In this document: in pieces, positions 1 to 64,000 of the stretch | Layout: each line of letters begins with the position of its first letter | Numbering within the stretch: the stretch's first letter is position 1 | NCBI GenBank assembly: GCA_950295325.1 | Contig: OX485803.1 | Coordinates: 18,414,001-18,478,000 of the forward strand | Direction of reading: 5' to 3' | Origin: Polytrichum commune | Taxonomy: Eukaryota; Streptophyta; Polytrichopsida; Polytrichales; Polytrichaceae | Length of the DNA: 64,000 nucleotides | The notes under the pieces: generated by a model | What the model was told of the DNA's origin: nothing | Databases searched by the model: none | What the model saw: only the letters and a program-made list of their open reading frames with translations | Translations under genes and position numbers: made by a program

Positions 1-1471
1 TAGAGAACTTACCTCTATGTGCATATTATGTGGAAGCTACTCCATCCTCATTATTTATGGTTGGCATTGCCTCAACATTTGTAATCTACACATCCTCATG
101 TTCCTTTGTATGCATATTTAGTCAAGTTTCACTAGCTCCTTCATCCAAAGTACATGTTGTGTCAGTGGTAAAATGCCTTTGGACCTCAGTACATTGGGGT
201 TGGGTTGGGAATGCACCTCCTTTGTGAGCATCCCTTCCTCCACTTCATTTACCGACATTCTATACCATTCCCATTGTGTGTGGGTTAAGATTGGTTTAGC
301 TCCAATCCTCTTTCCTCCACTCCCATTCACCTCCCTTGCCTTCAATTGTTACCTCATCCATGCCCGCACCCACACGTTCATCCCCGCATTCCAAAGTATT
401 AACCTTTTGTAACTTCCTTGGAGGTGGCACGATAGTACCTCTTGTGACAATATCACATCTATTTAATCCTTCTAGGTTGTTAGGTTGAAGACAACATCCA
501 CATCAAATCGTCTTCTATGTGCACATGGTCTCATTATGGATGTTTGTGTTGATGGTATGCATTGCGTGTCCTTGTGAGACTCATATCCTTTTCATTGCAC
601 AATATTCTTCCTTGCAACACACAAATGCCGATACAATCTTAAGTCATATACTATCATTTGCAATTTGTGTAATTCTTCACCCCCATTTGTGTATTGTTGG
701 CTTTTGCATCTGACACACACATGTTTGCATATGGGTTTAGATTATCTACAGGAGCAATGGGCCCATACTCCATGTATTCAACATCATTGTCTACATGAGG
801 GTTATGTTGTTGTGCAACATTTTGGGCAATATGTAGAAACTAGTTGTGCCGTGTTTTCTTCTTCAATGTTGGAAACACTAGAATTGGGTACGGGTGGATC
901 CCCCTAATACCATTACTTTGAGGCAAGATACTTCTCTCCGCATGTGACGGACATCACCCTTCACTTTGAGAACAACAATCTGGAGTCCATTTATTGATTC
1001 CACTAGTGAATTTATCGTCCACCATTGGGAGGTCTCCATTCTAATTACAAAGTAGCCTCTTTTCACCAGTGAGAGGCCCATGATGTGGGAGGTGGTGGAC
1101 AAACTAAGGATGAGTCGGAGTGTCATGGTCCCCAAAAGCTCTTGACCCTCACCCTCACTATCAATGTCAAAAAACTATGATATTGAAGGGATTAATTTCA
1201 AAATACGGTCATTTGGAGAGAATGTGGGTCTAGAAACATAACCATTTGGCACTTGAGGAGGTGGTGTTCCAAGATTGGGGAACATGATGACTTTCATGTA
1301 CCATAACCATTTTGTGCATGAGGTGGCCGTCAAAGATTGGGGAAGAGAATGACATTTTAAGAACAAAATATTTTTCATTCTCTGTCCTCAATCTAAGTTG
1401 TACATCTTTGTGAGTAGAGGGTCTGCAAGAATGATATAGTCACTGAGTTGGTTGTCTATCACATGCCATCA
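1..1471. other. Gene-poor left flank
   Basis: I see no supported gene here. Reading frames are short and overlap on both strands. The longest is an 85-codon minus-strand frame at 878-1135 that I cannot assign to a family and that has no partner exons around it. Base composition is AT-rich, like the other repeat-laden intergenic parts of the window. Confidence 0.5.
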
Positions 1472-1769
1472 CTACACTAAGTACAAACGCATACACTAAA
1501 TATCAATAACCCTTTGAAAGTAAGTAACATTAAATGTAAACTCAACCATTAAATATCAACTATGGTAATATGTGGAAGTTACATGTTTGCATTTAGTGTT
1601 GGTAAAGATATATATAAAAAAGGATATAATAAAAAAGGTGGCAATAGTGAAGGTAATGGCACATTTATGTCTAACACTAATTGTCAAGAATTTGAAAATT
1701 AGTGTTGAGCAGGGTAAGATGGTAACAACACTAAATATAATCAAACACCAAACATCCTATTTAGTGTAG
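1472..1769. repeat. Diverged copy of the CTACACTAAAT-ended MITE family
   Basis: The block starts with CTACACTAAGTAC and ends with ATTTAGTGTAG, so its ends are inverted copies of each other. Further TTTAGTGT and ACACTAA motifs lie inside. The ends and length (about 300 bp) match the better preserved copy at 2535-2867, but the interior is strongly diverged. No coding capacity is seen. It is probably an old non-autonomous DNA transposon. Confidence 0.5.
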
Positions 1770-2233
1770 TTGTGTTACACGCTCAAGCAATCAACCAAAA
1801 TCACTCAAGAGCTTGAACCAATGACATTCAAAATTGCTTCCAGCAACTCATACTAAACAGCATTGCTACAATCAAGAATACATAGCTTTTAAATACAGGA
1901 CCACAGCTCTATGAAGGTGGATTATTTGAGTGTAAAACATCTTTGGCATACCTATAAAAGCACAGTAATAACTAAAATTAGATACCCAGAGTACCCACAA
2001 AATTATACTTGCCTTGTTTTGACTCTTCATGAATTGGCTCGGTCCATGCTCGGATCGAATCCCTGATCTTGCTGAAACAAAACTTTCACCATTCTAGAAC
2101 TTGTATCATCCACGATCAATCCTAGTGCGTGAACTAACCCAGAAGTGAATCTCGACCAGTCCTGTAGATGTTACTGGGGAAACTAGCCACTGAGATCGAT
2201 CAAAACTAATCCAATACTTGAACCAAGTATTGA

Positions 2234-4241
2234 TCAACCTGTGATCAATACTTGTGCAAGAAACATGATTAGGACAATCCACCGGAGGACTAGATTGTGT
2301 GCATGCAACCCAACCAAGTCAATGTGGAAACTGGAGTACTCAAAGGCAGCAGCCCAGCCATCAATCGTCTCTGCTCTCTTACGATTAAACAGCAAGACAA
2401 TACCAATACCTAAAAGCACAACAGCAAGACAGATTAGTGCCATCTGATCTTGAAGCTGAGGATTAAAGTGTTTCAATTGAGATAATTAAGGAGGTCCAGT
2501 GTTAATAGAGGCAATGAACGGGGAGAACTGACTGCTACACTAAATATGATATTTAGTGTCACCAATTCTAATTGTGGTGCTGAATAGTAATTGTAAACCG
2601 CAGTATAGTGTCACCAACACTAAATGTTAACCCAACATTATCTGTCATTCCTTGTAAATGTTTTTGGGGATTATATGTTTACAGTGTTGCAATTACTGTC
2701 ACTTACCAAGTGATTTTTCCTCCAACTTTCAATCATCCATGACAATATTTCATCACAAGTTGCTGACAAGTGAAGGTAGGGTTCACTTATTCAAGAGAAG
2801 TGTCATCCGAAAAGTTACCATAGTGACAAAAAGTACCAGATGACACTAAATATCACATTTAGTGTAGTTACAGATGAAGCGGATGAGTTTGAGAAATAAC
2901 CGGTTGAAGTTCAAGACTTCAGGAAAATTACCCCATGATTTGGGAAGAATGTATGGGATATACCTCAAAAGGGTATCTTATAAACGTGGTGTATTCAGAT
3001 GAACTCATATAAGCCAACATTTTAATCTGGGTGAATAGTATAAACCCTACATAAGATGTTCACTCCCGTTTACTTCCAAATGCATTCAGAAAGTTAAACA
3101 AAGTTCTGAGGGTACACGTTGTGCATATCACGAAGTACTTGGGTTCTCCAACCAATAAACTACATTTGAACATAGATACTGCCACAAAAAATTGCTCAAA
3201 ATTGTATGACTATGTTTAACACAGTAGAATTAACATGCTTAGGGCGCTAAACACGAACGACAGAAATCAATATACTACCAAGAATCGGGATAGGCATGTG
3301 CCGTTGCAAAATAATCAACCCCGGATTGCAGATGATTTAGGACAAAATCTGTGCCCAGTGTACTGGAGTGTTCGGATTCACGCTTGAGGTACGCTTGCTC
3401 TTTGACGCATAAAATCCCTCCACACCAACAGTCCAGAGATGATTGTCCATCATGTAAAACTTGATTGTGTATAAAGTATAGTGGTTAATGTACTTCAAAC
3501 ATGTCCTTCATGAAGAAGCTTCATCTAGGCTGATTGATATCCTATTGGGTATAAACATGTATGATCAAATGTACATCGACAATGTCCTTCATTACAAGAG
3601 ATGCACATCATTGAGAGGATCATTTTCAGAATGACTCCGCTACTTTAACAAAGGCAACGTAAATGGAAAACCTTCAAGAACCAAATTGTACCTGCAAAGT
3701 ATTTCATGAAGGATCCAAACTGCATTCGGGCTCGTTTTACAAGCTCCCAGCCCAAGATGGCAGCATCGTTAAGATACTCCACTTGGGTATACGAATTCAC
3801 TCTTGTCAAAACAAGTTGCCAATTGATGGGATACATCGGGGCATGAATGTATGAAAACAGAGTGCATTATGCATCGAAGGAATAGTGATTGCAGGAAAAA
3901 TGATTATCCTAGTATATCTATTATGTGCCCTAGAGTTGTTCCCCTTAATAAGATCACAGCATGTCCGTAGTACTTATATACTTTCAATAACTGACCAAGT
4001 TCACCGATATGACTTTTTCTTAGAGATGGGGTATGAGGACAAAATCCACAAAAGTCTGGTATTTTTTGATTTGAAGTATTTTTTGATTTGACATGATCCT
4101 TGTAGTACTGGCGGCATATGACATTGGTGTAGAAGTCATCGTCAGCAGTAACGTTCTCTCCTGCCGCTTGAGCCAATGCACGCAACAAGAAGTTTTAACA
4201 CAAAATATAATCAGTACTTGGAATGTGCTTTTACGAATCAA
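2234..4241 (-). other. Possible decayed or unrecognised minus-strand coding segments
   Basis: Three minus-strand segments look more protein-like than their surroundings. At about 4070-4198 the frame contains NFLLRALAQAAGENVTADDD. At about 3687-3836 it contains YLNDAAILGWELVKRARMQF and runs into a GT donor-like site. At about 2340-2455 a hydrophobic run (ALICLAVVLLGIGIVLLF) followed by NRKR resembles a membrane anchor that stops at 2234. I could not join them with consistent splice phases, and I recognise no family. A MITE (2535-2867) sits between the last two. They may be remnants of a spliced gene or chance frames. Confidence 0.2.
2535..2867. repeat. MITE, CTACACTAAAT family (copy 1)
   Basis: This 333-bp element begins CTACACTAAATATGATATTT and ends with the inverted complement, giving terminal repeats of about 27 bp with one or two mismatches. 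Each terminus is itself a near-palindrome (ACACTAAAT...ATTTAGTGT). The interior carries blocks recognisable in the copies at 23409 and 27231, for example TGTTGCAATTACTGTCACTT and GTGTCATCCGAAAAGTTACC. There is no coding capacity. The terminus contains CACTA, but no clean target-site duplication is visible, so superfamily is not assigned. Confidence 0.8.
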
Positions 4242-6650
4242 AGTCTAACGCTTCAAGAGCCTGTCATGACAACCTTGAAATTGCTCGCCAACGCTGTTTG
4301 TTGAGAAGGCAGTGGGAGAAAGAAAAACCGACCACATTTCATCCAAACGAAGCTTCCAACAAAATCTATAAGCTGGTATAGGGTTTAGAGCTTAAGCTTT
4401 CTAACGAAGATACATGAAGCTGAGGTAACTTCCCTTGGTCGTTAAACATGTGTGGTTTGATAACAGACTTCGTCCAGACCATAAGAAACTTATGATAAGT
4501 TTTCATTTTGACTTAGACAGGATGACATACTCCTACTTGTTCCTCTCGTACTTGAGTGCAAGCAAAAATGAACAAACTGCTTGTTCAGATTCAAGATGGT
4601 TCGAAATGAGAAGCTCATCCATCTTTGACCTGCTTGCTCCAGAGTCATTCAAACGAGGTACAAATCCCTTGGCACAACAAAAATCCCTTCTCCAACAGCA
4701 AGTTGCCTCTCAGGAGCAAACAAACAAGTCTGTGCTGGCAAATGGAGCGTGCACGTTCAAAGACAATTCAGAACAAATACTAGACAACAATGAGATCGAC
4801 GCAGGGAGAAAGAGAGAGCTGACTTTTCAAACTTTTTTCAAAGCTTGAATTTTCTTCCTAATTAGAGGCCAAATCCTTCAAACTCTTCTTCATTGCAATG
4901 CAAGGTCGGTTGGATGGGAATTTTTCCTAGACTCTTTCGACTTCTTTTTCAACATTCACATTTGTGAAAAACTGCTTGTTTGCATGATAAAGTATATAAT
5001 TTTTCAAATATAGTTAAGTATGTGCATGGTGAGGTATCCATAGGTTGTGTATTGGGCTAAGTTGCTTTGCAAGAATGTATACCATACCTAGGGTTTCGAT
5101 TTTTTTTTTAATGACATGCAAAATAAGGTTTTGAGTATGAATGTCTCATACCTCAGAAGTTCAAGCAAACATCCTTTGTTTAGTACAAAACATATGTAAC
5201 ATTACCTCAACAACTATGGAGTACTTACTAGGGTATAAGTTCCTAGTAACTTCATCCAATAACATTGTATAAAAACTCTTGAGCATAATACATCATTATA
5301 TGTGTTGAAAATGTGAAGGGCATGCCTCACTTGTGCCCATGCCATCAACCAACATATATTTGAGGATTAGTTGCATGCATGAGGTAAATAATAGCAAGAC
5401 CCAGTTGTCATCCACGTCACACACCATTAACAAAAAGTCAAATGCATTGTGGTATTTCATATTATTTCATTGAGTGCAAGATCACTATTGAGCGTTCAAA
5501 CCTGTTCCTTTGCCATGATTGGGTAACTCCAAGTAGAATACTTCTCTTGTGGTTTAACCTAACTTCTCGCATGTTTAGCACGTGTATATATTGCCTCGGT
5601 AAGTATGAACAATGTGAGCACCTCCTCTCACTGGCATGATTGATAAAAAGGAGGCTCATTTAAGGTTAAGGGTTTATATTGGAGACCTTTACCATGGTAA
5701 ATTCCCATAAATCCTAGATTCTAACCATGGTTTAGTGATGTGAGTTACGTATGTAACCTTGGTTATTTTACCGATTCATCTATCATAGTGGTAAATTTGT
5801 TTTCATGATAAGTGTAATGCATTTCCATGTACAAGTAGATTTCTAATGAGCTTGAAGTCCTTTTTTTTTGGTTTTCAAAAAGACTATTGCTCAGTAGATC
5901 AATGTTGGAGCTCTTTAAGAAGATAGCAAGGCACAGAGAGACAGAGAGAGAGAGTTCACATGGCCATATGTAAGGATTTGGGGTTTGTTTATGTTGCTCA
6001 CCTCATAACGCCACCCTCATTTGCTAATTAGGTGGATCTTGCTCCCATAGTTATGGAGAGAGTAATTCACTAGCCCGTCTTAGTTCCTCTCGAGCATAAC
6101 ATGTTGCACACTTCTATTCTCGAGCCCTTTAGAACGATTTCTCGACAAACAGTCATGGAGGAGGAGTGTGAGTTTAATTGCAAATATGATCACAGATGTA
6201 CCATCACAAGCCTAGCAACTTTCAGTTTTACAGGCCCATGCTTGATGCTCATTTTCATATGCTCTCTGATTACATAACATATGAGGGTTTTGCAAGGATC
6301 TTATAGAAACTTGAGTTTGACTTATTTGTTTCAATGGTCATGACACGGTGTTACGGGAGTAGCTAGCCTGCAAAGCCAGCAAGGACACAAAGCTAGTCCC
6401 ATGTGGTGAAGCCACATAAATTTTTGTTGCTGCTACTCTGAAGAAAAAGAGAACATCCATGAAAGTGGCAAGCATGTAGTTTATTTCTTCTATGTTTGTC
6501 GTGTAGAGGAGCTTTGAAGATTGGTTATGTTGGCCAAGACAACCTTGTTGGATTTACCAATGCTATGACAAATTGCATCGCAACCTTCAAATGCAAAAGC
6601 ATCACTATTGAGAGAAGAGAGGAAGAAGGATAGAAACATGTATTATTATT
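2868..6650. other. Intergenic DNA, no recognised gene
   Basis: Apart from the weak coding-like segments before 4241, I see nothing assignable. A plus-strand frame at 4435-4848 (137 codons) has no recognisable domain and no splice partners. A sequence just after copy 1 of the MITE (about 2895-2930, containing GAAGTTCAAGACTTCAGGAA) recurs near 37495 and 37970, so it belongs to a dispersed repeat. Confidence 0.5.
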
Positions 6651-6685
6651 ATTTTTAATTTTTAATTTTTAATTTTTAATTTTCA
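6651..6685. repeat. (TTTTAA)n-like microsatellite
   Basis: A run of ATTTTTA units lies just upstream of the foldback element. It is simple-sequence DNA with no further inference. Confidence 0.8.
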
Positions 6686-6871
6686 TAACCACCCTTTTTG
6701 ACATATATCAAAAAATTAGCACAAAACACAATATTCATTAAAATGAGAGTTTTTCAGTGATTTGAGAGTACATAAAGCAAACTATTAATCCAAGAATGAA
6801 ATGAAAACCACTGGAAAGTTGTAGAGTACAAGTAAAAAAATAACATTTGATTTTCCGCCATAAATTCTGCC

Positions 6872-7356
6872 GTAGTTTCCATTAAAATGAGAGTATGTTA
6901 ATTTGGGAAATCGACTCATTTAGGTCGACTCAACTTAAATTGACTAACATATTGTCCTCATTTAGGTCGACTCAACCTAAATTGACAGCATAATGTCCTC
7001 ATTTAGGTCGACTCAACCTAAATTGACAAAATATTGTCCTCATTTAGGTCGACTCAACCTAAATTGACAACATAATGCCCTCATTTAGGTCGACTCAACC
7101 TAAATTGACAAAATATTGTCCTCATTTAGGTCGACTCAACCTAAATTGACAACATAATGCCCTCATTTGGGTCGACTCAACCTAAATTGACAAAATATTG
7201 TCCTCATTTAGGTCGACTCAACCTAAATTGACAACATAATGCCCTCATTTAGGTCGACTCAACCTAAATTGACAAAATATTGTCCTCATTTAGGTCGACT
7301 CAACCTAAATGAGTCGATTTCCCAGCTTAACATACTCTCATTTTAATGGAAACTAC
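6872..7356. mobile_element. Foldback-type element with long terminal inverted repeats
   Basis: The left end (GTAGTTTCCATTAAAATGAG followed by AGTATGTTAA and GGGAAATCGACTCATTTAGG) is repeated in inverted form at the right end with only a few differences in the first 55 or so bases. Between the arms lies a tandem array rather than a gene. This is the architecture of a foldback transposon or a palindromic MITE. No target-site duplication is obvious and no transposase is encoded, so mobilisation would have to be in trans. Confidence 0.75.
6917..7310. repeat. 41-bp satellite with 82-bp higher-order alternation
   Basis: Nine full units and a partial tenth of CATTTAGGTCGACTCAACCT plus a spacer fill the core of the foldback element. 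The first unit is 42 bp and the next eight are 41 bp. From the third unit on, spacers alternate strictly between an AAAATATTGTCCT type and an AACATAATGCCCT type, so the real amplification unit is 82 bp. Each unit contains the inverted arms TTTAGGT and ACCTAAA around a 7-bp loop. Confidence 0.9.
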
Positions 7357-10300
7357 ACGTCTGAAGTATAATCTAGTATTTATCAACCTAACATGACTTT
7401 TAGGTGTCCAAATGGCCAAAATTATTTTGAGAGGATCCCACTCTCTCAAAATATTGAATATCGTGTTACATCCATTTTTGGTACATGATCACTCCTCTTC
7501 ATCCACGTTCGGTTTATACCTAATGAGTGGCAAAGAAGCTTCAAAATTTGTATTTCTCCCATATGTGACCATGGAAATGGGACCATCAAGTGTGACCCTA
7601 GATTTAATTTTTTTTAAAATAAAAATAAAACTATATGACATGGGACAACTAATAGCATATAGCCCTAACCCACATCGATCAAAACACAAGCGATTGGTCA
7701 TACAATCAATCTCAAGATTTTCAAAAATTAATCCCACTTGACAGTGCCCATGAGAACTACACGATATACTTTTGATGACTTTCGAGTGTCTTCTGCAATT
7801 TTAGATTAAGATGATTAAACTTTAATCTAGAAACAGTTAAAATTCCATGCATTGCATAAAGATAGCAATGTTATCGCAAATTTAGCCTCCTCCTATGCCT
7901 TCCCTCATGTCTCTTTCCTTCTCAATCATGTTAAGCCAAAAGCTTAATGTCCTCTAAGATCTTTGTATTTGTTTCAACCACCTCGGGCATGCACAATTTT
8001 AATTCATATTAGATTTCATCAACTACTTAGCCTAGACAATTTGCCTATAAAATATGATTTTTACTATGTTCACACCGCTTTTCAAAAAATCTTCAACATG
8101 AGACAAAAAGAAAATGCATACCACATGTCCCATCTAGAACAATAATTGCATGCTCTAGATGGCATCAATTAAGTTTGTGCACTAGATATAAAGAAAGAGA
8201 AAGCATGTGACACCTTGTCACTCAAGAAAGGAGGTGGGATGGCGTTGATGGAGGTGTGGTTAAACAAACTTAAATGTGCCCCCAACGCCAACTTGTCCAC
8301 AAAGACCTAAGAAGGTTGATTCAGAGGGGAGCAAAGTGAATTGTAGAGTGCCTTTATGAAGCATTTTGCATTATGATATGTTCACACTAGATCATGTAAC
8401 ATATGGTAGCATAATATAGTTGACCAAATAGCGAGAGGTCAACAACACCAATAACAATAAAGAGGGGAGGTCAACAACAATAACAATGCATCTTCATTAC
8501 ATGCATAAATGGGCTGATTATTTCTATCTAGCCCCATATCCATTACTGGGTAGAATTTGAGTTGTTGAGGCTTTCACTCTACACCAAAAGTTTTTTGTAG
8601 GCCATAGACCATATGAGCAAGTTTATCATGTTTTTGTTGAAGAACCCTAAGTTACAAATCACACATTTGTATTTCCTCTACATACCTTCCTCTACTTTCT
8701 CTACCTTCTAGTAATGCATTGTTTAATAAAGGCCTTCACCTCCTCTACACTATCAAAAGTGGTTGTGACATATTTGTTGTCAATTTAACAATAACAATGA
8801 TTGGTCCAATTTTTGGCAAGTTGCACTTCGTTTTGTGGTGAAAGTTGGCATGGCGAAACAATTCGTCAAGTGAACGTGGTAAGTGTGGTGATAAGAGCGA
8901 CCACCTTAATTTTTCAAGTGGTTTCAAATACAATTGGAGTCACCCACCCAAAATTAGTAAAGTCGATTGCATTCTATGGGAGTAGATGGTTGTGGATCTT
9001 TAAGATTTGAATCATTTTCTAGTTCTCTGAAAGAGGTCCATAGCAAAATTTAAACCTCCATGCAATCCATCATTATATAGTTCAGACCTCATGGAACCCA
9101 TAATTATCCCCCACAAACCCATGAAACCCCCATGGGCATAAGGAGGTTTGAAAATTAAAACCCCATGAACTCACAACTCGATATTTATAAAATATCTATT
9201 GTAGAGATCATTGCTATAAGAACTTAGCTTGGGGAAAGGAGAAACATCTTCATATTCTCCTCCACACATGTGCCATATTATGCCATATGCCATATTATTC
9301 TCATCCACACATGTGCCATATTGACCACACTAATGCCAAGTGTCTTGTATTAATAATTAAGTATGGAAGAGGAAGATATTATTGACCATACTAATGCCAA
9401 TATCGTGTATTTAGCATTTAGCACTTGGCGTGTAACATGTTTGACACTATTTCCAAACATAAGGTAATCAAATGAAGTGCATCACCTCTTGTAATGGCAT
9501 ACTAATCCCTTGTATTATGTGTTTAAACTTTTAACCTACTAGTTGACTATTGTCTAACCTTGGCATGCATATCGTATTATTACTAATGCCATTGAAGTTT
9601 GACATTATTACATGAAACCTTACCACCTAGAACATGCTAGAGACGCTTCATCTAGATCTACACATAACTTTACCTCCTGGAACATGTTAGGCATGCTTCA
9701 TCTCAATCGACATGAAATCTTAGCATTTGGAATACCATACTAAAGGGTTATCTGAGTTAACATGAAACCTTAGCACAATCAAGAATGCAAAAGGGTGAAA
9801 CTTAGCACTTGAAGGACAATAGAGATGGTTCTTCTTGATCAACATGATTACTCACATTTCAACACCAAAAATGAGGGTTCTTCTCATTCCACATGAAAAC
9901 TTAAATCTTACAAGACAATAGCGAGGGCTCATCTAGATCAACTTGTAGAATAGACATACAAGTTACCATGTGTTGAAGGTTATGTGCCATTGAAGCTTAC
10001 CATTTGGCGTAAGATATTGTGATCAAACCTAAATTCTTATGGTGTTTTGGTTTTTTGAATCAACCATGTTTGACCATGCATAGGGTTTAGGGTTATGGAA
10101 AAATTAGCCAAACAACCATTTAGATTAAAATTAGTAGGGTTGTTTGGATCAAGGTCAAGTTCGCGCCACATATATGCATGTTGTATATTACACACAAATG
10201 TGTGAGCCTCAGATTTGCCTTCAACAACAAAGAGGCTCACAGTTGAGGGTTTTAAGCAAAAACATTAGATTACTAGTAGGGAAAATTAGCCAAACAACCA

Positions 10301-10711
10301 TTTAGATTAAAATGGCTTTAAAAGAAAGACCCTACGAGGTTGGTTAAGTGTGTTTTAACCTTGGCATAAAAATCTTAAACAAGTATGAAATTAGGAACCA
10401 AAAGGATAGAAGAAAAATGTCCTTTACCCGAATCGGAAATATTAAGGAGTGACATAATAAGTAGGTTGGTCAAATAGGTTGAAATGGCCTTATTGATGTA
10501 GGTAATCATGAATACCGCCACTCTTTGTGTTGCTAAGCTTGGTCATCATTCCAAAGCACCTCCCCACAAACAACATATATGCACAATCCATATAAGAACG
10601 AAAGATATTCAAAGGATTTGTACGTTGGCTCATTGGTTAGGATAGCCAAAAAGTCAATGCTCAACACCCACTCAACATTAACCATTTTAGACACACCTAC
10701 ATAACCACTTA
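7357..10711. other. Intergenic DNA, no recognised gene
   Basis: Only short frames are found. The stretch 7400-7740 shares scattered blocks with 11100-11280 (for example ATGGGACCAT, AAGTGTGA and CATGGGACAACT in the same order), suggesting an older relative of the element at 10712-11296. A 30-base block starting AAAATTAGCCAAACAACC occurs at about 10108 and 10284. Confidence 0.5.
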
Positions 10712-11296
10712 AAGGGTTGTTTACATCATGGACCATGAAGTCATCCTTTGCTCCTCTAAAATATGTGATTGGCCATTGAACTCGTCTTGGGACCACTTCA
10801 ATTTACATCAAGAAAAAAATGTAAGAGTGAGCATGGAACTTGAGACCCCAAAAGGCCTATTTTCAGGCCTACATTATCCATTGTCATGGTTCAATGGGTT
10901 TTGCAGTGGGAGAGGCAAAAGAGATTCTCTCACTGCACATTTCAAGGGACCGTGGAAGAGAAATGTTGTTTTAAATTTTATTTTATTTCTAATTTTTGCC
11001 AAATGTTTCCATAGTTACGAGGAAAGAAGGGGAGAAGGTCAAACATAAAGAATATTCCCAAAACTTCCCTTTTTGAACATATATATACACACGTACATAT
11101 AAAATCAACACATTAACTTTTTGGTGCATGGTCACTTCACTTTATCCATGTCTAGTTTACACCTAGTCAGGGGCCCAAAGGCTTTAAGAATGTGTTTCTT
11201 AAAAATCAGACAATGAATATGGGACCATTAAGTGTGATCATGGAAAAATGTCCTCTAACATGGGACAACTTCATGATCTAGGATGTAAACAACCCC
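10712..11296. mobile_element. Inverted-repeat DNA transposon flanked by TTA (PIF/Harbinger-like)
   Basis: The left end AAGGGTTGTTTACATC and the right end GATGTAAACAACCCC are inverted copies. The similarity extends imperfectly further in (GACCATGAAGTCAT against ATGATCTAGG-type sequence). TTA flanks both ends (10709-10711 and 11297-11299), matching the 3-bp TWA duplication typical of PIF/Harbinger and Tourist elements. No transposase frame is present. The family call rests on the duplication and terminal pattern only. Confidence 0.6.
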
Positions 11297-11706
11297 TTAG
11301 AAGATCACATATGTGATTTTTGAAAATTGTCAACTTAATCAACTTCATCAACTTGATTAAGTTAATTAAATCTTTGCAATTTAATTAACTTAATCTCATT
11401 CTTACAGCATTGGTTCCGTATAAGATTTACAAATCAACTGAGTGTTTTTTTTCCTTGGATTTAGTGCACATCATAGAAGTAATTGCAGTCCGTATTAGGC
11501 TGGTCTACCTTAGATGTTAAAGTGAAGAATGAATGACATGATGTAGTTATATCCGCCTAAGCGCACCCTAGAGTCAAAGAAGGAGATTTTTCAGACTCTC
11601 CAGGTTTTCAAAACCAGGTTCGTCAATCGCAGTCGGGGTTTTCAAAACCCAGGTTTGCGAGGCTTTGCAAAGCGAGGAAGGAGAGAACACAAAGAGAGAG
11701 ATAGCG

Positions 11707-13970
11707 ATGGCGATGGCGGGAAAGCGCAACGCAGGAGCAGGTCGAATGCTGGCTGTGGCCGCAGGGGCTGCAGCGGCCATGGCCGCCATCTTCGCCAAGT
11801 TTGCGTCCCCAGAGGTTTGCATTCATGGTTGCGAGCTCTTTGATCTTCTGAATTGGGAGTTACCCAGTTTTGTTCCATACGGGGATAGGTACCTGGGCCC
11901 AGATGACGGGGGTTTTAGTGATTTTGCACTAATCTGAGAGATCATTCTGATTCTAAGAGTTCCGATCGGACATTTGAATTTGGATTTCTCTTGCACCTAG
12001 GTCACACATTTGTAGAGGGAGAGGTTGTTTGGGGCATGTTCAGATTTCAGAATTCAGCTACTGTATGTTGTCGTCATTTGTTTATGTATTGAAGCATGGC
12101 TTTCATAGTCATAAGATACGACATTGCCTAAAGTAAGTGCATTGTTAAGTTGGACGTTCGTATGAGCTCTCTAACTTAGCTCGGATGCTGCAAAGGTGGG
12201 ATTTACCCTCAAAGGAATCTTCAACAGGAATCAAGTACCCTAATTACATCTGCTCATTTATGCTCTCGACATGTTCTCGATACTACATAAAAATGATGCT
12301 CTGGCTAACCAAGAGACATTCAAACAAATTTTTCCTAACCACATCTGTGCTGAAATTAGTACAATTTTTTTCCTAACAGTGCGGTTTGCATATAATTATT
12401 CGGCACTCAGAGCGTGCCCACGACACCGCGCAAATTTTCTTTGCTACTATCGGCTTTTCAGGCGATAAAAGTTATGATGGCATGCCTGTCCCTCCATTTA
12501 TACAAAAGATTGCTTGCTGTCCACTGCCTCTCTTTGGACGTCTTGACCGAGTAAATGTTCTCATATTCGCCCGGCCAATGCCTCCAAAAGAGGAACCCAC
12601 TAAGTCATAATCGGTGGGCAATAATGAATTTTGCTTACATACGGCAAGACAAACATGCCATCATACTGTATAAAGCCTCAAAAGCCGATGGTAGCGAGGA
12701 AAATTATGATTATTTATGGTGAGACAAACATGTTCTCATGCCTTGTAAAGCCTCAAAAGCTGATTGTAGCCCGGTGTAGTGGACTCACGTAGGGAAATTG
12801 AAATCTTCACAATGCAAGAGTGTGTGCACATAGTGTCTTCTTGTACAAGAGGTGTGGTTTAAACTTAAGGCCTTAACCTGGATCCCATGGAAACTCCAAA
12901 GTTAAGCCGCACCCTACCACCTATGGTCCATGCAATCATTAGGGGGTATCCAGGTGAACCGTATATTCTGCTTGGAACCTAGGGGCTTGCATTTGGGGGA
13001 GATAGGTACCGGCCAGTTTGTGTTTAAGGTGATCACCTTCGAAAGGAGGCAGTAGTCTTCAGCAGCCTTCTAATTCTCGAAATGCTTGTTGGGCAATTAC
13101 ATATAGACTTAGACCAACTCGAAACTGAAGCAACACCATAATTCATGATTGAAGTCATCTTAATTTCTTTCTGCTTGTACAAGTTCCCTGACTGGTTAAG
13201 GGGTCTTAAGCTTTTATGCTTGTTTGGAGGTCGCAGATGAGATGGGAAGTTCGGATGGGCTGCTACGGAGGAGTGTTGGCCTGCAATGTAGCGATGTGGA
13301 CTCTTTATGTGCAGAGCCTTACCTTGCTCTCCTCTTTACAAGCCACTTGTTTCAACTTCGCAGCCAACTTTCTTCTGTCTGGGCTAGCCGGCTTCCTCCT
13401 TTTTGGTGAAGCCGCTCACTTTCAGGTATCCTCTTGTTTGAAAGGGTTTTTATCTTGTGCGCATGTGGCCCCTATTGTGGCATCCAATCCCACAGGCGAT
13501 TCTGACTGCTGGATTAGCACATGAATTGTCTCATCCAATTAGCAACTGCAAATCATAAAGAATATTATAACAAGTTTCAGAATCAAAGCAGAGATGCAGA
13601 AGTTATAGGAGGTTAAAGTACATATTCTCTATCTCTTTAACTGACATAGGCCCTCCCAATTTTGTAAATTATTGAACCTAGAATGGTGTCTATATTCTGA
13701 GCACATAGTCTAATTTTGTCATAACATGTCTTTTTGGTGTCTGTTCATAAGAACAAGCCTTCTCATGCACCACTTAAATGTAGTTCACTGGAATTTTGGA
13801 GACATTGGATCTTCCTCCATTCTAGGGCATTGCAGAAATTTTGACATCTTGTAACTGGTGGAATGTGGCAGTGGCTGTTTGGAGCATCACTCATAGTGAT
13901 GGGCATTACAGTTCTTAGTAATGCCGATGCCAGTGTGGAAGCCACCAAGTCTCAGATAAAGGAAGAGTAA
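11707..13970 (+). CDS. TMEM42-like small membrane protein (EamA/DMT-type)
   Basis: I model three exons: 11707-11814, 13237-13425 and 13872-13970, all in phase 0, giving 131 aa. Exon 1 starts at the ATG of MAMAGKRNAGAGR and ends in AKFASPE at a GT donor. Exon 2 carries ACNVAMWTLYVQSL and the LSGLAGFLLFGEAAHFQ segment. Exon 3 carries WLFGASLIVMGITVL and ends SQIKEE-stop. Four hydrophobic segments (about residues 14-34, 43-62, 72-92 and 100-114) match the four-helix plan of TMEM42. That family has the same order: a lysine-containing AK(L/F)A in helix 1, N-x-x-MWT in helix 2, and a LFGE/LYGE motif after helix 3. TMEM42 is an uncharacterised relative of the drug/metabolite transporter superfamily, so a transport role is inference only. 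Intron 1 (1422 nt) contains a loose 75-bp duplication near 12640-12770. Confidence 0.88.
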
Positions 13971-16900
13971 GGGCAAGTAAGGTGACTAGACATTAGAAGA
14001 TAGAGAGGGTTAAACATCACCACAACATTATCCACATGTATATATTTATTTGAGTGGTAATCCTGGTGGCTGTGAAATGATCGGGGGGGAGGGGGTATCT
14101 CTTTCACAGAACTCAAAGTAGTTTAGCATGCCGACGATAGTTGAATTGTTGACAACAACAACATTGACCATTTGCAAAGTAACAAAGATCGAGGGAATGC
14201 AGTGCCCTGTCAAACAAACAAACACTGGCCACAGTGCCACCCTAGTAAATCAGTGGAACATAGCCCTGCAATTTTGAAGATACCCATCAATCTGCAGTTG
14301 GTTTGAAGTGGTGAAGACTTCGTGCAGACCCACTAAAGCTTTCTCCAGCCTTTCTTGTTAAGATCTGGAGACTTGGTTAGCGAACTTTGACCCAAGACCT
14401 TTATCACAGACATTGAGCCCTGAATTGCTTGACAAAAGTTGTCCAATGCAAGTTGGATTTAGACTTAGACTAGAACAGCTGTAATTGATGACTTATACAC
14501 TAATTAAATGATGATTTTATTTGTCTTCCTTGTATCTAGCTGTATATGGTTCAGAGAAAATTGACACATTACTTCTGCATTTGATGGTGATGAAACACTT
14601 GAAGGCTGTGCAATGAAATCTTTCTAAGTACTGTGACCAAAGTCCTCATCTCCTTTACTTAGTAATGTAGTCAAAATCCCATGAAAGAGCTATGCTCAAA
14701 GAGGAAGAGCCAGAGACTAACCAAGATGCAACTTTGTGGGAGTTTTGAGGACTCTTGTGTTCACTTGTGTGGTACACGCCTGAAAGGTTTAGAAGCAATT
14801 CTTTGTGAAGATGGAAAAAACCTATTGTCATTCACCACGTCATGTGTAGGAAATTACCCTGAAGTCAGTAAGATTTTAAGAATGGATGCATATATCGGAA
14901 TTCACATATACACATCCTTGTGCTGCATTGCATTCCATAAATTGTACATACCCAAAATAAGGTTCTATTTTCAACATTCAACTTCAACACAAATCATTAG
15001 GATTGAATAGGTTCTAGGAAATGAAATGATGTTCGTGCATGGATGGCACTTACCAAGCTGTTTAGATTACAAGTGGAAGTACATTTACAGCTGAAGAGGA
15101 ACACTCAATCTCATTCTAAAAAGAATTTTGCAGCTAATTACCAACTCCTATGAGTAAGTTCTAAGTGATTCGTAAAATCTATTGTTTTCGATGGTACATT
15201 TGAAAGCAAAACATTTTTGGATTGCTCTCTAGTCTCAAGGTGATGATGTACACATAATCTGCCACACAGCCATCACAGCCAAGTGCGCAAACTCAAGTAC
15301 TGAAGTTGCTGCAGACGAAGGGAGACGAGCCGATAAAATTCTTGACAAACGCCTCTGCTATGCTTTTACCGTTTCCATCTGAAAATAAGAAAGGAAAGCC
15401 TCCTTTAAAATGAAGAAGCGGTGTCCAACTGCCGAGTGCTTGAAGATCACTCTTCTGAGAAGGTGAAGACTTCCATGAGAGGCCAATGCCAAAACCCATC
15501 ATAACTGCCAAACCATTCCCTGCATTTCCCACATCCATATTTCTCCCACAATTCAAAACATCATCTTTTCAAGTGAAGGTCTCCCAGTTTGTAATCAAGG
15601 AAAGCACTTGCTGTCCACTGCCCAGCCTCTGTATTGGTATTGAATCAAAGTCACAAAAATACACATGTCCATGCAAGGCTTTTCTGTACAGTAAAGTGGT
15701 CCCCCTTTTCAGTTGTGATTTTTTCATATATATCTCTAACTGATTGCAGTCACTGGCGCTTACCCATCAGTTAGATGTTCTTAGGGGACCATTGTTAAGG
15801 AAGGTCCAACTTGGCTCCTACACCTTCAATGTTAGCCGCCAACATTCACAAAGAACTGGCAATCTAACACTGGATAATACAAATGAGATGTGAAGACACA
15901 TCTCAGATAGATCACACTTCACAACTGTGAAACAAAGTGGGTAAACTCTCTCTACCTGCCAAGTTCCAGCTCCTCAAATTGTCATTTAACTCTACAAGGG
16001 GAACTTTGAATTCCAGTCAGGGGGTGTTTTCCCAACCAACCAACCGCCGCCGTGCTCAAAATAAAACTGAGAAAGCGAGATGCAGAAAACCTTCGGAACT
16101 TGACGAATCTAAGGCGTGCAAATAGGGACTCACGAGGTCGAAGTTGCTCTGTCAATGGACTTTGTTCCGTCAGCCAATTGCATAGTGCCCTGTAACGAGG
16201 GTGTTGCACCCACTTCAGGAGGTGGTAATGTGGATGCCATTTTCATATTCTCCCGAACAGCAGTCAGCAGCACATCGGGTCCTATTCTCTGCATTTACAC
16301 TACCAACCTGTTACCACTAGAAAGCCTCAAACAAGAAATTAAAATGCCACCTGTGATCAAAATGTTGCACTACAAGTCATCTATATGACTCCAAATGTTT
16401 CCTCATGCCTTATGAAGAAGTAGCACTTCAGGTGAAAATAGAATCAACCTAATCCTAAGTTAGAGTGGACAAAGGACACGATCCTAAGAAAATCATGGAG
16501 AGAATCAAGTATCTAGAAGATCTGCACCTAGCAAGTGAAGGAGGCCTCCCACGTCGAGAATTCCATAAGACGACCCTCTTGATTGAAAGCACCCACAAGA
16601 GAATTGAAAAACAGAAAGCAAGGCCATGACAAAAACATATATAATAGGGGACAGGGTTGGATAAGAGCAATTGTAGTGAGAATAAAAGAAGCACCTCTAC
16701 AAAGAAATTTGCAAATTTTATTCAATCCACAACTTTGCACAATTTGTGCCCAAAAATTACACCTTACCACCTAAATAAAAGTGCAGTGACTAACTTATGC
16801 TGAAGATATTGTCAAAACCTTGTCACCACATCTCCAAAACAAAAATACATGAAGCCCTCTACAGAACAATAACCGTTGTGCTGTTATTGACCTAAGACCT

Positions 16901-17148
16901 ACGCTGCATGGGAAAAAATGGAGAGAGGAAGATAGTCAGCGGGGGGGACAGTAGCACTGGCTAAAAGTTCTGTGGCAAAATTAAGACACATGTCAATGAA
17001 TCAAATGATTGAATGGCTAAATGGGAAGCACCTTCACTTCTCTTCAGACGAACAGCACTACTACTGCCACAAGAGCTTGAAGCTGAAAAGCCTTGAGACT
17101 AAAGAGATTGCAAAAAAATAGAGTGAGAGAATAATAATTAGTAGAAGT
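13971..17148. other. Intergenic DNA including the likely 3' UTR of the DeSI gene
   Basis: The last few hundred bases (about 16800-17148) lie directly after the DeSI-type stop codon on the minus strand and probably contain its 3' UTR. A candidate minus-strand exon at 16134-16288 is listed separately. A minus-strand frame at 15293-15556 (containing GNGLAVMMGFGIGLSWKSSP) sits after a plausible AG acceptor, but I could not connect it in phase with that exon. The rest shows no gene. Confidence 0.4.
16134..16288 (-). other. Candidate coding exon of an unrecognised gene
   Basis: On the minus strand a pyrimidine-bearing TGCAG acceptor opens a frame, RIGPDVLLTAVRENMKMAST followed by LPPPEVGATPSLQGTMQL. 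It ends at a consensus donor (TC followed by GTGAGT) in phase 2. The composition is protein-like and both splice sites are good. No start, stop or neighbouring exon could be fixed, and I do not recognise the family. It could be part of a small gene between 15.3 and 16.8 kb or a chance frame. Confidence 0.25.
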
Positions 17149-17811
17149 TTACAGGTCGTCATCATCTAGCTTAGGTTTAAAGTAAACCTCTTTAAAGCTG
17201 TCCCTCATCAAAGATTGTGTGTTGCCACTTGGTGTCGTAATTAAAGAACGCTCCTGATCACTCTCGCTCTCCACCATCTCCTTTCCTTCCCCAAAGTCTC
17301 GAACATTGTCCACACTCGGATGTTGCACTTCCGGACTGTTATCAGGTACTTGTAGACCCTCCGGCAACAAACAATTACACATATACCCTACCCTCGCAAG
17401 GCGGTTGACCCACCCAGGTATTCCTTTTCCTGTTAACCTTCGACAGACATCTTCTGAAAAATGGTTGCAGTTCTTCACTATGAGATGGTATGTGTCCCCA
17501 TTGTACTCATCTGCGCATTGCTCAATAAAGCTTCGAAATTCTGCTGCGTTGAGGTTTGTAGTTCCAAGATGTACTGAAGACCGATACGTAAAACCTGGGC
17601 AAGACTTGGGCTCGACTTCAAAAACTCCACTGGTAGCATAATCATGCGCCCCAAACGCATACTCAGCTCCATGTGCTTCAATACCCGAGTGGAAAATCCC
17701 TAAACCCACCCAGTAGACATATCCATTCATGGGAGTCAAGTCATACACATTTAGGTATACAGGCGCTCGACAATTAGGGTCTGATCCCTTGGGACATGTA
17801 GGGCCTGTCAT
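17149..17811 (-). CDS. DeSI/PPPDE-family cysteine peptidase
   Basis: A single uninterrupted 220-codon frame runs from an ATG (MTGPTCPKGSDPNC) to a TAA after KPKLDDDDL. The N-terminal two thirds is a PPPDE domain. It opens with PVYLNVYDLTPMNGY, continues with WVGLGIFHSGIEAHGAEYAF, which carries the catalytic His at residue 41, and then VKNCNHFSEDVCRRLTGKGI, which carries the catalytic Cys at residue 115. IPGWVNRLA is the usual end of the domain. Family members are papain-fold isopeptidases that act on SUMO or ubiquitin conjugates; plant homologues of the DESI1/2 type are intronless or have few introns. The C-terminal tail (about 150-220) is acidic and low in complexity, and typical of plant members. 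Substrate specificity cannot be read from sequence. The 5' UTR may be spliced, as no clear promoter is visible immediately upstream. Confidence 0.93.
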   Translation of the reverse strand: MTGPTCPKGSDPNCRAPVYLNVYDLTPMNGYVYWVGLGIFHSGIEAHGAEYAFGAHDYATSGVFEVEPKSCPGFTYRSSVHLGTTNLNAAEFRSFIEQCADEYNGDTYHLIVKNCNHFSEDVCRRLTGKGIPGWVNRLARVGYMCNCLLPEGLQVPDNSPEVQHPSVDNVRDFGEGKEMVESESDQERSLITTPSGNTQSLMRDSFKEVYFKPKLDDDDL

Positions 17812-18264
17812 ATCTCACAGCCTCTTCTTCAGTTGATAAGGGGAGCAATCATCAACACCATCCTGGCTGAATTTGTATTTCCAACTCCAGCAATGACCTA
17901 AATAGATCATTCATTCAATCTCCTGCTGCAGATTGACTCATTTCAGTCACAATTCCTGAGTGAAACACAGAAAGTGCTTGTCAGCACAGTCTATATGCAA
18001 CGTAAAAACCCAGTTGGCAGTATGGTTGTCATATAATTATCAAAGACTCAAAAATCATGTGCTAGTGTAAAAAGTGTGTCCCCACGTGAAGAGCAGATCC
18101 GGTTCAATTCAATCTGTGACAGTTCATAAACCCTTTCACTGCACCATCTTTGTTCAATCTCCCAGCGCACTAGAGAGCCCTCCAAAAACAAACAAGGAGT
18201 ACAAGAAATTACCAATTGATGACACAAAGATAGGAAGAATGCTGCCCAGTATAACCACTTCCCT

Positions 18265-18485
18265 CATGCTACCACTCCCTAGTTCGCATAAATGGACTGA
18301 TGTGAGGTTCGAGACCTTGATTTGGACTATGGACAGAACTTTGTGGACAACCAAATGCCATCGATTTTACCCTGATGCTACCACTCCCTAGTTCGCATAA
18401 ATGGACTGATGTGAGGTTCGAGACCTTGATTTGGACTATGGACAGAACTCTGTGGACAACCAGATGCCATCGATTTTACCCTGAT
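18265..18485. repeat. 109-bp tandem duplication
   Basis: Two adjacent copies (18265-18373 and 18374-18485), both containing CTACCACTCCCTAGTTCGCA and CATCGATTTTACCCTGATG, differ at only a few positions. The near-identity implies a recent local duplication. No function is evident. Confidence 0.92.
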
Positions 18486-19603
18486 GATCTTGACTGAAGA
18501 TAAGGATTCCAAACATGCGTAGCATTTGAAGGTAAGAAAATGACTTCATCCTAATGGAAGAAAAAAAACACAACTTCCTTGCAAGAAGCACCACCACAAG
18601 TACCCACATCTGAAACTCATCCTAAATCTTGAGCATCTTTCTGCACATGATGATTGCCTGACCCACCTCTCAAATGTCCCCCACCCGGAAGAAGCCCTAA
18701 CCTCAACATCGCGAAACTAGATGAAACAAAGAAACAGCCTTCTAGCTATAAAACCCCGACACCTCTCTGGAGAAAGAAGTACGGCCGTTCCTGTGTAAGT
18801 AGCCCTAATGCCCCTCGTAAGCTGCAAACAGAAGAAAAAAAACCCCGGACTGGATACTCTTGGACACAATAAAAAAATTGCACTAACTTCACTTCCCTCC
18901 GAAATTTGAAGCCCCTGTTACACTCCCAAAACCCCACTTAAACTCTTCCAGAAGAAATGAACAGCAAATGGCACTCCATACATGAATGTCACAAGGATTA
19001 CCTCTTGTAACGAGATTCATATAAGGAACTACCACAACCGGGATCTTTTCTCCCTCTCCACCATTTTACATCATGCCCCCCGAGGACAGACAGACAGAAT
19101 GGCAGAACCCAAGTGGTCCTTCCTGATGAACACAAAAGCTTTCGAGAAAAAGGAAACAAAAGGACAGCAACCGAGAAAATGAACACAGGATCGACCCGAG
19201 TGACGGAATCAAGCAAGCTAAAGCTAAAACTAAGCTCCCGAGGGTTTAGATTTAACACACCTTTTAAAAATAAAAATAAGACATCAGCAAGCAGCAGCTA
19301 AGTACGTAGTAGTGTGCACGACTTGGCACTGCTCTCAAGATGCGACGGTCACAAGATCGGACCGCTCTTACTAAACTATCATCTTAAGGTTTTGCTTGAG
19401 TCTACTTCTTACTTCCAACCTTCCGAGTTCGCATCTCTCCGTCCCGCCCTTCGAGATTGTTGCGAGACCGAAACCGGTGGGCAGGGGAAGGACAAGGAGC
19501 TGAAAAAAAGGTGGGTATCTCAGTTTCGGAACAGATTTGCGAAGCTGTGTGCTGCTGTGTAAAACCAAATCTTCGTTGCATCGTCGTTCGATCGATCGAT
19601 CGA

Positions 19604-19640
19604 GCGGGCGGGCGGGCGGGCGGGCGGGCGGGCGGGCGGG
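19604..19640. repeat. (GGGC)n microsatellite
   Basis: About nine consecutive GGGC units follow a short (ATCG)n run and are followed by further G-runs (GGGGGG, GGGCGGGGG). The plus strand has enough spaced GGG tracts for intramolecular G-quadruplexes. The tract lies about 1.8 kb upstream of the DeSI start codon in the only strongly GC-rich patch of the region. Confidence 0.9.
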
Positions 19641-22600
19641 CAGGGGGGCGGAATGGGCGGGGGCGGCGACAGCAGATGCGGAGTCCAACGTTGGGGAAGC
19701 ATGGGTCTCTCGGGAGGGGATGAACGTCTTCGTGCATCCTTTTTCCATCCGGTTGTGTGTCCACGTGGATGGGAATGGGTAGGTCTTCCTGGGGTGTGAT
19801 GGATGAACTGTGACTCATAGACTTATTTCATCCATATTTCCTTTGGATAAGTCGATGACGGATGGATGATGTCTGATGCGTTGACTTTTTGACCTAATGT
19901 CAAACCGCTTTGGGAACCCTATAAACCAGGGCACCCTTTGTGCAGCACTGAGCAAATGGCACCACATTAAATGATAGATAGGATGGTAGAGGCACCTATT
20001 TCCGTCACTTGAATAAAATTGAAGATATTAATAGGTATGTGGGTGTACATGGAATAAATGGGATGTGAAAGGCATGTAAATGAGTAACTCAAAGTCACGA
20101 TATAAGGTAGACAGACCCATTTCCAAAGTCCATATTCACGGCATAGGTCAACTTATTTCCAATAATTGGGAGACGAAAACTTGAGTACAATCAATACTCT
20201 TTTCAAGGAATCCAAATCCATGCCCTTTTACGTTTCTTTTTCCATCGCGCCGAATGTAATGTCAACATGTGTGATTCTTCACGGTTTTTCCCATCACATT
20301 AGAAAACGACATCTACATGTGTGGAACTTCAAGGCTTCATGGGATCTCCATGTATTAGGATTGGGGGGGGGGGGGGTAATTGGAAATGGATATGTATCTT
20401 GTGATTTTTTGTAGATGAGAAGCATAGGGACGTGTTATAGTCACATGATCAATCGCTCATCCGAGAGCACAAGGGTTATCATACCTCATTATAAACTTGC
20501 ATCCATGAAGGCACAATATCATCCATCATTCCCAACTTTTGTCCATGAATTGGCAGGTCATGACTGATAACCAACTTGAGTAGAGGGATGATTCATTGCT
20601 CTCATGGTCATCAGCCACTCTCCTCTTGCTAATTATATGGTCCATAGGTGCCTCTAAAAGTTATCGCATTCAATATTTTGAAATATGCAAGTGGCATCGA
20701 AAAGTTAAATGAGTTGTTTTAGCTTGTGAGCGATGTATTTGAAACTTACATGTGTTGAGAATGGGTGCATTTCTAGGCGACAGATAAGGTTCATAACACT
20801 TTTGGTTGTCTCTATCATACATGGAGGGTGACTCTGACTATAAATTATGAACCTTTATAGACGAGAAATTTGTAAAAGAAAAACAAATGTATACATACCA
20901 ACAGTAGGCTAGAAAATAGGCTCGTGTACTTATACCAAGCTTATGAATTTGGTGTGGTGATGCCTTCACCACACACACACAAAATATAAATCATGAAATA
21001 ACTAAACCTTTATGGGATGTACAAAAATGGGCAGGGTAAGTCATTTGGGACCATTACGATATGACAACAATGGATGAAAACTTACAAAATAAATGAAACT
21101 ATCATTGTCAATTATTCGCCAACCTTAAAGGAACCTTTTGTACATCTACTTATACTTCAAAATTCACAATAGCCTTTTTGAATGTACACACTAGAGAAAC
21201 ACAAAACCTCTCCCTTGCGTTTATTATATACACAAATGCCTCAAATAATACCCCTTTCTACGCTCACATTAGTTCATCTGTGGTATGAAGAGTCCACCCG
21301 ATGAGCTATCATAATAGCTAGGATTTGCCATTTAAATATACTTGGACAAACCACTTGTCCAAACATAATAAAAGAGGTGCACTTGTGAGGGAAAAAACAT
21401 CAAACAACATCAACAAAAACAACAACCACAACTTCGAATGTTTGTATTCCATATTCATCAACCATCGTATATGTGTAATTTTGAAATTTAGTGTACGTCA
21501 TATTGGACATTGAAATTGTCCAAAAATCATGCATAAATCCAAATAGGCATGGGTCCCATCTCTATTATATAGAACTAACTTCTAGCCTAGTGTGTCATGG
21601 AGTCCAACTTGGCATGTGTTTCGACATTTTCACTAATTGGGACACTGAAGTAAGCAAGAAAACATGATCCACCCAAACATTCCTTGAATTTCCATGCGAT
21701 ACAATGGCATTAGATAAGTGAGTTGAGCTCAATGTCAATATGCTAGCTCCAAGTCGTTTGGAATTTATTTTGATGCAGTTCCTAATTACATCATGCATAA
21801 CATCCACCAAACAACCAAGCATGCTCTCCCGTAAGAGAGAAAAATGACACACTTGTAGAAGCATTAAGAGGCATGCATAACATTATTCAACCATGTGGGT
21901 CAGGTCCACAACCCTAGAATATGTCAATTATATCATGTGCAGTTCCCAAACAAAAGTGAGAATATTTGTTTATTGTTCATGCACTCCGACTGACACTTGG
22001 AACTTTGGGTGGAGTTATACTCTTGGCACTATTCACACGAAACGTTTTTCATCCTGGTACTATTCGCTGAAAGCACTATTCATAGGAACACTATCACTAA
22101 AAATACCATCATCATTCACAATATTCTTACTATTCATATCAACATTATCCATTATACACATTGGGATCAATTCCTTCTTATTTTCTAAGATTCTACCCAT
22201 GAATGTAAGATAGTGGAGGCCCAAATACTAAATATAAAATGGAACACAACCATGCAACTGAATAATGTTATGTGTATGCTTAAGTACGCAAAACATTTAG
22301 TCTAAACATGACTTCATTTGTGAGAGCCTTTGGTTGTTTAAATCCACGATTAAAAGGTAGTATGCTCGAGTTCCTAAAGATTGAAGAATGTTACGTAGTC
22401 TTTCAATTTAGGAAAGTGATGAATATATCTTGAAGGGGGAGAAGAGAGTGATTCGGATGATGGAGCCACTCATTCACCCCATCCCATTGCTCCTACAAGA
22501 TTTATACACTCTCTCTTTTTGACACCTAGGGAACCAATGAGACGTCGGCAACTTTTGAGGACTTCGACTTTTGAGGACTTCAACTTTTGTTGCCGCCTCA

Positions 22601-22692
22601 TTTGTCTACCGTGGTTGTAAGAGTGGAAGTCTTCCGACTAGAGCTCCAAGAAATGTACCATTTGAAAATACAATTTGTCAAACAAATACTAA

Positions 22693-23178
22693 GGGCCACT
22701 TCACACTATGGCCAAAGGTCGAGAGGCTGTCGATTTCTACCAATCAAGATTGCAAGAAACCAAGAATTCATTCTCTCGATCTTTTACACTAGAGGCCAAA
22801 GTCCAAAGGTTGTCACTCATCAAAATGCCTACATGGCAGTACTTTTTGACCAAGGCGACGGACTCTCAAAGGAAGTTTGGGCCGGACATGAATGAAAACC
22901 CAAACTATCAATTTTTATTTTTCTTCATAAAAATATTAAAAAAATTGAAAAGATATTGGGTGTTAGATTGGAGGGGATGTTTTGGGCAAAGAATAAAGTG
23001 GGATGCTCCTTCTTCCTTTGGGCTTGGCCTTTGGAGGCTTCACACTATGCGCGGCCGAAGGCTCCAATTCCTATATTTTATTGGCTATTTTTCAGCCCGT
23101 TTCTTTGGACTCTCAACAAATTTTGGCCATTCAATCCCACGGCCTCTCGACTTGGACGGCCATAGTGTGAAGCGACCC
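22693..23178. mobile_element. Tourist/Harbinger-like MITE (GGGCCACTTCACAC family)
   Basis: The element starts GGGCCACTTCACACTATGGC and ends in an inverted equivalent (GCCATAGTGTGAAGCGACCC). The homology continues inward (CGAGAGGC with CCTCTCG). TAA flanks both ends (22690-22692 and 23179-23181), as expected of PIF/Harbinger-derived MITEs. Length is 486 bp. The 157-codon plus-strand frame over it has no domain and is taken as chance. Two relatives occur at 25709 and 41563. Confidence 0.8.
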
Positions 23179-23408
23179 TAAATATCATGCTAAAAACAAG
23201 GTAACTCACTCGGAGGAGAGAAAATCGAGATGACTTTCTTTGAGCATGCTTGAAAATGTGATGTACTTGAGCAGTTCCATAACGTTCCTCCACTTTTGTC
23301 GTTGTTCCCTATATTAGGCTAGTAGGTACAAAAACATTGGTGATCGTGTAGTGCATGTGTTGCATGGATCTTTGCAATATTATATAGCACGTATAGGTGG
23401 TGGAAAAA

Positions 23409-23765
23409 CTACACTAAATATAATATTAATGTCACCAATTCTAATCGTCTTGCTCACAACTAAATATAAACTGCGGTTGGGTAACACTAACACCAAATGT
23501 TAACCCAACATTATTTGTTATTCCTTGTAATTTTTTTAGGATTCTAGATTCATACTGTTGCAATTACTGTCACTTACCAAGTGATTTTTCATCCAAAATT
23601 CAATCACCTGTGACGATATTTCATCACAAGTTGTTGACAAAAGAAGGGTAGGGTTTTGGCCAATGGATGAACTCATCCATCATCCATGACAATATTTGTT
23701 CACTTATTCATTAGAAGTGTCATCCGAAAAGTTACCATAGTGACACTAAATATCATATTTAGTGT
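23409..23765. repeat. MITE, CTACACTAAAT family (copy 2)
   Basis: It starts CTACACTAAATATAATATTA and ends TGACACTAAATATCATATTT plus AGTGT, the same termini as copy 1. The internal blocks (TGTCACCAATTCTAATCG, CAATTACTGTCACTTACCAA, GTCATCCGAAAAGTTACC) are collinear with copies 1 and 3. It carries an extra segment (GGGTTTTGGCCAATGGATGA) that copy 1 lacks and copy 3 has, so copies 2 and 3 form a subgroup. Confidence 0.8.
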
Positions 23766-23836
23766 GCCAAGATAGGTATTAGCAAGGAGAGTACCAAAAT
23801 GTTCACAAGCAACTATCCAATCAATCACCCAATCTA

Positions 23837-23861
23837 GTCTCTCTCTCTCTCTCTCTCTCTA
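23837..23861. repeat. (CT)n microsatellite
   Basis: Twelve or so CT repeats. Simple-sequence DNA. Confidence 0.95.
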
Positions 23862-24810
23862 TACTTTGTTTTACCTTAACCATAGATAAACTGAACTAGC
23901 AACTTACTTTAAACCCAAGATAAAGTTACTTTAGGGTTAGGGAAACCTCACCTAACAAATATCCACCATAGATATGCGAATGGGCATCTATGGCTACAAG
24001 GGATTACCTAAATCTATATTAAGAGGGAACGTCTAGTAGGACCTCCTCTTACTGTTTAAACTGTGGATGTTGTTTACCCTAAGTAACTTTTGGGTTTAGT
24101 GTAAGTGAGGCATAACAGTGGAGCTGGGAGGTGTATGTAACCCAACTCTCACCTTGTGTGCACATAGTTCATATGGCTAAGGAACATGTAGAATACCTCA
24201 TGGAAGTATGTGTATTCTTGATTTGCAAAAATATGTTTGTGCTGTACATTGTTGTGTGACATAGATAACAATTGGGTTCTGCTGTTATTCACCTCGTGTG
24301 CGTTACTAACCCTCTCTTTGGATTTGGTTGGTGGCATGGGCACAGGTGAGGCAGACCCTTCACAAGTATGACATCATCTTTAGGTTTTGCATATCAACTT
24401 CTATCAAAGAATATGTGTACTTAGGACCCAAACATTCTTTGATTAGGAATGTTGAACTACTTGTATGGCAATGATGAAACTTTGAAGTAGATATGGGTTA
24501 GATATATACTTGAGAATGATATGTTACGGATATGAAGTACTTTAGGGTATATGTATTGGTGATATAGTATGGGAAAACCATAGTAGCATTAGTTTACTTA
24601 TGGTTTTTTACTTTTTTACCAAGAAAATACATTGACCTTGATAGGATGATTGCTAAGCCTATGCACGGCTGTGGGAAATGAACCCACCCACCCTCCCGGG
24701 TTTTGTAAGGAACATAGGTATGCAAAAGAATGGAATGGCCTCTTGTTAAGAGGATGTGTTGCACAAGGACTAAGTTTGAAAGTAAGCTTAGCCAAAAGCA
24801 AGAAAAGCCC

Positions 24811-24812
<2 letters not shown>

Positions 24813-24856
<44 letters not shown>

Positions 24857-24857
24857 T
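24813..24857. repeat. (CT)n(AT)n compound microsatellite
   Basis: A CT run of about 30 bases passes directly into an AT run. The 159-codon plus-strand frame spanning it encodes serine/leucine repeats from the CT tract and is not considered a gene. Confidence 0.95.
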
Positions 24858-25708
24858 ATTTTATTTTTGGATTTTATAAAATACTTGTGTTTGCAACTGA
24901 AAGAGTTTGGATATTGTCTGCAAAGATTATGAAGGATCGGAGTCCTAATATTCAATGTATCAAAATAGCGAATGTATTAGATATTTGTATCACATTTCAA
25001 GGAAGCATAACACCCTATGTCACATCATGGTTAATTGTGATCAACATATGGCTAACGGGCTCACATTCGTGCCGGAACATGGATACGGGCGTTACATTTA
25101 TTTATTTATTTATATTTGTACCAAGATAGCAATTTGGGAACACATTACCAGCTCGAATGGGACAACCAATTGGGAGCATAGAGGGTATCGGATTGCTATG
25201 AACAATGTGTTTTATTTGAAGACATTGTATGCTTGTAAATATATCCAATGTAGAACCCAATAGTGAGGGCATGGCTACATGTTTTGTTCTTTGAGTTGGG
25301 TCCCCACCAATCTTATAAAGGTAGATGGGGTCTAACAATAACGTGATCCCCATACATTCATTCCCATGGGATCCCTACACACTTTGCCGAAGTCATTGAT
25401 GCTACACTGATTATCCCAATTTGTGTGTGTTACTATGCGGAGTTATGCAGTGTTATAACTTTTTATTAAGAATGTAATATTTTACCAAGCAAAATCATTT
25501 ATGCTCTATAATGTTTGAACAACCTATTGAAACGTTTGTTAGTAAAAATTGAACTCTTAAGTAAGACGTTACTGCACTGCATAACTTGGAACGGTAACAT
25601 GCACTAATTGGGATAATCATTGTAGTTCCATAGCTGAATTGAAGTTAAGTTGTATTGAAATAATATGGTGATCCAATGTAAAATTGACTACATTTCAATC
25701 TTAGATAA

Positions 25709-26209
25709 GGGCCACTTCACACACAAGCCAAGAGCCGTGACCATGATATTGTGAGAACCCAAACGAAAGTGTCCAAAGGCCGTCCCAAGACACCTCCAAA
25801 GTCACATAGTGTAGTCACAAACCCTCAAGTGTAGTGTGAAGTCGTTTGTGACCAGGCTCTCAACCAAATACTATTTCAACGAATTCTCTTCACGTAGGTC
25901 CTCACACATGATAACATAGAATAAATCAACGGTTGTGAGCGTTCGGAGTGCCACGGTCTCCCAATCTGGTGCTAAGCCTATCTCCGAGAGGTGGTTTTTG
26001 AAAATAGTACAAGTGACCATGAAACATGATCCGTTCGATGCCACGTAGAAATCCACGTAGACTTTACATCCATCTTGCATTCACATACTCCATTGGTCCC
26101 TCAAGCGTGGTGTGAAGTAGCGAACTTGGACCGGCTCCGCCTTTTCCAGCAATGAGAGTGCTTGAAGTGTAATGGTCACGGGCTCTCAGTCTCGTGTGTG
26201 AAGTGGCCC
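25709..26209. mobile_element. Tourist/Harbinger-like MITE (second family member)
   Basis: This 501-bp element starts GGGCCACTTCACACACAAGC and ends GTGTGTGAAGTGGCCC, with TAA on both sides (25706-25708 and 26210-26212). The first 13 bases are identical to the element at 22693, but the interiors differ. This suggests mobilisation by one transposase that recognises the termini. No transposase frame is present. Confidence 0.85.
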
Positions 26210-26276
26210 TAAGATTGGCTCAATGCAAATAGCAAGACATGTAGGCCGGGCCCAATAGCAAGCACATTGCTCATTA

Positions 26277-26826
26277 CAGTCCACCCTCTATAAATGTTAC
26301 ACCTATAAGTGTTAACCCTCTGTAAATGTTAACTTTCTTCTACTCCCCACATATTGCACACTATAAATGTTAAACGTGTTAACTGTTAACAAAATGGTAC
26401 TCCCTTCTTTGTAAATTTGACTCTATAAATGTTAACGAATGAAATACAACCATAATATGGATGATCAAAACTACACATCCAAGTACATGGAATCACGTTC
26501 ATGTGATGTGTCCAAGTATGTGGGTTTGTTGGTGCAGATTGAGAAATATTTGCAAGTTGTGCATGCAGATGAATCTCATCAAAGAACCATTGATTCATAC
26601 TTCACCCATGATTTGTAAACTTGATATTGAATAAAGTTTTGATTGGGTTTGCAATTTTATGAATGGTATTCTCTCACAAGGACTCTTCACAATTGCTTAT
26701 ATTTATAAATGTTAAGATTTGTATATTGCTCAAAAAAATAATTTTATAATTTTATAATTGTTAACACCTCTATAAATGTTAACTTTGATCCACTCCCGAG
26801 GGTTAACATTTATAGAGGGTAGACTG
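26277..26826. mobile_element. pogo-like (Tc1/mariner) element remnant
   Basis: The left end CAGTCCACCCTCTATAAATG and right end CATTTATAGAGGGTAGACTG are inverted repeats flanked by TA (26275-26276 and 26827-26828). The CAGT...CCTCTATAAAT terminus resembles plant pogo/Lemi-type elements, which duplicate TA. The motif TATAAATGTTAAC recurs several times near both ends as subterminal repeats. A short plus-strand frame at about 26536-26618 (IEKYLQVVHADESHQRTIDS, then YFTHDL-stop) could be the last exon of a transposase, but the rest is gone. It is non-autonomous as seen. Confidence 0.7.
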
Positions 26827-27019
26827 TAGTTGTACTTTGGCAGTTCCCCTTGTGTGTAAGTTACACATGATTTTTACACATGAATTTGGGAACCCTCCAC
26901 ATAGCCCTGATAGAGATTTGGGTTTGTGTGCCAGAATGGTGATTGGAATGTACTTTCATTCCACACATATATTTGTCATGGCATGCTAACACTATTTGGA
27001 ATCTATTTAACTGATTCGT

Positions 27020-27094
27020 ACTCCTGGGAGCGATCCAATGTTTGGGGAGATTTTTGGGCATAACTGGTTGAGATCCTAGTGTTTCCAAGTCCAA
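27020..27094 (-). repeat. Dispersed repeat block shared with 38.07-38.14 kb
   Basis: On the minus strand this block reads DLETLGSQPVMPKNLPKHW. The plus strand at about 38067-38126 reads DLQTIGSQSIMPKNLPDHW. The DNA is also similar (GGAGATTTTTGGGCATAA in one orientation). Each block lies next to a copy of the CTACACTAAAT MITE family, so both may derive from one larger duplicated unit. Whether the peptide was ever translated is unknown. Confidence 0.6.
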
Positions 27095-27230
27095 CCGTTT
27101 TTTGTTTTTTGTTTTTGGGTCATCTTTCGGTTTCTCTTTATCAGTTTGAAGTGTGTTCTAATAATTCCTCTAAATCGATCGGTGATTTTCTTGAAATCTC
27201 GATTTTCAATCCGTTATTTCTCAAACTCGA

Positions 27231-28413
27231 CTACACTAAAAATGATATTTCGTGTCACCAATTCTAGGTGTCGTGCTCAATACTAATTGTAAACCGCGGT
27301 TTTAGTGTCACCAAAACTATGTGTTAACCCAACGGTATTTGTCATTCCTTGTAATTTTTTTTGGGGGATACAGATTTACAGTGTTGCAATTACTGTCACT
27401 TATCAAGTGATTTTTCATCCGAATTTCAATTTTCCATGACAACATTTCATCACAAGTTGCTGACAAGAGAAGGTGGGGTTTTGGCCAACGGATGAACTCA
27501 TCCATCATGCATGACAGTATTTTAGACCTTAGATAGCTAGCCAACTAGCATCACCTAGCTAAAATTTCCGGGCCCCGATTTGTCACTTAGCTTTTAAAAC
27601 CTAAGATTCTTACTCAACTTTAGCTAGCTAACTTTTTCAAAACTCTCATTTTCACTTAACTTTGACTAGCTAAACATTTGTGTGACATGCATGTTCATTC
27701 TAAACCAGAGAAAAATCCATTCAAACGAAACCAAACAATATATAATTAATTTAATTGCTCTCGGTTGGTTATGTATTTTCATTTGTTGCACAAGGAAATT
27801 GAAAGTCTTAAAATCAACACCACATATAATCAACTTCCTCACTTTTGACTGGCACTAGTGATAGATCATTATCTTCGTCATCATCCTCATTATCATCAAC
27901 ACCTTCTTCTTCATCATCATCATCATCTTCTTCATTTTCATTATCATTGGAATTGTCAATGTCATTTGGCAATTAAGGATGAGATGGAATTAAGGTATTC
28001 TAAATTGGAGATTCCGCAACATCTGTTGGATTATTAGGAATTAGGCTCATGTTTAGTTTCAAAAACATCGTTGCTACAACCAGTTTGGGTGTGAGAGATG
28101 ACCGTTTGGGTGCAATGACATCATTCATTCCACCAAGATTACATTCAAATTTCAATTAGCTATTAGCTAACTTCAGCTAGCTAACTTTCCTCACACGGAT
28201 TATGGCATTTAGTTTTAGCTAGCTATTGTTTTGAGGCACCAAATTCTTACATAGCTTTAGCTAGTCGGAGCTTTTAGCTAGCTAAATAGCTGCCCACTTA
28301 GTTAGTTGTCCGAGGTCTGTAGTATTTGTAAACTTATTCATAAGAAGTGTCATCCGAAAAGTTACCATAGTGACATTAAATACTCTATGACAATGTATAT
28401 CATATTTAGTGTA
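27231..28413. repeat. MITE, CTACACTAAAT family (copy 3), interrupted by a nested insertion
   Basis: The left half (27231-27522) starts CTACACTAAAAATGATATTT and runs collinear with copies 1 and 2. The right half (28321-28413) resumes at AGTATTTGTAAACTTATTCA and ends ATTTAGTGTAG. The 0.8-kb sequence between them is absent from copy 2 at the matching point, so it is a later insertion. A short partial terminal duplication appears near the right end (two TAAATA/CATATTTAGTG blocks). Confidence 0.8.
27523..28319. mobile_element. Nested hAT-like non-autonomous transposon
   Basis: The insertion begins TAGACCTTAGATAGCTAG and its inverted right end begins CAGACCTCGGACAACTAA, imperfect terminal repeats of about 17 bp. 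AGTATTT stands directly outside both ends (27516-27522 and 28321-28327). With one mismatch this extends to an 8-bp duplication, the hAT size. The uninterrupted site in copy 2 reads GACAATATTTGTTCAC, which confirms the junction. Many TAGCTAG motifs cluster near both ends, like hAT subterminal repeats. The centre holds a TCA/TTC-rich tract near 27860-27945. There is no transposase. Confidence 0.75.
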
Positions 28414-28754
28414 GTTCCAATTTTCCTTGTTCAATTGGAGTGATTTGGTGGGTTTACATTAGGGTCCGGGTCCGGTCCGGATCCAAGAAAGTTGGGTTCC
28501 AAAACACCCCTTAGTGGACTCAAGATTGAACTCAAGCTTGAATTTTGGTTTTTCAAAAGGTATGTGGGTCTAAATGGTTGCTTTTTTTTTACTAGCCCTC
28601 TTCTACTAGGATATGAAACAATACAATTAGTACAAGATGGTTACTAATCCAAATCAAGGTTGTAGACACTTTCCTTGATATCTTTGGAACTCATATGAAT
28701 ATCTTATTGATGATCAAAGTGAAGACTATTGTGCTCATCAAATGGTCATATTAG

Positions 28755-28823
28755 CCCGCCCCCCCCGCCCCCCCCGCCCCCCCCCCCACCCCCCCACCCC
28801 CCCACCCCCCCACCCCCCCCCCA
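28755..28823. repeat. C-rich low-complexity tract
   Basis: Runs of 6-9 cytosines are broken by single G (first part) or A (second part), about 69 bases in all. It is prone to sequencing or assembly error, and G-quadruplex capable on the minus strand. Confidence 0.95.
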
Positions 28824-31800
28824 CCAAGTTGGCTATAGAATCTAGAATTGTTATCATATTTTGAGCATACAACCCTTTTTAACCGTTTATTGCCCCTAGT
28901 GACATGAGGGGTCATCTCTTGCCATGAGAGTGTTCTAGATGGCAACCTCACATCATCATCCAAGGCTCCCACTTGGCATGGTGATTCGTACATAATTCAA
29001 GAAGAGATAAGCACAAGTCCGATTAGATCTCAATTTGATATGAAAGAGTATGATGCTCCAAGGTGTATTTGATCCTTATAGAAGGTCACCAAAACTTGAG
29101 CAAGGTGGCAAGTTTTCTTGCCCATGAGTGTTGCCCCTTGTGAGAATCAAGTATCATTAGCAATTTGAGCAACAACCCAAAGCAAACATGCTCCAAAGAT
29201 GGCATTCCAATTCAATATGTGAGAAACTCATCATTTGGTCAATGAACTTTGAACCCCTCTAGAAGAGGCATATGAACTCCATATTTGAGAATTCAAATCT
29301 CACATTTATGTATTCCAATTTTGTGCATATTTTAATCAAGGGTTTACATCCATCCCATCATCCAAATATGGAAATAACAAGATTTTCACTAGCTGCCCCA
29401 ACTTCATAACTTCAAACTTTGCAACCAATGGATCTTAGATATGTTGGAATGATGATATTTTTGCTCCCACACTTCATTATGAAGTTACTTTCTACACACA
29501 AGTGGCCGATCAAAACAAATGTTGATGATAATGAGCTCAATCGCCCTCAAAATCAAGGGTGGTCGGAAAACACATCTTTTTGTATTTGTCCTTGGAGCCA
29601 CACTTTACCACATACCACTCAAATACGGGTGTCCGACAAAGATGAGTAATCAAATAAGGCATGTCTACCTTAGGACGAGGTAATGTCTTGAGTTGAGACT
29701 CACACGATTTCATAAGAAAGTGGTGCCACATTGCATCACTTCATTTTCTCATACTTTAAATTCAACTCCTCGTAAAAGTGTCTTGGGCCCAAATTTTACT
29801 CTCAACTCATAGGATTGCTCACTTTTGGAGTTTCTTTGGTCTTGGACTCTAATGCAAACTCACAATTAATGCACTGGGTTGAGAAACCATGCTATCTCCA
29901 ACCTTGAGCTCATCATCTTTCTCATCCTTTAATCAAACATGCAAAAAAGTAAAAGCCAGCTCGACTTTTGGCTCCAAGAAGTTTCAGTGAATGTAGATTA
30001 CAAGTTTTGGGTTGCGAAATGCTGTAATTTTGTTACCAAATATAATTGAAGGATGCTATGTTTTACATGGACAACACAACAGATAGTATGCACTTTGTAG
30101 AACATAAGAACACTTAACTTACATTCTTTTTGAGAAGTTATAGCACTGTGCAATTCGAAATGGTCATCCGGACTCACAAAAACAAGCATTGCAATAACAG
30201 CAATCAATCAACCAGAGTAGAGGCGCTCACAACCAGAAACTTCTTCGTACTTTAGAGAAAATGTTTTGTGTCACTATGTTAATCACCCTCAAGAAAATAT
30301 CATTGACACTAAAAGTCTTTCTTGTGATATATGTTATTCTCTTATATGAGCAAGCTATCTGTAGTTTGCGACATTCATCTCTCTGAATTGAGTACCATGG
30401 GGGGGGGGGTAGGATAAAACATTTGCCTCCCAAGGTTGTGGAGCACTAGACAAAAATAAATATGGCCACTGATGCTAAATCGTTAAGTGAGCTAAAGTAC
30501 GCTTAACTGATTTTTTAAAAGGTCCACTTCATTTCCCCTACCTAGTGGCTGCCACGCTACTTCTGCCTCATTCTCCCCACCTATTGAAAACGATTTGGAG
30601 TTCTTCGCATCAATCACTTTTGGGCAAGAGAGAAAAGAAACAGCTCTCCATAATATCAAGTCTTCTCAGAAACACCCTGGCTTTTGAAGGGAAAAACATA
30701 GACAACAGGTTCTTTGATCCAAATTATATGATTCAACCAGACTCAAAATGCACAAATATGACCTACAAGTGTTCACATAGGATAAGCAAAGTCTAATCAG
30801 AGCTATTCTAGAGTGAGAACCAGTTCAATCAAGATCATGAAAATTTCCTGATCCAGAGACACCCTCCAGAGTGTCGTGCACTACTTGTTTGATGTAGGAT
30901 CAGACTGAAGAACCTGTGTTAGTACGTCACAAAAACAGATGGCAGAGGTGATTCTTGTACGGGTATTATGAGAGCACCTGCAAATTATGGGAAGGAAAGG
31001 TTGCAGAAGATACCATCCAGACTATAACTGAAAACTTCTGAACCTCACATGGTAGTGTGTACACAGATCATCTTGACACCTCTCTAAGACCCCAACCGAG
31101 ACCTCACACATAATTTACCTGAGGGCTTACCTTGCACTTCACCTTCGCACAACGCCAATAATACCAGTGCAATGCACCATCTAGTAAAAATGTAGCAAGC
31201 CTCTGCACAAAAAATCTGGAATCCACCAGCCTTTCTTGTGCAGATCAATATCACAAATGTCAGTTAGCCATGTATGAGCAAACAGTACAGTTGATACCTT
31301 AAATATCAAAGCTGCACAGCACACCCACCATCTGATTAGACAGCTAGCACCTGCGCCCCTGCTGGGAGAAAAAGATTGGAAGATGAGCTGCCAGCACATA
31401 TGCCAGAAAAAGAAGAGGGACGGCAGGAGCAGCAAGAATCAGCTGAACTGCACACTTTGTGACCCAACAGATTTCGACAGAGACCCAGCAGCTGCAGCTC
31501 AGCTATTCCCAGAGTCGGCAGACAGCAACCACCACAGCTCAGCTACTACACCAGGATTATGGCGTATTCCCACGACCCCACTCAGCACTATCACAATACC
31601 CAAAGTATGAACATTCCAGGCATGTCAGACTGCTTCAAAGAGAATGTTCCCACACTCTTGTAAAATACCACTGTTCCCATTGACGTGTTTTGAACCTTCA
31701 CAGTTCTGTATAGAGCAGTCGATAAAGGAAGCAGAATCTAGAAACTACTCTAATGATACCTGTCTCCCTGTAAGATGAAAAAAATCGTCTTGTGTCCTAG

Positions 31801-32462
31801 ATCTGAGGATAGATGTAAACTGTGGAAGCTGGAGCACCCTTATCATAACCGTATCATAACCCTCTACCCTCTAAATTCCAGCACGATCCTACTGTTGCAA
31901 ACTACAAGGGAGACAAACCAGGTCAACAAACTAACCAGCCAAACACATCCACAATGATGAAACCTGCCAATTCAGTAACTTCCTGCTCTCCATCCATTCA
32001 CCAACTAGAGCTGGCTCCATTAGTTCCCAAAATGCTTAACATTTCCTGCCCAATGATGCTGCATAAAACACAAGTTGCCATATTACTATATATGAGGTGC
32101 CTTATTCTACAAAGTTCCAGGCCAGCTTAAAGCTAAAGCTTTAAAACCATTACATAAAATCCATGTTTCAGATTCCATTTAATTTTTTTTAATACATCTC
32201 ATTTAAACAGGCAACTAATCTCCTACTCAGTACATTGCAGCAAATGACAAGATAACTTTTATGATGTATCAAAATGTTCAAAGTTGGATTCAAATTCAAG
32301 TTCAACTGTAATGGCGTCTCGCTTAACACACTTATGAAAGATAAGAATCACCGAGCCCAGAAGGTATAAGTTGGTTTAAAGTGATTCATTCCACAAGGAT
32401 GTAGTGCTCAGAAAGAAGATAAAGTGCACAAAGCTCAGGATGGTAGAATGTCTATGTAACCT
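28824..32462. other. Intergenic DNA downstream of the SR protein gene
   Basis: Only short frames without domains are seen. The part near 32.0-32.46 kb should include the 3' UTR of the minus-strand SR protein gene. A G-homopolymer of about 10 lies near 30400. A fragment near 29605 (ACCACTCAAATACGGGTGTC) recurs in diverged form near 52961 inside a CFAP43 intron, so dispersed repeats are present here too. Confidence 0.5.
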
Positions 32463-35400
32463 TTAGGGGCCATCAGAAGGGGCTGGAGAGGAACTATGAG
32501 GCGGTTCAGGGGTACTCGTGCGAGGTTGCCCTGGAGAAAGACTACGTTGACGGGGTGAGATGCTCCTGTTGTCTGGTGAAGCTGACATTTCACGTCCAGT
32601 TGGTGACAATATGTGATCTGGTGATTCACTACCCCTGTGTGAAACAACATATTTGTGAGATATTTCCAAGATTCAGATATGGCTCAAACCAGGATTGTAG
32701 AAATCCATGGTTGGCAGACTTCACAAGAAATTGCAGCTGTTCATAAGAGCAAGATTCCTATGCATCCAGTAAATTTCATCCTATTTGAAAGTGGCTATAC
32801 AGTGCAAGTGGAAGCCTAGGTGGCAAACCCTGGCAGTGGCTTGATGAGATAACTTGCCTGACAGGTGACAAGTCCCCATTTCTTACAGCCACCTCTTTCA
32901 CTGGCTCTTCTGAGTCTGAGCGCCTGCCTGGACTTCGACTCATGCTCCGGCTAGGACTGCAAGAAACATTCTTTCTCCATGGGCTGGTGCTTGGCTTTCT
33001 TCGAGGACTGACTGCCCTCCTTGGACTGCAGTACAAAAGAGCAAAAGAGACCTCATGTTGTCAAAAATAGTACACAAAATTTTGCCTTTGAGAAAGAGAA
33101 TTGGGATAGGCAATTGAGATCCCATAATGTATTCGCCCCTAAAGGGTGAGACAAGTAATATCTGGAAAATACACACATCTTTGATAAATCATGTTCATGT
33201 AATCCTAAAGTACCTGTGGCTTTCATGAGGAGAAGCCTTTGGTCTGTCTGACATGCTACGGGATGTCCGCTTGACATCCACATCACCACGACCGCTTCGG
33301 CTTCGGCTTCGGCTGCGACTGCAGTTTCGGCTACGGCTTCGGCTCTGGCTTCGGCTGCGGCTCCGACTAAGGCTTCGGGTTGGACTGCGGCGTCGTGAGC
33401 TGTATCCCCTCTCTCTCTCCCGTTCCCCACCACGATATCTCTCTCGCTCATCACGATATTTATCCCTGTCCTCACGATACCTATCACGCTCATCACGATC
33501 CCGGCTGCGTCGGCGATAATCTCTTGCATACCGATCATCATCCTTGCTGGACTTTAGATCCCGGCTGCAGACAATCATTTATCCAGTCAACATCATAAGG
33601 AGACTTATATACCATCATAAGAAAGAACAGAGACATGGCAAGAAGACCAGTGAATGAGGACAAGAAGGTAACATGTAGACAGAAACAAATTCAACAATTT
33701 GAAAATTGAACCAGAGTAAACTATATACAAAAATAATTGTTCCTTAGTCTTATGTTCTTTTCTTTGGTTGCCATGGTGACATTGAGGGTTCGTCCTGTTT
33801 CTCAAGTGAAAATAATATATTTCTAGCTGAATCTGAATTCTTCAACTCCAATTCCGAGGTCAATATTTCTAACTAGATTGACCCTTGAATTGCTCAAAAT
33901 CAGGGAAATTGAAGAATGAAACCACTGATGAGTAATTCTCATGACAAGGAATGACACAATGCCAGCAGACTACTCTACTAATGAACAATATATCTGTACA
34001 TAATGTGCACACCAGCCACTTGATGAGTCCAATAGGCAATTGAGACAACATCACACCATCATCTTAGACATAAATTGAAACAAGAAATAAATATACCTTG
34101 CACGCTTTGGGCTGCGGCTTCTGGATCTGCTAACTCTTTTCAGGTTTGCTTCAGTTATTCTTCCTCGTTGACTGCAAATCACCAGATTGAAAGGTGATGA
34201 AAAGTCTGAGTAGATCTGCAGACTAAAAGAACTCTTTTGCAGTGATGTACCATTATCGATGTAGTGTTACTTAGACATCACCATAACAGCACTTGCTGCT
34301 ACCATCAATATATGCAATGGCCACAATCGCGATGAAAATACTCATATACATCAGCTGGCACTCATCACTGAACTTCAAATTTGAACCTGGAAGCACACCA
34401 ATTACTATCCACTGACTTCTTATCTGGTGCCCATCTAACAAATACGAGATTTCATCTACATTGCCTGTAGTAGCTTGTTATCTGAGAAAGTATTAGCACC
34501 AATCTACACCATAAACTGAACACTTTAAGAAACAGTAGAAAATGTGCAATTGACAGACAGCTGCATCTATTAAGATACAGCAAGCCTGTCTGCTTACTTG
34601 TAAGGCCCATGCTATAAGTAGACCCCACACGATGGCAAAGGAACCATATGTTCATGATGTACAATATAACCTTTTTGTGCACATATCTAGACCTGGTTGC
34701 ACAATTTTGGGGACAGATTGGACTCCCTTTCCAAGGGTTGCTTCATGGCTGCCAGACTATGACAGCAGATCTTAGTAAGAGACTCACATTGGCTCATCCT
34801 TTCGACCATACTTCGCAAACTGCACCACGATGTGTCTTCCATCAACAGTCCTACCTGCATCAAACCAACATACATAAAGGAGGTATTAGGTAACATCAAA
34901 TCACTTACATGGTCTCCATCGCCCGACCATACTTCGCATACTGAACCACCATGTCTCGCCCATCAACATTTCTGCCTGCATCGTGGAAAATCAGGTGCGG
35001 AAACAACTTAGATGTGGCTTGGAGAAGTCTGCCACATACGTTGACTGCTATTAAGAACTAGGACTCCGACCACACAAGTTCAACCAAGTGGCTGCTTGGC
35101 AGTACTTGTGATTTACCACATATTATATGAGATATCTCTACAATAGTGTCCGATAAAACTATCCTGTTAGGGGATGTAGAGGAGCCAACACTGAAGGTGA
35201 TAAGAAGGATTGGTGGGAAACCATCTAGGCGCTCTATTGCCTTCTGTGCCTCGTCAGCATACTTGTATCGTACGAATGCAAATCCTCGAGATTCTCCAGT
35301 CCTGACAAGATGACAGAATTTCCGGAAGTTAGGTCAAGATCGTCAACAACGACAACACAGGAAGAGATGGTTGATTCAAAAATACTAACAGCACCGAGCA

Positions 35401-36685
35401 TCAAGAAGAAAGGGAAAATAAATTAGGCCAATGCAGTCCATTATGGTTGCCTAATCAGTCCAAATAGAGTTATCGATCCAGCGATGAAAATGAATAACAC
35501 ACTCAAATGTTTTCCTAACAACATCTTCTACCTAAGAGAGATCGTTGCAGCGTAATATACCCTTATGAGACACCCTTACCTACGATCTCTTGGGATGAAA
35601 ATATCAACCACCTTCCCGTAACGGTCAAATAAGGGATAGAGATCATCTGCACTTGTTCCTGCAAACGAGGCAATCGGAATGAGAGAAGCGTAGGCAAAAA
35701 CGCTAGGACATCATCAAAATCGAGTTCCACGTGCTACTCACAAAGGAAAGAAAGGTGGCTGTCAGGAATGTAATAGACCGAAAACTGCGTCCAAAATAAT
35801 AAAAACGGAATTCACGCAATTGCAAAGCCTCTCACACGCAGGGGAGGTGACGGGAACCGAAACATAAGTTGTCTAAATCATTGAAGTAGAAAATGCACAG
35901 AAGATTGACTTCTAAATTACAACATGAACGTCAAGACGAACTTCAAGAAGCATCTATCGCTTTGTTTTACACACAACAAGAAATCCTCGTGCTTCAACCA
36001 CGAAGTAATGGAAGCTAATGGACAGAACACTGCGTTTGACATTAAAAATTTTGGAAAATCTAAAATTGCAAAACCTCTCACACGCAGGGGAGGTAGGAAC
36101 TGAAACATGAGTTCTCTAAGTCTTCAAAGTAGAAGACGCACAGAAGACTTTCCATGAACATTGACTTCTAAAACACAACATGAACGTCAAGACGAACTTC
36201 AAGAAGCACCTATCGCTTTGCTTTATGCACAAGAAGAAAATCCTCGTGCTTGCTTCAACCACGGAGCTTACTTACGAACCATGCCGCAGCAATGAAGAAG
36301 AGGCGCAATAAATGAAATAAAGAAACAAACAACTATCCGACAACAACGTCATCATCAATCAAGAAAATGATGATGCACGTCAGCCAAAGGTTTTCGCAAA
36401 CGAGAAATCGCGAGCAGCAATTTAATCAGAAATAACAGAAAACATCCAATGAAACTCGTGGAGAATGATTACCTACTCCGCTATGTCCAGAAGAAAAACT
36501 CCAAAAAAGAAAAAGAAAAAGACTCCAAAAAGTATCAAAAATCAAGCCGTCACGTCTCGAAGAACAATGCAATGGCGTTTGTATAAATCCGTCGCGCAAA
36601 ACTACTTACGGAAGGTGATGTTGAGCACGAGCAGGGAATACGTGTCCCTGATGTCCGGAGGGCCAGCTCTTCCGAAGTGCGACAT
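32463..36685 (-). CDS. SC35-like serine/arginine-rich splicing factor
   Basis: I model eight coding exons per transcript (minus strand, first to last): 36610-36685, 35580-35658, 35222-35301, one of 34909-34975 or 34788-34854, 34097-34171, 33214-33564, 32858-33025 and 32463-32634. All phases agree and give 355 aa. The start MSHFGRAGPPDIRDTYSLLV is diagnostic of plant SC35 (SRSF2-type). The RRM covers about residues 16-95, with RNP2 LLVLNI (18-23) and RNP1 RGFAFVRY (57-64). An RS domain follows with SRSRSRSPKR, a long RDRDERDRYR-type alternation and a run of SR dipeptides, then a C-terminal SP-rich tail ending PAPSDGP. SR proteins of this type bind pre-mRNA through the RRM and recruit U1 and U2AF in the nucleus. 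Intron 7 uses a GC donor. Two tandem versions of exon 4 exist. The 951-nt first intron holds a 0.25-kb duplication. Confidence 0.95.
32635..32857 (-). other. GC-AG intron (intron 7 of the SR gene)
   Basis: The upstream exon ends CCTGTCAG and the intron starts GCAAGT. The acceptor is CACACAG before GGGTAGTG. Phase 2 on both sides rejoins AG with G to make Arg and continues GSESPDH. A GT donor in a matching phase is not seen nearby. The flanking AG/GCAAGT is the strong exon-side consensus that GC donors need. Confidence 0.8.
34788..34854 (-). other. SR gene alternative exon 4b (67 nt)
   Basis: The exon encodes G-RTVDGRHIVVQFAKYGRKDEP, the last beta strand of the RRM and the start of the linker. 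It enters in phase 1 after a TGCAG acceptor and leaves in phase 2 at AT/GTGAGT. It matches exon 4a in length and phase and differs at 7 of 21 whole codons at the protein level. The phenylalanine in VQFAKYG is the residue found in canonical plant SC35. Confidence 0.9.
34909..34975 (-). other. SR gene alternative exon 4a (67 nt)
   Basis: The exon encodes G-RNVDGRDMVVQYAKYGRAMET. It has the same entry phase (1), exit phase (2) and length as exon 4b, and ends AT/GTAAGT. It is separated from 4b by just 54 nt. The charge at the start of the linker differs from 4b (RAMET against RKDEP), and Tyr replaces Phe in the last beta strand. Confidence 0.9.
35780..36270. repeat. Tandem duplication of about 245 bp in SR gene intron 1
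   Basis: Two copies share CCTCTCACACGCAGGGGAGG and ATGAACGTCAAGACGAACTT and CCTCGTGCTT in the same order. They differ by substitutions and small indels. Both lie within the first intron of the SR gene on its non-coding strand, and no exon-like frame is created. Confidence 0.88.
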
Positions 36686-37689
36686 GCTTTGGTATTGGTG
36701 TTGGCGGTGGTGCCCTGGTCCGCCGGTCTCGCGAAAGAAATTAGCACAGCGCAATCGGTGTAGGAAGGTAGCAAGGGGAGAACGTGCAACTCCTAAAAGG
36801 GGAGAGAAGAGGAGAATGGAGCTATGATGGGAGGAAGAGTTGCAAAAAGAGTGAAGAGCACGCCATAGCCGGAAGAAATAGCGAGAGCGTGGCCATGGTC
36901 GCTTTGTTCCTCCGTCCCTAACTACCAAAGTTCTGGTGCCTTCCTTTCTTTCCTTCGAGCCAGGTGGCGAATCACCTTGCTTTGTGCCCATGCTGTTTTT
37001 ACTTTAATTCCTCCGCACTACACTTGCCTGTTGCGAACTAGCTTTTATCCTTTGGAGAGTAGGAATTATCGCATACTGGGTATCGCTCATAATATATTCA
37101 TCCAGCATAAAAGCCTTGGAAATAGCATGCATTCCATATTATTCTATTTTTAGTTTATTGGCTTTGTCATGTGGGATGAGATCTAGGGGTGGTCTCTTAA
37201 ATGGGCCACAGTCTAGCAACCAACCGAAACCGGTCATATTTGGTTTTAGTAATAGCCCGCCCACACCTGCTAGTGGGAGGGCTAGTCGCAGGCTCCCACC
37301 AGCAGGGGGCCACTTTTCAACTCACTTTTCCCACCGGCTGCGACTGGGCGCAACCAACGCGCCCATCGCCCGTTCACTGTCACAATCGACGAGAGTTAAC
37401 TTGCATTTCTTTTGGACTATTAGCGGCGAGTGAATTACGATTGAGGCGAACCGGCAATTAGTTACAAAAGTATGGACGATTTTGAGAAATAACCGGTGGA
37501 AGTTCAAGACTGCAGGAAAATTACCCAATCATGTTAGACGAATTTATAGAATATACCCCAACTGAATATAGGAAAACCGGAGGATGTCAACATGTAACTG
37601 GTTGGCCCGAATTATCTTGTTTGTTTTTGACAATGAAACAAACTTGGTTCATTTTTCCTAAAATGAAGTGACATTTTTAAACTAAAAGT

Positions 37690-37950
37690 ATATCTCAACT
37701 ACTACTAAATATTTTATTTTAGTATCATATGGTATTTTATGTCACATGTGGTAACTTTTTTTATTGACACTTCATATGAATAAGTTTAGTGCAAATATCA
37801 CCACCACAAGCTACTTTTGGTTCATCCACCTTTGGTATATTCTGCATCCTAAAATTCATATTAAGAAATGTCATCATGGATGATTGAAATTTGGATGAAC
37901 ATTCACCTAAGAAGTGACATTAATTACAACAATGTAAACCTATCATGTCT
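37690..37950 (-). repeat. Degenerate copy of the CTACACTAAAT MITE family (copy 4)
   Basis: Read on the minus strand, the segment carries TTACATTGTTGTAATTAATG, then CTTAGGTGAATG and TTTCAATCATCCATGATGAC. These are the same ordered blocks as copies 1-3, with many changes. The termini are eroded. Flanking GAAGTTCAAGACTCCAGGAA sequence is shared with the flank of copy 1. Confidence 0.5.
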
Positions 37951-38232
37951 AATTTCCTTTTTTAGAAGTTCAAGACTCCAGGAAAATTACCGAGCATGTT
38001 AGAGGTTTTTATAGAATATACCTTGATTTATCCCAGGAAAACCGGAGGATGTCAACGTGTAACCGATTGGACTTGCAAACAATAGGGTCTCAATCGATTA
38101 TGCCCAAAAATCTCCCCGATCACTGGGTCCGAAGAATTTCACGTTTTTCTCAAGTTTTACTAGTCAGAGTGGGCAAAGAAAGTTTCGCGAAGGTTCCTTG
38201 GGCAAAAAAAAATTTCGCGAGAGAGTGTAGAC

Positions 38233-38302
38233 GCCCACACCTACTGGTTGCAGCAAACGGGCGAACTCCGTTCACTGCTGCCCACCACCAGTAGGTGTGG
38301 GC
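38233..38302. repeat. 70-nt hairpin
   Basis: Arms GCCCACACCTACTGGT and ACCAGTAGGTGTGGGC pair perfectly over 16 bp. Inside them, GCAGCA with TGCTGC and AACGG with CCGTT extend the stem around a short loop. The fold resembles a small-RNA precursor or a tiny foldback element. No flanking duplication is seen. Confidence 0.8.
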
Positions 38303-39062
38303 AGGGTATAACTCGTCTCTCAGGTGAAGTCTAGTTGCTAGTGGTTGTGTTGTAAAGTGATGTCTAAATTGAGTCAAAGTTCAGTCTTGTTAAGACAACC
38401 CACTAGAACTGGCCACATGTGCAAGATAATACTAGGGCAATGCACTCTTTTAACTAGTTGTTTGTTTGACACCAAAATCGAATTTAAAGATCTTGAATTA
38501 GTGCACTCCAAGTCATCTGAGATGAACTAGCTCCAATCTATTAGGAATCAAGTTATTTATGTTGGATGGATGAGAGGTACATTTGTATGCTATAATTCTC
38601 TTTCTCCCAATCTTTTTCACTCTCTATCAAGTATTTCTTTGATTTGTGCAATCAACACTTGGGGTGGATTTATATTATAGTCTGTGTTTGAGAACTTTGG
38701 GTCCTCAAAGAAAACCCCTTAATCCCTGAGCTTCTTATGCAAATACATATGTTTGACGCAAATACATATGTTGTATTTTGATCATCAATGTCTAGTCTGA
38801 GTAAATTTTGATTTTCTCCCTAACATAAGACAATGTACACAATAAGGTTTCAAACACATAACTATATAAAAATTGGTTTATGAACCTAGTAAAGCTTGTA
38901 TAAATTGCATGTATGGCCGTACATTGAGACCCCACGTCCTTTAAAGGGTTACATGTTCATGGACTTTGCTTTCTCACACAAGCCCGAAGGCAATTGATGC
39001 ATTGACAAGACCATTGGTGTGTTTGCATGTTCGGCCCAATTTTGTGATGAACTTAGGGACTT

Positions 39063-39140
39063 CCCCCCCCCCCCATCCACAAAAAAAGAAAAAGAAAAAG
39101 AAAAAGAAAAAGAAAAAAAGAAACAACAACAACAACAACA
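39063..39140. repeat. C12, (GAAAAA)n and (AAC)n simple repeats
   Basis: A homopolymer C run is followed by an A/G tract and then six AAC units. The minus-strand frame over them encodes a Phe/Ser and Cys repeat and is not a gene. Confidence 0.95.
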
Positions 39141-41562
39141 CCTAGTGTAAAACATCAAACCCCACTATTCTACCCAAATTATTTCTAAATCACACATGCC
39201 ACAACTTGAAAAATTATACCTTTTCACATGGAAATATTGAATCATGTGCACATGGTGCTTGAATTTCATGTCCATCACATCTTCAGACCATGTTAAATAA
39301 TATAATTGGCTCTCATTTTCATCTATTTCTCAATTTGCATGTGGAATTGAATCAACATTCATCCAATTTTCACAACAAGTACTTCACATTTCAAAACAGA
39401 ATTGAATGGAAACTAATGCTAATAGTGCGAAGGGGTAGGCCTTAGAGCATGCCCACGACACCTAGCAATTTCCCCGTTATTATTCTCTATATTTATTTAG
39501 ATTGTTGTCTAAGAAACATCTCATGCCATGCACACATACACAGTGGATATATGGTTGCATACGGAACTTAATTTATTTTAATTTTTGATAAAAAAAACAA
39601 TTGAAGAAAGGAGGGCATTTTGGCATGGAATTTGTGGATGAAAAATATCATACTAGTAAAATTAAATTGAAATTGAAAAGAGAAGAAGATGTGAAGGCTT
39701 GACATATGTGGGTAAAAATTTAAAAAGAAAAAAAAGATGGCTATCAAACATAGCTCTAGATAAATCTAAAGTGGACATGAGGTTCTAGTAAGTTGTTGAG
39801 GTTTTTAAATGTATGATACCATGCTTGTCCCTCCATCAATAAGCACAAGCTCACCGATTATGTTACACATGACCTATCTTTAAAGATATTTGAACATGTT
39901 TTGGCTATAAATGAAGGGACATACCTTAATAACCTCATGAACTATTAGGTTCCATGTTCATCTAGACTCACTCTTAGGTTGGGCTTGCATATGATCTGGG
40001 TTGAAGAAATTTGGAGTCCAAAACACCCTTCAACCATTAAGATAATGAGAGTTTGTTAATAATATATGTGATGATTTGTACGATCCCCTAATTAGTGTTG
40101 ATTTGTCATTTTATTTGATGTAAGGTATTCAATCCATATTTAACACAAACTGTTATAAAGAGGAAGTGAAAGAAAGCTCATATTTGGAACGATGATTAAA
40201 TATACATGGTATGTTATTCGAGATTAGGTCATTTATATAAATTAAATGCTCCGATAAGAATTATGCATAAGCTAAATGTACTATTAATTTTGACACGTGT
40301 ATTAAAAGCATCAAGAAGTGCTTAAAACCCCTTCCATGTGACATCTTGAGGCTTGGAAAGGTTGTTTTAGGCATTTTAGGGTTTATGGGCCTTGCTTTTG
40401 GATGAAAACAACTGATTTTAGAGTAAAGTTGGAGTAAGCCCAAGTTTATTGTTATAACATGTTGAATTATATCGTGAAATCTTCCAAAAAAAATGTATGG
40501 AAGGATCTTCCGGTAAAATATGCAAAGATGTTTATGATAATATTATAGTAATTGTTTTGATTATATCTTGATTCTTTACCATTCAATATCCAATCAATGT
40601 GTAACCTCACTACATTGATTATCCACTCAATGAGAGTGGGCTAATAGTGCATGTTGGAAATTAGTGAAGGTGATACTAAATTTCTTTACGCTATGAAATT
40701 ATTGCCAGTAGAAGATCTAGGGTTTCAGGAACCTAAATTGTTAGTGTGCTGGAAACTCCCAATACATGCTCTCTTCATTTTCTTAGTGTCAGGAGATGTC
40801 TTAGGAGCGAGTGGTGTTGGCTGAAAAGAAGAAGAAGAAGCCTCTTCAAACTCACCAAAACAAATTATCCACACTACTAACACCTTAGAGCACGCACTCA
40901 TTTTTTTGAAAGGTATGGTAAATGAGCATGTAGTCATGAATGTAGTGTCACTCAATAAATTTTTAGAGCCCTCATTGATTTTGAGATTGTCAAATTATTG
41001 CGTGTGTTGGGAATCAATACAACACACACTAGATGGGATAATTAATTTAGTCAATACACCCAATGTTGACCCTTAAGCTATGTACTTATGCTAGGATGAA
41101 TTTAGGTTACATTTAAAGAAAATGAAGAGATCGCAATGAGAGGGTGACCTAGGGGACGGATTTAGGTAAGGGTCGGAATGAGCTGCCTCTATCTTAGTGT
41201 AAATTAGTGTTGGGTGGGTGTTGCCATTGAGAGCTCAATGTTGACATGTTGAAGGGTAAGAATATCTAGCTCAAAGATTAGAGTTTAGACTAGCCCTTGA
41301 AGAGAACCCTTTACATGGCCTGAATAACAAATCAACATCTTTAAAGGTAAAGATGCCCAACCCAAAATATATACTCCTTTTACACTTGCCATTGGGGGGT
41401 ACCCTTTTCTTAACAACATTTAGCAGGTAACCACAAGTAAGGTAATTACAATTATTGTTTAATTATGCTAAGGGTATTGCAAGGGTGATTGTAGGTAAAG
41501 GATGAAGGTCATCTTGATACACATTCAACATGACTTACAAAATAGGCTTTGACTCATACTAA

Positions 41563-42029
41563 GGGCCTCTTTACACTAGAGGCGAGAAGTCGTGAGGAGA
41601 GAAATTTCAGCCAATGGGAGGCCTAGAAACCGAGAAGACCAGAGAATGTCACTTTACACATGAAATTTTTAGCCCAAAGGACGGAAGGAGGAGAAAATGA
41701 CGTGGGCAACACTTTTGTCCTTTGTGGCAGGAAAAATGCATATTTTTCAAGGCCCCCAGTTTCTGCGTCTAACTCATCTCATCAAGAGGTGGGCTTGACG
41801 CAAAATCCAGAAGACCGTTTGGCCAAAATTCTCACAACCAATCATTTTTTATTTTTTAAGAATATTTCAGAACGGCCACTTAAAAAAATCAACACTTTAT
41901 TTTTGTGGCCCCTTCTCACTTTACATTATATTGAAAGGCCATCAAGTTCAAAGGTTGGCTTCTCAAGGATGAGCCATGGTTGTTGTGAGGTTTTCTCCAC
42001 GGCTTCTCGCCTCTAGTGTAAAGAGGGCC
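41563..42029. mobile_element. Tourist/Harbinger-like MITE (third family member)
   Basis: This 467-bp element starts GGGCCTCTTTACACTAGAGG and ends CCTCTAGTGTAAAGAGGGCC, with further inward pairing (CGAGAAG with CTTCTCG). TAA flanks both ends (41560-41562 and 42030-42032). It is related in terminus (GGGCC-CTT-ACAC) to the elements at 22693 and 25709. The 118-codon plus-strand frame across it has no domain. Confidence 0.85.
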
Positions 42030-43362
42030 TAAGAAAGCCATTATTAATCATCATTCTTTAGACATTTAACTTAAATGGACTGGGTGAACAACGCCAACGA
42101 CTCTGTCCATCATTCATCCGTTTTCCACTGCTGGATGTAGTATTTTCAACAGCATTCATCGCAACCGCTGCAGTTCAGCCGCACCATTCTGTGTGCTGCC
42201 TGCAGTAGCAGATTCCGGAGCTGAATAGTTTTCATGTCATTCTCGCGCACAAAACGTCGATGGGTAACTTCAACATGATCTGAACTCCAAATCTCCAAAC
42301 ATCGTCTTATGAGGCAGAAACTATTGATATACCACATGATCAGAGCTATACATAGTCACAACCTGACGCAGGATCGAGGACACGCAACATTGGTTTTCCA
42401 CATTTGCAGAAATTTGGTTTTCGAGGCCGAGGTTTTAAATTTGGGTTCCTGATTCGGAATATTGTATACGTAAACGTTGCCTATGCGCATCATAGGCTTT
42501 TGCATGTACATCTGATGCAACGTAGAGGGTCTGGCAGTTCTGTCCACTATTGCGGATTTATTTCTGAGGTCGCAGGATTTCGTAGCTTAGTGTTTCATTC
42601 CATCCCAATTCTAAAAGCATATGTGATGAATTCTTGGTCACAGCCATCCGAGGTTAGGAATGGTGGAGTTTCATAGTGCTACGGAAACCCTGAGTACCGG
42701 TGGGGATGTGTCAATCGATTGTTGCTGGAGAATCGAAGTGAGAAGGAGACCAAATCTCATGGAGTAAGGAATGTTTTTGGATGTTGACGGTGATTTCATT
42801 GGTGGCATTTTTTTTTGTGGCATCATAATAAGCGCATGGGAATCGGGAAGCTCCAAAGAAACTCAAATAGAGGCCATCCGAAGAGATAAAAAGGCTGCGG
42901 GGTCGATCAATGGCTCTTCGCCTAGAGTACGTTGCTACTCCGATTCACCGTTTCCATCATAATTTTGCATGTGTCATGTAGGCAGGAACCAACCACATTG
43001 ATGCAGAGCGGTTTGTAGTCCATGTAGGTGAAACAGAGGGGATTTAGGGGCCTCGAGTGAGAATGCAATTCTGTATAAGTCCCTTGGATAAAATTCACCT
43101 CTGAAAGGAGGGAGTAGCCCTAATTCCAGTCGTCCTTGCAAATATAGTATTGAAATGTTGCAAAGCTGGAGAATGTACCACTGAATCAGGGAAATCCAAT
43201 CTTCTGCAATTTGAAGTACCTGGGATTGCCTCCGAATAGTTTCTGAAACCTCTTAGTTGGCGGGAAAACTGGAAAATGTGAACAACTTGAGAAGGAAAAA
43301 TGGACATCTGCATTGTTATCTAGGTCCATCTAGCTACAGTAGTTTTCTGCAGTAAATAAGAT

Positions 43363-43665
43363 GTTTAGTGTGGTAGTCTGCTGGGTTTTCAGGGTTATGA
43401 GCAAACCTGAGAAGCTGAGAATGGTGCAATCTGGAATTGGAACTGTGTGTTGGTATGGGGTGGGATATCAGGGCACTCTAGTTGCCACCCAGTGATTGCA
43501 AGACAGTCAGTGTCGGTCAATGATGAATGGTCTGGGCCACATTCGATTAGACGTTTAGTTTAGTAGTCTGCTGGGTTTTCAGGGAAATAAGTAACCCTAC
43601 GCAGCTGAGAATGGTACAATGTGGAATTGGAACTGTGTGTAGGTATGTGGTGGGATATCAGGGTA
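43363..43665. repeat. 190-bp duplication over the CFAP43 start region
   Basis: The blocks 43363-43474 and 43553-43665 are about 85 percent alike by eye. Both contain GTAGTCTGCTGGGTTTTCAG and GGAATTGGAACTGTGTGT and GATATCAGGG, offset by 190 bp. The second copy contains the modelled CFAP43 start codon. The first carries a truncated version of the same N-terminus. Confidence 0.88.
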
Positions 43666-46600
43666 CACCCCTGCACTATGTGGATAAAGGGACGGCTGTG
43701 GCAATATGCGGCACTGCCTTCTGTCAGTACTCTCTCACAGGTGGACCCAACTCCCACCTCATGTGGGCTCCGGGCGCTGGTGTACAAACATCTGCTTACC
43801 ATCCTCGACAGTCCTGCCTTGCTTTTTCTGAAAAGGTTATAATACAATGCCAACCAACACCTCTCTGGTATTCATACATTTGGAAACTCTGCCGATTTTG
43901 TTTAGGTTCAAGATGATCAGATTTGTGCATGTTCTCCTGTTGGCAAACATGATCTCATTCAAAGCAATCCACTTACGAGTATTATGTAATCACAGTGGAT
44001 CACTTATTAAATTGGTAACTGCTCAAGAGTATGGAGGTTCATTGCAGGGTCTGCAACCAGCAGTGCATGTGCACGACATTCACAACGACAATAAAGAAAT
44101 TGCCACCCTCACTGGTACATCAATTGGAAAGACTTGAAAATTGACATACCGATGCTTAAAACGAAGTTGTATTGAAGTAGGCTATTTGTGCATGTTCATG
44201 GGCTTCAGTGTGTAGCAAAGGACTCTCTCTCCCACATCTTCATTTCTGCTCAATTCGCAACAATCACAATTGCGCTATTGAAAATAAAAAGCACTTATTT
44301 AGGGGCTCGTGAATATAGTGTAAAATTATATTCTCAATAACAAAAACCTGTCGTCTTTTGCAGAAATGGCAGAGCTGGAAGTGTTGGCGGTGGCGTTTTC
44401 AACAATCTCTTGGCGATTCGTGACCGCTTCTGGAGTGCCTGATTTCCGCTTGGTGAGCGCACAATTCTTTCTCACCGGTTCTTTTACGGGGTCTTGTAGA
44501 TCTTAGTTCGTTGCACTAGAAGGCCATCCGACATACAGACACGAAGGGAATCAGAATCCCTGTATGAAGAGTACCACCACAAAGTCTCAGGAAAAATGGT
44601 TTGTTTGCCACAAGTATTTTCTCAAACAATAGAGATGGTTGTTTTCTGAGCTCAGTCAGAACCACATGCATTTGAGATGGAGTTGTTCATATCATAAAAC
44701 GATGTTGACTGGCAATACGTCAATTTGTAAACTTGCTTCCATGTTTTGGTCATGTTCTTATGAATTCGCACCATGAATCAGTGTGTGTTACTGCCCCATC
44801 TGGATGTAATGAAGGTACTGTGGGATCTCGATCCCAACAAGGGAGCAGTTAAAATGATTGAGGGAAAAATGGGCGATGTTGTGCACTATGCCAGCTTCAG
44901 TCCAACCAGCGTGGACCGTGTGTGCGTCAGTGGCAATGGTCAATTGTCGATGTGGGTTTATGAACAAAGCTTCACGGTACGGTGATCCTATCCATTCCTT
45001 AAACCAACCTCTCAAATATGCGGCACAATTTCCCAGAAGTCATCACATGTCTTCAATATAGTCGGCAGGCAAATCACCTCCTTGTATTCTTGTACCAGAG
45101 TAGTTGTCTTGAGATATTAGAAAGTATCAAAACAATTAAGTGCTTTGGGTGATGCCGGGTACAGAAAGAGAATGTGACATGCTGATACTGTCTCTCTAAA
45201 AGCCGGAACCACGCCCTCTAAATATTTATAATGAAGGTTGCTCTCTTTAGATCTACTATATTCGTTTTCTGCCATGAGCTTAACTTACAAAAAATGTGAT
45301 GCTCAGTGAGCTGAAGAAGGTTGGTATGCATACAGAGGGTGGCCTGGACAGAGCGAACCTTGCAATGCAAGCCCTACCAGCCACATTGCCATGCTTGGGC
45401 GCCTGCTGGGGACATCATTTATGCAGGCTGTGTAGGGGGCGAAGTGTTGAGCTTTGAAGTGGGTGGACCATTACCAAAGCTCGGAAGCCCAGAAGCACTA
45501 GGGGCAGCGGAAGGCAAACTGTTGATAACTGTTGACAAGCCAGAGAAGATTGTGGGACTGTGTATTGGCGAGAACCACATGGTAGTTGTGGGGATAAGTG
45601 GCAGCTGTTACTGGTTGGGTTTCCCTGTTCGGGTAGTTAAAGAGAAGCCAGTTGAAGCTACGACTGGGAGGAATAGAAAGGCAAGACCCAAGAAAGGTGA
45701 ACCAGTGGTAGAGGAGCCGATTGAGTATGAGCTGATCGTCCCCAATTATCACATTGCACAGAGATTGCATTTGTCATTGATGTCTGTAACTAATGCACAG
45801 TATCGACAGGACGAGGAACAACTACTCTTGGGATCCTCTAATGGCTCCATCACCACCGTCAAAGTTGATGTCGGCCATCTCCAGGATCAGCTCACCGTAC
45901 GTCCTGGTGATGTATTTGAGAAGGTTGACAATGTGGTTCACATTGAATGGCAGAGTAACTTCCACAGTGGTCCTATCACGGCGATGGGGATGCTCAGGTT
46001 GGTAAGAGTCACCTTCTATTCATAAAATAACATGTGTCGAAAAGTCACTTGCTTTTTTCTTGGTAGCAACTTCCCCAATGTTTTGATGAAAGAATTTTTT
46101 TTTCAAATTCTACACTCCATCAGCTAGATTATTTTTGGGTTCCAAAGTAGGGTTCTACAGTTGGCATATTGAATGCCTCCACTTTTTTATTCTCCAGTCC
46201 AGATTGTAGTTGCAGGTGTCTCATCCCTGAGCTTTTCACACATTTTTGCAATACGTAATGGCAGAACCATCTTGTGGATGACGGTGGTTGAGTATGATTC
46301 AACCTTCTTTATTTGCAAGATGCTGAAATGTAACCATGCTGTGCAGTGGAGGAAAGTTCCTGGTGACATGTGGCAAGGATGGTACTGTGAGGGTGTGGTC
46401 AGCAGACTGGGGGAAGGAGATCTCCCGGCAATGTTTCAAGTCGCCGCAGTTGTGCATGTGTATCAGAAACTCCAATGTAAGCGAGCATGTATAGGAGATC
46501 TTCCAGGCCATACGTTGGTGACAGTGTGTGGAAAACTGATAACCAACACAGCAGTGTATGGTGGTCATAATCTCTTAAATTAAAAAACTCACCAGGATTG

Positions 46601-49241
46601 ACGTTGTGCGGGGTCATCAAATTCTTGAGACACAACCTTATCTGTAGTAACTGAAAATTCCTTTATGAGCGCAAGTGAGTCCTTGTGCCAGTCTAATAAG
46701 AAGTGGGCAGGACTCTGGAGCTTCTGATGACCACTTCCGAGCACTCAAACACAGTTCTTGAAACATTAAATTGAAAGGTCCTCCTTAATGGTGATACACC
46801 CGATTCAATTGATAGGTCTATTACGGGCTTAAAATGTGTGTTCTTCTCTGCAGGACTCCTGGTCTTAGGCCAGAGATTCAACGAATGTGATGCAACAAAT
46901 GTAATTTTGGATTGGCAGGGCATTGTGGCAACTGGATCTATGAGTGGTTCTGTGAATATTTTCAAAGTTGACAACACTGGTCGCTCGAACCTTGTCAAAC
47001 GCACCAGAATGCATCCAGTATCCATAGACATGGTACTCTCACTCTTGCTTAAACCCAATTCATTGCCAGTCATTCCTATCAGCCTAGCTTCTATGACAAG
47101 TTCTCAACTATGTTCCTACAAGTGATTTGAATTCAATTTCAAAGCCAAGGCATGTACGTACATGAGTTACTGGGCTGTTTTTGGAACACTCATTGGCACT
47201 TTCTGCCTGGATATCATGTCACAGATTATTTTTAGCGAGAAAGGTTCTGAAGTGGTGGTTGCGTCAAAAGCGGATGGAACAATATACTTCCTTCATAACA
47301 AGACATCTGAGTTCGACGACCTTGAGTTGCAGGGTTTCACTGTCATGAATGATCCGGTTTTAGCCCTTGCCTGGGATCCTAAAGCATCCAAAGGTGGACC
47401 GGTTTTCTGGCTCTGGAACTCCTCAATCACACCACCTCCTCTATACTCTGTTTTACGATTTTCCAATTTATTGTGTCGGGTTTTAAAATTAGAAAGCACT
47501 TGTGTAGCTAAATTCAGCGTACTGTCACAAAGCATTGAATGGGCGCATACTGCAGGGGACAGTGAATTGCACGTTTTGGTGTCGTTGGCGCGGGGAGAGA
47601 TAGTGAAGTTGAAATTCCCTATGGAGAGACCACCAGGGATCAGCCTCCAATTCGATCACGCCGCTCTCCAAAGACTCAGGTCACTAGCACTTCTTATTCG
47701 GAAAGTTTGAGCTCGCACCTTGCAAATCACCATCCTTGTATTGGGTTGTATGTGCACGGCCTTATAAAATAACACTTAAAAAAGAATCAGCAATTGGGGT
47801 GATTAGGTGTGTGCACTTGAATGATCAGACATTTAGCACACATGAAATCGAATTTAGCACACACGAATTCTTCTTCTTTTCCTAAACATTGCCATAGAAG
47901 TTGATTTCAGATATGCATGGTTTGATTACTGGATTCCCGGTCTTTAGTTACTATTTCGTCCTCTCTGAGTAGGGGAATCTTAGAGAATGCAAATGCTCGA
48001 TGGAATTCAAAGAAGAGGCTTAACGTTAATTGTGCTGTCACCCTAAATGCTTGGACTTAGATCATCGGAATGTGTTTCTGTGCCGCAGTTTTCGTGTCAC
48101 TTTCGCATTGAACGCAATGTGCTCAGCCAAGTACTTTGTTGAGAAATTGAAAGTGGAGAAAAGGATCATCTGGGGTTTTGGGCAGGATAAGAAGCTGCTG
48201 CAGTACCGACTTCCTGATAGTATTAGTCAATGGACCGGCCCGGATGCCGTTCCTATGAATCCGCACTATGGCTTTACAAGCCACCACAGGCCAGGCGTTG
48301 CATTATGTACGTGCTTCCTTCCGATTCCTATGGCTGCAGATTATGAACAGAAGAAGGTTTGTTGCAGACCTCAATTTGTTTTAATCAATGCAAGCCGATT
48401 GGCCCACAACTTTCTGTTCACTAAAGAAATATTTGACTGCACAATTTGCATAGCAGCCCTTTGTTACTCCCACAGATGGCTAAATCTAGTCTTGAAGGTC
48501 GCACTGAGAAGGTGGTTATTGAGACAAAATAAGTCACCCTAGGAACTTCATCCCGGCAGAAGGAGGACAATTCAGACTGCATGGAGGTTTTACAATTGTT
48601 GGTCTTCATTTCATGTTATGGCAGATGGTTCCTATTTTCCTCACTGTCCCATTTATTCCATATATTCGTTTATTGAATAAGCCCAGTAGATGCTTGAATA
48701 CTGCAATCCACGATGTGAGGATTTGTTAACGATACAAATGTGGCCTGTTCTTGTCAAGTTCTGGTTCTGCACAATTTAGAGGGGCTTATCAACCTCCCTG
48801 AGTGGACATACATAGTGAATGAGAGGATACATATGATATTTTCTTTAATCTGTTCCGTGTTTGGATAATTCTGATTGACAGACTTCTGAAGGGATGACGT
48901 TGTAACCTAAACCTTTGCATGCAGTGCTGTTAGTCCAGGAACAGATCCTAGTGTCCGGTGCCAGGGATGGGACCCTACAAATTCGGACAAACGCGTTGGA
49001 TGCAGTAAAAGCACCCCAGAAAGCATTGGAATTCTTCATCTATGATTTTTACTTAGGCGGCATAACGTGTCTTGCTGTCCATAATGGCATTGTCTTCACC
49101 GGTGGAGAGAATGGCGTACTATATGCTTGTGATTGCTCTGAGGGAGGTCTCAAAAGGGCCCCAGCCCCAAAGAGTATGTGCAACCTCGTTCACTCATCCT
49201 CTGATTGAGTTTGAGATCTGTTCAAAACGCTGTTAGGGAGG

Positions 49242-49275
<34 letters not shown>

Positions 49276-52200
49276 GAGGTTTGAACATGGTAAAGAGGGC
49301 AGTGGAATATTTCAGCGTTAAAACAATTCGTGAGCGTATGCATGAAAGTCTTTATTTTTACCTTCTTATACCTAACCTCATTGTCTTTTCCCAACTCAAT
49401 GCATTTTACATTAATGAAATTCCAGAATAAACTTATGTTCTCCTGTCCACAGTTGATAGCAGCTCAACAAACAGATTTTACTTGATCTGGATTGAAAATA
49501 CGGTCACTCAACAGGTTGATCCATATTTATTATGGGTGTCATTGAGCCTTTGAAAAAGCCATTCTCAAAGAGGGGTAGGTGCAACTTCGAATGTGCAACT
49601 GCGGACACAGTCTCTGGTTGTCGTTCGATGGCCTCATTATTGGATCAGTATCTCAATGTGTTGTGCAAATCCCCTTGTCTTTAAATCGCTTGTTTGAGTG
49701 CACAGGTGAGAGGCCAGGAAAAGGCTCCCTTCCAATAGAGCACCCAGACGAGGACCCTGCAGAGTTCACAGTGTCTCAAAAGCATGATCACGACGTGGAA
49801 ACCAGGTCAATAAACTTGTATCTCATCAGATGATTTGATTAAGTGGTATTACTGTGATCCCACTTGATATCAATACAAGAGTTTCCTGTATTGCAGTCTC
49901 TGTGGTATGCAGTGAAGTTCAAACTATTTGTCCCCTATTTTGTAATTGGCTGTTTGGGAAAAGCTAGTAGCAACTGTGTCGAGGACGTTACACTGCTTGT
50001 TGCTTCGGGCAGGTACTTGTTATTAGGCCTACCTGCTCGAGAAGAAATGAAAGATAGCGTCCAGAAATTGAGGGAGAGCTTCCAAGAAGTAGTAGAAATA
50101 AACTCGAGGGTTTGAATTCCGACACATCTTACAGATTGATAGTGATGCAGATCTGCTTTTCCTGTATGTGAGGTTTAACATATATATAAGTAAGCGGGTG
50201 GATAAACATATGTAAGTCTACAAATGAATATGTGATTACACTATATATATGAAAGTAAAGTTATTGTGAATAGCCAATTCCAGGTCATGGGGGGCACAAG
50301 AGTAAATTAATACTGTTGTAGAAATTAGCAATGATGTTTATCAGGTGGGAGAGCCATCAAGATTTCGTGATATCATTGTTTGTTAGTATCTCAAGCTACA
50401 TAGGTTGAGGAATAATAAGTCGAGGTCTCCTCCTTGTTTGCGACAGGCACCGCCTTTGGAACAATTGACAACCAAAGAGATGATTGTTGATGCTGATTTA
50501 GAAGCTGAGCTTCGTCAGGAGCTTGATAGGCAAGTTGAAGAAACGCGTGAGGAGGTGTGCACATGTTCACCTTTTTCAATACTAACCTGATGGGTTGTAT
50601 TTCACTTGGGCTTTTAGAACCTCAGGATTAGTTGTCAACCTGCAGAATGTACTGCATATTCACTTATTTTAACCCATTGGTTTGAAAAGAGCCGGTCTGG
50701 ACCTCAGTGTGCATGAAAATGGAGACTCTGCTTAAAATTTCATTCACTTAACTCAATCTTTGAGCACGGGAGGGCAACCTCTTTCTCCAGTTGCTTGAGT
50801 TTCGTAAATTTTGATGCTTGTCGATGTGAGACGGTGTACAATTGGAGGCAACATTTGTCTTAAGCAACAAAATAGTCAGTAGGGGGAAAATAGGCAAGAA
50901 TGTTTAGTAAGCCGATCACAAGAATACTCGAACAAGCCTCGGTTTGGTAGAAATGAACTACATCTCTAATATTCGAATCTGTAATCAATGAGACGACCAT
51001 TTCGCAGCTGAGGTGTAGTAGTCAGTTTGACATCAAACTTGAAGGTGGGTGAAGCAGATAAGAATAAGTGATTTGAAGAAAGAAATTCTGGCGGTGCGCA
51101 TCAAGCAGGAATGCTGGTCTGTAATGGCCGATCCTGGTCTTTGCCTGCCCCTTCCTTTTTTCTTATTTCAAATGTGACTGACTCTGTAAAGGCGATGTCA
51201 GTAACGCAATGTGACCTTCTAAGAGCAGCTCCTATGGTCACTGTAAAGTGATTCTCTCAATAATCAGCTTTCAGTCTTTTGGGCCAATGCCGCATGGTCA
51301 TCTCACACTTAGAGTCGATATTTTCATAAATCTTTATTGCCCACCGATTATTGTGAGAGAAACGACCCTCTTGAGTCCCTTTGGCCCTCAATTATGCTTT
51401 GTGGGTGGAATGAGCATGCGGTCTTGTCCCAATGATTCTAGGAATTCGAGTATTGAGAGAATCACTTTCCAGTGAACATAGGAGATGCTCTAAGTATTAA
51501 CCCAATTCAAGTTGAGGGTCCAGACAATTTTGTATAACTAAAAAAAAACGAAGTGGATTTAGTTGCAAATGTCATCTTATTTCATAGAAACGCTCTCTTT
51601 ATGTGTAATAGCCGCTGCTGTATGGCCATTTAACAACGGTTACCAAGTTTGGAGCTTTCCTGTGTTGGAGACGCCAACATTCAACCTTAAGATGGTTCAA
51701 TTGGCGAAATTCTACCGCCATGTTGAGATGTATGAGCATCACTACATGAAGAGATTGCAGAAGGAGTTGGCCGAGATAGCCAAGCAACAAGCTGCGGAGC
51801 AAGCCGCCAAGGAGGCAGCCGAGTTGGCGGCACAGCAGGCGGAGATTGATGCGGCGAATGCATTAGCATTTGGGCCCCCTCCCGGCGGTGATTCAGACTC
51901 CGAGACGGACAAGGCGTCACAAGGGAGTCACAGGAGTGATGATTCCATGGCTTCTGAGTCATCGGTCAATCTGGAGAGGTCTGATTCCCAACGAGCCAGT
52001 GGTAGCCGCAGGTGCGTGCAGATTTTCATCTCTGGAACACATAACATTCTTAAGTGGCTTATTTAGGATCCGTTGCAAATGGAATGATTCTTAGGTAAGC
52101 CAGAAAACCTTAGAATTATTCCATTGGGGACGCATCTTTTTAATTGAAACTTAGCAGAATTGCATTTGTGCCTGTGGTAGACTTCATGCCCAAGTGAAGT

Positions 52201-55200
52201 GCTTTGGTGGGAATTTGAGTCTCATTAAATTACAGTAATGTTTGAAGAGCTGGTGTAGGCCTCACACTGGCCTCCGTTTTCAGGCATTCATGGTCTCCAA
52301 ATCGTTCATTGAGTTCTTTGACCAGCGGAGATTACAAACAGCCTATTAAGTTTAATGCATCCCAAGATTTTCTGTGTTGCAGAAGTAGCATGGCACCACG
52401 AGAGTCAATGCGAAGCTCAATGCGAGAATCTATTGTAGCAGGGAGTGAGGCAGACGGTGCAAGTGTAGATGGTGGTTCTACCCCCGCCCCTCCGGTGGAG
52501 AACCCTCCGCCAGAGGAGGAGGAAGAAGAGGAAGACCTGGAGATTGCTGAGAGTGCACCAATAACTACGTTTTTGTACAACGACTTTCAACTCACGACAT
52601 CGAAACGGAAGCGTCTTCAGGTGTGCAGATGTGTGCACTCATTCAATCCTTGAACTTAAGGTATGCAGGGCTATAATGGACACTTCCAGCTCCATATACA
52701 CTTTTCGCCGTTGGATGGGATCACAAATTGACTCATCCGGTCAGCAATTATGAATCACGAAGATTGTCTTTTTAAGTGTCAAAATAATCGGGGTTGAGAT
52801 GCAAAGTTATAAGAGGCATAGTGAAGACTCTTCTTTCTCTTTAAGCAATCATATAGGTCCTCCAATTGTGTTAAACCTAGAACGTCATCCTTATTTTCAG
52901 CACATAGTCTAATCTCATGTGTCTTTTTGGTGTCCATTCTTAACTGCAAGCCTTGCCATATACCACTCAAATATGGGCGTCTGCATAAGACTACTGGTCG
53001 ATTAAGGCCTGCTTACCATAACCTCTTTGCATTGTTACAGGCTTCCAGGAGTTGTCTGTCCATCTTTGATCTTTATTACTTCTCTTATTTGTCTTAAAGC
53101 CAAGTCACATAATCTGGACACATAATCTGATAATTTGCTCCTCAAGGTCTGAGATGCTTTCAAGGGTTCATATTGGGATGTGTCCTAAGGTCGATATTCA
53201 AGTGGGTTATAAACTGAGGTGTTACTTGTCAGCATCTTTTGGTTCTTATGAGCCTTTTGATGTCATAAGTATGCCAATCCAGTGACTTCAACTGTTACAG
53301 GGAAACAGACTGAAAGTAGATGTGTGCGTGCAGAAGCACCTACTTAACGTTCTAATCAAAGATATCAAAATAGCTTTTAACAAAAAGCTAGCAGAGGCGC
53401 GTGCAACCAAAATATTCCATATCTCAAGAATAGCAGAGATGAAGAGTAGAATTGTTGATTTACACAAGATGCTATCAATGCCTGGAGAGTATCCTTGGCC
53501 TCAACTCAACGAAGTCATAGATGTAAGCTGAACTACACCTTCTGCTAACGCATGCAAAGTTGATCAATACTTGACACTTGTTATGTGTTGGACTCTGCCA
53601 AGCTCCTGAATTTTTTCTAATTGACTCGTTGAGGAAGCTGATGATGTTTTTCAATGACAGGCTCATGACTAATTTAACGGGTTGATGGATGCAGGGGATG
53701 CCAAATATTTTTGAGGTGAAGAAGGAGGAGGTGCTGGTGCAGAAGCATCTGAATAAAGCTGAGCGGTTGCGTGCTGAAGAGCTGCAGAAGTTTGAGGAAC
53801 AACAGGCCCTGTGTGTCCCAATTCCATAACCAGAATGCACTGGAAGTCACCCATATTTGCTATCTGAGAAATATACATTGAAGTTTCTGTATTGGTAGAG
53901 TAAATGCTGGATTGGCAACAGGTTCAATACGAGATTGGCCTCTTTAGAGCAGAGACTACAAAACACACACTCTTTGATGCACAACATGTAAAGGGAAAAT
54001 GTCAGATCAATGTCCCCAGAACTTGCAGAATGTCCTCATCAGTGTCTCATCAATCTTTTCACAAATGTAAAGGGAGGTCGACATATAGGTTCAGTTACCT
54101 ATCTTGGGTTATTCCTCCAATATGGTAATGGGTACTTATAATCTTCAGATGAAGACTAAAAGTTCAAAGGAATTCCCTAACTGAAACATGATCCAGGGCC
54201 AAAGACTGCGGGCAGGTAACAATGCTGCAGAGCGTGCATTGATGGACATGATGGGGGGAATATTGGAGAAGAAATTGGAAGTGGCAGCCAAGGAGGAAGA
54301 GATACAACGCCCTGCATGGATGGCTGGCAATCCCAAAAAATTCACAAAAGAACAGCACATGGAAATCAAAGCCTTTGATGCCATGCTGAAGGTATGATTC
54401 TGTCATGCAGCGTTTAGAATCATGTTCATTGTTATATTAGTCCACATTAATCACTATGAGGTGAATCTTGGGATATAGACGTTCATTCCATTGGCATGTT
54501 TGAGGGGCTTTGGCCTAGAGTCCAGTCAATACAAACCAATCATTATGAATGTTAATTGGAGCTGTGATGATCGTAATCTTCAGTCAAGAAATGAGAATTA
54601 TCTGTGACATTGATCTGTAAGTTTCATGTGAGGAATTGGTGCAGCAAATGAAAGATGAAAAAGAGAAGAAAATAAGGGGCCAAGAGGCTGAACAAAAGAA
54701 GTTACGGGCCGATGTTGATGAACTTTGTGCAGACTTCAACAAGGAAATGGACTATCTCTTCCAACAGCGGCTTCTTGTACTACCTCCAGCCCAACTGTTT
54801 TTTCTCATTCAAACTAAATCGAAATTCATGATAAAGAAGTTATTACTCTCCATCTTTGAGTATATGTGCATATTTGTGATGATTGTTATTAAGACGTGAG
54901 ACATATATTCTTCAGAGTATGAGATGAGCTGTTAAGCAGCATTTCGCTTTGCCTTTAGGAGATGCAACTCAACTTACACTCTAGGTTTCCTGGACATTTC
55001 TTAGGATGGCACCTTCTCTATTGGGAATAAGCTGGAAGGTTGAGATCTTTTTCATGAAGGAATTCTTTATGCTCCAACATAAAGACTCTTTAATGTATTC
55101 TTGAAGAAGAGCCTGTATTCTGTATCGTGCTGTTTCACATAGACACACAATATGTATGATTCTCAAAATTAGCTAGTATTGATCTTTATATCCTCACACT

Positions 55201-58200
55201 GCAAAAGTATATGGAGATGAAAACCAGGATGAGGCGAAATGTATTGCAATTGAGGAACGTATCACACGCCTCAACTATGGGATTGAGATAGAAGAATTTG
55301 TTAATGAGAGACTTGAGGCTGACATGAACAAGCATATGGATAGACTCAAAGCACTCAAACCTCAGTCTGTCAGTGCCTTCTCCGATTTTAAGCGTGAGGT
55401 ACGCTCTTCTCTCTTTCTAAGCTCCCCAACACTCAGACGATCATGGGAACTGTATGAATATTGGGATGACATGCGAAAGCAGTATTTAGAAAAATAAATA
55501 ACAAATGTTTGTACTCTCGAGAAATGGAATTAATCTATTGAACTGCACGTATTACAAACATCTCATCTCACAGGTACATTGGCACAGAAAAAGAAAAGAA
55601 AATGAATGTTATCGAAACTTGGCTCAAAGTCAAGATTGAAAACGTGCATAGGAGAGTAGGGTTATTGAACTCACATCCTGGTGTCAATTACCATCAGGTG
55701 GATATTTTTGAGGAAAAATTCAGTGCAGCAGTAATTGAAGATAAAGCACAAGACAAAAATTTCCGCAAACACTTCTCAGACTGCGGGGATGTAGTGAATC
55801 TCCTGTACAAAAAGTTCAAAGATCGACCTAAGTAAGTTCTTCTCAATTCCACACTTCTCTGGAATTCACATATACACGTAAATTTTAAATCCAGAAGTTT
55901 CAACAACTGATACCGTGATTGGACCATGATCATTCATGAGCTTACAGACTTAAGAAACACCTGATGAATGATATTTAGCTTGAGTACCTATACAGTGATG
56001 CCAATTTGAAGTGTATGTCCTCAAAAGAAAGTGTAGTGCCACTCTTCCTGCCATTAATATTCACCCTATTGTTAATATGATGCAGAAATAAAGGTGGTGA
56101 TAATACAAAGCAAGCACCACCCATTGCAAAAAAGCAATCCACCAAGCAAACACCTCGTTCATCCCGTAGCCCATCTCGTAGAACGTCTGCTGTAAGGAAT
56201 AAAAGATGTCACCATTTTCCTAATATCCTCAAATACCTGGCCTGTAACTATGTAGCATCTCAATTTGAATGTTATAAGTTGTCTGGTTTCCTGTCACAAT
56301 ATTACCACGTGAATTTGCAATTTGAGTTCAATTGGAATTTGCAACTTGCAATTTGAGCAGGCCCGGAGGCCATCGGCTGCTGCTGCTGCTGCAGGAGCAT
56401 CCTCAGAGGCCCCAGTAGACCCTTTCTATGAAAGACCCCAGGTAAGTACCTATTATTTTTTATCTCATCCACTACAAGAAAACATGGTTGAAAATGATGC
56501 GGTCCATAATGACCAAAATTACATCATCTCATTTAGTTTGGCTCGCAAAGGGACGTATTTTATGTCAAAATGACCATGATTTGGGTCTAAACAATGCCAT
56601 ATCATTTTGGTCATTTCAAACCGTGCCATTACAACCATGTTTTCTTGTACTCACAATTTATTCTTACCTTCAGAAGTTGACCAGTGTGACCAAGAAGTCT
56701 GTCCCGATTTTCTGGATTTGTTAGCTTGGACTTAAGTGACATGGAAGAGCCCAACTGAACTTGTTCAGTGACAAGAATCAGAAACAATAGATGGAGCATT
56801 CCACTCCTAACCCAATTGCTAATGTCTCCTTTGTGCAATAGAGGTAAAATTCTGTCAAGAGAATGCAGCTACATAGGTCATCGCAGGTATATGATGAAAC
56901 AGCTTAATTCATCCACGCCTGATATAATTGGAGGTGAATCTTGCAGGAGGTTACAATACCGCAATGGGACAGGCTCTTGGAAGCACGCCAGAAGAAAATG
57001 GCACAAGAGGAGGAGGTGAGAAGACTGACAGTTATCAAGAACAGCATGGGAGGGTTCCTCGCCGAGCTCACCGACACCGATGAATCGAATCGCAAGCAGA
57101 TTGAAGCTGCTCTGCGGGCAATGGCCGGTCCGTGCAACTCATCTCTTCATAATCCATCTATTGGATAAGGAACCCTAAACCCTTGAACCCTAATCCCTCA
57201 CTCAACATGACTTTTGGCGAGGAGTTGGTTGTTTTGCATACAGCACCCTCCAGTTCAGTAAGTTTTTGATGCATGCTTGAAGGTAGTGTGGAGGTTTGAA
57301 CGAAGAACGTTCTATATTGGTTCATTGAGGGTCAAACTCAATTGGCCATGCCAAGAGGTGCTTAAAATGGATTGGGCCCAATGAACCGAAATAGGTTCCT
57401 CGTCATTCACATTTCTAAAACACTACCTCTGAGTATGCACTACAAGTGGGAAGGTTATTGATTTTGTATGCAAAACAACCAATGAAATATTCCCGACTCC
57501 TAGGGAACCAACTCTTGACAAAAATTCCCATGGAGTTGAAGGATGACTATTAGATAAGGAACCCTACACCGCAAACTCTAAATTCCAAACTCTTACCTCT
57601 TCTCTATGATGCAGCTCATTTTAAACCTGAATAACTTCACTGCCGAGTGTTTGAGGTCTATGTAATGCCTCCGGAGAGTATGATTCCTGAGACTACTGTA
57701 AACCTCTATGCAATGAATTTCTATTCCGAAAGGAGGATATCATGATCAACCTTTACTGTGATGTCTTGAGCTATTAAATATTCTTATGCAATATTGCAGA
57801 GCATTAATCACTACGTACATCACAATGTTGCCATTGACCATGTTTTGGCAGATTTTCGGGATAGCCGGGAGAGGAGAAGGAAGAACCTGGAAATTGTATT
57901 CAACCTCCCTATGGGTTTAGTGGAGGCTCCTCTGAATCCACTTGAAGGAGATTACATTGATGTTATGTTCCTGCCCCGGAAGCTTGTAGAAGACTTCAAC
58001 ATAGTGATCCTCCACCATGCAAATACAAAGGCAAATTCTTACTCAACTGCATGCTGGTAACCTATGTCCAGTTGCCATGATTGACACTAGAACCTACCTT
58101 TGTTTCTCATAGTATCAATCTTATTGTAGCATCAAAAATAAATTGATTTGAGTTCAGGACTGCAGATAGAGATAATGCTGGCTGTGCGACTGACCAAAGC

Positions 58201-60087
58201 TGAGAATCATTTATTACAATGGGAGATCAATAAGAACCATGTGCGGCAAATGCATATTATTGAAAAAATACGCGCCCTTCAACTGCTTCGTGTCACAAAA
58301 GGTTCACCTAAATCTTTCTCCATCAACAGTGGTCTGCATTGATTGTCTTCATTTGAGAAGTAATTGTGGGCAATCTTTATGGACAAACTAAAGAGCAACT
58401 ACTCTCTAAGGAATTAAAAGTTCTTGTTTGTAGAATTAGAGTGTATTGTATGCTTGTATGTAATCTGTATACAAGACATTTGTACATTAAGGCATAGTTT
58501 GTGAGAAATGCAGCTACTCAACAAGTGATCAAGACTGGAGAAGATCCTGCTACAGCTTCTGAAAGTTTGGCACTGGAATTAAGGTTATTAAGCCTTATGT
58601 CTAAGGTTCCCTGTGGCATTGATTTATAACAAATACACCTTCTGACAATCAAGGATTGAGCACAACAGTGTCAAAGTAGGATAGAGCTAATATTCTACTA
58701 CATTCTACTCCATTCTCGTAAGTGGCCACGAAGTGCTTCTGGAGTATCAAGTCTGCATCGGTTGAGTTGCTAATATCCTTTTAACTCAATGGGACTATTC
58801 ACTGAGAGTTGGTCCCCTGTATTTCCATACAACAGCAACAATTTCTTTCCACTTGTAGTGAATGCTTAAAGGTACATAGTGTTTGAATGTGAACAAAGAG
58901 CAACCTATTTCAGTTCATCAAGGGCCAAACTCATTTTAGCACCTGTTGGCATACCAAAATGAGTTTGCCCCTCAATGAACAGATATAGTTTGTTCTTTGC
59001 TCAAACCTACACACTACCTCTAGCATGCACCAAAAACTTACCAAACATGGAAGGTATTGTATGCAAAACAATGAACCACCAACCAGACGTCATGTTGAGG
59101 ATAATGCTATTGAACAGAACTGCTATAGAATCTTTGGCAAAACTTTGGCCAAGTGTACGTAACTGCTATCATTATGAAGATTGTTAAGGAAAAGTGAAAG
59201 TAAAATCAAACCTATTTATTGAAATATTAGGAACACTGCAATACTTAGGTTCTGTTAGGTTGTACTGTACACTGGTAATTCTGACAAGGGCAGATCATCT
59301 AAGAGGACAATTGACTCAAGGTTGTTGGGTGCAGATTTGATCACAACATTAAGCTGCAAAACCACAGAGTGAAAGAGAAAAACATTGTGTATCAGAAACT
59401 TCTAGAAAAAAATGAAGAGATTAAGATTCAAAATGCAAAATTGATGTTGAGTGCACAATTGATGCACCTCGAGCACAAGTTTCAGAACCGGCTCTGCAGT
59501 AGTGGCCGTAAGTCTGCTTCTCATTAACTACTCTGCCTAAGAGCATGAATTGTGTCTCCACAAACCCTTTATAGCAGACCTCATGGTCCTGGTACCAACT
59601 TTTGATCTTGATTTGATTTTTGTGCTACGTGTAATATTGCAGTTGCTGCAAAACAGAAGGAAGAGGCACTGGAGCAAAGATTCCGTGCCCTTTATGTAAA
59701 ACGACAACTGCAAGAAATGGGTATCCAATCCACCTTGAGCTCAGTTACAATATAATTTCAATTGTAAGCATGTTCACTGGCCATGAGCACCAAGTACCTG
59801 AATCAGTCTTTTTGGTTAGCAATATTAAGTCTCCTTGTTTGATTAACACATTGATTCTGTCTGCAGTGAAAGAGCAAACTGAACAGATTATTGCTCTCCA
59901 ATCAGAGTACATGAAGACAAGGAACAGGATACTACCATCACTGCCAGAAGCTAACATGTCTGGATATGACTTTCCACTCCGTCCATTGCACTCTGAAATT
60001 GGAAGAGAAATACTGGATGCTAATGAAGAATTCTATGCAACCCTTAGAGCTACACGAATACCAACATTGAGTCTCACCCATAAGTGA
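43611..60087 (+). CDS. CFAP43: Cilia- and flagella-associated protein 43
   Basis: Thirty exons with matching phases give 1797 aa: 43611-43835, 44048-44114, 44364-44452, 44815-44976, 45336-45997, 46347-46476, 46919-47032, 47225-47679, 48089-48306, 48925-49173, 49706-49805, 50013-50109, 50447-50554, 51692-52011, 52383-52620, 53301-53522, 53695-53810, 54205-54391, 54645-54776, 55228-55398, 55698-55831, 56086-56191, 56361-56441, 56947-57127, 57852-58003, 58166-58301, 58514-58583, 59335-59507, 59643-59720, 59867-60087. The N-terminal half is WD40 repeats (TCGKDGTVRVWSADWGKEIS; VASKADGTIYFL; VSGARDGTLQIR), the rest coiled coil. ERALMDMMGGILEKK and KNFRKHFSDC...VVNLLYKKFKDRP match CFAP43 signatures, favouring it over CFAP44. 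With CFAP44 it forms the tether complex of inner dynein arm I1. Exon 8 may hide one more in-frame intron; exon 17, 20 and 25 acceptors are the least certain. Expression in spermatogenous cells is expected. Confidence 0.9.
49236..49279. repeat. (GA)n microsatellite in a CFAP43 intron
   Basis: About twenty GA units with two GGG interruptions lie in the intron after exon 10. Confidence 0.95.
56470..56652. mobile_element. Small CACTA-type element in a CFAP43 intron
   Basis: The left end CACTACAAGAAAACATGGTT is the classic plant CACTA (En/Spm) terminus. The right end, read inverted, is GAGTACAAGAAAACATGGTT. The element is 183 bp with no coding capacity, so it is a non-autonomous miniature. It lies within the intron between exons 23 and 24. 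A 3-bp duplication is not clear. Confidence 0.75.
57225..57482. repeat. Intronic inverted-repeat element with 17-bp perfect termini
   Basis: TTGGTTGTTTTGCATAC and GTATGCAAAACAACCAA bound a 258-bp element in the intron between exons 24 and 25 of CFAP43. Inside are GGTTCATTGAGGGTCAAACT and AAGGTAGTGT, with partly complementary AACACTACCT. A relative in the opposite orientation lies at about 58855-59072. Confidence 0.75.
58855..59072. repeat. Relative of the 57225 element, inverted, in a later CFAP43 intron
   Basis: The stretch contains AGTTTGCCCCTCAATGAACA and CACACTACCTCTAGCATGCA, reverse-complement versions of blocks in the element at 57225, and ends near GTATGCAAAACAATGAAC. An internal stem pairs CAAGGGCCAAACTCATTTT with AAAATGAGTTTGCCCCTC. 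It sits in the intron between exons 27 and 28. Confidence 0.65.
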
Positions 60088-60755
60088 GACATTTCAAGAG
60101 CAGATACATCCACAACCTTGTTCTAGCCACAGATTTGGCTGTTGTCAATTTATCCAATCCACTATTTCTTCAGTACAGCACTGAGAGAATTAACACTCAG
60201 GAACTTAAAGCATTGACAATGAGACCTTTATGACAAATTGATCAATCTCTTTAATTTTTAGCTTGGTTTGAGTGAACAGTGTGATCACCAGTGAGTGCCA
60301 CTGATTGATCATGTTTTTTTCTGGCGGCAACCTGTAACAGCAGGTCATTGCAACCACATGGGTGCCTAAAAACCTGTGTACTCTTAACTAAAAAAAGTGC
60401 AAAATTGACTATTACATGCATCAAGTATCCCACCAACTCCAACTACCAAGATACTTGTTAGCTAAAATTGCTCACAATTTGCACAGTTCCTTGTTGGCTG
60501 GGTTCATATGGTGGTATTGTGACATCTGTAATTGAACACCCCAATTTCAAAGTTTCTGAGTATAACTATGTTACATCTATTTGCAAAGAAAATGGTAAAA
60601 TCGCAGAAGTCATCAATGTTTTGACCACGTCCACAGAACTCAGTAACCACAGACCAACCGGATAACAGATTCCTAGAGATGTCATAATTCCCAGGATGAT
60701 GATGAACAGCAGGTAAATGGACACCACCTCATGCAGAATTCTTCAAAAGCATTAT
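60088..60755. other. Convergent intergenic region with 3' UTRs
   Basis: This stretch lies between the stop codons of CFAP43 (+) and the carrier gene (-). It contains only short unsupported frames and presumably both 3' UTRs. No repeat is evident. Confidence 0.5.
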
Positions 60756-63700
60756 TTACTGAGAATGCATAAAATAATGCAGCGCTGCTTGATACCCTCC
60801 CACGAGCGCTGTAGCAGCCAACCCATGTTGAGCAATTCGAATGCGTAAACCCCTCCACAACAGAGGCTCATCAAAGGGAAGAATTCCTACAGTTCTTGAT
60901 AACCAGCTGCCAGGTTTCACCCATTTAAGGAATCGCCTCTCCATCGCAATGTGCTGACAATCAGAAAAAATCTTGTGAGGAACATTGCTTACTGATACTG
61001 TGAAAAGGAAATACTCAAACGCTCATGGAAGTAGTTGCATAAATACAACTCAAAAAGAATCAAGACTTCGTCCACCAACAAGACTTCCAGTTGTTGACAA
61101 CCAGACTCGTGCCATTTGTTTCTTGCGCATCTGGATATGTCACATAAAGTGTGTATTGTGATACTTGATGGTTTTTAAAACAAAAGAGATTACTTGAGCA
61201 TTATTAGAAACAAAGACAGAACACATTTAATCCAAGCGATCACAACGATCTCTCTATGTAATTTGAATCCCTCTGTTGAGCCACCACTTATGGGTGGCAA
61301 CTTTTCTACGTTGACCATTATTCTGGCCCAAGGATATAACTGTTGCAGTTTTCTCACGATGATGTCATGTATCTGAGCGGCACAAACTAAGTTACTTATT
61401 AGACTTGAGAATGACATTGTAAATATACATACTGTGAGTACATATACAAAATGTCCCCAGATCAATTTTACCTCCATTGATTATGCAAATTCAAGTCTAA
61501 TCTGGTAAAAAACTAATGTTAAGGTCCTGAAATCTCTTCTGTAATTTTTTGTCAACAGGTTTGCTTCAAAGAGTTCCTTATTATGAACCTACACCCTTTC
61601 CATGCAATCGTGCTCCTGTGGCTCTATATTCAGACATCAGGACTCAACAGATTAGTTCTTATTATTCTTAGCCTGAGTAGGTGTTGGAATGATAATCAAG
61701 TCTTGAGGATATTACCCTTGGTATGATTGTAGCTTGACTCCTAGTCTTTGCAGTGTCCAAAGTATGGGAGACAGCTGCTGCACCAGAGGCAGCAATTCCA
61801 GCAGTCACAGTCAGCTGCCATGGCTTCAGTGGAGGAATTTCTTCCAAAGAGCTGATGTTTACAACAATCATCACGCAAGTCTTAGATGACCATCTCTTAT
61901 TTAATAAGAAACATACATAAACCACATGCATAGCATTCTTGAGAGTGGGAAAGGACACTCTAGCTTCAAGAATAACTTTTCAAGAATCAAGGTCCTGAAG
62001 TAAATGGATGAATGCCAAGGATAGTCAAGTGGCAAGCTCTCATTGGTTGACATCTCATTGCTGCCTATCTTTGGACACGCAGCCTTCTTCCATTTACCAA
62101 GATTTAATCGAAGACGTACTTCCCAAATGAAATTATTCTTAGGTTATCCAGATTACCTTAGAATTATTCCATTTGCATTGGATCGGTTTCAGTATAACAC
62201 TGAGCTAGAATTCAAACCAGGGTCATCTACGTCTTCACTTGAAAATGGATACCAATCTAAGGCCAGTGTGAGGCCTTCCACCAATACATCAAATACTACT
62301 GCAATTTCTTCAGACTCAAATTCCCAGCAAAGCACTTCCTTTGGCATGAGGACTACCACAGGCACAAATGCATTTCTGCAAACTTTGTCGTGCAACAAGG
62401 GGGCTTCCAGAGATCCTTGAGAAATAGTACCTGGGTTTAGGCTCCATTTTAAAAGCCTTCAATTCCAGCAGAAGCTCATAGAGGAACTGCCAACTTCCAA
62501 AGAACACACCTGCATATGTAGCATCACGAAACATTCCAGGTCGCACACCTCGCCAAAGCGTACTCAAACCTTCCACATCAGTCACGCGCTTCAAACCAGA
62601 AACATCTCTCACAAGTGGAGGATGCCCTGAACCATTTTGCAGCCACAGATATCTTCTTAAAGAGCTGACAATATTGGAATTTGAGTGAGGTAGACCAATA
62701 AAACACCGATGGACTCGGTTCCATTGTGCTTCACTGTATGATTTGCTTACAGTAGCACCATTCAAAGGTAGACTACAAGCTGTGAGCTGGGCACGCAATT
62801 TGAGGATGTCAAATGGAGTTCCCACAAATGACTCTACAGAACCCGCAAAAAGGCCTGCTAAAAAGGCTTCAGAGATGGTAACCTGGTGTGAAGTTCGCCC
62901 ATCTGCCACAGCACTCAAGCAAGCATCCCATCACCTTTCTACCTTGGATTTCATTGAAATCAGTGCACAGTTCTAACTGTATACCCAATCCAACAAATCC
63001 TTGCAATTTATGTCATTCCCTTAGAATATCTGTAACCTTTCTTGTAAGTTCTTATTCATCATGCTAAACAGTGCTAAACAAAATAAGAAAACAGTTGTGT
63101 TTATGATGTTGCAGCATCTCTGATATACTGGAAAAATCCCCTTTACATAGCACTCTAGACACTGAGTGATAACCTATTCATAACTTAACTTGCACATATA
63201 GTGACACCACATATTCTGAAGCCAGCTATGTTGCAAGGGACTCAAGCACCTGTGATAAAGGCACAGCTGAGTTCATACACCCCAAAGCGTGCACCTAATG
63301 TTGACAGCCTGCCTAGAAGCTGCCAACCAACCCCTCCATAGAACCCTGCAGAACAAAATCCAGAGCTTCAGTGAAACAAGGATAAGTAGATAGAGCAGGA
63401 AGAAACAAAACCAAACATTAGAAAAATTTGGCATCCCTATCTACATGGTATTGTTAAGCATGTGTAAGGACGTTCTCTTTCTATTCAAGCTTCAAGAATA
63501 TATTTTCAAGCACCAATGTCTTTTGAGTACATGCATGAATGACAAAGTGGCAAGCTCTCATCACTCGACACCTCATCATGGCCTCTTTTTATCTTTGGAC
63601 ACAAAATCTCCTTCCATCTACCAAGATTCAATTGATGAGGTGCGTCCCAGATAAAATCATTCTTGTGTTATCTGGAAACTCTAGAATTATGTCTTACATA

Positions 63701-64000
63701 GCATTACTTAAGAATGTTATGTAAGACTCATTCTACATGCTCTCCAAAACCTGCTATGCGAAGTCTTTCAAATCAAAGCCTGGCGCATGATGGCAAAATT
63801 CACAGGCATTCAATCCAAACACTTCAATGAATACAGTTTCTGACCTGATACCCCAAATGCCGACCTAATCTCAGACGCCAATATACTCACATCCACCCTT
63901 GTTCCAGTGTTGACTGCTGCTTGTATACCAGTGCTCTTGCCTGCATTAGCAGACACCTGCCCCGTGTTTTTCACTAAGTCAAACAAAACAATCAGATGAC
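60756..64000 (-). CDS. Mitochondrial carrier family protein (5' end beyond window)
   Basis: Five minus-strand exons fit in phase: 63845 to the window edge, 63250-63345, 62431-62902, 61716-61851 and 60756-60953 (stop). The protein runs from HLIVLFDLVKNTGQVS through FYGGVGWQLLGRLSTLGARF. It continues with EAFLAGLFAGSVESFVGTPF, then DILKLRAQ, STLWRGVRPGMFRDATYAGV, AASGAAAVSHTLDTAKTRSQ and a C-terminal block ending ALVGGYQAALHYFMHSQ. The second-repeat signature P-F-D-I-L-K is intact and the WRGxxPxxxRDxxYxGxxF pattern follows, as in SLC25 carriers of the inner membrane. In the third repeat the signature proline is replaced (TLDTAK), and in the first repeat LFDLVK may be a proline-less signature too. 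Substrate cannot be assigned. The gene is convergent with CFAP43 (668 bp between stops). Confidence 0.88.

Follow-up and report, generated by a model that had tools for sequence, protein, structure and literature searches.

In the moss Polytrichum commune, a gene for an SC35-like SR protein probably contains a pair of sterically enforced mutually exclusive exons, 4a and 4b, which would have arisen by tandem duplication of the exon encoding the last strand of the RRM and the linker. Each exon alone preserves the reading frame, the short spacer between the two exons carries a candidate branch point very close to its donor, and the same arrangement is present in a second intact gene of the species.

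An SC35-type gene and its paralogues

The gene is located in a 64,000-nucleotide stretch of genomic DNA (the window). It is complete, occupies positions 36685-32463 on the minus strand, and has nine coding exons when 4a and 4b are both counted. The gene models were derived from splice signals, open frame and the agreement of two paralogues. All on the minus strand, exon 1 (36610..36685, 76 nt) contains the start codon, and is followed by exon 2 (35580..35658, 79 nt) and exon 3 (35222..35301, 80 nt), which ends in phase 1. Downstream of the exon pair are exon 5 (34097..34171, 75 nt), which is the common partner of 4a and 4b, exon 6 (33214..33564, 351 nt), which encodes the RS region, exon 7 (32858..33025, 168 nt), with donor GCAAGT, and exon 8 (32463..32634, 172 nt), which includes the stop codon. 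Intron 1 contains a direct repeat of approximately 200 nt with 81% identity (36266-36064 and 36005-35818, minus strand).

With either 4a alone or 4b alone, the frame is open to the stop codon and encodes a 355-aa SR protein with one RRM (PF00076, E 8.7e-20, residues 18-86). SRSF2 (2LEA) was the top match to cover the full RRM in a single stretch. One definition of SR proteins requires an RS region that is at least 50 aa long and has an RS/SR content of at least 20% (PMC7105729), and in the best 50-aa segment of the modelled protein 62% of residues lie in RS/SR dipeptides. The N-terminal charged extension that marks SCL proteins is absent, as the RRM match of the modelled protein starts at residue 18. 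With a single N-terminal RRM, an RS region and no SCL extension, the predicted product is an SC-subfamily (SC35/SRSF2-like) SR protein. Four members of this subfamily have been reported in Physcomitrella (PMC7105729).

Searching the genome assembly (407.8 Mb, with contigs C1-C7 accounting for 406.1 Mb, from the lengths of 19 of 64 contigs) with the DNA of the exon pair identified three places: the window, C2:21.866 Mb (C2a) and C2:61.911 Mb (C2b). C2a is a complete gene encoding 337 aa, with the exon structure of the window gene, an identical 67-54-67 layout and both frames open; its best 50-aa segment has 54% of residues in RS/SR dipeptides. It was the sole other intact SC35 gene found in the genome. 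The intron 3' of exon 7 starts with GCAAGT in the window gene (32857-32849, minus strand) and with GTAGCC in C2a, and is therefore a GC-AG intron on one side. In the 6 kb region of C2b (locus L005, C2:61907500-61913500), exon 1 had no match. Its exons 2 and 6 contain gaps that disrupt the frame and its 4a is one base short; the 67-54-67 block is present. Judged by its sequence, C2b is a decayed copy of C2a.

Protein searches of the genome (7 and 64 matches) detected nothing above 56% identity beyond these three places, and therefore one of 4a and 4b must be the ordinary exon in this species. Among the 64 protein matches there was no contiguous spliced copy, that is, no processed mRNA copy that would record splicing. 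Four non-SC35 RRM loci were inspected (L036, L037, L040 and L049); three resembled two-RRM chloroplast-type proteins by eye, and L037 gave no line.

Anatomy and reading frames of the exon pair

The original prediction described two homologous 67-nt exons 54 nt apart, and we confirmed this arrangement, its phases and its coordinates to the base. Exon 4a (34909..34975, minus strand, 67 nt) is the first of the either-or pair and encodes GRNVDGRDMVVQYAKYGRAMET, while exon 4b (34788..34854, minus strand, 67 nt) is the second and encodes GRTVDGRHIVVQFAKYGRKDEP. Both are preceded by GATGCAG, and are followed by GTAAGT (4a) and GTGAGT (4b). They are thus neighbouring exons of equal length (67/67 nt) with AG/GT at every border, as is characteristic of mutually exclusive tandem exons. 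An ungapped alignment of the two exons shows identity at 50 of 67 positions. Chance similarity was rejected, as the runner-up match to either exon reached 31/67 in the gene (36800-32300) and 37/67 anywhere in the window. No third copy of exon 4 stood out in the match scan of the gene.

Since exon 3 ends in phase 1, either 4a or 4b singly restores the frame into exon 5, which upheld the claim that exactly one exon is needed to make protein. As predicted, joining 4a to 4b produces an immediate stop, with the junction reading ATG TAG, and skipping both exons leads to TAA at the sixth codon (GTC AAC GAG GAA GAA TAA). We also found that retention of the spacer, a case absent from that prediction, causes a stop at once (ATG TAA), because the frame then runs into the TAA of the donor GTAAGT. 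In both intact genes, the frame survives only when a single exon of the pair is included. The exon 3 donor (ATG/GTTTCC) agrees with the consensus at 4 of 9 positions and is the weakest donor of the window gene; the exon 3 donor of C2a is likewise the weakest in that gene.

Conservation between the paralogues

The window gene and C2a are, from comparison of their sequences, old duplicates. Their intron sequences are mostly unalignable outside a conserved block (34711..35010, minus strand) that extends from approximately 35 nt before 4a to approximately 77 nt after 4b, weakening. Within the exon pair, 6 of 34 synonymous sites have changed, compared with 133 of 231 across the remaining exons (p=1.3e-5). 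Exon 3 was also low in synonymous change (6/20, p=0.016). The spacer aligns without gaps, with 41 of 54 positions identical; this raw identity of 76% is no higher than that of shuffled sequence aligned with gaps (75%), and the signal lies in the ungapped alignment and its score.

Exon 4b has 3 amino-acid changes between the window gene and C2a, whereas 8 neutral changes would be expected to yield 5.5 (P=0.045). It is less constrained than 4a (dN 0.08 vs 0.02). In C2a, Ser replaces Phe in the fourth RRM strand. We suggest that the species probably makes use of both exons, and perhaps more of 4a.

The stronger conservation of 4a would also fit a reading that we consider unlikely, in which 4a serves as the functional exon and 4b plus the spacer act as a regulatory decoy, an autoregulatory poison cassette that lowers SC35 via nonsense-mediated decay (NMD). 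Joining of 4b to 4a, or retention of the spacer to give one 188-nt exon, would introduce a stop, and the protein with 4b only would be minor. In both intact genes the joined and retained forms do stop at or near the junction, and in both GAAGA is present in 4b and absent from 4a, resembling AGAAGA, the motif reported for SC35/SCL proteins of Arabidopsis (PMC5362245). However, the full AGAAGA is missing from 4a and 4b in both genes, and 4b retains its length, phase and open frame with fewer amino-acid changes than neutral, none of which a decoy requires.

Divergence between C2a and C2b is patchy, with mismatches at 0 of 64 aligned bases of 4a, 26 of 282 of exon 6 and 5 of 175 of exon 8, for which gene conversion or leftover constraint are possible causes. 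Part of the conservation of the pair could likewise come from gene conversion between paralogues, to which the low synonymous change in exon 3 also points. Taken to its limit, this patchiness would suit a 4b that is a functionless chance tandem duplication, in a block kept similar by gene conversion. We regard such a passive duplicate as very unlikely, as the splice sites, length and frame of both exons have survived an old duplication, whereas 27% of 20,000 neutral simulations of 4b with the same number of changes gained a stop; the CTAAT site and the spacer length are also conserved.

Two further stretches are shared by the window gene and C2a 3' of the stop codon, in unalignable surroundings. 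One is 39 nt long and 100% identical (window 31954-31916, minus strand; C2:21864078-21864040), and the other spans 375 columns at 80% identity (window 31617-31252, minus strand; C2:21863720-21863352). Searching the genome with 32000-31380 gave matches in the window and C2a only. The stretches had no Rfam match, and no known RNA family reached gathering score in 29500-36700. They may be conserved elements of the 3'UTR or belong to a separate noncoding RNA.

The spacer and a proposed mechanism of exclusion

The spacer (34855..34908, minus strand, 54 nt) runs from donor GTAAGT to acceptor GATGCAG, and its sole CTRAY match is CTAAT, with the A at nt 23 from the donor and 31 nt before the acceptor end in all three copies. 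This candidate branch point is a motif match; the looser motif YTNAY also occurs in the spacer, at nt 13, 34 and 49 (window gene) and at nt 9, 38 and 49 (C2a). In both intact genes, CTGAT lies 15 nt from the end of the 4a acceptor. Animal spliceosomes need the branch point to be approximately 50 nt away from the donor, and assembly is abolished at 35 nt (PMC6692369). By this animal-derived rule, applied here to a plant spacer, the candidate CTAAT at nt 23 places all three copies in the steric class (less than approximately 50 nt) on the basis of the motif. The steric argument is stronger than in the original prediction, because the likely branch point is just 23 nt from the donor.

That prediction had also placed the spacer below the usual minimum size of plant introns. 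This agrees with a survey of kinesin and myosin genes of the genome, which gave 76 estimated introns with a median of 222 nt; the 54-nt spacer is half of the smallest estimate, 108 nt, a minimum that applies to these 76 introns, with short introns elsewhere still possible. The rows of the survey, 97 for kinesin (of 151 matches, partly listed) and 38 for myosin (of 49), were entered by hand; isolated rows were excluded, as were several running through an intron, and such read-through could conceal short introns. Among the listed kinesin matches, four have internal stops; they are just 21-36 nt longer than the model, and none of the four contains a GTRAG donor. Given the short donor-to-branch-point distance and the estimated intron sizes of at least 108 nt in the survey, joining of 4a to 4b is probably blocked.

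In Dscam clusters, exclusion is achieved by competing RNA structures. The conserved flanks of the pair described here could contain pairing elements, and such structures, rather than spacing, might then enforce exclusion. We consider this extremely improbable, as folding was no better than that of shuffles (z +2.2 and +1.1 for the two intact genes) and the covariation term was not favourable across three sequences, a comparison of low power; neither approach supported an RNA-structure switch. Mutual exclusion by steric hindrance, as originally proposed, is instead supported by the 67-54-67 block of the paralogue, the conserved spacer length and CTAAT, the conservation of synonymous sites and near flanks, and the shortness of the spacer.

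We propose that the 4b branch point, approximately 23 nt from the 4a donor, would be too close to it for spliceosome assembly, so that 4a and 4b could not join. The weak exon 3 donor would then pick one of two acceptors, that of 4a or that of 4b, and its weakness could slow this choice and leave room for regulation. Mis-joined products would be cleared by NMD. Acceptor choice would thus yield two SC35 proteins, seven residues apart at the end of the RRM and in the linker, with RNA preferences that may differ.

Differences between the predicted isoforms

The seven residues are 81, 86, 87, 91, 97, 98 and 100, in agreement with the claim that the isoforms differ in the last RRM strand and linker. 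Residue 97 is Ala in the 4a form and Lys in the 4b form, and residues 97-98 align with Pro-Pro at the end of the SRSF2 (2LEA) alignment, which we take to be Pro95-Pro96 by human numbering. The likeness to human SRSF2 Pro95 lies in the alignment of residue 97; the difference is that somatic mutations occur there, whereas neither isoform here has a proline. Mutants of SRSF2 Pro95 have been reported to prefer CCNG over GGNG (PMC6128865). From the position of these differences, the two isoforms may differ in RNA preference.

The GAAGA of 4b suggests, as a suggestion only, feedback of SC35 on exon choice. A broader reading, which we regard as doubtful as a whole, is that SC35 switches itself: a steric pair kept through an old duplication would provide two RNA preferences set at the SRSF2 Pro95 position, where mutations rewire splicing in human leukaemia, with the choice made SC35-dependent via this GAAGA. 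If true, a specificity switch and level control would be combined in one locus.

Comparison with known systems

Mutually exclusive tandem exons are a known kind of arrangement, and the RRM of SC35 appears to be an unusual place for them. Descriptions of mutually exclusive pairs in plants seem to be rare; the case found in the open-access literature covered is Arabidopsis FLM/MAF1, in which exons 2 and 3 form such a pair and both forms are coding (PMC5853260, PMC3266260). However, FLM is a MADS transcription factor, and exon duplication and a spacer mechanism are not described for it in the available text of these sources. The accessible parts of open-access literature, including PMC7105729, PMC5457400, PMC3173450 and PMC5362245, contain no description of such a pair in plant SC35. 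If our interpretation is correct, plants use steric exon exclusion, and a core SR protein alters its own RNA-contacting end by splicing.

For the mechanism, vertebrate OGDH and alpha-tropomyosin are alike in having a branch point near the upstream donor (PMC7969005, PMC6692369), which here would be at approximately 23 nt; exclusion of OGDH exons 4a/4b has been reported with branch points 25-41 nt from the upstream donor (PMC7969005). These are, however, animal metabolic or muscle genes with mapped branch points, whereas here the branch point is predicted from a motif.

The closest functional parallel is vertebrate U2AF1 (U2AF35), a splicing factor whose RRM-like (UHM) domain includes tandem duplicated exons. 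Either of its exons Ab/3 is coding, and double-inclusion transcripts are reduced by NMD (PMC5224494). U2AF1 is nevertheless an unrelated gene, with regulation via the branch point, polypyrimidine tract and SR proteins, and a steric block is not described in the accessible parts of that report (PMC5224494). In P. commune, each of the two intact genes carries the predicted pair in the RRM-coding part of a general splicing factor. The pair parallels vertebrate U2AF1 and coincides with the position of SRSF2 Pro95.
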